From a virus: 45,104 nt of DNA. Numbering within the stretch: the first letter of the stretch is position 1; each line of letters opens with the position of its first letter. The notes beneath the pieces are model-generated. The model ran no database searches. It saw nothing but the letters and a program-made list of their open reading frames with translations, and was not told the origin of the DNA. The stretch is from positions 1-45,104 of the IMG/VR virus record IMGVR_UViG_3300010885_074521; one strand, given 5' to 3'. A program made the translations under genes and the position numbers. This document shows, piece after piece, positions 1-45,104 of the stretch.

Positions 1-1
1 A

Positions 2-184
2 AAAAAATTTAATCCTGAGGCTTATGATAGACTTGTTAAGCGCTTCCTTGAGCTTGAAGCACGTTATAAGCGTAATAAGAAAGATTATGATATTGCAGTA
101 AAGCAAGTTCGTACTTACTTTGATGATAAACATGGCATTGATATTATTGGATTATTAGATGATGATATTAATGAGGTCAAATAA
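2..184 (+). CDS. C-terminal end of an unrecognised protein (partial)
   Basis: The frame is open from the left edge and ends at TAA 182-184, giving 60 residues. The visible part is charged and probably helical (Lys/Arg/Glu/Asp-rich, about FLELEARYKRNKKDYDIA), ending in an acidic tail LLDDDINEVK. No domain is recognised. The next gene's ATG directly abuts this stop (TAA-ATG), so the two are probably translated together. The gene lies on the plus strand, opposite to the late structural block, and just upstream of a tRNA array, where phages often keep small accessory genes. Function unknown. Confidence 0.6.
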   Translation, partial: KKFNPEAYDRLVKRFLELEARYKRNKKDYDIAVKQVRTYFDDKHGIDIIGLLDDDINEVK

Positions 185-319
185 ATGAGACCAACTATTA
201 TTATCTGGTCTATTGTTATTCTTATTTTTATTGTTGTTAGTAGAACTTGTAGTTCAACGGCAGATAATGTAAAGAGTTATAATAATCCTAACCGACAATA
301 CGTGGCAGGGTGTCCATGA
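185..319 (+). CDS. Small single-pass membrane protein, 44 aa
   Basis: Starts at ATG 185, directly after the preceding TAA, and ends at TGA 317-319. After a short N-terminus (MRPT) there is one hydrophobic segment of about 15 residues (IIIWSIVILIFIVV, residues 5-18), then a polar tail of about 25 residues (SRTCSS...). The Cys at residue 22 follows the hydrophobic stretch, but the context (VSRTC) is a poor lipobox, so a lipoprotein or spanin is possible but not supported. It is too short for family assignment. Stop-start coupling to the upstream gene argues that it is a real gene rather than a chance frame. Confidence 0.5.
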   Translation: MRPTIIIWSIVILIFIVVSRTCSSTADNVKSYNNPNRQYVAGCP

Positions 320-350
320 ATTTTGTTGTTCGAATACGATAGGAGGTTTA
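320..350 (+). other. tRNA-3'-end-like remnant upstream of the tRNA array
   Basis: This spacer contains TTCGAAT followed six bases later by GGAGGT. The same two blocks, at the same spacing, form the T-loop and 3' acceptor strand of the tRNA-Ile just downstream (about 424-442). The T-stem does not pair here and no 5' half is evident. It is best read as a decayed tRNA fragment, or as coincidence. Confidence 0.25.
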
Positions 351-351
351 T

Positions 352-443
352 GCCTCCGTCGTCTAGCGGTTAAGACACACGGCTTATACCCGTGCTTGGC
401 GCCAGATTAGCGCAAAACGTTGGTTCGAATCCAACCGGAGGTA
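352..443 (+). tRNA. tRNA-Ile (anticodon UAU) with unusually long variable arm
   Basis: The acceptor stem GCCTCCG/CGGAGGT closes with one G-T pair and discriminator A443. The D-arm is GTCT-AGCGGTTA-AGAC. The anticodon stem CACGG/CCGTG is perfect and encloses CTTATAC, so the anticodon is TAT (reads AUA, Ile). The T-arm is GTTGG-TTCGAAT-CCAAC. About 24 bases lie between the anticodon and T stems instead of the usual 4-5; they contain GCGC-cagatta-GCGC, which can form an extra hairpin as in class II tRNAs. CCA is not encoded. AUA is a common codon in this AT-rich genome, so the tRNA would help its translation. The identity call could fail if the long arm makes it a Ser/Leu-type tRNA or a pseudogene. 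Confidence 0.75.
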
Positions 444-450
444 CCGTTTT

Positions 451-524
451 GTACCCATAGCTCAACCGGATAGAGCAGCAGTTTTCTAAACTGCTGGTTC
501 CAGGTTCGATTCCTGGTGGGTACG
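451..524 (+). tRNA. tRNA-Arg (anticodon UCU)
   Basis: Standard cloverleaf. Acceptor GTACCCA/TGGGTAC with discriminator G524, D-arm around AGCTC...GAGC, anticodon stem GCAGT/ACTGC enclosing TTTCTAA (anticodon TCT), and T-arm CCAGG-TTCGATT-CCTGG. CCA is not encoded. It reads AGA, the Arg codon favoured in AT-rich phage genes. Only seven bases separate it from the upstream tRNA, suggesting one processed transcript. Confidence 0.93.
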
Positions 525-542
525 AGATAATTAATATATGTT

Positions 543-614
543 TGCTCGGTAGCTCAGCGGTGGAGCGGGGCACTGTTAATGCCTAGGTCGTAGGTTCGAT
601 CCCTACCCGAGCAG
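543..614 (+). tRNA. tRNA-Asn (anticodon GUU)
   Basis: Acceptor TGCTCGG/CCGAGCA with discriminator G614, D-arm GCTC...GAGC, anticodon stem GGGCA/TGCCT enclosing CTGTTAA (anticodon GTT), and T-arm GTAGG-TTCGATC-CCTAC. CCA is not encoded. Asn codons are very frequent in the giant fibre proteins of this window. Confidence 0.93.
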
Positions 615-616
615 AT

Positions 617-699
617 GGGCAGATACCGAAGTGGCCAAACGGGGGAGACTGTAAATCTCTTGGCTTACGCCTTCAGTGGTTCGAATCCACTTCTGCCCA
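617..699 (+). tRNA. tRNA-Tyr (anticodon GUA), class II
   Basis: Acceptor GGGCAGA/TCTGCCC with discriminator A699, anticodon stem GGAGA/TCTCT enclosing CTGTAAA (anticodon GTA), a normal class II variable arm (about TGGCTTACGCCTTC), and T-arm AGTGG-TTCGAAT-CCACT. CCA is not encoded. The gene ends two bases before the stop codon of the converging 702-1472 gene, so the tRNA array and the late block meet with no room for a terminator. Confidence 0.95.
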
Positions 700-701
700 A
701 A

Positions 702-1472
702 TTAAGGAATATAAATTCTATCGTTAGCTATTTGATAAATTATATTAGTTACTGTTTGTAGATTTGTACAATCTTGAGGCGACACAACAGGTAATGAATA
801 AGTTCTTGTGTATACATTCGCAGGAGTGGCAGTTGAAACATACGTATTACCTACCTTTACTATATCTCCTGTAGTGTAAGTCTTATAAGTAATAGTTACA
901 GTCTGAGGAGCGGGTGATGTCCATTCAAACCAGTAACCACTTATGCCTAGCGTTGCAGTAGAAGAACCCAACCCTATCGCAGTAGAAGATAAGCTAACTA
1001 AGTCAATACCAAAATACTCATATGTTATAAGGCCCTTAGAATCACCAGCATATGATAACGAATCAATTTGAGTAGAGCCACAATAACCGACCTTTGTATA
1101 ATTAAATCCGTATCCGGGTATGCCCTGCACGGACATAGTCATATCAACGTCATTATCGATAGCAGGCCCAGCCCAATCAACTTCTACTATCATATTCTTA
1201 AACGGTCCATATAGATATGTGAGAGGTGTTGGTGTAGGTGTTGACGTATATGTAGGTGTAGGTGTAAGAGTAATTGTAGGTGTTACTGAAGGGGTAGGTG
1301 GTATAGTAGGTGTAGGTGTGAAGGTCGGTGTAATAGAAGGGGTAGGTGTATTCGTAGGTGTAATTGTTGGTGTTGCAGGAAAAGGTGTATTCGACGGGGT
1401 TGGAGATGGTAGAATAGGTGATAACGGAACTAACCCGTTACCTTGATTAACTTTTAAAACATATTTTACCAT
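702..1472 (-). CDS. Thr/Pro-repeat fibre protein, 256 aa
   Basis: Last gene of the late block. Residues 1-21 are a short N-terminus; residues 22-83 are a TPTxTPT linker; residues 84-256 are a beta-rich, Ser/Thr/Tyr/Gly-rich globular part without Lys/Arg clusters, resembling fibre or adhesin tips. The tip is not the P-domain type found in the two other Thr/Pro-repeat proteins of the window. There is no signal peptide, as expected for a virion protein. The start is fixed by TAAATA four bases upstream (1477-1482), inside the end of the preceding gene. Likely an exposed tail-fibre or receptor-binding accessory; the receptor is unknown. The low-complexity linker could be O-glycosylated. Confidence 0.8.
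   Translation of the reverse strand: MVKYVLKVNQGNGLVPLSPILPSPTPSNTPFPATPTITPTNTPTPSITPTFTPTPTIPPTPSVTPTITLTPTPTYTSTPTPTPLTYLYGPFKNMIVEVDWAGPAIDNDVDMTMSVQGIPGYGFNYTKVGYCGSTQIDSLSYAGDSKGLITYEYFGIDLVSLSSTAIGLGSSTATLGISGYWFEWTSPAPQTVTITYKTYTTGDIVKVGNTYVSTATPANVYTRTYSLPVVSPQDCTNLQTVTNIIYQIANDRIYIP
1224..1409 (-). repeat. Thr-Pro linker-coding repeat (gene 702-1472)
   Basis: Codes residues 22-83 of the 256-aa fibre protein with a 6-base periodicity (plus strand reads as repeated GTAGGTGT/GTTGGTGT). The protein pattern is (T/S)PT with occasional I, F, S or V. It is a length-variable spacer, not a CRISPR array. Confidence 0.85.
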
Positions 1473-1476
1473 AACT

Positions 1477-1482
1477 TATTTA
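1477..1482 (-). promoter_or_regulatory. Late-type motif ACTAAATA before the 1472 start
   Basis: TAAATA ends four bases before the ATG at 1472. It lies across the stop of the upstream gene, so this gene can be transcribed on its own. Confidence 0.5.
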
Positions 1483-3105
1483 GTTTAAATTAATTTGTAT
1501 ATCCAATGAAGGTATATCTAAAATTTCTGATTTTAATATATTGAGTATATTTGCCTGTATATTGTATATATAACTTAATACTCTATTAACTATGTTACAT
1601 GTAACAAGTTCATTTGCACCTATATAAGCGTTTAAATCTTGGCCAAAATAAATGCTTTCTAGTTCATTGGGTAGGAGATATCTCGTACCTTTAAAAACAA
1701 TATTACCTTTATCATCCTGTCTGGCTAAAAACTTTCCTATTATTTGATCTCTAAATCTCATATGATTAATTAAAATTTTAGAAATATTTTTATTTAATAC
1801 CCAGTTTTGTAAGTACTCATCTCCGTTTAGCAGAATATTATCTAAATTATAAATATCAAAATCTCTTTGCGCTAAAATATCATAAAGATTTAAATTATCT
1901 ACAAAATATCCTAATTTACCCGTATTATTATAAAAAGAGAATAATAAAACTATATCCCCTTGACTATGCTTATTAACACTAAAAGCATTAATAGAGTCAA
2001 AAGGCAAGTCATACTTGTAGAGATATAAAAGATATTTACCTACTGTCGGTTCTGGTCTAGTGGTAAATTTTTTATATACATTTTTATTAGATATTAAATA
2101 AAAAATATTATTATCTGTTTGTGAAATAACTATTTTTTTAAATATTTCACCCGATTCATTAAAAACATCATGTAAAAATTCTTGTTTTGTAGTAAATGTG
2201 TTATTATATTTTATAATCTTTGTATTAGTTAATATAAAAATGTTACCTTCATTATCACAAGCAATGTCAAGAGCATTCAAATTTAATAAATCTTTAGATA
2301 ATCTATAAGTATATTGCCAGTTTAAATCTTTATCATATTTTTTAACGCAGCTATTACCTGCATCTAAAACAAACAAATATTTATTGTAAGAAGCAAGACC
2401 GGTAGGTGATTTAAATTCAGCTTTTGACTCTTTTTCTCCATAATTACCGATAGAATCTACATAAACTAAACGCTCATTTAAGATATTATTGGTTATAAAA
2501 AAACCGGTTGCATCATATTTTATGAGTTGGTTTCTTTCAGCATCTAAAACATAAAGAAAATAATCTATAGTAGCAAATCCTGTTAAATTAATATAATTTA
2601 CATTATACCCGTCAGTATTTGAAGTACCGGGGTCAATTTCATTAATAGTATATACATTTTGCAGGTATGTTGCTGCTTCATCAAATTTAAACACTTTTAT
2701 TTTATTTTGATATGCAAGAAAAGCATAATAAAGTCCTGCGTCAGTATTTTTTATAGTTATCATTAAATTAGTCTTATCTACCCCTACATTTTGTGGGTTA
2801 GATGAAATAGAAATAAATTGTGAAGTGCTTAAATTTCTATACCAGGTAAAATTAGTAGAGCTTGCTGTTACCCCAGCTATAGCTGTACCTGATACAGGTA
2901 TTAAGTTGGAAGATACTAGAGTATTTTTATATAGATAAAGCATATTTTCGTGTAAATGGCTTAGCTTTAAATTAATTAGCCCTTCTGAAACGGTATCGTT
3001 GGGTTGAACTTTTATGTAATCATAGGAATAAGGTAAAGCTAATTCTTCGCCTAAATAACGATCATAAACTAAGTTATTTGCTGCAAATTCTTGTGATATA
3101 GTCAT
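1480..3105 (-). CDS. Beta-propeller (NHL-like) tail fibre/baseplate protein, 541 aa
   Basis: The middle of the protein (about residues 120-350) shows NHL/propeller-like blades, each with a strand such as YLFVLDAGNSCVKKYD, FLYVLDAERNQLIKYD or GNIFILTNTKIIKYN, spaced about 40-60 residues apart. The C-terminus (about 440-541) is predicted helical and may attach to the particle or trimerise. The start ATG directly follows the TAA of the 1117-aa gene upstream (TAA-ATG), so the two are translationally coupled and probably part of one structure. Similar propeller blades occur in the 1153-aa protein at 19915-23376. Propellers in phage tails can bind surface glycans; that role is an inference here. 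Confidence 0.7.
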   Translation of the reverse strand: MTISQEFAANNLVYDRYLGEELALPYSYDYIKVQPNDTVSEGLINLKLSHLHENMLYLYKNTLVSSNLIPVSGTAIAGVTASSTNFTWYRNLSTSQFISISSNPQNVGVDKTNLMITIKNTDAGLYYAFLAYQNKIKVFKFDEAATYLQNVYTINEIDPGTSNTDGYNVNYINLTGFATIDYFLYVLDAERNQLIKYDATGFFITNNILNERLVYVDSIGNYGEKESKAEFKSPTGLASYNKYLFVLDAGNSCVKKYDKDLNWQYTYRLSKDLLNLNALDIACDNEGNIFILTNTKIIKYNNTFTTKQEFLHDVFNESGEIFKKIVISQTDNNIFYLISNKNVYKKFTTRPEPTVGKYLLYLYKYDLPFDSINAFSVNKHSQGDIVLLFSFYNNTGKLGYFVDNLNLYDILAQRDFDIYNLDNILLNGDEYLQNWVLNKNISKILINHMRFRDQIIGKFLARQDDKGNIVFKGTRYLLPNELESIYFGQDLNAYIGANELVTCNIVNRVLSYIYNIQANILNILKSEILDIPSLDIQINLN

Positions 3106-6100
3106 TTAATTTATCCATTTTATACTATTAATTTTCGTATACGCAGGTGCACTAGTACTTAATATCTTAAGTATACGTTGCTCTAATGCATATCTTAAGT
3201 TAATATCTTTTATATTAGTATTGCGTATAGCTAAATTAAACAATGTACTTTTAGATCCCGGGGGGTTAATTTTAAAATACCTATCTATTTCTTCAATATA
3301 ATTACGCCTGCCGCATGCAACGTCAAACTTAATATCGTTCATATGCATTCCCTTGCGCGTATGGAACATAATATCAAAATCAAATAACGGTTTATCGTAA
3401 AGATAAAAGTTCTTAAACTTTAAATTTCTACACATATAAGATTTCTTTTTTAAGTAATTGAATAGTGGAATAGAATATGAATAACTAGAAGTTCCTAGTA
3501 AAAATGGGCGGTTAGCGAGATTACTAAATTTATATTTACGTGGCTTGAATTGAACATAATCTTGTATTTGCCCGTCAACAAATAAATGCATATAACCCTC
3601 ATATGAGTCGAACCTAACAGCAAAATTATGATAACCAGCATCAAGCGCAGATAAATTAAAGATTAAATTTATATCCTCTGTATCATTACTATTATATACA
3701 TTTACTAATTTAGCTTTAATATTAAAGTTATATTGAGGATATATTTCTTTTACAAAATTAATTAAAAACGAATCGTTAGAATAGTTTGCACCTACAGCCG
3801 TATTAGTGAAAAATAGTGATGAGCTTTCTTGTACTCCTTCTGTTGAGAGAACTTCTAATTTTAATTTTTTATTTTGATGTTGCGACTGCCTAACTGCTAT
3901 TAATTTTTTATCGTAATTATTATTTATTTCGGCAATTGAAAATGAATTATAATTAGCATAGCTAGTATCTGTGAAAGCACCTGAAAGAATAAACTCTCTA
4001 TCATTGGTATATTTTGCATAATAATTTTTATCAAAAAAGATCCAAAGATTTTTATCAAAATCTATTGTAAAATCATCTATTGATGTTGAGGAATGAAATG
4101 CTATAAATGTTTTTTCACTCGATGTACCGATGTTTTTCCATAAGTAAATATCATTGTTTAATTGATAATAAATTTTATTATCAACTCTTAAAGCTTTTTT
4201 ACCATTAGTTAAATAAAGATTATCTTCATATAAATTAATAGTTCTACAATCGTTTAAAGATGTAATACCGGGTACATATCTTGGTACTTGTGTAATATTG
4301 CTAACAGTTGTATTTTTAAGATCAATCTTTTTAATATTAACCGTAATACTAGGCAGTGTTGCATTGTTAAAAAGTATGTATGCATTGTTTTCATCATTAT
4401 CTTTTCCGTATAGTTGACTAATTCTTACCCCCGGTGTGACTTTTCTTGTCTCAGAATATGATATATTATATCTTCTTATTGTATCATCTTTAAGTATTAA
4501 ATGAATATCGTTTAGACCTTGCTGCCTTATTATTGATACTATATCAGATTTTAATTCTAGTTTATTTAAAATTTCAAAATCAGTATTGGTAATATATAGC
4601 GCGCTAGGTGCATTAAAGAATAGTAACGGTGTAACTACATTTTCGTTAAAAATTCCAAAACCATCTCTATCGTAATTACCTACTATTTGATAGCCTATTG
4701 TTTCTTTCCAATTATTACTATATGCATCAAATATAAGTGTAAATTGATTTGAGCTTTGAATAGATGATAAGTTATTTGTTACTGCGTAGTTATAACCATC
4801 TAGACTATATTCGGTACCATCTACATTGTCTACCGGTGCTATAGAACCATCAACACTAGTTAAAAAGTTAAAATTATTTTGAACTAAATTTTTTGAAAAT
4901 ATTTTTATAAAGTTTGAAACATCTTTTGGGCCGTAGTGATGGTAGGCATAATAAGTACCAGGCTCGAAAATTAAATCAGATGGTTTATCGAACAGCTCTA
5001 TATCACCTAAAAGAGCGTCAGCTTGATTAATTAAACAGTCAAACAATGAAATATATTTAATAGCTTTGTAATCCGAAGATGTTAATGCTTTTATAAACGT
5101 GGTTCTCTTAGGATTAAAGTATCTATCTACCCAAACTGGTCGAGTATTAATATCAGGACTACCTGAAAGCCAAGAACATAAAAAGTTACCAGAATTTTCG
5201 TCAATAGTATTACCAAAAGTTGATGTATATTTATAATCTCCTTTTTTCTTAAAAATTTTATCGGATTTTAGAGGGTTATCACCAGCTATAGCACCAGAAT
5301 CTACTAAACTAGAATCATTAATGTTAAGTCTAGTGAATGGAAAGAAAACTTGAGGTATATGAAAATAAGTTACTTTATCTTTTTGTAAGAGTATTGAAGT
5401 TGTATATGTTTCGTAGTCAACAGATATATTATCATTACCTTTAATTTGATTTGAGCCAGTAAATAATGTCTTATAATCTCTAAATTGAATATTGTCTTCG
5501 GTAAAAAATGGGTTAGCTCTAGATTGATTATATTCGGCTGTACTAGAATTTTTTAATGATAGTAAATTTAAATCAAGAGATTTTTTATTTTCTGATAAAT
5601 TATAATATTCGTTATTTAAAAGTAAGTTTGATTTTATATTTTCATAGCTTCTTAATTCATTTACATTTTGCGAATTGGTTTTTAAGTCTTTTTTATAGCT
5701 CAACCAAGGGTCGAATAGTTTCGTATTGTTAGGTGCTTCGTTTCTAGGTCTAACTCTTAAAATTGAATTTGTAGAGTAAGGTACAGCAGATCCTGTCAAA
5801 GGATCAACTAATATCATGTCCTGAAGACCAGCATCATAAGAAATAAATTTACAAATATCGTTAATATTTTTTATTAATATAATATAATCATAATCTCTAC
5901 TGTAAACATAATAGAAAATTTGAGGGCTATATTCAACTAGAGCATCTAACCCCACATTTTTACAGAAGCTTAGATTACCAGAGTAATCTACAGTTAAATA
6001 TCTTATTATACCATCATTTTCATGAGATATTTTACAAAATTTTTCTGTTATAAGCTCAACATCAAAAAAATTTCTATTATTTAAATCGGTATAAGTACCG

Positions 6101-6459
6101 CTAACTATCAATCCTGCTACGTTTGTAGTAATATCCGGTTCATCTACATCCCAGAATCTCGATGCCGGTGTAACTGCTCCTAAGGCATTAACACCAAAAT
6201 AAGTAGAAAACCCTTCATCTTCTAAATTATCTAGCTTATTAATAACAATATTATTTTTAATTTGATCTAAACCAGTTAAAAATACATTAGAAAAGCTATT
6301 AATTTTATTATCATTAATATCCTTTAAAATGTTATTAACAGAAATGTTAATATTTTGTTCGCTAAAAAATGTATTTTGATCTATCTCTAAGTCGTTATCG
6401 TAAGGATAGTTAGCAGATAAACCTATAAAGTTACTTTGATCTAAAGATATAATATCCAT
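3106..6459 (-). CDS. Giant tail fibre/baseplate-associated protein with LamG-like domain, 1117 aa
   Basis: Asn/Ser/Tyr/Leu-rich structural protein without catalytic motifs. Around residues 780-830 is one propeller-like blade (KNLWIFFDKNYYAKYTND). Roughly residues 880-1020 look like a LamG/concanavalin-type sandwich, with the typical strand HNFAVRFDSYEGYMHLFVDG. The C-terminal ~90 residues (from about GRRNYIEEIDRYF to the end) are charged and helical, perhaps an assembly or oligomerisation module. The ATG at 6459 has TAAATA nine bases upstream, a looser spacing than elsewhere. It heads a two-gene unit with the propeller protein that follows. It is probably a long host-contact fibre or an outer baseplate component; no specific T4 counterpart is recognised. 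Confidence 0.65.
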   Translation of the reverse strand: MDIISLDQSNFIGLSANYPYDNDLEIDQNTFFSEQNINISVNNILKDINDNKINSFSNVFLTGLDQIKNNIVINKLDNLEDEGFSTYFGVNALGAVTPASRFWDVDEPDITTNVAGLIVSGTYTDLNNRNFFDVELITEKFCKISHENDGIIRYLTVDYSGNLSFCKNVGLDALVEYSPQIFYYVYSRDYDYIILIKNINDICKFISYDAGLQDMILVDPLTGSAVPYSTNSILRVRPRNEAPNNTKLFDPWLSYKKDLKTNSQNVNELRSYENIKSNLLLNNEYYNLSENKKSLDLNLLSLKNSSTAEYNQSRANPFFTEDNIQFRDYKTLFTGSNQIKGNDNISVDYETYTTSILLQKDKVTYFHIPQVFFPFTRLNINDSSLVDSGAIAGDNPLKSDKIFKKKGDYKYTSTFGNTIDENSGNFLCSWLSGSPDINTRPVWVDRYFNPKRTTFIKALTSSDYKAIKYISLFDCLINQADALLGDIELFDKPSDLIFEPGTYYAYHHYGPKDVSNFIKIFSKNLVQNNFNFLTSVDGSIAPVDNVDGTEYSLDGYNYAVTNNLSSIQSSNQFTLIFDAYSNNWKETIGYQIVGNYDRDGFGIFNENVVTPLLFFNAPSALYITNTDFEILNKLELKSDIVSIIRQQGLNDIHLILKDDTIRRYNISYSETRKVTPGVRISQLYGKDNDENNAYILFNNATLPSITVNIKKIDLKNTTVSNITQVPRYVPGITSLNDCRTINLYEDNLYLTNGKKALRVDNKIYYQLNNDIYLWKNIGTSSEKTFIAFHSSTSIDDFTIDFDKNLWIFFDKNYYAKYTNDREFILSGAFTDTSYANYNSFSIAEINNNYDKKLIAVRQSQHQNKKLKLEVLSTEGVQESSSLFFTNTAVGANYSNDSFLINFVKEIYPQYNFNIKAKLVNVYNSNDTEDINLIFNLSALDAGYHNFAVRFDSYEGYMHLFVDGQIQDYVQFKPRKYKFSNLANRPFLLGTSSYSYSIPLFNYLKKKSYMCRNLKFKNFYLYDKPLFDFDIMFHTRKGMHMNDIKFDVACGRRNYIEEIDRYFKINPPGSKSTLFNLAIRNTNIKDINLRYALEQRILKILSTSAPAYTKINSIKWIN

Positions 6460-6468
6460 GGTTTAATA

Positions 6469-6474
6469 TATTTA
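6469..6474 (-). promoter_or_regulatory. Late-type motif ATTAAATA before the 6459 start
   Basis: TAAATA ends nine bases before the ATG, the one clear deviation from the 4-6 base spacing seen at the other sites. It overlaps the stop region of the next gene upstream. Confidence 0.35.
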
Positions 6475-8079
6475 ATAGTAAATTAATAGGTTAGCGCTTG
6501 AAAGTGTACCGTATTGTGCGGAGCTAAAATCTTGAATAAACAACTTCCACGTACCTACTATGTCAGATACTGTAGAATAATTTAATACGGATAGTGTTAA
6601 ATTGTAAGGTGGTACGGGTAATCCGCTTGCTATAGTAAACGGTATACTATCATTACCATCATTAGCGGTATGGAATACACCTGGAGTAAATCCGTTCCAA
6701 TTAATTGCTTCTTTATCATCTAATGTCACATCTACATTAACTGCAGGTGATTCGCCATCAGTAATTAACCCTGCAACTATAACAGCGCTACCTGCCGGCG
6801 AAAGTAATAACATACCTAGATCACGGGGGTAATCGTGACTAAACCCGCTTAACGATAAAGCAATTCTCTTAGCATTTTGAGGCATACTCGGTACGGTAAA
6901 TGTAATAGGGTAGACAGAAGCCACATTATTATCAATTATATTAATATTTGTTTCATTTGAATTAAATGTACTAAGGTAAAACACCTCTGTAGAAGTAATT
7001 GTCACAGTGGGTGTAGGTGTCATCGTTAATGTAGGGGTAGGTGTAGGTGTAACTGGTGAAGGTGTTACTGTATTAGTCATAGTAGGCGTTACTGCTGGTG
7101 TTCCTGTTGGCGTCTCAGTTACTGTTGGTGTAGGCGTTGGTGTAACCGGTGTATTAGTAACAGAAGGTGTGATCGTTGGCGTTACTGTTTTAGTAGGAGT
7201 TAATGTAGGTGTCTCTGTAGGTGTTAAGGTTAGGGTGGGTGTAACAGTTTGTGAAGGGGTATATGTAGGTGTAATAGAAAGTGTTGGTGTTACTGTAGGG
7301 GTAACTGTATATGATGGTGTTACTGTCATAGTAGGTGTTGGGGTAGATGTAGGTGTAGGAGTTGGATATGGTGTATTGTAAATAGGATCAGGGGTCGAGC
7401 TAAGTAATAAAAAGTTAGATACAATGTTTGATGTAAGAGATTGAAATTCTAAAATTTCAACGCTCTTATACTTACTACTATCAGATCTTGTTAATTGCGC
7501 GCTATTAATTAAATGAAAATTATCAAAATCAAATATTGTATCGGTAAATATTTTTATTTCAAAGTTAAAAATGTTTAATGCAAGGTTACCATTTACAACG
7601 GTAACTGAAGGATAGTATGTTGTAGTAGATGACACATCTCTATAAACATGGCTTACTTTATAATCTGCGGGCGAACCCGGGTCTATGCTTACCGCGTCTT
7701 GAAAATCGTTTTGTACGATACCTTTCTCAATTACCTGAATGTCATTATCGTTGAAATCATAGATAATCTTTAAAGGTGTAAAATTAACTCTATCAATTGC
7801 AGACGGGTTAAATGTTAAAGTAGTATCACCTTTAAATGAGCTTAAATTTGCACTTAAGTAAGTGGTTTGTATTGAATACCCCCAGGGAAATATTCTACCC
7901 CCGGTAGTAGTAACAGGATAAACATATGTACCTGATGTAAGATTAAATAGGCTGCCGGTTATAGTATCGGGAAATATAAATGATAACTCATATACGGGGT
8001 CAACAAATAAATAACCATTTATAAACCCCGGTTTTACTAGTGGCTGGTAGCTAGATAAAACGTAAGATGTAAAATTCAC
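6472..8079 (-). CDS. Adhesin: N-terminal domain, Thr/Pro stalk, C-terminal P-domain, 535 aa
   Basis: Three parts are visible. Residues 1-235 form a beta-rich N-terminal domain of unknown family. Residues 236-364 are a TPTxTPT stalk. Residues 365-535 match the P (proprotein-convertase) domain pattern: a jelly-roll with HDYPRDLGMLLLSPAGSA, a VTLDD strand, HTANDGND and GTWKLFIQDF near the end. The same P-domain, strikingly similar, ends the adhesin at 15004-16761, although the N-termini differ. The start is GTG at 8079, chosen because TAAATA lies five bases upstream and the same leader (AAATAATTAGGTGAAT) precedes the GTG at 38248. It follows the glycosyltransferase cassette. Likely an exposed receptor-binding fibre. 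Confidence 0.75.
   Translation of the reverse strand: MNFTSYVLSSYQPLVKPGFINGYLFVDPVYELSFIFPDTITGSLFNLTSGTYVYPVTTTGGRIFPWGYSIQTTYLSANLSSFKGDTTLTFNPSAIDRVNFTPLKIIYDFNDNDIQVIEKGIVQNDFQDAVSIDPGSPADYKVSHVYRDVSSTTTYYPSVTVVNGNLALNIFNFEIKIFTDTIFDFDNFHLINSAQLTRSDSSKYKSVEILEFQSLTSNIVSNFLLLSSTPDPIYNTPYPTPTPTSTPTPTMTVTPSYTVTPTVTPTLSITPTYTPSQTVTPTLTLTPTETPTLTPTKTVTPTITPSVTNTPVTPTPTPTVTETPTGTPAVTPTMTNTVTPSPVTPTPTPTLTMTPTPTVTITSTEVFYLSTFNSNETNINIIDNNVASVYPITFTVPSMPQNAKRIALSLSGFSHDYPRDLGMLLLSPAGSAVIVAGLITDGESPAVNVDVTLDDKEAINWNGFTPGVFHTANDGNDSIPFTIASGLPVPPYNLTLSVLNYSTVSDIVGTWKLFIQDFSSAQYGTLSSANLLIYY
6988..7374 (-). repeat. Thr-Pro stalk-coding repeat (gene 6472-8079)
   Basis: About 390 bases with 6-base periodicity, coding residues 236-364 as TPT/TVTPT units. 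The antisense strand is open as a Val-Gly repeat frame, which is only a shadow. Confidence 0.88.
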
Positions 8080-8084
8080 CTAAT

Positions 8085-8090
8085 TATTTA
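8085..8090 (-). promoter_or_regulatory. Late-type motif AGTAAATA before the 8079 GTG start
   Basis: TAAATA ends five bases before GTG. The 16-base leader AAATAATTAGGTGAAT is identical to the one before the gene starting at 38248. Confidence 0.55.
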
Positions 8091-8119
8091 CTATAAAATA
8101 CGAATTTTTAACTTGTTAA

Positions 8120-9784
8120 TTAGCTTTCTTTTCTTAATCCGCTCTCATAATGTTCGAATCTATCATGTTCAATTGGAGATAATAAAAGAACAGCGCTATT
8201 AAGTTCACCTTCTTTAGAAAGCTGGAACATATAAGACATCCAGGTCTGTTCATAAGGAAATGCCCATTTTGTCGTCAAAAACATCTTTTTATTGCCCTTT
8301 CTTGATACAATTTGCGGCCAATTACAATAGTATATCTCTCCATCAGCATAACTCACACCTTCTAAATGTTTAATATTTTTAAATACTGTTTTAGGTGCAT
8401 TAGGATCTAACCCTACCTTAGGAAGCGCAGTGTTTTCTGGGAAAAATCTTTCGCGCACTACTTGAGGTACATTATACCACGCCCATTGCACAGAATTATC
8501 ACCAAAAAATTCTGTAAAACTAAATTTTAAGAAATCAAAATTTTCTTTATCCATTATTTTAATTACTTTATAAAATAAATTAGACGCGCCTCTCCAAAAA
8601 CCATTCTTACAAGCTTGATTACCATCAAATAAATTCATATCATCCTCTAAAAAAATATAATATTTTGCATCTGTTTGTTCAAAATGTTCAGCGACAAACT
8701 GTCTTCCGCCACAAATTCCTAAATTTTCTTTTTTAATATGTTCAAAATTATATTTTTCGCAAAGTCTTATATATTCCGGGGTTGTTGTAGGGTCAGTGCT
8801 GTTATCAATTAAATAGTTTTTCGTTTCTTTTATAAAGCCGGGTTGCTTAAGGTAACTTTCGCACAAACGCTCAAACTGTTTAGGTGAATTAAATGTTATA
8901 ACATATAAACTTGTTCCATTATAATTATATGTTGGTTTAATTTCTGTATTAAAATCAGTATTCTTAACATCTTCAAAGAATTTTGCAACTAAACCATCTG
9001 CTCCTATAGTATGACGTTTAAAATATTCAGGATTTGTATATGTCATTAAAGTAAAAATACTTTCTTCTGTACCCATATAACCTTGCTCTAATGTACTTCC
9101 AAGTAAGCTATAATAAAGAGCATTAATATCACTTAAAGTTTCTTTCGGTCCTCCGAAAAAACCACCTCTACACACATATTCTACGTTTGTAGTACCGGCT
9201 AATTCATTCATTTTATATCTACTAAACCCATGTATCTCACCACCATCGGGGTAAGGAAAAGATAAAAATAAAAACTTATCTAACATTTTAGGTATATTAT
9301 CTAAAACTTTATCTTTTGTAAAATAACCCGGATGTACAGTATTTGTTAATCCACCGTCAATCCAGCAAAAATAATCTGAATCAAACGGATTACGAATTTT
9401 CTCGTCATGTAGTAAAAACATTTTTGACATTACCATAGGATTATAAAGCTCCATGGTAGCTTGAGCACTGTTTGCTAGCCACCCAGCTTGATTATGCCAT
9501 TTTTCATCTTTACGAATTTTAGTAACCTGCTCATAAAAAGGAAAATTACTTCTAAAATCATCTATTTCTTTTGTACGTATAACCGTGTTAGATGTGTTGC
9601 GAATATCCTCGACTAAACTTCTATATTTTTCTTCTATATAAATTACCACATTATAGTCATTTAAAGCTTTTAAAAGTTCAGTAAACTTTACAATATAATG
9701 TGTAAACGGTCTTTTAAAACCTTCACCGGCATTATCTCTGCCGAGATCGAATATTCCTGTTACTAGTGTTAACTTATTTTTCAT
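8120..9784 (-). CDS. Two-domain glycosyltransferase: HtrL/YibB-like plus GT-A domain, 554 aa
   Basis: The N-terminal half (residues 3-270) resembles the HtrL/YibB family: LVTGIFDLGR near the start, WIDGG at 141-145, RGGFFGG and GTEES around 206-241. The C-terminal half (about 293-554) is a GT-A (GT2-type) fold: YVITFNSPKQFERL, then a nucleotide-sugar-binding acidic motif EDDMN at 380-384. Two transfer domains in one chain suggest sequential addition of two sugars, or one active and one binding half. Acts in the host cytoplasm. It is last of a seven-gene cassette (14972 down to 8120); its ATG sits one base after the previous stop (TAATATG). Acceptor unknown; phage fibre proteins or host/phage glycan precursors are possible. 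Confidence 0.75.
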   Translation of the reverse strand: MKNKLTLVTGIFDLGRDNAGEGFKRPFTHYIVKFTELLKALNDYNVVIYIEEKYRSLVEDIRNTSNTVIRTKEIDDFRSNFPFYEQVTKIRKDEKWHNQAGWLANSAQATMELYNPMVMSKMFLLHDEKIRNPFDSDYFCWIDGGLTNTVHPGYFTKDKVLDNIPKMLDKFLFLSFPYPDGGEIHGFSRYKMNELAGTTNVEYVCRGGFFGGPKETLSDINALYYSLLGSTLEQGYMGTEESIFTLMTYTNPEYFKRHTIGADGLVAKFFEDVKNTDFNTEIKPTYNYNGTSLYVITFNSPKQFERLCESYLKQPGFIKETKNYLIDNSTDPTTTPEYIRLCEKYNFEHIKKENLGICGGRQFVAEHFEQTDAKYYIFLEDDMNLFDGNQACKNGFWRGASNLFYKVIKIMDKENFDFLKFSFTEFFGDNSVQWAWYNVPQVVRERFFPENTALPKVGLDPNAPKTVFKNIKHLEGVSYADGEIYYCNWPQIVSRKGNKKMFLTTKWAFPYEQTWMSYMFQLSKEGELNSAVLLLSPIEHDRFEHYESGLRKES

Positions 9785-9785
9785 A

Positions 9786-10490
9786 TTAACCGAGACCTAA
9801 TTTCTTATGAAGTATATGCATTATTTCAACATCAATTTTTCTTTCGCCAGGATCGTTATACCCCTTAACACGATAACAGTATGTATGGTGTAAATTTAAA
9901 GGGTTGTTATGAATATCTACACCTCTATTAGCTTGATCTACAGTTTCAATATTTTGTTGAATACCATTTACAAACTCTATATTATTTTGATATAATATTT
10001 TAGATATAGCCCTATCTTCAGCTATATCGTGGTCCCAATTATTTGAATTATCATAAATAAGTTTAACAAGATCATAGCTTAAAATATTGCAACTACCAGA
10101 AATACAAGGGTATTCATCGTTATTAAATCTACTGTGAGACGCGCCAAAGACAGTGCCACAGCAAAATTTCTCTAATGGCTTATTTTGAAGAAAATTATAC
10201 AAAGCCTGTTGATCAACATAACAACTCATACTTGATTTAAAGATGTAATCAAACTTTATATTTTCAACCAGATACTTGAAAAACCCTAGCGTCATGTAAC
10301 CTACCTTAGTACAAACCGGCGGTACGGGAAACGTTAAATCAGGTGGTAGTATACTATATTCACCATCATAGTAATAAAATGTTTCTGTACCTCTATAAGA
10401 ATAAGAACCAAATGTTTGCTTACACCCATTATTGATAATATCAATAAAAGGTCTTTCTTTTGATCCTGTTATACCGAGAATACATTTCAT
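9786..10490 (-). CDS. Fringe/GT31-like glycosyltransferase, 234 aa
   Basis: The pattern fits the galactosyltransferase/Fringe group: FDYIFKSSMSCYVD (82-94) at the place of the metal-binding region, CCGTVFG, then the family-typical ISGSCNILS (130-138, compare SGGAGYVLS) and DIAEDRAIS (155-163, compare ED V x x G). The classical DxD is not intact (SSMSCYVD), so metal dependence is uncertain. It overlaps the upstream gene (TAATG) and is coupled to the next by TAATATG. Members of this class extend sugars already on glycans or glycoproteins. Donor and acceptor cannot be told from the sequence. Confidence 0.65.
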   Translation of the reverse strand: MKCILGITGSKERPFIDIINNGCKQTFGSYSYRGTETFYYYDGEYSILPPDLTFPVPPVCTKVGYMTLGFFKYLVENIKFDYIFKSSMSCYVDQQALYNFLQNKPLEKFCCGTVFGASHSRFNNDEYPCISGSCNILSYDLVKLIYDNSNNWDHDIAEDRAISKILYQNNIEFVNGIQQNIETVDQANRGVDIHNNPLNLHHTYCYRVKGYNDPGERKIDVEIMHILHKKLGLG

Positions 10491-11278
10491 TAATCAAATT
10501 CTGATTGATGTCCGATTTTATAAGTGTTGTACTTAACCATCTTTGCAATGACTCTATGGTTCCAACCTATATCACACATATTATAACCAGCCTTGTAGGC
10601 TGCTACCCCAATTTCATAGCCTTCAGCCCAAGTACCATGAGTATATGGCAATGCACATAAATGATCGTGCATTTCTTTCCAATATAAATAAAACTTTTCT
10701 AGTTTTGTCTTATCATTTTGTAATACTAAAACGTGTTCTGCGGGTAATGAAGCATTAAAAAATGGCTTAGCTGATTCCTGTGTTATCCCGTAATTAACTA
10801 TTTTATGCCACATAATATTACTTCCTGGTGTGGGGGTTTTAAACCAATCAGCAACTAAGTGCTCTACCTTCCATTCAGCTCTAGGTGCATGAAAATCGTA
10901 CCCTGCTACTAGTCTTTCATTTAAATATTCATCGACCTCACCGTCTTCAAACCACTCTACCGAATTATCGCAATCAGTGTTAATTATAAAATCATAATCT
11001 GTACCAATAAGTTGTTCAAAACAAAGATACTTTAAATTAAAATTAAAGTCACTACCGAGTAAAGCCTCGTTAGTATAAAGTCTAATACGTAACTTAGATC
11101 GATCGACTTTATGTATTTTAATTCTAGGTGAACTATATTCGTTTGTCAATATTTCAGGTGCATCAGTAGTTACAAGAAGATCGTGATTAGTTTTATCTAG
11201 AATATCTCGTGCTAGCTTTAAAGTATAATCACGGGTATGATTTTCACCTATACTGAGTGTATTAAAAACATATTTCAT
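10490..11278 (-). CDS. Putative GT-A glycosyltransferase, 262 aa
   Basis: The N-terminal half has the Rossmann-like order of a GT-A enzyme: MKYVFNTLSIG, DLLVTTDAPEIL, then DYDFIINTDCDN with a DxD at TDCDN 101-105. The C-terminal half contains His and acidic residues (HGTWAEGYEIGVAAYKAG) that could form the acceptor side. Closest in style to GT8-like or uncharacterised phage/capsule transferases; no specific family is certain. The start lies one base from the upstream stop at 11280, and its stop overlaps the start of the next gene, so it is co-translated with its neighbours. Confidence 0.55.
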   Translation of the reverse strand: MKYVFNTLSIGENHTRDYTLKLARDILDKTNHDLLVTTDAPEILTNEYSSPRIKIHKVDRSKLRIRLYTNEALLGSDFNFNLKYLCFEQLIGTDYDFIINTDCDNSVEWFEDGEVDEYLNERLVAGYDFHAPRAEWKVEHLVADWFKTPTPGSNIMWHKIVNYGITQESAKPFFNASLPAEHVLVLQNDKTKLEKFYLYWKEMHDHLCALPYTHGTWAEGYEIGVAAYKAGYNMCDIGWNHRVIAKMVKYNTYKIGHQSEFD

Positions 11279-11279
11279 T

Positions 11280-12077
11280 TTATCTCTCTAAATAACCTTG
11301 CTTATACCAGGAATTATGTATCTCTTCTACCCTATCAAACTCTTCCTTACAATTTTCGGTTAATCTTCTAAATATATTGCATCCTTGTTTATTTTCGTAT
11401 GCAGTATGACCCTTGCAAGGAAAAGACTCTACTCTAGGGCTGAAGTCTGTATCACCAGGATAATTTAATACTATCTTCTTTATATTCCTGTACCCCATAT
11501 AGGCAGACATACCTAAATCATCAGCCCAAGTTTTATTAACGAAATTAGCATAATCATCATCAAAAAAACTACGCTTAAAGCAAACAGTCTTATAACCTTC
11601 AATAACCTTAACACGTGCATCAGAATCCACAGTAGTACAAAAATGTCTACCTTTACCACCTATTTCACTTATACCGGCATATCCAATACATTCATTAGGA
11701 TACCGTGTACGAGCTTCTTTATAAGCGTCGAGAATACCATCGCAATAATTCAAATCATCATCAGCAATTACAATATTTGTTTCAGGGTCCGTTACTCTTA
11801 CTACTGTTGGGTAAAGCTTTGTAGCGGCACCGTAATCTTCTGTACGAAAAATTTTAAGTTTAGGATGGTCTTGCTCAACTTGTTTAAGCCAATTAGGTAT
11901 CGTTACTACCTGCGATAACGCCTTATAAATATTAGGAATATTTAAATGTACTTCATAATCGCTATAAGTTTGATTTAAAAGAGATAATAATGCGGGTTTA
12001 CAGCCACAATGATCACCACCGGTTTCGCTAACTTCTAGTCTATGAGGAACAGTTGTAAGAGATATAATAAATTTCAT
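11280..12077 (-). CDS. GT2-like (GT-A) glycosyltransferase, 265 aa
   Basis: Begins FIISLTTVPHRL, has LLSLLNQTYSDYEVHLNIP and the metal-binding acidic run VIADDDLNY (DDD 106-108), all typical of GT-A enzymes that transfer from nucleotide sugars. Further on, TWADDLGMSAYMGY may hold the catalytic base. It is cytosolic with no membrane segment. It overlaps the upstream gene by TAATG and is followed after one base by the next transferase. Sugar and acceptor unknown. Confidence 0.7.
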   Translation of the reverse strand: MKFIISLTTVPHRLEVSETGGDHCGCKPALLSLLNQTYSDYEVHLNIPNIYKALSQVVTIPNWLKQVEQDHPKLKIFRTEDYGAATKLYPTVVRVTDPETNIVIADDDLNYCDGILDAYKEARTRYPNECIGYAGISEIGGKGRHFCTTVDSDARVKVIEGYKTVCFKRSFFDDDYANFVNKTWADDLGMSAYMGYRNIKKIVLNYPGDTDFSPRVESFPCKGHTAYENKQGCNIFRRLTENCKEEFDRVEEIHNSWYKQGYLER

Positions 12078-13036
12078 TAGAATAATTTATCTAGTTTAAG
12101 AGCTTTTTCAATCATTTTAAGCATTGCGTCCATTGTACAATTTTCTGTGTACCACTTTCTTGCATTGTCGCCTACACTTAGATAATAATCTCTTTTGCTT
12201 GGTATTTCATTAACCCTATTAATAATAGAGCTCATTAAATCACCGTAGTTAACTTGTGTAAAGCTTTCACGGAAACCGCATTCACCAATAGAGATATAAT
12301 GATAATCGGGCTTCAATTCATTATGAAATTGAACGTTTAATTTATTACGTAATACCGGCATACCTAATCCGAAAAGCTCTATATCACGATTACATATTTC
12401 TGCAGCTCCATTTAAACTTAATGAACAAATATTTTTAATTTGTTCTTCTAAATAAAGTGAATCGTCTATTCTTTGTTCGGATAAAAGAACATTATCAAGC
12501 ACTAAATTATCTTTTAAAAAAGCTCTTTCATTGTACATTGCCCCTCTAAAAATAATTTTATCGTCAAAGGTAGATGTGTTTTTTCTTTGCTCATAACAGT
12601 TTTCAATAAATTCTGCAATACGTGTTGAATATACATTATAGGTAAACGGTGTGTAAATTTCGTCAATATTATCAGGATAATACATATCTACATTACGCAA
12701 ATGAAGTTTATTAAAATAAAACTCTTTTATGTTAAATCCAGAAGAAGTAATGAGTTGTACCATATTTTCTGTGTCCCAAACCTTACGGTTAAAAAGAATA
12801 GAATTTTTATCCCAAAAACTAATTAAAATATATTTCTTATTTTCCGGGTTACGTATAGTCATAATGTGAGCGGAATTAATGGTATTAGGGTCTCTAGGAG
12901 AACACTGACCAACGTTGACTATGTCAAATTTAATATCTGTATTTTTTTCAACCAATAAATTACATACATGATGAAAATAATGATTTAAAAACCATGGTGA
13001 ATGTGGAAACTCATAATAAACCTCCAAACACTTCAT
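12077..13036 (-). CDS. Putative GT-B glycosyltransferase, 319 aa
   Basis: No DxD; instead the C-terminal half has the GT-B hallmark of a nucleotide-sugar-binding helix near SLNGAAEICNRDIELFGLGMPVLR (about residues 206-229), preceded by IIFRGAMYNERAFL. The layout recalls GT90/CAP10-type or capsule transferases. The final residues (DNARKWYTENCT...MIEKAL) resemble the C-terminal crossing helix of GT-B enzymes. It overlaps the upstream methyltransferase gene by four bases. Function beyond glycosyl transfer is not predictable. Confidence 0.5.
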   Translation of the reverse strand: MKCLEVYYEFPHSPWFLNHYFHHVCNLLVEKNTDIKFDIVNVGQCSPRDPNTINSAHIMTIRNPENKKYILISFWDKNSILFNRKVWDTENMVQLITSSGFNIKEFYFNKLHLRNVDMYYPDNIDEIYTPFTYNVYSTRIAEFIENCYEQRKNTSTFDDKIIFRGAMYNERAFLKDNLVLDNVLLSEQRIDDSLYLEEQIKNICSLSLNGAAEICNRDIELFGLGMPVLRNKLNVQFHNELKPDYHYISIGECGFRESFTQVNYGDLMSSIINRVNEIPSKRDYYLSVGDNARKWYTENCTMDAMLKMIEKALKLDKLF

Positions 13037-13722
13037 ACTTTAATAAACAGTGTTTGTCTTCCTTTTAAAAACGGAACATAACCATCTTCTATAAGAGCAG
13101 GCCCTAAAAGCCTATCTTTACCACCTTCAGGACATGTAAAATCTGTATCATCAATAACAATAATACATTTTTCGCTAAGCTTATCTTTACATGCTTTGTA
13201 TGCTAGTAAATGATTTTCTGCATACTTAGGCGAGCCTACATCCCACCCGTCAAGAAATAATAAATCTATTTGTTTACTAAATTTAGTTAAAAACTCAACA
13301 CCATCATATGGAATGTTAATAAACAAATTGTCTGGTAAGGGCTCATTTAGATTGTTATAACAGCTTTTAATTGAATCTATTCTACTATTATCAATATCTA
13401 CTGTATAAAAATCACCGCCTAATTTACTTAGAAAATAAGTAGAATGGCCATCAGCACAACAGGCGGGTGATTCTAACGGATGATTCTCTTGACTAAAATA
13501 ATCAATACATTTTTGCGTTACACCAAATCTACAAGAACCTATTTCTACAATATTCTTAAAAGGAAAATATTGATTAATACGAAATAAAAAATTTAAAAAC
13601 GGTGCTGGTTTAGATCTTTTAAATGTATGATCGTCGCCAGATAACCCTAATGTATTCCAGTAAGCGGTAACTGGTTTTGTTTCATAAGCTAACTTTAAAA
13701 CGTATTTAGTAAAATCGTTCAT
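13033..13722 (-). CDS. Class I SAM-dependent methyltransferase, 229 aa
   Basis: Rossmann-type motif I is IVEIGSCRFG (58-67), the acidic SAM-ribose position is FYTVDIDNSRIDSI, motif IV-like is DLLFLDGWDVG, and a later strand is CIIVIDDTDF. This is the layout of class I methyltransferases of the Methyltransf_24 kind often found in glycan gene clusters. It sits between the first transferase and a GT-B enzyme, coupled to both by overlapping stop/start codons, so it probably O-methylates a sugar made by this cassette or one of its acceptors. Methylation of another substrate cannot be excluded. Confidence 0.7.
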   Translation of the reverse strand: MNDFTKYVLKLAYETKPVTAYWNTLGLSGDDHTFKRSKPAPFLNFLFRINQYFPFKNIVEIGSCRFGVTQKCIDYFSQENHPLESPACCADGHSTYFLSKLGGDFYTVDIDNSRIDSIKSCYNNLNEPLPDNLFINIPYDGVEFLTKFSKQIDLLFLDGWDVGSPKYAENHLLAYKACKDKLSEKCIIVIDDTDFTCPEGGKDRLLGPALIEDGYVPFLKGRQTLFIKV

Positions 13723-14972
13723 TAGCTTACCATATTAGATAATACCCCTGTAATAGGATCAGCCCAGCCTTTACTAACACTGTGAGGCCATACTATCCAG
13801 CTATGAGGTAGTTGCTCGGAATGAAAAGATCTCCAAACTTTACAGTACTTATCTGGATCTCTAAACATCATATCTATTTCTGCGCGATCAGCATCCTTAC
13901 GATAGATATCTTTACCTTCTTTATCTTTAAATGCTACACACCAAAAATCATAATCATTTTCTGGTACCTGCTCATATCTAATGTCAATACAATGTTTAAA
14001 TATTTTGAGAAACGATTGATCTAATTCATCACCAAATAGCGGTGGATTAGGTGGAAGATTGTTATCAAGTGTATATTTTTGTACAGCCCTTTTCTTAAAG
14101 CTTAGCCCGGCATACCGCTCGTAGTCTTCTACAGTACGTACTTTACCAAAACCATATTTACCAAATTTTACGTCACTGCTTTTTTCACCATCCATTTCAA
14201 ATAGCTTCCTATTTCTTGAATGAGATTTTGCGTTCATTTCACCCCAGTCTTTAATATCATCCCAATGCTTTGTGCGTCCTTTACGGGTATACTCATGCCA
14301 TGCTACTACAATATGGGGGTGAAATAAATCATACCCATGGGTGAACGATCTAACAGCTAAATTAATCTCTTCACCATGAAAATAATAATAAGGGTCATAA
14401 GGCACTTCCTTACACCATTTACCCAAAGTAAATATAAAATGCGCAGATACAAATCTAGAAGGTATTGGTAGTGTATGTGTCTTATAATCATCTATAGAGG
14501 CAGGTAAAAAGAAGACAGCGCCTTCAGGTATAAACCTATCAAAATTCATCTTCCAAGGTATGTGTATTCTCTCTGCAGGGTCATTTGTAGGATTAAAGCT
14601 TGAAATATAACCTGTAAGTAAAGGTTTTTTATGACCAATTTTTTGCAAATCTTTAATCATTTTAATACACTTAACATCCCAATCTTTAACAAATCGATGA
14701 TGGCTATCTAGTTGTAGGTAATACTTTTCACCTTTATAATTCTCTTGAATTTTACTACGGGCCCAGCAAGTACCTTTACTTTCCTTATAGGGGACGTCAA
14801 TAATTCTAAATCTTGGATCGTCTTTAAATTCTGCTAATGTTTCGTCGTCATCATGTTGCCAGCAAATAGAAAATACTAGATTTTCTGGCTTCTTAGCATT
14901 TGCAATACAATCGCGAAGAGTGTTTAAAAGTTCCGGGTCTCTATAGGATGCAATAGAAATAAAGATATTCAC
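13722..14972 (-). CDS. GlcNAc-type glycosyltransferase (GT60/PF11397-like), 416 aa
   Basis: Strong resemblance to the Glycosyltransferase (GlcNAc) family that includes the eukaryotic Skp1 hydroxyproline GlcNAc-transferase: IASYRDPELLNTLRDCIANA at the start, TCWARSKIQENYKGEKYYLQ, the metal-binding DSHHRF (89-94, in place of DxD), FHGEE (198-202), RSFTHGYDLFHP and WHEYTR (225-230). First gene of the glycosylation cassette. GTG start at 14972, with a TAAAATA variant of the late motif six bases upstream. The described relatives act on protein side chains, which makes virion proteins plausible acceptors; that step is inference. Confidence 0.75.
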   Translation of the reverse strand: MNIFISIASYRDPELLNTLRDCIANAKKPENLVFSICWQHDDDETLAEFKDDPRFRIIDVPYKESKGTCWARSKIQENYKGEKYYLQLDSHHRFVKDWDVKCIKMIKDLQKIGHKKPLLTGYISSFNPTNDPAERIHIPWKMNFDRFIPEGAVFFLPASIDDYKTHTLPIPSRFVSAHFIFTLGKWCKEVPYDPYYYFHGEEINLAVRSFTHGYDLFHPHIVVAWHEYTRKGRTKHWDDIKDWGEMNAKSHSRNRKLFEMDGEKSSDVKFGKYGFGKVRTVEDYERYAGLSFKKRAVQKYTLDNNLPPNPPLFGDELDQSFLKIFKHCIDIRYEQVPENDYDFWCVAFKDKEGKDIYRKDADRAEIDMMFRDPDKYCKVWRSFHSEQLPHSWIVWPHSVSKGWADPITGVLSNMVS

Positions 14973-14978
14973 AAAGAA

Positions 14979-14985
14979 TATTTTA
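14979..14985 (-). promoter_or_regulatory. TAAAATA variant motif before the 14972 GTG start
   Basis: TAAAATA ends six bases before GTG. A 14-base palindrome (TTAATATATATTAA, 14983-14996) overlaps it and could be an operator, but AT-rich palindromes arise easily here. Confidence 0.3.
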
Positions 14986-15003
14986 ATATATATTAATCTA
15001 AAA

Positions 15004-16761
15004 TCAATAATACAATAACACGCTGGCGTTATCTAAATGACCGAAATCACCGGGGCCGAAGTCTTCAATGTAAAGTTTCCACTGTCCATTTACTTGCGCA
15101 GGTAAGGAATTATTAAGAATAGAAAGTGTCATATAGTAAGGGCCTGCAGGGCAGCTGCCTGAATTATTAAAGCCTATATTATCATTACCGTCGTTAGCGG
15201 TATGCCATAAGCCTGCAGAATAGCCGTCCCAATCAATAGCTTGTGCATCATCAAGCGTTACATCAATATAATTAGCGGTAGACTCACCTAAAGGTATAAA
15301 TCCAGCAACAACAATAGCACTGTTAGCTGGAGTTACAAGTAGCATTGCTAGGTCTCTTGGATAGCCATGATAAAATCCGCTTAATGTCAGACCTACTCTA
15401 GTAACATTTTGAGTTACACCAGAAACATTAAAGGTAATTGGATAAGAACTTGCAATACCAACTTCAGGAATTGATATATTAGTTTGATTAGAAGCAAAAT
15501 AGCCTAAATTAGGTGTAGTAGACGGGGTAACTGTTGGCGTAGGTGTATGGGTAGAAGTTACTGTAGGTGAGGGTGTAAACGAAGGTGTTATTGTTGGTGT
15601 GATAGTAAGAGTAGGTGTTACGGTTGGTGTTACTGTAACAGTAGGTGTAACAGTAGCAGTGGGTGTACGAGTAGGTGTCACTGTATTAGTAGGTGTTACA
15701 GAGGGTGTAAAGCCTGGTGTTTGAGATACTGTAACTGTTGGCGTTACAGTAGGCGTAACAGTATTAGTTGGTGTAAATGTAGGTGTAACAGTATTAGTTG
15801 GCGTTACAGTAGGTGTTCTAGTTATAGTAGGTGTAAATGTAGGTGTAACAGTATTAGTTGGCGTTACAGTAGGTGTTCTAGTTATAGTAGGTGTAACGGT
15901 TGGTGTTACTGTACTTGTAGGGGTAACGGTTGGTGTCTTTGTAACTGTAACAGTATGCGTGGGTGTGACTGTAGGTGTTTTTGTTACTGTTGGTGTAAAT
16001 GTAGGTGTAACAGTATTAGTTGGTGTAATTGAAGGCGTTACTGTAGGCGAAGGTGTTACCGTAGGGGTAGGTGTGGGTGTAGTAAAGTAACTATTAATAT
16101 TGACATTTTTTACTTTTAGTGTAGTGTTTAAATTATTAGAACTAAAGCCTAGACAAGGATATACTATTTCAGGTAATGAATAAGGCAATTTATAAGAAAG
16201 AATATTTACAAATGAATTAGAATTATTATTTTTATGATCTACTATAATAGTAGTGCCTAAATCAGTAACTCTAACTCTAAAGGTATTATAATCAGGGGTT
16301 AAAGTATTTTTATATAAGTTTAATGGTGTTGCATATGCGGAGCCTGCTAAGTTTTCTGTTCTATATAGAAACTTGTAATTATAATTTTCTCCCCCTCTAA
16401 TAGTAATTGTATTCGGTAAAGGTATATCGGGACCATTTAACCCAGTTACCGTACTACCAAAATATCCGTTTAAATCAAAACCGATACATACAGAGCTTTT
16501 TTTAAGACCGGAATAAACACTGTATCCCGAACCAACCAAAGCTGTTAAGCTTGCTGTACCTAAGCCCGGGCCGGGGCCGCCGTCAACTGGAGTTATTTGA
16601 CCTACATCTACAAAAGCGACGCTGAATCCATGTGAACCACTAACTGTTGAGCCGTAGCAAGTATATTCAAAAGAAAATATTATATCTCTATTAGAGTCGA
16701 GTAATTGCGGAAAATAAAGTAATGAGGATTTATCTTGAGGGGTTAATCTATAGTAACTCAT
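15004..16761 (-). CDS. Adhesin: lectin-like head, long Thr/Pro stalk, C-terminal P-domain, 585 aa
   Basis: Residues 1-225 look like an L-type-lectin/LamG-like sandwich: GFSVAFVD (45-52), a Gly/Pro loop, [14 protein letters not shown] (90-103) and [16 protein letters not shown]. Residues 227-417 are a TPTVTPT stalk. Residues 420-585 are a P-domain ([37 protein letters not shown]). A start 24 bases further upstream is possible, but MSYYRLT at 16761 is preferred: it follows the previous stop as TAA-T-ATG and has GGAG four bases upstream of that stop-start, one of few Shine-Dalgarno-like sites here. No signal peptide. Probable receptor-binding fibre; lies just upstream of the glycosyltransferase cassette. 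Confidence 0.8.
15511..16083 (-). repeat. Long Thr-Pro stalk-coding repeat (gene 15004-16761)
   Basis: About 570 bases coding residues 227-417 with TPT and TVTPT units, one third of the protein. Low-complexity period of 6, 12 and 60 bases. Confidence 0.9.
15770..15896 (-). repeat. 60-bp tandem duplication inside the stalk
   Basis: Bases 15770-15836 and 15830-15896 are identical over 67 bases at a 60-base offset, coding two copies of a 20-residue unit ([20 protein letters not shown]). This is a recent slippage or recombination event in the stalk. Confidence 0.85.
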
Positions 16762-16762
16762 A

Positions 16763-19700
16763 TTATGCTCCAAACACAAAAGCACCGTTAATAACAGCGC
16801 CGGGGCTTGTTCCTAAAATATTGTAGGTGTTATATAGTGAAGGCTGAGCAGATGCAAAATTAACACTCAATACACCTTGGTTAATCTTATACATAAAATT
16901 ATCTAGATTAGTTATAACACCATTAATATATTTAAAGTAGATTTTAAATATGTAGAAAACGTTAGATAAATCTTTACCTAAATAAGTTATAGTGTAACTA
17001 GATGTTTCATCATCATATGTCATTAGCGGTTTTTCTATCTCTACAATATTTAAATTAATATTTTTTCCAGCAATAGAAAATTGCTTAAGCATATCAAAGG
17101 TTAATCTAGAAGTACTTTCTGTAGGATAGATTTTTAAAACGTTTAAATTATTGACGTCAACTTGATAAATTTCAGGATAAATTATTCTATGATTAGTAGC
17201 GCTTAGTTCATTAAATAGGACTGTTTTACAGAAAAATAATTTATTTTCTTTTTCGTTAAACCATACAGTAGATAATTTTTCATAATTTTCATATATTCCT
17301 CTCTTGAAGAAGGTGTCAATCTTAGAAGTACCTAAAGGTAAGTTTGTCTCGTAGTCAAATATAATTTTATCAAATATAATATAATTTTCTGTTTCGAATT
17401 GTAATACGTCATAATACACATCAAAATTAATAAGCCTATTATTAAGCTCATTATTCATTTCTGTGCTATATTTTGTATAGATGGCGCTTAATGCAGACGA
17501 TGCAGAAGAAATTAGTGTGGAGTTAGAATTTCTAACATATAACTCACCGTACTCAATAAACTTAGCTTCATAAACAGTTTTTTTAGTTGATAAGCCTGGC
17601 CCTTGCTCAACAACTTGTGTATTTCTATAAGGAAATTTATAATCTAGATAAGGAGTAACTTCTGAATACAATATATTTCTAGTTATATCATTAAGACCGC
17701 AAGGTTCGCTGCCATTAATTAAGAAATAGTAACCGTTTTTATTGTTGTAAGCAGTATAAGGTGGTGTAAATGTAAAGCTTGGAGGGTAAACAAAATTAGG
17801 CCTATAAAAAGGGTTGGTAGGCGATGCACCCGCGTCTATAAGATCTGTGTAATAAAGATTATCTGTTTCCGCACTATAGTAAGGTTGATCGGAGCAGACA
17901 TCGGGTAATAGCTCACCATTAGGACCTGTAAAGGTAGTGCCTTCAAATGTCTCGCATAAATAAATTGGTACCACAGTATTAGTACAAAACGTTTCAGGTT
18001 GTAGTCTGTAAGAAATAACAAAATACGGTGAACCTGTTAATGCAAATAAAGGAATTCCGTTGTTGTAATATTGCGCGGATAAAGGCGATACCGAAGTAAG
18101 ATTTGGACCGGTTGTGAAATAACCTGACCCAGGTGGAATATTATCTGTTGTTTTAAAGATTACTCCAGAATAATTTTGAGTTGGATCTACTATTTCGTAA
18201 TTAAAATTGTATCCAGATATTACATCATAAAACGTATGCCCGTCTAATACCAAGCAATATTTAATACCTATATTGTCCTGATTAGATTTAGAATTTGAAA
18301 GTATTTTATTAGGAAATATATTTTTATAAAGACTATACTCGTTACCAAAAATATCATTTTTATACTGTATTTGCGTTTTATTTAGCGAATATAAATGCTC
18401 TATTCTATTATCAAGAGGAAATACATTTTGAGGGACTAGAGGATAAACATCAGCGTTAGCCCAAATGGTTTTTTGATCGCCTTTAAAAAATTCTTGTGGA
18501 TCTGTATACTTCGCTAAACCTTGTAATGAAATTCTATTAGTTTGCTCTCTGCTTTCATATCCTCTAAAAGTTTGAAAGTAAGAATCGCTTATCGAATCGC
18601 CAAAGCTATATTGATTAGAAAAATCTATTTTATTTAAATATGAATTTTCATTAAAGGTAAAAGGAGTAACAAAGTCTTGATTAGTAAGACCTGAGATATT
18701 ACCAAACTTATCGGGGTTTGGAAATATATAAACAGTATAAGCACTAAGACCTTTTATTACGTAATTGGTACCGAAACTAGTAAAATTACTTAAACCTAAT
18801 TTATCTGGCTTAAAAAATAAACCTATTTCTTTTGCTGTATTAATAAATTCATCAGAAGGAATTGCAGCTATAGAAGGATAGCGTTTATTTAAATAATTTG
18901 CAAAATCGTTTACGGGGGTGAAAAGCGTACCGGAAACAAAATCTGTAGTTGTTGCTCCCGTGGAGAGATAGAAAAATTCTGTACCGATAAATTTTTCTAC
19001 TTCTGCTTTTTGTAAATTGAGTTTTAAATTTTCTTGTGTCTCTGTATTTACCGTATTTGTATAGTCACTATCTTTTAAAAAATTTAAATCACTAGATGTA
19101 ACGTTAACATCAATGCTAAAATTATTAGCTCCTAGCTCTAATAAAAAGAATGGATATGAAGAAATGGCATCAACAATAGCAGTATTAAAGTCTAAAAATA
19201 AATTTTTATCTATATCGTATTGGTTTTCGGAAAAATATTCTTTTCTTTTACCTGTTGTAATATTGTAAGCAGATGCAGGAAGATTAGGGCTAACATCTAA
19301 ATAGTTTGAAAATGTATCGTAAATGTCTTCTATCTCTACTACTAAATTATTTCTAATATCAGAAAGTGATAAATTTAGCGTTCTTATGAAATCTACTAGA
19401 TCGTCTGCTTCTAGTGATTTAGAAATTTCATTATAAACTAGTTTTTCAATACCATAGTTCGATCCTTTAAGATTATATCGTAATTGAGCTGATTTTACAT
19501 CATCTCTTAAGGTACTGTAATACAAGCATATCTCTTTTATTTTTTGTGCAAAAAAAGGAACAGCTATAGCTAAATCTCTATTATTATTAACATCTATATT
19601 TTTTAAAAATCTTTTTTCTTCTGTAGATGTATAACTTAATATAACCTCTTTAATTAAAACTGTATATGTTTCTCTTATAAGGTCTTTAGAATTTACATTA

Positions 19701-19906
19701 GTATTTCCCTTTATTTCATACCAGTTGTTAAGATAAGATTGATACCTTTGTAGAAAATCGCTAGCATTTGTAAATAAACTATTATTGTATTTTAACCATT
19801 CAATAAACGAGAGAGGTTGTAGAGCATCTACAGGATTAGAGACAGGCGTTAACGATGTTATTGATGAAGGTATTCTCTCGTCAATAAATCTACTGGAGTC
19901 AAGCAT
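16763..19906 (-). CDS. Giant baseplate wedge/fibre protein, 1047 aa
   Basis: Large structural protein without enzyme motifs. The first ~220 residues are helical ([36 protein letters not shown]) and look like a baseplate attachment region; the rest is beta-rich, Asn/Tyr/Ser-heavy. Its position directly after gp25, gp6 and the PKD protein corresponds to the T4 wedge genes that follow gp6 (gp7, gp8, gp10), but I do not see specific similarity to any. The ATG at 19906 has TAAATA five bases upstream, so it heads its own unit, with the lectin-like adhesin coupled behind it. Likely an outer wedge protein linking baseplate and adhesins. Confidence 0.6.
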
Positions 19907-19911
19907 TTAAT

Positions 19912-19917
19912 TATTTA
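19912..19917 (-). promoter_or_regulatory. Late-type motif ATTAAATA before the 19906 start
   Basis: TAAATA-N5-ATG. It overlaps the last codons and stop of the gene at 19915-23376. Confidence 0.5.
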
Positions 19918-22900
19918 ATTATTGTATACTAAGTCGCTAGCACTTAAAAACAAACGTAATCCTTTAGTTAGTTCGTAGCTTAGTAGGTTTTGCATAATAC
20001 CGTTGTCTTTACTCCATTCTTTAAAAGAGCTGTTAGAATAAGACAAGGTTGTATATGGATTATTCCAATCTATTACATTGTTATAATGTCCACCCTCATA
20101 ATTTAGCTTAAATTCATAGAAATTGTAATAATCTTCTATTCTGTGCCCGGAAAGCGACTTAGGCACAACTAATCCCCAGCCCCAATTGTAATTATAAGCG
20201 GATAAGTAAATAGATGTACCGAAGGGTAGTAGGCTTCCGTTTACAATTATTTCATTATTATTAATTAAATTAAATAACCCAGAAAATTTTTCATAAGCTA
20301 CTATAGGAGAGCCGGAAGATATAATACTTGTTAGAGTAGATAATTTAGTACCAAGATTTTTACCCGGATTTACCAAGCTATTAAAATTATATGTAAATTT
20401 ATTTGTATCTCCCCAAAGCTTTTTATGTTTAATAGATAGTATATCTACAAGTCTTCTAAGCTGGGGAGGAAAAGGATAATTATATTGCTCAAACTGAATA
20501 GATAATTCATCGCAAAACGATATAAGTTTTTCTAAATTTACTAAATCAATATCGGCATTATTAGAGACATAATTAGATATTTTTTCGTATATTGTTTTAC
20601 CTAATTCGTATGGCTGAGCAGATACGCCTCCAACTATACTGCCTAAAAACTTATCAAAAAATACATTTTTATCATCAAGATTTTCCGTATAGCGTAAAGA
20701 TTTATAAAAAGCTTTAGTATCGAAATCTTCATTTATTTTAAATACACCATATTCACCCGATAGAGGGTAAACATTAAACAAATTAGATGCGCCGGTGAGT
20801 ACTCTGTAATTAGATACAGTATCGATATATTTATTAAGCCATCTACCGCCTAGCCAATCACCATAAGCTTGCCATCTCTTATCTTCAAAAGAAGAAACAG
20901 GGTATGTGGGGTTATTATAAGAGGGGTAATCAAGAGGAACCCATCCTAACTGATCTACCCCTGTATTAGCAGGCGAAAGCGTATCGATAAAATACATTTT
21001 ATTGTTTAGATCGTTTATAACCCAAATAAAGCCGGATGTATCGCAGGCTATACCCCCAATAGATTGAATATAATTTGTTATATTGCCTGATCCGCCAACA
21101 TAATATGTTTTTTGATTAGTAATAGCGTCAACTCGTGTTACAGTATCTCTATCTTCAACAACCCAAGCGTTTTGTTGCCCGTCAACAGTTATATTTCCTA
21201 TTAACTTAAACCCAGAAAGAGGAAATCCCGGTGCTATATTACCTTCAGGGTCAAACTTGTATAACATATCGTTTCTCTTACTAAACTCAGGTGCAGAGAT
21301 GCTTAAATTATATGTTGTTAACCATATAAATTTGTTTCTATCAACGCAAAGCTCTACTGGTGAATGCATCCAGGGCATAGGAATAGCTTTTATAAACTCA
21401 CCGTTTTTATTATACTTGACTAAAATATTAGATGCAGGGTTTGTATAGGTTACCCATAGGTTATTATCAACATCGGTATCAACGCTTGAAGGTAAAAGGA
21501 ATTGTTCACCTGCAAAACCACTTAAAGCAGATATATTATAATCGGAACTTAAGTTATATGTAAGAGTTTCTAAACTCGGATAAGCAATCGCTTTTATGTA
21601 ACCGCTAAATCTATCTATTTTTATAGCAGAAGAAGAGTCAAACAAAGCAACCCATAAGTCATTGTTACCATCTAGCCCTAATGCTCCTGGAGCAGCACTT
21701 GATAATGTAGTTGAAAGTAAGTTTCTAGTCTCTATACCACCAGACCCATTTAAATACGGGTATGCAGATAAACTAAAAGAGGATAATACTACTCCCTTGG
21801 TGTCAAATTTAAATATTTTATCAGATGCGCCGTCAGCAAACCATGTATTATACTCTTCTGGAAAAGAAGAACCTGAAGGAGCTACCTGAATTGCATAAAC
21901 ATTTCTATTGTCATTAGAGTCAAAAAATTGTTGATTTGCTGAAAGCGTTAATGTCAATATACCGGGACAAAATGAATAAATTAAAACGGAGAAAAACCTT
22001 AACAATACATTGTATTGTGGTAAAGCTATCCATCCAAATAAACTATCTTTAGGAAAGTTAGTAGGGTCTCTAATAACTAGTGAGGCTGTAAGAACACAAT
22101 TAAAAGCTGTTTCCTGAGGAACAAAATAACCTTTATAAAACGCTCCTATTGATTGCGGAGCCTCAATATTAAAATCCTCATAGTACTTAACTGCAGTAAG
22201 GCTTTTTATTTCACCATCTTTATATTGTATAATACCGAATTTTAAATCGTAAGCTGATAGAGAAGATAAAGATGGGTTAATTATAGAGGAGGATAGTGGT
22301 GGGTAGGTTTTAGTGGTAAAATTTTGATTATCTTTTAATTTAATAACAAAAGGAATTTCAGTTTTTTCCCAACTTATTTCAGGTATATTAAATCTAGTTG
22401 TAGAAAGTGTACCTTCACCGTCTATACCTGTTGTTGTAATAGATAAATTAGAAGCGGGGTTATGTCTTACTTTAATAATAGGTAATTGTGTTGACCTAAC
22501 ATTTTCTATACCGTAGGGTGGGTATGAAATATAATCGTAAGCATTGTTAATCTGAGAAAACTTGTCTCTAAACTTAGAGTTATCTATAGTAGCAAATAAA
22601 AATATGGGTGTTTCTCTTGTAGTATAGTTTTTTACTTTATCATCTACATAAAAAAACGATGCTGAACCTGATGAGCCAACAAATACACTATTTAAATCGT
22701 CTTTTTCGCACCTCTCTAATTTATTATTATTAATTCTACAATACAATTCAGTATTAGAAGTGATTATTCTATCTATAGCAGTAAATTCAAACGTTTGACC
22801 TACAGCTCTTTTTTCATAAAATCTACTAAGTGTACGCAAGTGCGACCATTTATCGTCATAAAAATTGTCTATGTTTTGATAATCACCCATAGCGCCGGAA

Positions 22901-23376
22901 GCATAAAGATTGAGAGTATAGCCTTCAGCGCTTAATGCATTATAGGATTGCCAGCTTGACTGCCTGCTGACCGTAAGAGGGTCATTTATCTTACTAGCCG
23001 GTACATCGTAAATAAATTTTCTATAATCATTAAAAAGAACCTGATCATTAACAAAATTATTAATTGTTATTACAGGTTGATATGAGCTGTCAAATGCATT
23101 TCCATATCTATCGTAAATTGTAAGTGTAACAGTGTAGTCACCAGGCCAAACATATCTATGCACAGCTGTTAATTCGTTGGAGTATGTACCGTCCCCAAAA
23201 TTCCATCTTACAAGATTAGTAGATATATTTTGTAGATCTAATGCAGAAAACGTTTTAGCAAAATCAGGAAAAAATGTTAACGGTGTATTAGGAAGTGTAA
23301 AGCTTGACAATGTATCGGTATTAGAATAGTCGCGTACATTAAAATAAACGTAGTAATAGTTTATTTGATTAGACAT
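19915..23376 (-). CDS. Baseplate wedge protein with PKD domain and beta-propeller, 1153 aa
   Basis: Residues ~20-115 form a PKD domain, with the signature RWNFGDGTYSNELTAVHRYVWPG (split here: WNFGDGT, then HRYVWPGDYTVTLTI). Roughly residues 480-790 form NHL/Vgb-like propeller blades (NDLWVALFDSSSAIKID, NNLWVTYTN, NKFIWLTTYN, NAWVVEDRDTVTRVD, GFIWVINDLNNKMYFID). The C-terminal third is a mixed, probably wedge-embedded part. It overlaps the gp6-like gene by one base (TAATG), so it is made together with gp25 and gp6 and may fill the role of T4 gp7. PKD and propeller domains are usually protein- or glycan-binding, suggesting an outward-facing function. Confidence 0.68.
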   Translation of the reverse strand: MSNQINYYYVYFNVRDYSNTDTLSSFTLPNTPLTFFPDFAKTFSALDLQNISTNLVRWNFGDGTYSNELTAVHRYVWPGDYTVTLTIYDRYGNAFDSSYQPVITINNFVNDQVLFNDYRKFIYDVPASKINDPLTVSRQSSWQSYNALSAEGYTLNLYASGAMGDYQNIDNFYDDKWSHLRTLSRFYEKRAVGQTFEFTAIDRIITSNTELYCRINNNKLERCEKDDLNSVFVGSSGSASFFYVDDKVKNYTTRETPIFLFATIDNSKFRDKFSQINNAYDYISYPPYGIENVRSTQLPIIKVRHNPASNLSITTTGIDGEGTLSTTRFNIPEISWEKTEIPFVIKLKDNQNFTTKTYPPLSSSIINPSLSSLSAYDLKFGIIQYKDGEIKSLTAVKYYEDFNIEAPQSIGAFYKGYFVPQETAFNCVLTASLVIRDPTNFPKDSLFGWIALPQYNVLLRFFSVLIYSFCPGILTLTLSANQQFFDSNDNRNVYAIQVAPSGSSFPEEYNTWFADGASDKIFKFDTKGVVLSSFSLSAYPYLNGSGGIETRNLLSTTLSSAAPGALGLDGNNDLWVALFDSSSAIKIDRFSGYIKAIAYPSLETLTYNLSSDYNISALSGFAGEQFLLPSSVDTDVDNNLWVTYTNPASNILVKYNKNGEFIKAIPMPWMHSPVELCVDRNKFIWLTTYNLSISAPEFSKRNDMLYKFDPEGNIAPGFPLSGFKLIGNITVDGQQNAWVVEDRDTVTRVDAITNQKTYYVGGSGNITNYIQSIGGIACDTSGFIWVINDLNNKMYFIDTLSPANTGVDQLGWVPLDYPSYNNPTYPVSSFEDKRWQAYGDWLGGRWLNKYIDTVSNYRVLTGASNLFNVYPLSGEYGVFKINEDFDTKAFYKSLRYTENLDDKNVFFDKFLGSIVGGVSAQPYELGKTIYEKISNYVSNNADIDLVNLEKLISFCDELSIQFEQYNYPFPPQLRRLVDILSIKHKKLWGDTNKFTYNFNSLVNPGKNLGTKLSTLTSIISSGSPIVAYEKFSGLFNLINNNEIIVNGSLLPFGTSIYLSAYNYNWGWGLVVPKSLSGHRIEDYYNFYEFKLNYEGGHYNNVIDWNNPYTTLSYSNSSFKEWSKDNGIMQNLLSYELTKGLRLFLSASDLVYNN

Positions 23377-25232
23377 TAGAACTCTCTTTGTAATGTTTGA
23401 ATAGACGGTGTAATGACCTGTATCTTATTAGCAAAATCTAGAGAATTATTTAAATAAGGGAATTTAAAATAAGGTAGTTGTAGATCTTGAGTAATAATAT
23501 TAATATCAGTTTCTGAATATACCGGGTTATATACTAATAAACTTATGCCCGGTACTTCTAATCGCTGACCACCTACCAATCTTACTGTTGAGATATTTTT
23601 TACACCTTCCAGAGATTTAATACGATTAGTAATATCCGTGAGACTAATCAACGCACCTAAATTATCTTTTAAAGTAGAGAAATAAGAAGAAAAAATATTT
23701 TTAATTTGATCTTTTAATGCTTCCGGATTTCGCTTGGCAGTTACTTCTCTAGTTATTTCTAAAAATGTGGTATCGGAAATAGAAGGTAATAGATCTTCGC
23801 CGGGTAAAGAAATACCTAAATCAATAGCTATATAAACAGGGTCATTAACAATAATTTCTGCTGTAGCTAACTTAACTTGCTGAAGATCATTTAAAATAAT
23901 TTGCTTTTGTGCAGAGTTTAAATAGTTTGCACGGGTAGTTAATGATGTGAGCTTATCTAATTTTGGTACTGCATAAATATATATATTATTAAAATTGCAA
24001 GAATCGGAGAATTTAACTTGGTTAAATAAAATACGGCTTTCTAAATTAGGTTTGGTTATACCTAAATCAAAGAAATATTTTAAATGACCGGAAATGTAAT
24101 CCCAGTTATTAACTGCTTGTACTGAAGAAATAATATTACTGTAATTTTTAGATAGATAATTAATAAAGTCAGAAGATGTAATTAGTCTGTATTGACTTCT
24201 AAAAGAATTTGCAGCGTTAGTTTTAATATTACTTACTGATTCTATGTCTACAAATGTAGTAGATGTATCAATATTAGAAAAATTAATATTGTTGGATTGC
24301 GTACTGTTAATCAATAATAGATTTGAAGGTATTACATCTGTCTTAACCTGTGAAAAGCGAGGTGTATTATAAAAGAATAGTTTGTTATTATCTAAAAGAC
24401 CGGGGCCTATCTCTCCTTGCTTACCGTTAGACTGTAAGTAATAGATAGCCACTTCATCACCTACATTAAGCTGTTTTCCTGTAACATTGTTACCAAATTT
24501 AATTTCATATCTTTGATTTTCGTTAAGTCTTATTTCATAAACTTGTGAATTAGATTTTTCTAAAAACAATGATTGTGTAGGTGACCATTTTATCCATTTA
24601 GGTGACTCAACTGTATTGTCTCTAACATAAACGTCAATATTAAAGTGATCTAATACAACATTATTACCCGCGGGATCTACTACTGTGAGTGTTAATAATT
24701 CAAAAGGCTCACCGGTAGATGTATATGTTGGATATTCTACATATGTACCTTGGTATAGTAAATTATTTTCTTGCAAGTCGGTTAATTGCTCTACATCAGA
24801 TGTGTTTTTCGAAAATGTTATATCACTATTAAAGGAGTAGTTTATACCGTTAATTGTAAAATACGAATAACGAGGTATAGTATAAATGTTAGCAGGTAGA
24901 GATTCATTAGCGTTAGCTAAAAAAGATAAAATAGCAGTTTGACATCCGATTGGATTATAGTTAATTAACTTGACTATCTTATTAATATTTTCGTACAACT
25001 CAGCTGTAGTGAAAGTACTTTCTGAGCTTGTTCTGTTTAAGTAAAAAATTAAAACGTGATAAGCATAGGCAATAATATCTATTATAGATGAGATATTACT
25101 CCCTTCAAAATTTTGATCTGTAAAAATATTATTATCGGTAAGGCGTGTATTAATTAAGCTTTTTAAGCTCAAAGCATCAAACGCAACGTAACCGTCTTGC
25201 GCTATATCGTAATTATTAAATGATGTTGCCAT
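23376..25232 (-). CDS. 6: Baseplate wedge protein, gp6-like (baseplate J family), 618 aa
   Basis: N-terminal region as in T4 gp6/baseplate J: LINTRLTDNNIFTDQNFEGSNISSIIDIIAYAY in segments, then FYLNRTSSESTFTTAELYENI and INYNPIGCQTA, followed by the beta-rich core and a C-terminal region with conserved spacing (LKDNLGALISLTDITNRIKSLEGVKNIS). The length (618) is close to T4 gp6 (660). In T4, gp6 dimers ring the hub and join the wedges, next to gp25 and gp53. It starts one base after the gp25 stop (TAA-T-ATG) and runs into the PKD protein (TAATG). Confidence 0.88.
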   Translation of the reverse strand: MATSFNNYDIAQDGYVAFDALSLKSLINTRLTDNNIFTDQNFEGSNISSIIDIIAYAYHVLIFYLNRTSSESTFTTAELYENINKIVKLINYNPIGCQTAILSFLANANESLPANIYTIPRYSYFTINGINYSFNSDITFSKNTSDVEQLTDLQENNLLYQGTYVEYPTYTSTGEPFELLTLTVVDPAGNNVVLDHFNIDVYVRDNTVESPKWIKWSPTQSLFLEKSNSQVYEIRLNENQRYEIKFGNNVTGKQLNVGDEVAIYYLQSNGKQGEIGPGLLDNNKLFFYNTPRFSQVKTDVIPSNLLLINSTQSNNINFSNIDTSTTFVDIESVSNIKTNAANSFRSQYRLITSSDFINYLSKNYSNIISSVQAVNNWDYISGHLKYFFDLGITKPNLESRILFNQVKFSDSCNFNNIYIYAVPKLDKLTSLTTRANYLNSAQKQIILNDLQQVKLATAEIIVNDPVYIAIDLGISLPGEDLLPSISDTTFLEITREVTAKRNPEALKDQIKNIFSSYFSTLKDNLGALISLTDITNRIKSLEGVKNISTVRLVGGQRLEVPGISLLVYNPVYSETDINIITQDLQLPYFKFPYLNNSLDFANKIQVITPSIQTLQREF

Positions 25233-25233
25233 A

Positions 25234-25716
25234 TTATGTATTTAAAAAGAATCCAGTAGTACTTAATGTACCGACTAGTCGAAAACTACGAGCTGTTTCA
25301 ATAGAAGCTATTGCGAGCGTAAGAGTAACAACATATTGTTGATTCACTTCATCTACTGCTACGTCAATATTTTGTACTATAACTCGTGGCTCGAATTTTA
25401 TAATAGCTTGTAATATTTCATTACCTATATTACTAGCGTTTGTTTCAGAAACTCTTGAAAACAAATATCTTTGAAGATTCACACCAAAATACGGGTTTAA
25501 AATGCGCTGTCCGGGTGTAGTTGAAATTAAGTTAAAAATAGAATTTCGTATAGCTGAATAATCATAGTCTATAGAGAGATCTTTAATTTCTTTACTTTTA
25601 AGTAGTTCGTTGTTTTTTGTGTAGTTAAACTCTAAATCTAGTTTTAAATCAGTATAAGTAAATTTACTTTGAGATTTAGTCTGCTCTGCTACTGAGTTTA
25701 TTTTAATATTGGCCAC
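25234..25716 (-). CDS. 25: Baseplate wedge protein gp25-like, 160 aa
   Basis: Typical gp25/lysozyme-like wedge protein: AIRNSIFNLISTTPGQRILNPYFG in segments (54-78), LQRYLFSRV and the conserved EPR (109-111) followed by a beta-strand V/I-rich tail. The start is GTG at 25716, confirmed by a perfect T4-type late octamer TATAAATA five bases upstream. An ATG two bases upstream is out of frame. First gene of the gp25-gp6-PKD unit. The protein is needed for sheath attachment in T4 and has homologues in all contractile injection systems. Its divergent neighbour starts at 25786. Confidence 0.93.
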   Translation of the reverse strand: MANIKINSVAEQTKSQSKFTYTDLKLDLEFNYTKNNELLKSKEIKDLSIDYDYSAIRNSIFNLISTTPGQRILNPYFGVNLQRYLFSRVSETNASNIGNEILQAIIKFEPRVIVQNIDVAVDEVNQQYVVTLTLAIASIETARSFRLVGTLSTTGFFLNT

Positions 25717-25721
25717 ATTAA

Positions 25722-25729
25722 TATTTATA
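25722..25729 (-). promoter_or_regulatory. Perfect T4-type late octamer TATAAATA before gp25
   Basis: TATAAATA followed by five bases and GTG. It is the exact T4 late-promoter consensus and anchors the reading of the other, weaker, sites. Confidence 0.75.
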
Positions 25730-25773
25730 TAATTTTTATTCTTTTAAAAATGGTTTTATACAAGTAAAAACAA

Positions 25774-25779
25774 TAAATA
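25774..25779 (+). promoter_or_regulatory. Late-type motif AATAAATA before the 25786 start
   Basis: TAAATA-N6-ATG on the plus strand, back-to-back with the gp25 promoter in a 69-base divergent spacer. Confidence 0.5.
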
Positions 25780-25785
25780 ATATTG

Positions 25786-26394
25786 ATGAAGCGTAATTTT
25801 GTCAAGTTATTTGAATCTGCTATGACTAGGTATACTTTAAAGGGATTTTTAGCAGGAGATGTAGTTAAATTTAAGGAAGGTGCTTTTAATGATCCTTGGT
25901 TTAAGAGTTTAGGCAAAAATACACAAGAAAAACTACAGCAAATGGCTAATAGTGGTTTAAATTTAAGAATTTCTGTTATAAAGAATGATAGACCTAATGT
26001 ATACGGTGCAGGTAATACTGATTATACTGGTAATGATTTTAATATTGATATAACATCCGAAATTGCACCTGGAAAATATATGGATTTTGCAACAGTACCG
26101 GCACGTATGCTAGAGCCGCTTAGTAGCTACCCTAATTTACCTCCTATACCTGATGTATTTAAAAAAGATGATCCGGGTAAAAGAGCCCATATTGATACAA
26201 AGAAAGTAAAAGATGAGCAAGAAGAAGTTCCTTTTTTATCTCCTGCACAAACTAGACTTTCAGACCTAGGTAATAAAAAATTATCTAAGGGTGATAGAAC
26301 TCTTAATAATACCAATGTTAAGATACCTTCAATGCCAGTCAAAGGTGCAGCAGACCCTGCATCATATACATATAGTTATTTGCCTAAGAAATAA
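25786..26394 (+). CDS. Uncharacterised late protein, 202 aa
   Basis: The start is taken at ATG 25786 (TAAATA six bases upstream) rather than the in-frame TTG just before it. The N-terminus is MKRNFVKLFESAMTRYTLKG, then FLAGDVVKFKEGAFNDPWFK (35-54), a compact region that looks conserved and folded. From about residue 130 the sequence becomes Lys/Pro/Asp-rich and probably disordered, ending YTYSYLPKK. No catalytic motif or membrane segment. Its late-type motif and place beside gp25 suggest a head, tail or assembly protein. It converges on gp44 and overlaps its end by 11 bases. Confidence 0.7.
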   Translation: MKRNFVKLFESAMTRYTLKGFLAGDVVKFKEGAFNDPWFKSLGKNTQEKLQQMANSGLNLRISVIKNDRPNVYGAGNTDYTGNDFNIDITSEIAPGKYMDFATVPARMLEPLSSYPNLPPIPDVFKKDDPGKRAHIDTKKVKDEQEEVPFLSPAQTRLSDLGNKKLSKGDRTLNNTNVKIPSMPVKGAADPASYTYSYLPKK

Positions 26395-27316
26395 TATTTG
26401 ATAGCTGAATTAAGCAAGCATAGCAATTAATCTCTTGATCTACCACAAAACTACTTCTGTATATATGTTCAGCTAGAATTAATAAAAATTCTTTTTTAAT
26501 TTTAATATCAGTTTCATTTTCATCAATATAATTAAACAAATGTCTCATTAAAGAGACATAATCACTATTAAATTTTGGTTCATTTTCGATTAAAGCTTTT
26601 CTTAATGCTGTTACATTTTTCTTTTTTACTTCGTTATAAATTAAGTCCAATACATCATTAGATTTTGAATCAATTAAATTTAATGCACCAGTACTAGAAT
26701 ATTTTTGAATCTCGTTAATCGTCTTTCTTAAATCGGGGTAGGTCGATTTTATAAATTCTAAAAGCTTTGTTTTCTGACCGTCCGGTATTTCAATCTTTTC
26801 TGTTTTTAAAATTAACGCGCAACGCTTTACTACCCCATCAAGAGGCGGTGTCAAGTCAAAGCTTTGACATCTACTTTGTAGCGCGGGTATAACTTTGTAC
26901 TTGTAATTAGCAGTAAGTATAAATCTTGTAATCTTTGCAAACTCTTCCATAGTATTGCGGAGAGCACGTTGAGCGTCAAGAGATAGACCATCTGTCTCGT
27001 CTAAAATAATAACTTTTATGTTACCGTCAATACTTTTTGTTTGTGCAAAGCTAGTAACTTTACTTCTTATTGTATCAATACCATTTTCATCACTTGCATT
27101 AATATAGAGATATTGACATTCAAGTATTTGGTTAACGAGTATTTTTGCTAAAGTGGTTTTACCTAGCCCAGGTGTACCTAAAAATAATAAATTAGGGATT
27201 TCTTTTGACTTAATAAATGAATTAATTAATGGCTTGTTTTTCTCAGAAATTACAAAATCATCTAGCTTAGAAGGCCGATATTTCTCGACCCATAAATTAT
27301 TAAATTCTAAATTCAT
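26384..27316 (-). CDS. 44: Sliding-clamp loader large-subunit ATPase, gp44-like, 310 aa
   Basis: RFC/gp44-type AAA+ ATPase: WVEKYRPSKLDDFV at the start, Walker A GTPGLGKTT (47-55), Walker B VIILDETD (102-109), sensor 1 around FILTANYKYKV and the arginine finger SRC (148-150), then the clamp-loader lid and collar domains. With gp62 (not in this window) it would load the gp45 clamp, which T4 also needs for late transcription. It overlaps dUTPase by ATGA, so the two DNA-metabolism genes form one unit in the middle of late genes. Length close to T4 gp44 (319). Confidence 0.95.
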   Translation of the reverse strand: MNLEFNNLWVEKYRPSKLDDFVISEKNKPLINSFIKSKEIPNLLFLGTPGLGKTTLAKILVNQILECQYLYINASDENGIDTIRSKVTSFAQTKSIDGNIKVIILDETDGLSLDAQRALRNTMEEFAKITRFILTANYKYKVIPALQSRCQSFDLTPPLDGVVKRCALILKTEKIEIPDGQKTKLLEFIKSTYPDLRKTINEIQKYSSTGALNLIDSKSNDVLDLIYNEVKKKNVTALRKALIENEPKFNSDYVSLMRHLFNYIDENETDIKIKKEFLLILAEHIYRSSFVVDQEINCYACLIQLSNIIS

Positions 27317-27774
27317 TTACCAGAGGATCCAAAACCTTTTTCACCACGGTTAGATTCTTCCGCTTCACCCCAATCAATAGGCATAGAAATATTAAAGTAA
27401 ATAGCAAATTGTGCAATTCTATCGCCTGTCTTGACTATATATGGCACATCTGTAAGATTATATAATTTAACCCCAGCGTCACCTCTATAGCCACAGTCAA
27501 TAATACCTGGGTGTGACATAATACCGTGCTTAAATCCTAAACCGCTACGTGATTCTACTTTTATCCAATAACCTTCGGGTATTGAAGCAAATTTAAGACC
27601 TACTTCGACGACAGCACTACCCCTAGCAGGAATAACCTTATCTTCTACTGAATAAACGTCATAACCCGTATCAGATTCATTGTTTTTAGTAGGTAGTTTA
27701 GCTAAATCATGTGTTTTCTTAAACTTTAATACGGGGATAAAATTAATATTTGGATCTAATTGAGCATTATACAT
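27313..27774 (-). CDS. dut: dUTP diphosphatase (trimeric dUTPase), 153 aa
   Basis: All five motifs are present: I SDTGYDVYS (34-42), II SRSGLG (75-80), III GIIDCGYRGDA (90-100, catalytic Asp 93), IV GDRIAQF (117-123), V RGEKGFGSSGK (143-153). It converts dUTP to dUMP, lowering uracil in DNA and feeding dTMP synthesis. An ATG 33 bases upstream (27807) is possible but would place a TATAAT box inside the gene; the 27774 start is chosen because that box then lies six bases upstream. Cotranscribed with gp44. A trimeric enzyme of the host/eukaryotic type. Confidence 0.95.
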   Translation of the reverse strand: MYNAQLDPNINFIPVLKFKKTHDLAKLPTKNNESDTGYDVYSVEDKVIPARGSAVVEVGLKFASIPEGYWIKVESRSGLGFKHGIMSHPGIIDCGYRGDAGVKLYNLTDVPYIVKTGDRIAQFAIYFNISMPIDWGEAEESNRGEKGFGSSGK

Positions 27775-27780
27775 ACTTTT

Positions 27781-27807
27781 ATTATAATATAGGTTTATAA
27801 AGATCAA
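27781..27807 (-). promoter_or_regulatory. Host sigma70-like promoter before dut-gp44
   Basis: A perfect -10 TATAAT (27781-27786) with a weak -35 TTGATC (27802-27807) at a short 15-base spacing. It differs from the TAAATA late motif of the surrounding genes, fitting early or middle expression of DNA-metabolism genes. The -10 also ends six bases before the chosen start codon. Confidence 0.4.
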
Positions 27808-27810
27808 CCG

Positions 27811-27820
27811 TAAATAAATA
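27811..27820 (+). promoter_or_regulatory. Late-type motif TAAATAAATA before the 27826 start
   Basis: Doubled TAAATA ending five bases before ATG on the plus strand; the divergent partner is the dut promoter. Confidence 0.45.
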
Positions 27821-27825
27821 TTAAT

Positions 27826-28290
27826 ATGAGTGAAGAGCTTAACGAAATGGTGGGTGATTTATTAGACCAATTAAATGATGCTAATAAAAAAGCTGAAATA
27901 GCTAAAAAAGAAACTAATCCTCTTACAAGGGAAAATATAGAAAAGTTTGTTGTCGAAAAAGCAGGTAAGCTTGTAGAAGAGAGTCTTGATGTAGTTACTA
28001 ATGTAAAAGATTATATTTCATCTGCTCCGGAAAGTAAAGATGTAGGATCGTTGGCAGATTTAATAGCAGCAACATCAACCGCTATAGAGACTTTAAATAA
28101 AATTATAGTAACTGATAAGCGAAATGAAGCATTATTAAAAGCAAAATCTATGGATATTGAGTCTAGAAAAGAATTAAAAAATTCTGATAATGCTACAAAA
28201 TTACTAGTAACCCGTGAACAAGTATTTAAAATGCTTATTGATAGTGCTAATAAAAGTGCAAAAATTATAGACGCAGAAGTTATAAATTAA
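27826..28290 (+). CDS. Probable terminase small subunit, gp16-like, 154 aa
   Basis: Helical, acidic protein. Residues ~45-110 (KLVEESLDVVTNVKDYISSAPESKD... split here: VVTNVKDYISSAP, SLADLIAATSTAIETLNKI, VTDKRNEALLKAKSMDIE) match the pattern of T4-type gp16: a helical hairpin with a PR/PE-linked helix and a run of hydrophobic heptads that builds the ring. The C-terminal VTREQVFKMLIDSA is also typical. In T4 gp16 regulates gp17 and recognises DNA during packaging. Unusually it is on the opposite strand and about 14.5 kb from gp17. Ends four bases into the hub gene on the other strand. Alternative: an unrelated coiled-coil assembly factor. Confidence 0.6.
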   Translation: MSEELNEMVGDLLDQLNDANKKAEIAKKETNPLTRENIEKFVVEKAGKLVEESLDVVTNVKDYISSAPESKDVGSLADLIAATSTAIETLNKIIVTDKRNEALLKAKSMDIESRKELKNSDNATKLLVTREQVFKMLIDSANKSAKIIDAEVIN

Positions 28291-30449
28291 AAATCTTTTT
28301 TATTATCGCAAGTAAAGAAGTTTTTATAATATTCATCCCATATTCTCTTAAAGTCAAAATCCTTTTTAAATTTCTCAAAAGCTTTAACAAAATCATCTTC
28401 TTTAGGAAATTTATCTGTTATACTTCTCAATTTAGCTTCAAAAGCATCAGGATCAAAGTCAATATCTTGATTAATTAAGTCATTAAAATCAATTTTGCCT
28501 ACAACAGGTAGCTTAAAATCACATGCAATGTCTTTAGTTTGTTGAGCCTTATCTAAGATAGCTTGAGGATCGCGAGATAGCTCAGCAAAATTAGTATCAG
28601 TTGCGAGTGCTGCTATTTGTGGAAATGACCCTGTGCTTATTGAAGGTAAAACTACAGGCATATTCAAAGGTAGTTTTTGAGTAAGCGTATTTACATTATT
28701 AACTGAATTAGTTAGTAATGTTGCGGGCGATGGAAGCCCTTGAACGCTAGGTATATTGTTAATGCCAACTTTATCTATAGCATTATTAAGATTAGTTAAA
28801 TTAGCGTTAGGTACTTTAATCTCACTTAAAGCTGCGTTAAGCTTAGCTTGAGCCGATTGAGTGCTGCTTACAGGCTTAGGTATCTTATAAGTTCTTGATT
28901 TATACTTAAACTTATCATTTATCTGTTGAGTGGTTAGGGTTTGTGAATTTTGTGAGGTGATTTTTACCTCACCTAAAGATTTTTCAATAGTACGTGTAGT
29001 TCTAGAAGCTTTTATTTTCTTTTGTGCAACATCAAGATCTTGCAAAACATTTTCCATGTTAACACTAAATTGTATTTTAGAAATTTGCTGTATATTACAA
29101 GAGAGATAATCTCTAGGGTTATATCCGGTTTTATCATTTATATTACTAAAATAACAAACATATTCGTATGTTCTATCAAATTCTGATGTAAGTTCTTTTA
29201 CTAAGAAAGAAATGTTTCTATAAAAATTTTGATAAAAATTAATATCTGATACAAGATTTAATCCATGTGATTGCGTTGAATCTACAGCAATATTATAAGA
29301 ATCATTTGTCCTTTGAATATTAATCAAATTAGTTTTCATTAGTGTAGATGTTTTAGTGCTTAATTCCTCATTAACGCTTTTAGCAGCTGCGCTTAATTTA
29401 TTTTCTAATGAAACCGGTATAGTAGCAGGTGCACCAAAAGAGCAATTCAAGTCAAATAACGGAGAAACCGAATCATCAAATTTAGCTCTAGTATTAGCTA
29501 GAATGCCAATACTATCACTAGGCTCTAATAAAAAAGATTTTTCCTGCAATACAACTTCTTCTTGTACAATCTCGGGTAAAGAGCTTAATTTTTTATACCA
29601 AAAATAAATAAAATCATTATCCATTTTAGTAGATTCTAATTCATCTAATTTAGAATAATAACTAGCAAGATTAGTTATAGGATTTCCGCTTTTTACAGCA
29701 TTCCAATAATTAATAGATGTTTTAGATTGAGGTGTTAAATCGCCATGTAATTCTCTTTTTCCACCAGCCACTGATAATTCATTTACAGATGCAGTTGTGC
29801 TTGAAGTTGTAATAGGTAGAAGCGAAGTTCCTGTGGAAACAAAACTAGGAGGTGGTGAAATACTATCCGGTGGGTAAACTTTTACTTTTACTACTGAAGG
29901 CGTAGTTCTCTCTAATCTTACTTGCTCTTCATACGAGTTTACATATACGTCAATTACGGGTTGGCCGCCCGTGTTTTGACTAGCAGTACGCTTGACTACC
30001 GCTTTACCTGTGTCCATTGCGAGATAACCATCGCCTAAATTAGGAATAGCTACATTACTACCATAGGGAATAATAGAATTGTCAACAGCTATACTTCTAC
30101 CTTGCAGTAGTTTACCGTATATATTAGATTTTGCGCCTAATCCTGCGCGGGTATCAGGATCAGAAGTAGGCTCGTTAGGCGAATAAAATGTAATACGTGC
30201 TTCAACTTCGTAAGAACCATCTTCATTTCTATAAGGGTTTTTATTATTTAAAATAAGTGGAGGTTGTGTCGTACCTGCACCAGCAGTAAGTGTTTTAGTA
30301 GTTTTATTTTCTTCTAGCCCGGGAGGGTCATAAGACACACTACCTATAGAATTTAAATAATTTGTATATTTCTTTAAGAACTCTGGTGAATTAGCTACGT
30401 TGTTGTCAACTAATTCTGGATAACTAGTTTTAGTAGAAGTACGTATCAT
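28287..30449 (-). CDS. Baseplate hub protein with 3D-type peptidoglycan-hydrolase domain, 720 aa
   Basis: Residues ~80-175 are a 3D (double-psi barrel, MltA-like) domain: ARITFYSP, the loop GRSIAVDNSIIPYGSNVAIP (Asp 123), YLAMDTGKA (Asp 146) and VIDVYVNS (Asp 167). These three Asp give the domain its name; relatives are lytic transglycosylases. The rest is helical/disordered, with a charged C-terminus that may bind the hub. It follows the gp27-like gene with overlapping TAATG. In T4 the hub partner of gp27 is gp5 with a lysozyme domain, so this protein may open the peptidoglycan with a different enzyme class. There is no beta-helix needle seen, so the spike may be another protein. Confidence 0.7.
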   Translation of the reverse strand: MIRTSTKTSYPELVDNNVANSPEFLKKYTNYLNSIGSVSYDPPGLEENKTTKTLTAGAGTTQPPLILNNKNPYRNEDGSYEVEARITFYSPNEPTSDPDTRAGLGAKSNIYGKLLQGRSIAVDNSIIPYGSNVAIPNLGDGYLAMDTGKAVVKRTASQNTGGQPVIDVYVNSYEEQVRLERTTPSVVKVKVYPPDSISPPPSFVSTGTSLLPITTSSTTASVNELSVAGGKRELHGDLTPQSKTSINYWNAVKSGNPITNLASYYSKLDELESTKMDNDFIYFWYKKLSSLPEIVQEEVVLQEKSFLLEPSDSIGILANTRAKFDDSVSPLFDLNCSFGAPATIPVSLENKLSAAAKSVNEELSTKTSTLMKTNLINIQRTNDSYNIAVDSTQSHGLNLVSDINFYQNFYRNISFLVKELTSEFDRTYEYVCYFSNINDKTGYNPRDYLSCNIQQISKIQFSVNMENVLQDLDVAQKKIKASRTTRTIEKSLGEVKITSQNSQTLTTQQINDKFKYKSRTYKIPKPVSSTQSAQAKLNAALSEIKVPNANLTNLNNAIDKVGINNIPSVQGLPSPATLLTNSVNNVNTLTQKLPLNMPVVLPSISTGSFPQIAALATDTNFAELSRDPQAILDKAQQTKDIACDFKLPVVGKIDFNDLINQDIDFDPDAFEAKLRSITDKFPKEDDFVKAFEKFKKDFDFKRIWDEYYKNFFTCDNKKDF

Positions 30450-32005
30450 TATTTGCTCTTAGTATTTAAGAATAGATTGTCAAAACTATACGTCTTGACA
30501 CATCTCAATTCATTAAAGTATTCATTACCTTCAAAAACATGTTTTACTTCTGTTACAAAATAAACACCTAACAATTTACTATCAAAATCGCTGTAAGGTT
30601 GTGCACCTTCCCTATTTACACCTATAAATCTACCCGCTTGTCTATGTGTGCTGCCAGGGACTCTAAACAATATAGTGTTGTTTAAAAATATATTACTAAA
30701 TAAAGCCTTATTTCTACCGGTAGAAAGCCTTTGATCTGCTTCTTTTTGTACAATTGTAAAAACATTTTTAATATTTTTCTGCTGTAGTCTATACTCTCCG
30801 GGAAAGAAGTTAGAATATGCTCCATCATAACTCATTTTATTAAAAGGAAGTACGTAATTTTGATTGTATACACTTAAAGCTGAATTAATTGTATTTCTCT
30901 CTTTATCGATATTAAACGATTTTTCATCGTAATCATAGCTATGTACAACGTGAGTAACGAGCTCGCTTTGTGTGATTTGCCCGGGCATAGGGTCAAAAGA
31001 AAAGTTATTAACTATACCGTATTTACCTAAGAATATACCATTAGTTGGCGTAAAAGTAATGTTTTCTAGAATATACTCACCGCTGTTATCAGCATAAAGA
31101 CCTAATTTAAAAGTTTCTAAATATCTTGTGCCTGATTGAGTAAAATTATTAAGAGCGCTTTTAAATATATTACCTAAACTCTGTAAAGTAAATTTTAAAG
31201 AATTTCGCTCTAATCTTAAAAATCCTTGATCGAAATTATCATTTTTATTAGATACATGCCTACTCATTAAATATTCTAAACTGTCAATACCCTTAAATTC
31301 CGCCGGAGAAGAGAAAAACACAGTTGTTGAACCTTCATCAAATTCGTCGTCACTTATATTAACTGGATAGCCATCGTTTGCATCAAAAAATTCCTTTAAA
31401 AAGCTTTTAATAGCTTTACCGGTCAATATAGCTCTATCAGAATTAGACAAATCATTAACATTTTTACTATTTAAATAATTTGCAGTAGAAAAATAAGAAT
31501 TTTTTTCTCTTAATAGTTCATAATAAATATCCCAGAAATATAATTTTTTATATTTTTCTCCGGGCTTTGCCCCGGAAATTTCTTCTGTATTGTAAATTGA
31601 AAAATTAAATAGCAATCTAAACGGTTCATTGCCTTTAGTATTGCTAGCGTAAGTTGATTCACTATCATCTAGTTTAGGCATAATATCAATAATAATCATA
31701 TCTCTTGAATCGCCTTTAAATATAAATCCTTTATTGGGTGTAAAGACAGATGTCTTAGCTAAAGTCTCTTTATTTGTTGAATCCGCTACTCTTTCTACCG
31801 CGTCAAATTCATTACGTAAAATAATATATCCTTTATGATAAAAATCTGTAAAATCGTCTTCTAAAACTAAAGAATTTACAGCTCCAATGTTTACTTCTTG
31901 ATATCTGCCATCGGATGAAAATAACCCTATATTAAATCTATAGGGACTATTATTAATTACATCTTTAAACGAGCTACCTGGGGTTTCAATTAATGTTGTA
32001 GGCAT
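30449..32005 (-). CDS. 27: Baseplate hub protein gp27-like, 518 aa
   Basis: Begins with a beta-rich tube-like domain (PYRFNIGLFSSDGRY, VLEDDFTDFYHKGYIIL) and ends with ILFRVPGSTHRQAG RFIGV-type strands, DFDSKLLGVYFVTEVKHVF and FNELRCVKTYSFDNL, the pattern of T4-type gp27 and VgrG N-terminal domains. T4 gp27 is shorter (391), so about 120 residues are added, probably in the middle. Forms the trimeric hub below the tube and carries the spike or hydrolase. Starts a few bases after the gp53-like stop and overlaps the 3D-domain gene, so hub and hydrolase are co-translated. Confidence 0.75.
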   Translation of the reverse strand: MPTTLIETPGSSFKDVINNSPYRFNIGLFSSDGRYQEVNIGAVNSLVLEDDFTDFYHKGYIILRNEFDAVERVADSTNKETLAKTSVFTPNKGFIFKGDSRDMIIIDIMPKLDDSESTYASNTKGNEPFRLLFNFSIYNTEEISGAKPGEKYKKLYFWDIYYELLREKNSYFSTANYLNSKNVNDLSNSDRAILTGKAIKSFLKEFFDANDGYPVNISDDEFDEGSTTVFFSSPAEFKGIDSLEYLMSRHVSNKNDNFDQGFLRLERNSLKFTLQSLGNIFKSALNNFTQSGTRYLETFKLGLYADNSGEYILENITFTPTNGIFLGKYGIVNNFSFDPMPGQITQSELVTHVVHSYDYDEKSFNIDKERNTINSALSVYNQNYVLPFNKMSYDGAYSNFFPGEYRLQQKNIKNVFTIVQKEADQRLSTGRNKALFSNIFLNNTILFRVPGSTHRQAGRFIGVNREGAQPYSDFDSKLLGVYFVTEVKHVFEGNEYFNELRCVKTYSFDNLFLNTKSK

Positions 32006-32009
32006 ATTA

Positions 32010-32372
32010 TTAAACTAATGCTTCACGTATTTCACTTATAATATTAGAAACATACTGTGGTTTAATTATTTTAATAATAGTACCTGTATCCGGAAATTTA
32101 ACAGGGTTATAGATTTGATTTGTAAGACATATTAACCACCATAAATCAATTGTTTTATAAGCATTAAAGCTAATTATAGTCCAGGGCATTTTTTGATTAA
32201 TTTGTTGATAAAAAAGTAAATCAGGATTTAAATTTTGTGGTAAAAAAATAGATTGTAGCAAATTATAATAATATTTTTCTGAATCGTTTTTATACAAGCG
32301 AAAAATATTTTCATATCTTATATTTTTTAAGCTCTGTAGGCCCTCTATTGTATTTTGACGTTTGCCAAGCAT
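32010..32372 (-). CDS. 53: Baseplate wedge protein gp53-like, 120 aa
   Basis: A small protein with the gp53/LysM-like feature set: a helical N-terminus (YENIFRLYKNDSEKYY), then WTIISFNAYKTIDLWWLICLTNQI-type core (residues ~63-86) and NPVKFPDTGTIIKIIKP, followed by a C-terminal helix. T4 gp53 is 196 aa and clamps gp6/gp25/gp27; this one is minimal but keeps the Trp/Asn core and the G-x-x-I-x-I strand. TAAATA lies five bases before its ATG. First gene of a gp53-gp27-3D hub unit. Confidence 0.65.
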   Translation of the reverse strand: MLGKRQNTIEGLQSLKNIRYENIFRLYKNDSEKYYYNLLQSIFLPQNLNPDLLFYQQINQKMPWTIISFNAYKTIDLWWLICLTNQIYNPVKFPDTGTIIKIIKPQYVSNIISEIREALV

Positions 32373-32376
32373 ATAA

Positions 32377-33660
32377 TTATTTACCTAAGATAGGTGACTC
32401 CGGCACTAGGCTATTTATTGTACGGGTTGTAACTGCTCTCTTTTGATCTAGAACAGAATACATAAAATTCTTAGACTCTGAAATTAGACTCTTTAGGCTA
32501 ATAGAAATTTGATAGGCATCTGGTATAATAGTTGTTATTTTTTGAGGTTTAGATGCCATACTAAATCCAAGTTCAGGGCCTGTTTTATTAAAAGTACCAT
32601 TTAAAAAGTTATTAAGTGTTGCATCACCTTCAAAAAACGGTGTTAGTGTTGCTTTTGTTAAAGCTTCTAAGCTTTTGTTACCAATATAAGATAGATCAAA
32701 CACAAGCTCTCTTCTTGAGCCTTGAAAAGCAACTTCAATTTGAGATATATAACAAAAAGGAAAAAATCTTACACCAGGTATCTCTACTTGATATAGAGCA
32801 GGTGGTTCAATAATAGAAACGCTTTTACGAGAAGGCTTGTTATTATACAATAATAAAAATAAAAGCTCCCAATTTCTTACTACATCTTCAAAAGTAACTG
32901 AACCGGTATTAATTAAAGGAAATGTACATTGAATTTCATCACCCTCTTCACTGTAATTAAAAAATTTAGATTTTTCAACAAAACTTATTTGCGTGGGCTG
33001 AGATAACATAGATACTGTTTCAGCAATATCGGTTGCAAAAGATGCTGCTTTCGAAAGTAACCCTACAAAAGGATTGCTTGAATCTTTAGAAAACGTGTTT
33101 ACCTGTGAATTAGTTTTATCTTCAAAGTATGGTAATATAAACTGCCAACCTGTTGGCTCAGTAATATATAAATTTTTATAAGGATTTAAATAATTATTAG
33201 GGTTTGAATCAAATAAGCTATTATTATCTAACGTTTCAGGAGCAAAATTGCTTAATTTATTTTCTATATTTTCTACCGTTTCTCCGCTTATAAAGCTTGG
33301 AATAAAACTCTTAAATTCGTCTGGTAATTTTTTAAAAGCAGAAGAAATATTTTGTTTAGCTACACCGTATGAATATTTTAATTGCGAAACCAGTGCATTT
33401 ACTTTTAAACGCTTTTCTGTTAATATAATTTTAGGCACCTCTTGTCTAGCTTCTTTTGTTTTTGAATAGGTCCAGTAAAAATCTGATACCACATCTACAG
33501 TAGTACCGTAAGAGCTGTTTGACGGGTTACTAAATCCACCACCGAATGTATTGTTGTTTGGTGCTACTAGAGTGGGTAGTGATACTTCAATATCCTTACC
33601 GGTAATTGAAGCGGGTGAAAAATTATTAGTATTAGGTGCAATGGAAAATACGTGATCCAT
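32377..33660 (-). CDS. 48: Baseplate tail-tube cap, gp48-like, 427 aa
   Basis: The central and C-terminal parts match the gp48 pattern: QCTFPLINTG, VVRNWELLFLLLYNNKPSRKS, PPALYQVEIPGVRFFPFCYI, then IIPDAYQISISLKSLISES near the end (about 385-403). The N-terminal ~150 residues are low-complexity Asn/Ser-rich and poorly alignable. In T4, gp48 sits on the hub and, with gp54, primes tube polymerisation. The position next to the gp53/gp27 hub genes agrees. ATG with TAAATA six bases upstream. Confidence 0.68.
   Translation of the reverse strand: MDHVFSIAPNTNNFSPASITGKDIEVSLPTLVAPNNNTFGGGFSNPSNSSYGTTVDVVSDFYWTYSKTKEARQEVPKIILTEKRLKVNALVSQLKYSYGVAKQNISSAFKKLPDEFKSFIPSFISGETVENIENKLSNFAPETLDNNSLFDSNPNNYLNPYKNLYITEPTGWQFILPYFEDKTNSQVNTFSKDSSNPFVGLLSKAASFATDIAETVSMLSQPTQISFVEKSKFFNYSEEGDEIQCTFPLINTGSVTFEDVVRNWELLFLLLYNNKPSRKSVSIIEPPALYQVEIPGVRFFPFCYISQIEVAFQGSRRELVFDLSYIGNKSLEALTKATLTPFFEGDATLNNFLNGTFNKTGPELGFSMASKPQKITTIIPDAYQISISLKSLISESKNFMYSVLDQKRAVTTRTINSLVPESPILGK
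32378..32383 (-). promoter_or_regulatory. Late-type motif GGTAAATA before the 32372 start
   Basis: TAAATA-N5-ATG. It overlaps the stop of the gp48-like gene. Confidence 0.5.
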
Positions 33661-33666
33661 ATATTA

Positions 33667-33672
33667 TATTTA
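33667..33672 (-). promoter_or_regulatory. Late-type motif ATTAAATA before the 33660 start
   Basis: TAAATA-N6-ATG, overlapping the stop of the tape-measure gene. Confidence 0.48.
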
Positions 33673-35727
33673 ATAAGCAAGCTTTCTACCGAACAAATCA
33701 CTTCTATACTCTAGGTTAGATGCTGATTTTTGACTAAAGACCATATTACTCGAATTATTATTAACTACAACATTAGAGCCTTGAACTTCTTTATTCTTTA
33801 AGTCTTGTAAAAGCTTATTATTATTATCCATAAGCTTTAGTTCAGCATTATAAAGATTAGTTGTTTTTTCGAAATAACTATCAAACCTATTGCTAAGCTC
33901 TTCTACTACCTTTTTAAGATCTGCAACTGATTTATTTGTTTTAGCATCTATAGATTTTATGGCGTTTTCTAAAGGCCCACCTTGCTTTAATGCAATAATT
34001 TGATCTTGAGGATCAAATTTATAGGACTGACCCCGCGCATACAAATATCTGTCAGATTCGCTTTTTAAATCGCCAGCTGGTTTGGGTGCTTTTTCTGGTT
34101 CTTGATTGTCTGGAAGATCAAAAGGTGTTGCTTTTAATAATAATTTTTTTAATGTCTCCCATGAAAAAATACTTTTTATCCAATCAATAATCTTAAAAAC
34201 AGTCTCTTTTGCCATATCAACTAAATTAAACATTTTTTTAGTTAAAAGATTTTTAACATTATTTAATTTTTTAGGAATTTCTTTAAATAATCCTATTACA
34301 AAATTAACCATTTTACCAACTATATTAAAAATAGCATTAAATAAATTCTTAGTATAAACCCACCAATCAAAATTTTTACCGTATTCTTTTATTGCGTCAC
34401 CTGCATCTTTATTAAACCACCCTACTATCCACCCGACAATCTTAATAGGTATAGAATTAACTAAGCTTAGCAGCTGATTAACAAGCTGCAATATTCCGTT
34501 AATAAACCCATCGTTAAATGATTCAAATATTTTATCAATTCTATCACGTACTTCTGTGTAATCGAAAAGATCTAATCCTATTATTTGAAAAATACCTGTT
34601 AAAAACTCTAAAATACCGGTTACTACACCGGTTAAAGCTTTTTGTAAAAATGATTTGTCTTTTAATTTTGGATCGGTGAATGATTGATAAAGACCTACCA
34701 ACACTTCTATAATAGCCATTATAGGTCCTAATGCATCACCGAGAATTTTACCGTACTTAAATCCAAATGCAAACCATTTACCTGCAAATTTAGCTATATC
34801 TTGAAATACCTCAAATATAGGTGTTAAGGCTTTAACTATTGCCCCACCACCGCCTCGAGGTACTAATGCGGTAAGTGGTTTAAAGAATTCACCTATTGAT
34901 TCAAAAACACTAATGATCGATTTTACTGCTTTATTTTCTTTTACTGCTACAGTTATACCTTTAAATAAATCTTCTATAGCTTGAGTTATTTGAGTTAATT
35001 TGTTTCTTATCGATTGAAGTGGATTAAACTCTCTTACTGCTTTTGTAACATTATTAAAAAATGCTTTTATATCTGCTACCGCTTCTTCTACCATCCTAGC
35101 AGTATTAGAATTACGTATTCTTTTTATAATATCGGTAAATTTTCCTCTTACCGTAGTAAAAACTTCTTCTACATATTGACCTATTTTTGTTTTTCTTATT
35201 TTTTCTAATAAACTTAAAAATTTGCTTCGTATTTTACTAAAAACTTCTTCAAGTAGCTGACCTAATTTTGATTTTTTAAGATTTTCTAATACATTTAAGA
35301 AGCCTTTTTTAAATAACGTAAGACTTTTAGTAATTAATGAACCCCAAATTTTAAGTCTACCTATAGCACCTGATATAAACCCGATTATTAACCCAGCGGC
35401 AAACGCTAGTAAACCTAAAATAATTCTTAACCAGGGAAATTTATCTTCAGGCTTTTTAACATCTATATTAAATGAAAATGCATTCTTAAGAAGCTTTTGT
35501 AGATCTTTTTTACCATCTATAGTAAAACCATCTATTGCAATAGGCATTGCTTGATATAGTCTTTGCTTTTGTCTTAATCTTTGTGTCTTTTCTTTTTCTT
35601 TCTTTTCTTCGCTATACAATAAATCAGCATTAGTAAATCCTTGCTTATTATTGCTGCCTTTTAAAAAATTTAATATTAAATCTAGTTTTTTCGCCAAATC
35701 ACTAGAGTCTAGGCCATCACCGTTCAT
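33670..35727 (-). CDS. Tape measure protein (gp29-like), 685 aa
   Basis: Basic N-terminus with a coiled coil (residues 40-58), one strong transmembrane stretch at about 98-123 (WLRIILGLLAFAAGLIIGF), then amphipathic helices with more hydrophobic runs (residues ~300-360, ~400-450) and a C-terminal coiled coil. Residues 152-232 are three copies of a 27-residue unit (KSKLGQLLEEVF / KTKIGQYVEEVF / NSNTARMVEEAV). Tape measures set tail length at roughly 0.15 nm per residue, so about 100 nm here, similar to T4 (gp29, 590 aa). Position between the assembly proteins and gp48 fits. ATG with TAAATA six bases upstream. Similarity to gp29 itself is not visible; the assignment is by architecture. Confidence 0.7.
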   Translation of the reverse strand: MNGDGLDSSDLAKKLDLILNFLKGSNNKQGFTNADLLYSEEKKEKEKTQRLRQKQRLYQAMPIAIDGFTIDGKKDLQKLLKNAFSFNIDVKKPEDKFPWLRIILGLLAFAAGLIIGFISGAIGRLKIWGSLITKSLTLFKKGFLNVLENLKKSKLGQLLEEVFSKIRSKFLSLLEKIRKTKIGQYVEEVFTTVRGKFTDIIKRIRNSNTARMVEEAVADIKAFFNNVTKAVREFNPLQSIRNKLTQITQAIEDLFKGITVAVKENKAVKSIISVFESIGEFFKPLTALVPRGGGGAIVKALTPIFEVFQDIAKFAGKWFAFGFKYGKILGDALGPIMAIIEVLVGLYQSFTDPKLKDKSFLQKALTGVVTGILEFLTGIFQIIGLDLFDYTEVRDRIDKIFESFNDGFINGILQLVNQLLSLVNSIPIKIVGWIVGWFNKDAGDAIKEYGKNFDWWVYTKNLFNAIFNIVGKMVNFVIGLFKEIPKKLNNVKNLLTKKMFNLVDMAKETVFKIIDWIKSIFSWETLKKLLLKATPFDLPDNQEPEKAPKPAGDLKSESDRYLYARGQSYKFDPQDQIIALKQGGPLENAIKSIDAKTNKSVADLKKVVEELSNRFDSYFEKTTNLYNAELKLMDNNNKLLQDLKNKEVQGSNVVVNNNSSNMVFSQKSASNLEYRSDLFGRKLAY

Positions 35728-35733
35728 TACAAT

Positions 35734-35739
35734 TATTTA
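35734..35739 (-). promoter_or_regulatory. Late-type motif CTTAAATA before the 35727 start
   Basis: TAAATA-N6-ATG in the short spacer between the tape measure and the 249-aa gene. Confidence 0.5.
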
Positions 35740-35755
35740 AGTAAAAATAACTGGT

Positions 35756-36505
35756 TTAAACTGTGAAAAGAGTGGGATCTATATCTATTTCTATCTGCTT
35801 ATCACCGTTAACAAAGTATGTTTTTTCAAAAGCTTTTACTTTATTAATAAATTCAATTATTTTATTGTTAATGGTTACTGGTAATTTTTCTAATACTTGT
35901 ACTTTTTGATTAATAGTTAATTCGTTAAATGTTATTTCTACGGGTTTTGAATTAATATCAATTGAAATAGTGTCTATATACTTGGCCAGTTCATGAATAA
36001 ACACTTCACCGACTGCTTCTTTAGGTAAATCATCATTATCGGCTAAAGGTAAGAGTTTTTTTCTTGTTTCTGTGTTAAATTGCGAATCTTTTATAAGTGT
36101 GGGAATTTTAATTAGTACTTTAACACCCTCCTCTACAATTTCTGTTGACTTTAAATCATCCGGTAAAGAGAAATTGTTATTTGTAATAAAAGATAAGTCT
36201 ATCTCTTCATTTTCTTTCTTGTAAATCTTGTTTAGTGATACAACTCTTAAAGCAGTAATCAAATAACTTCTATCAGAAACAAGAAATGAGATATTTTCTG
36301 TAGAATTTTCTCTAATAACATCATTTGCAAATAATGCAAAAGAAATACCAGCAAAAGATTTATCTAACGCACTTTTTACTGCATCTTTCTGCTGCTTTGT
36401 AGTGAGTCCTTTAAATTTAACCTTTTTATTAGCAGAAGGTACAAATATCTCAAATTCTCTTTTAATACTATCAAGAGAAATTAGAGCATCGTTAAATTTA
36501 TCCAT
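35756..36505 (-). CDS. Tail/baseplate hub assembly protein (gp26/gp51-like), 249 aa
   Basis: No enzyme motif. The N-terminus KKVKFKGLTTKQQKDAVKSAL (about 27-48) and the spacing of later helices recall the T4 baseplate-hub assembly group (gp26/gp51, T4_baseplate family). It lies immediately upstream of the tape measure, where many phages keep tail-assembly chaperones, so a chaperone that folds or loads the tape measure is a reasonable alternative. The neighbour at 36510-37340 has the same layout (N-terminal V-x-x-K-x-x-T-x-K, a late LP-x-x-N helix) and seems to be a distant paralogue. ATG with TAAATA five bases upstream. Confidence 0.5.
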   Translation of the reverse strand: MDKFNDALISLDSIKREFEIFVPSANKKVKFKGLTTKQQKDAVKSALDKSFAGISFALFANDVIRENSTENISFLVSDRSYLITALRVVSLNKIYKKENEEIDLSFITNNNFSLPDDLKSTEIVEEGVKVLIKIPTLIKDSQFNTETRKKLLPLADNDDLPKEAVGEVFIHELAKYIDTISIDINSKPVEITFNELTINQKVQVLEKLPVTINNKIIEFINKVKAFEKTYFVNGDKQIEIDIDPTLFTV

Positions 36506-36509
36506 AAAA

Positions 36510-37340
36510 CTATTTAATTACTGGGCCTTGTTTATCAATCTTCTTTTGTTCTTCATTCATTTTCTCTATTTCTTGTTCGTATATGTTAAACAAAATAAGA
36601 TTTTCTGTCAAAGTGTTTTCGTCAATATAATTTGCTGCATAATGTAGTTTGCTTACAAGTATATAATGCAATTCAAATAGATTTTTAAGGTTAGAAGTAT
36701 ACAGTGCTTTTAAAATTTCAAATAATGATAAATTAAATGGTGATAATCTTAAAGGGTCATCAGGATTATTTGATAATACATCAAATACCAAGCTACTAAA
36801 GCTGTTTTCAACCGTACTACTAAAATCTTTTATGTGTTTGTTTACTTCAGCAGGTAATTCGTTAATAATTTCAGGACTAATTGTAATTTGTTTGTTATTT
36901 AGATATATTTTTGATATACTATTACTATAAGCATCAAATATAGTATCAAAATATAATGAACTGGGTAAAGAAATTTCAATTTCTAATTTATTACAATAAA
37001 TTTTTTTTGAAAACGTAGTAGAAAAATCTAGACACTCGCTTAAAAACGGGGTAAGAGACTTTTTAAATGTCATACCTTTATCTTTAAACTCAATATCAGG
37101 AGAAATAGAAGTTACTCTTAATAGAAAAAGTGCACAAAACTTATCATAGTTATTAAAGCTACTAAAATTATCTGATTCAATAATAGATTTTTCTAAAATT
37201 CTATCAAAACATTCATTAATATGAGTATTATTCTTATTAACTAAAAATTTATTAATGAGTTTATAGTCCTTAAATGTTATTTCTTTTAATCTTACGCTTG
37301 TTTTCGTTGAAGGGATAGTAAAATTAATGTAAAATGACAT
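36510..37340 (-). CDS. Tail/baseplate assembly protein, paralogue-like of 35756-36505, 276 aa
   Basis: Mostly helical. The N-terminus has VRLKEITFKDYKLINKFLVN (about 17-36), echoing VKFKGLTTKQQKDAVKSALD of the next gene, and near residue 165 there is INELPAEVNKHIKDF, echoing LEKLPVTINNKIIEF there. It ends with a charged EKMNEEQKKIDKQG helix. The start overlaps the stop of the gp54-like gene (TAATG), so it is translated with a tube-initiation protein. A role in hub or tube assembly is likely; being present only during assembly (chaperone) or in the virion cannot be decided. Confidence 0.5.
   Translation of the reverse strand: MSFYINFTIPSTKTSVRLKEITFKDYKLINKFLVNKNNTHINECFDRILEKSIIESDNFSSFNNYDKFCALFLLRVTSISPDIEFKDKGMTFKKSLTPFLSECLDFSTTFSKKIYCNKLEIEISLPSSLYFDTIFDAYSNSISKIYLNNKQITISPEIINELPAEVNKHIKDFSSTVENSFSSLVFDVLSNNPDDPLRLSPFNLSLFEILKALYTSNLKNLFELHYILVSKLHYAANYIDENTLTENLILFNIYEQEIEKMNEEQKKIDKQGPVIK
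36511..36516 (-). promoter_or_regulatory. Late-type motif ATTAAATA before the 36505 start
   Basis: TAAATA-N5-ATG; it overlaps the stop of the 276-aa gene. Confidence 0.48.
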
Positions 37341-38248
37341 TATAAGAAACCTACAGGGTTAATACTTCCTATACCATTTTGGAAGCTTGTTATTCTAGGT
37401 ATGGCTCCATTCGCAATTCTATTAACAATGTCAGCAACTGGTAGATAGAGGTTGTTTTCCACAGTGTAATTTGAATAAGTCCAGCGAGTTTGATATGTTG
37501 TAAGCTTAGGATCACTGTAATCTAGTGTTTGTTCTGTAATTTGATAAGGCATACAATTGTAGAAATTAAAAACTTTACGAGGTATCATAGAAATTCCATG
37601 GTAAGTAAATGTATATTCTAGTAAAGTCATATTTACTTTCATGTTTCTTTCATCTTTTTTACCCGCTACATCCCCTGGGCGTGCTGCCATACCAAAATGT
37701 GATCCTAAAATTACCCAAGGCCTTACAACAAAGTCAATAAAAGAGGTGTTTGTCTCTCTAAAATCAATTACCAGGGTAGGAAATTCTGTATCTCTGTTAC
37801 TTCCTAATACTCCAGGTAAAAATCCTCTATTATTTTTAATAGATGCAGTAGCTACATTGTATTGCTCAGTAGGAATTGTAATTTGATGTGCAAATAAACA
37901 CCCTACAATCTTTTGAAGAGGAAAGCTTGTTAAGATACCGCGTGCACCATCAATATCAAACCCCTTTTTCGTACCGTCAATACGTTCTAAGCTTTGTATA
38001 ATGCTTGTTCTTAATGCTATTGGGTAGTTATCTATTACTATTATCCATTGTGAAGAGTTTGGAATCGCAGTAAACCAAGATTCCATTTGTACCAAGAAAT
38101 AATCTCTTGGACTAATGATAGGTACCCCGGGTATATTGAAACCAAACAGATTAACTGCTTGAGGAGCAAATGATGCATTGGTACCTTTTGCGAGATCAGC
38201 AAAATTATTACCTAGCGAGTTTAAAGCACTGGTGAACGGGTTATTCAC
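37340..38248 (-). CDS. 54: Tail-tube initiator, gp54-like (tube-fold) protein, 302 aa
   Basis: The middle carries the tube-like fold seen in gp19/gp54: EFPTLVIDFRETNTSFIDFVVRPWV (split: EFPTLVIDFRETN, SFIDFVVRPW, residues ~150-176) and later VNMTLLEYTFTYHGISMIPRK. T4 gp54 is 320 aa, like this protein, and starts tube polymerisation on gp48. The GTG start at 38248 has TAAATA five bases upstream, with the same AAATAATTAGGTGAAT leader as the gene at 8079. It overlaps the following gene by one base. Confidence 0.65.
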   Translation of the reverse strand: MNNPFTSALNSLGNNFADLAKGTNASFAPQAVNLFGFNIPGVPIISPRDYFLVQMESWFTAIPNSSQWIIVIDNYPIALRTSIIQSLERIDGTKKGFDIDGARGILTSFPLQKIVGCLFAHQITIPTEQYNVATASIKNNRGFLPGVLGSNRDTEFPTLVIDFRETNTSFIDFVVRPWVILGSHFGMAARPGDVAGKKDERNMKVNMTLLEYTFTYHGISMIPRKVFNFYNCMPYQITEQTLDYSDPKLTTYQTRWTYSNYTVENNLYLPVADIVNRIANGAIPRITSFQNGIGSINPVGFL

Positions 38249-38253
38249 CTAAT

Positions 38254-38259
38254 TATTTA
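38254..38259 (-). promoter_or_regulatory. Late-type motif ATTAAATA before the 38248 GTG start
   Basis: TAAATA-N5-GTG. Confidence 0.55.
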
Positions 38260-38273
38260 ATTGAATCAGCTAA

Positions 38274-38822
38274 TTATGACAGCTTTCTCCAATAGTGATA
38301 GGAGACTGTAGCAGTAAATTCAATGGTCTGACCGGTGCCTGCAGCAATATTATAAGTTAAAGGGCCGACATTTCTTACCGAAACGCCAACCAATTGATAT
38401 TGAGCAATAGCGTTCATGGAATTATCGAGTTGTACTAAATCCATAATTGCTGTTTGCTTGGGCGAAAAATAATTTCCGGTAGAAGTAGCATCATCAAATA
38501 TGTCTCGCGACCAAGTTTCAAACTTTTGACGGATTTGAGACTGCGAATCGGCGTAAAACAATAAGTCATAAGATTCGCTATTAGGATAAACTACATTACC
38601 AGGTAGGTTAAAGTTTAGCCCCATGTAAGGTACCTGTACATTAGTAATTGAACGAGCAGGAAGACTTGCTGTCTTAACATATACTAAGTCGTCTTGATCA
38701 AATGTTACTGTACTTGCACCACCGGTATTGATGGATAATACCCTAAAATTAAAATCACGTGCAAATTCTCTTGTAGTCGCTGCTCTATAAAAGTCTTGAA
38801 TAAGTTGATTTACATCGGCCAT
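38274..38822 (-). CDS. 19: Tail tube protein gp19-like, 182 aa
   Basis: Nearly textbook gp19: an N-terminal helix (LIQDFYRAATTREFARDFNFRV), then DDLVYVKTASLPARSITNVQVPYMGLNFNLPG (split: LVYVKTASLPARSI, PYMGLNFNLPG), YDLLFYADSQS and the C-terminal beta strands ending VSYHYWRKL. T4 gp19 is 163 aa. Hexamers stack inside the sheath to form the DNA channel. Its leader has both TAAATA five bases before the ATG and AGGAG about 12-16 bases before it, the clearest Shine-Dalgarno-like sequence among late genes, as expected for one of the most abundant proteins. Confidence 0.93.
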   Translation of the reverse strand: MADVNQLIQDFYRAATTREFARDFNFRVLSINTGGASTVTFDQDDLVYVKTASLPARSITNVQVPYMGLNFNLPGNVVYPNSESYDLLFYADSQSQIRQKFETWSRDIFDDATSTGNYFSPKQTAIMDLVQLDNSMNAIAQYQLVGVSVRNVGPLTYNIAAGTGQTIEFTATVSYHYWRKLS

Positions 38823-38827
38823 AAAAT

Positions 38828-38839
38828 TATTTATCTCCT
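38828..38839 (-). promoter_or_regulatory. Late-type motif with AGGAG before tail tube gene
   Basis: GATAAATA-N5-ATG, with AGGAG just upstream of the octamer. If transcription starts near the ATG the AGGAG would not be in the mRNA, so one of the two signals is misleading or transcripts from gp18 also cover it. Confidence 0.5.
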
Positions 38840-38847
38840 AGCTAGGA

Positions 38848-41142
38848 TTATGATACTATCTCCTGGAAGTTTGTACCGGTTCTTGTAGCGTAGAAGTTGC
38901 AAAGAATATATTCAGCAGCGCGAACTGGCTTGATGTATACATCAATTACCACGCTATTATCATCAATAACTGCGGGGGTGTTATTTCTTTCATCACAAAT
39001 TAAGAGATAATCATATATACCTTGAGTATTCTTAGCATTATCAAAGATCGGTGTCAAGCTGTTTATAATTTGTGTTCTTGTAAACAGTGTATTTGGTTCA
39101 AATATAAAGTACTTAACTGTATTTCTTGTAGCTGTTTCTAGATTTAAGAAAAGTCTACGTACATTAATTCTATCAAATGCGCTAGGCTTCTTTTGCAGTG
39201 TCTTCTGACCGAAGATTACAAAACCTTCGGAGGGGAAGAATGCTACAGGATTTAGATTAATCTTATAAAGTTGATCACGCTGCTTTTGCTTGGGGTATAT
39301 TCCAATATCAGTTACACCGGTTAGTATACCACGGGAGAACCCTGCAGGTGCATACCAAGGCTGGAAGTTTACATCAGTACCTGCCATAGCAGCTGCAGCA
39401 AATCCCGAGAACGGTACCCAAACTTGCTGATTTGTAGCTGAATCAGCTACTTTTACGCAATTTGCAAAAGCGCAAGCATAGTTTGAATCAATGCCCGAAA
39501 ATTGATTCTTCAATGGCCAGTAAATGTCATCGGAAAATGTAGTAGTTCCAAGATCTAATGTCTTTACGTTGGAGCCTTCAACAAATATATTTGTTATTGC
39601 ATCGGCAATGAATATGTGATCTTTACGATTTTCAGTTAAATTTAAGAACGGTGCAGCAACTGCATTGTATCTAGAAGCGGGTACCGGTAGTGTAGAAGGA
39701 TTCTGTACCTTTAGAGCTTGGAGTAAACCATCATAAGGTACTGTATCATCAAAATAACCATCGGTAGAAGGGTTAAACGAATTAACATAAACGGTACCTA
39801 ACCCGGCCTCTAGGGTAATATTAACAGGATAAAGATCAACATTGTTAATCTTCTCTAAAGCGGTGTTTAGTTTTGCAGGTATATTGCCTACAGCTTTAGT
39901 AGAAAGATCTTGATTATCATAATCACCTAAAGCGTAAAGTGCGTTTGTAGTACCATATGAATTGTTTAAGCTGGTAACTACAGCAGAAGGTGCACCAACA
40001 CGAGTTGTGTAATTAGCTGCTGTTTCACCGTCGAGGGGTGTAGCAAGGCCTACGCTCAAAAAACGGGCTTTTTTACGAGGCACACCATTAAGATCTAACC
40101 AAGTATCACCGATTTTATTCGATACATAGGGGTTAGTAGCTATAGCAACATTGGTCGATTCACTGTTAACCTGTTCGATAAAGAAACTAATAGGCTGGCC
40201 TCCTGCTTCACTATTGATCTGTCTGTTAGCATCAAGAGAAGCTGAACGACCTTCTTGTAAAACATAGTCTAGAGCGATTGTATCAGGTGAAAATACCGAT
40301 TGACGTAGTTTAAATACTCCTAAAGTAATAGTATCATCAAATTCATTCGAAGAAATATCAAATGAAGGTATATTTTCTAGTACTTCAGATACAGATCCCT
40401 GTAATCCTGCATTATCAGCAGATAAAGTAAAGTTCAATCTAACTTGAGGAATTTCTGTATAATCGTTATTATTAGAAATTACTCTTGTAGTAGAGTTTAG
40501 CGAATAAACTTTATTAACATCATTAAAAGGCGTGGCAGGATTCAAGTTAGTATTATCAATTAACCCGATGTACGTTCCTTCAAATTTTGTATTAACTGTG
40601 GATTGCGACTTGTTAAGAATAATCATCCCAGCTTTACCAAGCGAGCTAACTGTATTAAAGCTTATCGTACCATCGGTTGTTGGTGACCATTCAAAACCAT
40701 CACCACGAAGAATAGATAGATACTCAGACTGAGTTAATTTTAAATGAGTAGGTGTACCAAAGAAATAAGAACCTGCACTAAAGGCAAGGTTGTTTGTAAC
40801 GCTACCATTGGAATATCCGGCAACAGGGTAAATTAAAGCGCTATATTCTTCACTTGTATCAACACCGCTACCAGTACCATAAGGAAGTCTATATACTAGA
40901 ACGTTTGCTGGAGAATTTAAAACGGCTTTAGCAGAATGGTAAAAATATCTTTCCGCAGCGTTTGTTGGTGTACCGAATACTTGTTCAAATTCGGAAAGTG
41001 ATGTGATTGTGATGGGTTCGGAAGAAGGGCCTTTTGCAGCAAAACCAGGGACAAACACTGTTGTTGCTGGTACTCCTGCATTTGCTAAAGATAGGTCGAT
41101 CTCTTGAATCTGAACTCCGGGACTTTGAATTGTGCGCGCCAT
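38848..41142 (-). CDS. 18: Contractile tail sheath protein gp18-like, 764 aa
   Basis: The N-terminus SPGVQIQEIDLS and TVFVPGFAAKGPSSEPITI is diagnostic of phage sheath proteins, as is SEFEQVFGTPTNAAERYFYHSAKAVL. The C-terminal third contains the conserved core: VWVPFSGFAAAAMAGTD, GFSRGILTGVTDIGIYPKQKQRDQLYK (split here), LNPVAFFPSEGFVIFGQKTL, INVRRLFLNLE and the final strand for interlocking (IDVYIKPVRAAEYILCNFYATRTG). T4 gp18 is 659 aa; the extra residues are in the outer protrusion domains (about 100-480), which vary between phages. ATG with CATAAATA six bases upstream. Confidence 0.95.
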   Translation of the reverse strand: MARTIQSPGVQIQEIDLSLANAGVPATTVFVPGFAAKGPSSEPITITSLSEFEQVFGTPTNAAERYFYHSAKAVLNSPANVLVYRLPYGTGSGVDTSEEYSALIYPVAGYSNGSVTNNLAFSAGSYFFGTPTHLKLTQSEYLSILRGDGFEWSPTTDGTISFNTVSSLGKAGMIILNKSQSTVNTKFEGTYIGLIDNTNLNPATPFNDVNKVYSLNSTTRVISNNNDYTEIPQVRLNFTLSADNAGLQGSVSEVLENIPSFDISSNEFDDTITLGVFKLRQSVFSPDTIALDYVLQEGRSASLDANRQINSEAGGQPISFFIEQVNSESTNVAIATNPYVSNKIGDTWLDLNGVPRKKARFLSVGLATPLDGETAANYTTRVGAPSAVVTSLNNSYGTTNALYALGDYDNQDLSTKAVGNIPAKLNTALEKINNVDLYPVNITLEAGLGTVYVNSFNPSTDGYFDDTVPYDGLLQALKVQNPSTLPVPASRYNAVAAPFLNLTENRKDHIFIADAITNIFVEGSNVKTLDLGTTTFSDDIYWPLKNQFSGIDSNYACAFANCVKVADSATNQQVWVPFSGFAAAAMAGTDVNFQPWYAPAGFSRGILTGVTDIGIYPKQKQRDQLYKINLNPVAFFPSEGFVIFGQKTLQKKPSAFDRINVRRLFLNLETATRNTVKYFIFEPNTLFTRTQIINSLTPIFDNAKNTQGIYDYLLICDERNNTPAVIDDNSVVIDVYIKPVRAAEYILCNFYATRTGTNFQEIVS

Positions 41143-41148
41143 ATAAAA

Positions 41149-41154
41149 TATTTA
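41149..41154 (-). promoter_or_regulatory. Late-type motif CATAAATA before the sheath gene
   Basis: TAAATA-N6-ATG, in the 41-base spacer that precedes gp18. Confidence 0.55.
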
Positions 41155-41183
41155 TGTTTTTCCGATCAAACTTTTAAAAATTC

Positions 41184-41807
41184 TTACAAATTATCTATCT
41201 GTTCAACGAGATTGACTTCCAGCTGTGAATATTCAAAAGTGAAGGAAGTTTCTAATTCTGTTGATGTTCTATTGTTAAATTCAAGAGATCCTACAGCTGT
41301 AGGGAAAGAACTTTTATAGACAAATTCAATTATTCTCTTATCATATTCATCTAAAACAAATAAGGAAAAATCAGATCTATACTTAAAATAATCAGCACCT
41401 GCATTAATAGCTTTTTGACTAATATTATCTTTTATAAGATTTTCTGCATCAAAAATACTAAGATCTGCATTATTTAAAATATTTAGCCATTTATATATTA
41501 GCCAATAATTGTTAAATCTGTTGTCGATAGTAAAGTTTACAGTAACTGGGGGGTAGGGTTCTCGAGAATAACTCGAACTTGCCATGGTCTGTCCTGAATA
41601 ACGAACTTGTAAAGGGCTAACTTGTACTTCTGGTACCGTTACACCATAAACAGAGAATTGTAATGCATCAGGAATTACTGTTTCATTAGTGCGTTCAAAT
41701 TTACGAGAAATATCTTTTAAACATTTTGGTAAATTTAAAACAAATAAAAATTTATCTTTACGCGCCTTATTAAAAGGACTCTGATTATATGTTTCTAAAT
41801 TTGCCAT
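41184..41807 (-). CDS. gp19-like tail tube/tail completion protein, 207 aa
   Basis: SPFNKARKDKFLFVLNLPKCL at the N-terminus and VTVNFTIDNRFNNYWLIYKWLNIL (about 88-111) plus a final SFTFEYSQLEV strand give the tube-like fold of a gp19-type protein, but with a different surface from the canonical tube at 38274. It may be the distal/terminal tube layer or a tail completion protein rather than the main tube. It starts five bases after the stop of the fibre-like gene and precedes the sheath gene. Confidence 0.6.
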   Translation of the reverse strand: MANLETYNQSPFNKARKDKFLFVLNLPKCLKDISRKFERTNETVIPDALQFSVYGVTVPEVQVSPLQVRYSGQTMASSSYSREPYPPVTVNFTIDNRFNNYWLIYKWLNILNNADLSIFDAENLIKDNISQKAINAGADYFKYRSDFSLFVLDEYDKRIIEFVYKSSFPTAVGSLEFNNRTSTELETSFTFEYSQLEVNLVEQIDNL

Positions 41808-41811
41808 AATT

Positions 41812-42792
41812 TTACATGTTTACTAGGGACCCCATTATGCTCAAAGACCCGGCGGTACCTGACCAGCTGCTGTTCGTTATTCTTACCTGGTACCTGCTAT
41901 TTACTATTTGCCACTGTACTCCAGGGTCGCTAGGAAATCCTGTATTCTTACCCCATGGGGTATTGGCAAAAGGGTATGATTTATTAAATCCCATTTCATG
42001 ATATCTGTACGCAGTGCCGCCTAGGTCACCAGATATTTGAAGTTTGTACACGAACATACCGTGAATGTCGCCCCTGCTCACATCATACCACGTATTGACT
42101 TGCATAGAAGGAAAAGTTCTTTCACCAAATTCCATACCTGCAATTCTTGAAGCAATTTTATTTTGATCACTTTCAACAACCTGTAATTTACAGTTCGGAG
42201 TACTAGTGCCTATTCCTGTATCTCCTGCTAAATAATTCTTAGCATTAGCGCTGTAATCATTAGATTGATAAATTCCCCAACAGTTATTAATTTTTGCACC
42301 AGAAGTTCCTGATATAGAATCAATGTAAATTCCGTAAGAATTTTCAATTGTACCGGTTGGTGTATATCCTTGAACGGCATTCGAATAAAATCCGTGTCTA
42401 CACCATATACCGAAATTTCGATCTAAGGTACCTTTAAAGTCTGGGTTAACAATATAACCTTGTACTGCTAGTCCAATTTTATATCCAGCATCTCTAACAC
42501 CTGGAGCAATTTTTACGTTCCATAAATTACACTCTGCAGCTATGGAATAATCTGTGGTATTAGATGATATGTTAGATTCAGCAGCTCCTATACAACACTC
42601 TCCTTTAGCATTACTTTTGAGTATTACGTTTTTAAATGTAGTATTGCTTACACCCTGTTGCCCATTTCCGGAATTATAGGTGCCAGCACGTGCTGATAAG
42701 AGATAAGTTTGAGTACCATCAGAAACCGGTACTAAAACTGGTGAAATTGTATCAGATGCATTAGGTAGCTGTGATATCGTTACATCGGCCAT
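41812..42792 (-). CDS. Fibre-like protein between terminase and sheath, 326 aa
   Basis: Starts with MADVTISQLPNASDTISPVLVPVSDGTQT, split here as TISQLPNASD and LVPVSDG, the usual N-terminal attachment sequence of phage fibres. The middle is Gly/Asn/Tyr-rich with GIYIDS, WGIYQSN and DTGIGTSTPNCKLQV, a repeat pattern seen before endosialidase-type chaperone domains, but the auto-cleaving domain itself is absent. The C-terminus (GVQWQIVNSRYQVRITNSSWSG) is beta-rich. No T4 gene occupies this position; a head/neck fibre or whisker is possible. ATG with CATAAATA five bases upstream. Confidence 0.65.
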   Translation of the reverse strand: MADVTISQLPNASDTISPVLVPVSDGTQTYLLSARAGTYNSGNGQQGVSNTTFKNVILKSNAKGECCIGAAESNISSNTTDYSIAAECNLWNVKIAPGVRDAGYKIGLAVQGYIVNPDFKGTLDRNFGIWCRHGFYSNAVQGYTPTGTIENSYGIYIDSISGTSGAKINNCWGIYQSNDYSANAKNYLAGDTGIGTSTPNCKLQVVESDQNKIASRIAGMEFGERTFPSMQVNTWYDVSRGDIHGMFVYKLQISGDLGGTAYRYHEMGFNKSYPFANTPWGKNTGFPSDPGVQWQIVNSRYQVRITNSSWSGTAGSLSIMGSLVNM

Positions 42793-42797
42793 TTAAT

Positions 42798-42803
42798 TAT
42801 TTA
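42798..42803 (-). promoter_or_regulatory. Late-type motif CATAAATA before the fibre-like gene
   Basis: TAAATA-N5-ATG, overlapping the 3' end of the terminase gene. Confidence 0.55.
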
Positions 42804-44510
42804 TGATAAACGGCGGTAACCTTGTGATTCTAAGTCAGCTATTTCATTAAAATCTTCATTACCATTTTGTGATATTACAATAGGTAAAGGTGGTACACCA
42901 TCTATACCCATTTTTTCATTACTATATATAGATGTAGGATTCATAAAGTATTTGATTCCATAATCTAATGACTTTATTTTTTGAGGCTTCTTATTCTTAT
43001 CATATTCTACCACTTCAAAGTATTTTTCGCAAAGATCAGTTTCCAGGATCATTAATCCCCATAATAATGACATTACCCTATCGTCCCAACTATCTGATCC
43101 TTCTTTTGCCGCCCATGTACCGTTTGGGTATCTTACAAAACCTTTAAGTTCGTTTAAAGTTTTAAAGTCCCTAATTTTTAATGCACGTACTTCATTCATC
43201 CAGTAACGCATATTCACCACACCTTTATATTTGGTATTAGTATGTGCTTGTACGCCAATCTTATTAAAAGATACAGGGCCGACTTTAGTTCCATACGAAA
43301 CAATATTTTCATACGCGTGAGTATTTTTTAATTGATCTACGACTTGTGCTCCACAATTATTCCTTTCTATCATGGCAAGAGGAGATCCCCAGTGCTGTAA
43401 AACTTCATAAACTTTAGAGGTAAAATTGTAGGGGCTAATTAAACGGTCGTGATAAACTGCAACCTGTTTTATCTCTCGTAAGTCAGTTAAATCTAAAATT
43501 TGTATCACGCTTGCCGCGGCACCTACACCTTCACTTATGTCAACACCGGCAACGTAAATATGATCTTTGTTAGGTTCATCCCACAGCAAATATTTTCCCT
43601 CATCAAAAACAAATTTTGGTTCAGTACATTCCGCTTTCATGTCTTCAAGCAGTTTTTCATCCAAGGCACTTTCCCCTGCTTGCAAAAATACGTTACCAAA
43701 CTCTTGATCAAATACTTCCCGGCTGCCTAAAGTTTTAATAGTCTTTTCTTTCCACGCCTCATCACGACCAGGGAACTCCCACCAGTCTACTTTTTCAGAG
43801 TGCCAATCGTTCCTACCTTCTGTGGCACCGGTATAAAGATCATGAAAAAGATTACCCGTACCGTTTGGTGTAGAAGCAACAAATATCTTAGATTTTTTGG
43901 AAGACGAAATAATAGGATATACAGAACTCCAAAATTGCTCGACAAGATGATTGTCAATAAATGCCAACTCGTCTAAGATTAGTACGTTACAGCTATCGCC
44001 TCGACCAGCATCACTACTAGTTGTTGAAATACCAATACTTGACCCGTTTCCCAGAGACATTGATGTTTTCCCGTATTCTACGGTTCCTGGTTTAAGGTAG
44101 TTTGGTAGTTTCTCATAAGCTAATCTAACTCTCTTAAAAATATTAATAGCGGTTTGCTCTTTATTAGCGACGATAAGAATACGTTGGTCTTCAAAAAAGC
44201 AGGCCATCCATAATGCATATATTGTCATAAGCGTTGTTTTCCCTACTTGTCTCGATGCTAGTAAACAAACAAATCTATTATCTCTCAAACTTCTTAATAT
44301 TCTCTTTTGATAAGAATGAAGTTTAATTTTCATTTTACCTTCATCGAGATTTGTAATGAAGAAAAAGTTTTCTGCAAAGTATAATATGTTCTTTCTTGAC
44401 TTAGCTATATCTTCTACCCACTCCGGATGGGCTTCATAATCAAAAACAGCATCTGTGGTGGGAAGGTTTTGATTACCTAAATAAAATTGACTTTCTTGTT
44501 TTTTAGGCAT
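42801..44510 (-). CDS. 17: Terminase large subunit gp17-like, 569 aa
   Basis: ATPase: Walker A ASRQVGKTT (85-93), Walker B VLILDE (176-181, catalytic Glu 181), coupling motif STP near 213-215. Nuclease (RNase H-like): Asp 324 in VAGVDISEG, Glu 382 in MIERNNCG and Asp 476/477 in SWDDRVM. The length is near that of T4 gp17 (610). It packages DNA into the prohead and makes headful cuts, together with the small subunit (candidate at 27826). ATG at 44510; no TAAATA core precedes it, only AT-rich TATATTATAT, so its promoter is unclear. Divergent from the gene at 44531. Confidence 0.97.
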   Translation of the reverse strand: MPKKQESQFYLGNQNLPTTDAVFDYEAHPEWVEDIAKSRKNILYFAENFFFITNLDEGKMKIKLHSYQKRILRSLRDNRFVCLLASRQVGKTTLMTIYALWMACFFEDQRILIVANKEQTAINIFKRVRLAYEKLPNYLKPGTVEYGKTSMSLGNGSSIGISTTSSDAGRGDSCNVLILDELAFIDNHLVEQFWSSVYPIISSSKKSKIFVASTPNGTGNLFHDLYTGATEGRNDWHSEKVDWWEFPGRDEAWKEKTIKTLGSREVFDQEFGNVFLQAGESALDEKLLEDMKAECTEPKFVFDEGKYLLWDEPNKDHIYVAGVDISEGVGAAASVIQILDLTDLREIKQVAVYHDRLISPYNFTSKVYEVLQHWGSPLAMIERNNCGAQVVDQLKNTHAYENIVSYGTKVGPVSFNKIGVQAHTNTKYKGVVNMRYWMNEVRALKIRDFKTLNELKGFVRYPNGTWAAKEGSDSWDDRVMSLLWGLMILETDLCEKYFEVVEYDKNKKPQKIKSLDYGIKYFMNPTSIYSNEKMGIDGVPPLPIVISQNGNEDFNEIADLESQGYRRLS

Positions 44511-44516
44511 ATATAA

Positions 44517-44524
44517 TATAAATA
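44517..44524 (+). promoter_or_regulatory. Perfect T4-type late octamer TATAAATA before the 44531 start
   Basis: TATAAATA-N6-ATG on the plus strand, in the 20-base divergent spacer with gp17. Confidence 0.7.
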
Positions 44525-44530
44525 CTTAAT

Positions 44531-45104
44531 ATGAACCGGACCAGAACGCTAGTAGAAATGGGTAACTTCTACGAAAAGAACATTATAGAAGAAAAGAAGT
44601 CAGTATTTCCCCCTAAGGATACTTTTAAACTAGCTACAGATAAGAAGCCGGTTGATGCTAAAGCAGATCCTAAGGCTTTTATCAATAAGAAATCTGGCCC
44701 AGAAAATGCTGATGGTTTTAAGAAAGATTTAATTGATCCAAAAACCGCTAAAACAGATAATTTCTTTGAGCCGAAAAAATTCTCACAAAATAATGAAAAA
44801 ACAGAAGTACAAACAATAAATAATTGTATGAGTAAATCTATTTTTGATAAACTATATGAGGACGTAATGTCCGGCCAGCCAGAGGATCTCGAAGCTAGCG
44901 ACGCCGAAGCCCTTGGTCTTCCCGGTGATGATGCCGGAGAGGACGTTGGTGGTGAAGAAGTTTCTTTCACCTTGTCTCGTGATGTTGCTCAAAAGCTTCA
45001 TGATGTTTTAATGGCTGCCCTAGGTGCAGAAGAAGAAAAGGCTGATGAAACCGGTGGCGAAGAGGGCGCTGGTGAAGAAGCCGCTGGTGAAGATGAACAG
45101 GTTG
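44531..45104 (+). CDS. Prohead core/scaffold-like protein (open at right edge)
   Basis: Reads from ATG 44531 to the edge without a stop (191 codons). Residues 1-99 are Lys/Asp/Pro-rich and probably disordered. From Met 100 (44828) the sequence MSKSIFDKLYEDVM, DAEALGLPGDD and a Glu/Asp/Gly/Ala-rich tail resembles the prohead core (internal scaffold) proteins of T4-like phages, which line the forming capsid and are degraded by the prohead protease. A separate late-type motif five bases before Met 100 suggests that the short form starts there. The long form is supported by its own TATAAATA. It begins a plus-strand head module outside the window. Confidence 0.55.
   Translation, partial: MNRTRTLVEMGNFYEKNIIEEKKSVFPPKDTFKLATDKKPVDAKADPKAFINKKSGPENADGFKKDLIDPKTAKTDNFFEPKKFSQNNEKTEVQTINNCMSKSIFDKLYEDVMSGQPEDLEASDAEALGLPGDDAGEDVGGEEVSFTLSRDVAQKLHDVLMAALGAEEEKADETGGEEGAGEEAAGEDEQV
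44817..44822 (+). promoter_or_regulatory. Internal late-type motif AATAAATA, five bases before in-frame ATG 44828
   Basis: TAAATA-N5-ATG inside a coding frame; the ATG (Met 100 of the long form) begins the recognisable prohead-core-like sequence. Confidence 0.5.

Follow-up and report, generated by a model that had tools for sequence, protein, structure and literature searches.

Does the reading frame that begins at position 44531 of an uncultured virus encode one protein, or a long and a short protein that share the frame and its end? The sequence analysed, referred to below as the window, was the whole of IMG/VR record IMGVR_UViG_3300010885_074521, a fragment of 45,104 bp. The initial annotation had placed a late-promoter box, TATAAATA, 6 nt upstream of ATG 44531, had described the frame as open into a core beginning with MSKSIFDKLYEDVM at Met100 (ATG 44828), and had located a TAAATA five bases before that Met codon; all of these coordinates were confirmed. 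The window lacks the gene's 3' end, the frame being open to the contig end with 191 codons readable; its counterpart in the close relative L002 has 303 aa. The features of the locus are as follows.

42801..44510, minus strand: terminase large subunit, the divergent neighbour (phrog_5989, E=1e-50; phrog_2, E=1e-48)
44517..44524, plus strand: late-promoter box 1, TATAAATA, 6 nt 5' of ATG 44531
44530, plus strand: predicted transcript start of box 1, by T4 spacing
44531..45104, plus strand: long reading frame, extension and core, open at the contig end
44531..44827, plus strand: N-terminal extension of 99 residues, pI about 9.2, with the motifs Y14, SGPE.A.GF and KFS..EK conserved
44774..44779, plus strand: A-run ending in the Lys83 codon, AAA in 69/69 with no synonymous change
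44796..44801, plus strand: A-run occupying -32 to -27 relative to the internal ATG, with Lys90 as AAA in 71/71
44816..44822, plus strand: internal late box ATAAATA (TAAATA at 44817-44822), invariant, exactly 5 nt before ATG 44828
44828..45104, plus strand: predicted short in-frame product from Met100, acidic, the internal ATG being codon 100
44828, plus strand: predicted start of the short-product transcript, leaderless, from the T4 box position (PMC2988020)
44828..44869, plus strand: MSKSIFDKLYEDVM, candidate capsid-targeting propeptide, FDKLYEDV invariant in the 71 distinct relatives
between 44860 and 44861, plus strand: predicted propeptide cut after LYE, a gp21-type site

The TATAAATA between the two divergent genes was a single box (44508-44533), lying exactly 6 nt from both starts, that of the terminase and that of the nested gene. 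Its placement looks bidirectional, and no TAAATA belonging to the terminase itself was seen. In L002 the terminase large subunit (3794-5980, minus strand, 728 aa) carried an intein-like insertion after ASRQIGK that was absent from the window copy.

IMG/VR was searched and yielded 80 loci; 79 were fetched with the region readable, as was the window, and 71 of the sequences were distinct (non-redundant). In all 80 readable loci, down to about 35% identity, the upstream frame ran without a stop into MxKSIFDKLYEDVM; a stop separating the two parts, which the initial annotation had proposed to look for, was present in no relative. The full-length products of the relatives mostly had about 270-320 aa and were longer in a few, while the extension varied from 92 to about 120 aa. 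In L070, L072, L075 and L076 the extension had 314-335 aa as against the usual length of about 100 aa, with the internal box and the core unchanged. No relative was found among INPHARED phages by tblastn against 50,697 phage records, nor in bacterial and archaeal genomes, which were scanned once. As judged from these loci, the gene family is common to a large group of uncultured T4-related (T4-superfamily) phages.

TAAATA by itself was common in the window by chance (120 found, 154 expected); TAAATA-N5-ATG (9 found, 2.5 expected from dinucleotide shuffles) and TAAATA-N6-ATG (7 found, 2.6 expected from such shuffles) were enriched. Across 55 distinct loci the distance from TAAATA to ATG peaked at 5 (209 cases) and 6 (91 cases), with most other spacings at roughly 10-15 cases; lesser peaks at 33, 39 and 44 plausibly reflect other ATGs within this conserved gene. 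In the T4 late region the largest counts fell at 24-30, and Syn9 was flat. The late sigma factor gp55 (phrog_234) was encoded in 13 of 15 long relatives. No upstream (-35-type) motif was found when 84 late starts from the window, G003 and G004 were examined, a set that is not independent of the box because the choice of starts in the analyses of G003, G004 and G012 (the records of L006, L050 and L154) was box-aided.

The T4 late box begins at -13, without a -35 element, and, having 8 bp, ends at -6 (PMC2988020). With an N5 spacing, +1 therefore falls on the A of the ATG, and with N6 one base earlier; the start positions given for the window are this T4 spacing carried over. Since the N5/N6 spacing is found clade-wide and Shine-Dalgarno-like sites were nearly absent (before 39 of 704 ORFs of the clade), the late mRNAs look leaderless, and they are predicted to be so across the clade. 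In the most distant cousins TAAATA preceded the core Met by 19 nt (L151, L153 and L155) or by 8 nt (L154), so that exact leaderlessness is not universal.

The scarcity of Shine-Dalgarno-like sites leaves room for another start signal, and TAAATA might be no promoter but a signal for starting translation, with a single longer mRNA carrying both starts. This is unlikely, as both the motif and its spacing are those of the T4 late box, and gp55 is present. Moreover, the box was nearly missing from genes overlapping their upstream neighbour (2 of 89, compared with 60 of 174 others, both counted with box-aided starts), as expected of promoters.

The internal box stood at exactly N5 from the core Met in all 79 fetched loci and in the window. 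Box-like DNA could also reflect a conserved peptide, xIN(N/T/K)xM, within a single ordinary long protein in which Met100 is an internal residue, and Ile, Asn and Met were indeed invariant at the residue level too. The codons, however, were fixed as well. Ile96 was encoded by ATA in 71/71 sequences and Asn97 by AAT in 71/71, while ATA makes up 27% of the Ile codons and AAT 68% of the Asn codons in these genes; the first base of codon 98 was A in every one of the 71. On a tree with a total length of 16.9, Ile96 and Asn97 had undergone 0 synonymous changes, compared with a mean of 9.7 for other conserved columns and with 15-22 each for the invariant residues G56, P57, D106 and L108 on the same 71-sequence tree; most of the invariant residues nearby changed codon freely. 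The internal spacing is also that of the ordinary late genes of the clade, and a single long protein with a merely box-like stretch is improbable. Among the 335 ORFs of G003 and G004, with starts chosen with the aid of the box, an internal in-frame TAAATA-N5/6-ATG occurred only in this gene in each genome. The internal box is maintained by selection at the DNA level inside the coding frame.

Lys83 and Lys90, always AAA, were the only further conserved columns with 0 synonymous changes. The spacing between their two A-runs is about 21 bp, and so is that between the Lys90 run and the internal box. As a general -35-like element, the run at -32 to -27 was rejected: AAAAA occurred there in just 7 of 84 other late starts (again box-aided), which makes it peculiar to this gene and not a feature of the promoters in general. 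GAAAAAAC was discarded as a frameshift site, the heptamer being by inspection out of register with the codons.

When the window was compared with 11 relatives, the differences within the extension were distributed over codon positions 1/2/3 as 192/140/465. Their concentration at position 3 points to protein-level (purifying) selection on the extension, and the long and the short protein are therefore probably both made. Two products had been predicted in the initial annotation, and the comparison favours them, since every relative has the extension, in frame and subject to selection on the protein; the contrary case, an upstream frame that is not conserved, was examined and proved false in all of them. 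That the short product alone is real, the upstream open frame being untranslated or due to chance, is very improbable. N-terminal conservation is stronger in the short form, but the extension shows the excess of third-position differences and never a stop, Y14, G56 and P57 are invariant while their codons change, and the long frame has a late box of its own (TAAATA or TAAGTA at most 8 nt from the first ATG) in 62 of the 71 distinct relatives.

The 99-residue extension was basic, as had been noted, with a pI of about 9.2, compared with about 4.1-4.5 for the strongly acidic core. AlphaFold, run on 29 relatives, gave a mostly disordered model (mean pLDDT 53, pTM 0.15) with short helices at 7-22, 107-116, 121-129 and 153-166.

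That two genes fused recently, in this phage alone, and left the old promoter as a relic is hardly credible: the core does retain a full start (box, spacing, Met and targeting-like peptide), and the clade's late boxes are often found within the preceding gene or just at its end, but extension and core were still fused in every relative, including the distant cousins from a wider core search (to about 30% identity) and the outgroup, and the internal box is under constraint and not decaying. The earlier suggestion of a fusion of two formerly separate genes could not be demonstrated. Searches with the core and with single extension queries, the most distant members included, gave no unfused relative, and no case of an extension without a core occurred among the extension-query matches. 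An ancient fusion of extension and core genes is possible.

The best explanation, to which we assign a probability of about 0.7, is a nested in-frame pair of co-terminal genes with two late promoters, encoding a long and a short protein in an uncultured T4-superfamily clade. The gp55-type late promoter before ATG 44531 would give an mRNA for the long protein, consisting of an extension of about 100 aa, basic and mostly disordered, and an acidic core of about 200 aa. The in-frame late promoter ATAAATA (44816-44822) would give a transcript from ATG 44828, at or within one base, and this leaderless mRNA would yield the short core protein alone. Both promoters would fire, transcription would begin at the A of the ATG, and the host would translate leaderless mRNAs. 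The sequence comparison established the boxes, their spacing, the constraint on the codons of the internal box and the conservation of extension and core as proteins. More tentatively, the short form may expose an N-terminal capsid-targeting peptide, cut after LYE at a gp21-type site, and so enter the head core, while the long form may hold this targeting region internally, behind a leader of its own.

In T4 the capsid targeting sequences (CTSs) are about 10 aa long, and gp21 cleaves on the C-terminal side of L/I-X-E (PMC9026906). The N-terminus of the core, MSKSIFDKLYE/D, with about 10 aa ending in L/I-X-E, matches the T4-type shape, and from this we infer a likeness between the start of the short product and a capsid-targeting propeptide, its gp21-type site being LYE/D. 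In residues 4-18 of the products of small late-box genes, [LI]xE was found in 9/40 (3.0 expected), 9/29 (2.2 expected) and 11/49 (4.0 expected) in three genomes (p about 0.001 or less), other genes not being enriched; this test was post hoc, the motif having already been seen, used box-chosen starts, so that its counts are not independent of the box, and was applied to three related genomes. Tags such as MNKDTKLIFEAY recurred on different late proteins. An N-terminal tag, MN[KR]Dxx[LI]I[FYWSA]E[AN]Y, recurred on different small late proteins of G003, G004 and G012, which makes these tags candidate capsid targeting sequences. The N-terminus of the long form, e.g. SIKDIGLVYEAM, resembles SIFDKLYEDVM by eye.

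The initial annotation had called the gene prohead-core-like. No homology was found behind this name: no PHROG, Pfam or PDB sequence match and no tblastn match in the phage records was obtained, negatives in which the BLAST low-complexity filter may mask weak matches of an acidic, repetitive protein. Queries with T4 gp22/67/68 and Syn9 gp22 gave no match in G003, a long relative carrying the gene. In G003, gp23, gp21, gp13 and gp20 (by sequence) and a gp22-like ORF (by position) lay at 38.8-45.6 kb. The nested gene was at 95.8-96.7 kb, beside the terminase and about 50 kb from the head cluster, and thus outside the gp20-gp23 interval, unlike the prohead core genes gp22/gp67/gp68. The part that stands is a candidate role in the head by way of the targeting-like N-terminus, and a head-core role is plausible through this peptide only. 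It is a tentative and somewhat doubtful extension of this reading that the whole clade uses leaderless late mRNAs (box 5-6 nt before the start) and thereby nests one head-protein gene within another, each of the two co-terminal products beginning with its own capsid-targeting peptide.

Two further arrangements were seen in G003. A late-box ORF of 56 aa (G003:C1:41296-41466, minus strand) lay between gp21 and the gp22-like ORF and is a possible gp67 equivalent by position. At G003:C1:110-16252 there was an array of late-box genes on both strands with the starts MADVTI/MADVSI, probably tail-fibre paralogues.

Nested in-frame phage genes are already known. In the nested scaffold genes of lambda (C/Nu3) and of herpesviruses (UL26/UL26.5), long and short co-terminal head-assembly proteins come from one frame, and the UL26.5 product is made by an internal promoter. 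The extension described here is, unlike theirs, short, basic and disordered, with no protease, and we know of no homology of the nested gene to either pair. T4 gene 17 (isoforms annotated, NC_000866) is alike in belonging to the T4 superfamily and to the head-packaging region, with internal transcription and in-frame co-terminal shorter proteins. It encodes, however, the terminase large subunit, whereas here the protein is a different one, the box is invariant in 71 relatives and a leaderless mRNA is predicted.

With the T4 late promoters (gp55/gp33/gp45) the clade shares the TATAAATA box, the lack of a -35 element and an encoded gp55 sigma factor, but the distance from box to ATG is 5-6 nt in the clade, which would leave neither leader nor Shine-Dalgarno site, compared with 24-30 nt for the largest T4 counts. 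The T4 internal proteins IPI-III (PMC9026906), also late proteins, likewise carry an N-terminal CTS of about 10 residues that ends in L/I-X-E. No sequence homology to the mature parts of IPI-III was found, and the candidate peptide here occurs within a longer protein as well. Pelagibacter phage HTVC008M is T4-like and shows a TAAATA-N5-ATG peak (9) in its structural region; a relative of the nested gene was, however, not found in INPHARED phages. The freely accessible literature searched contained no direct report of internal T4 promoters or of leaderless late mRNAs in T4-like phages.

The two nested products, as predictions, are well supported by comparison, and the predicted leaderless late mRNAs are the wider point of the finding. 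With the internal promoter readable from selection at the DNA level within a coding frame in dozens of lineages, a two-product gene can be predicted even where no phage has been isolated. Candidate internal head proteins could be listed from sequence by the N-terminal tags that recur on late genes, and the clade-wide spacing of box and ATG leads to the prediction that late transcription of the T4 type can operate with leaderless mRNAs.
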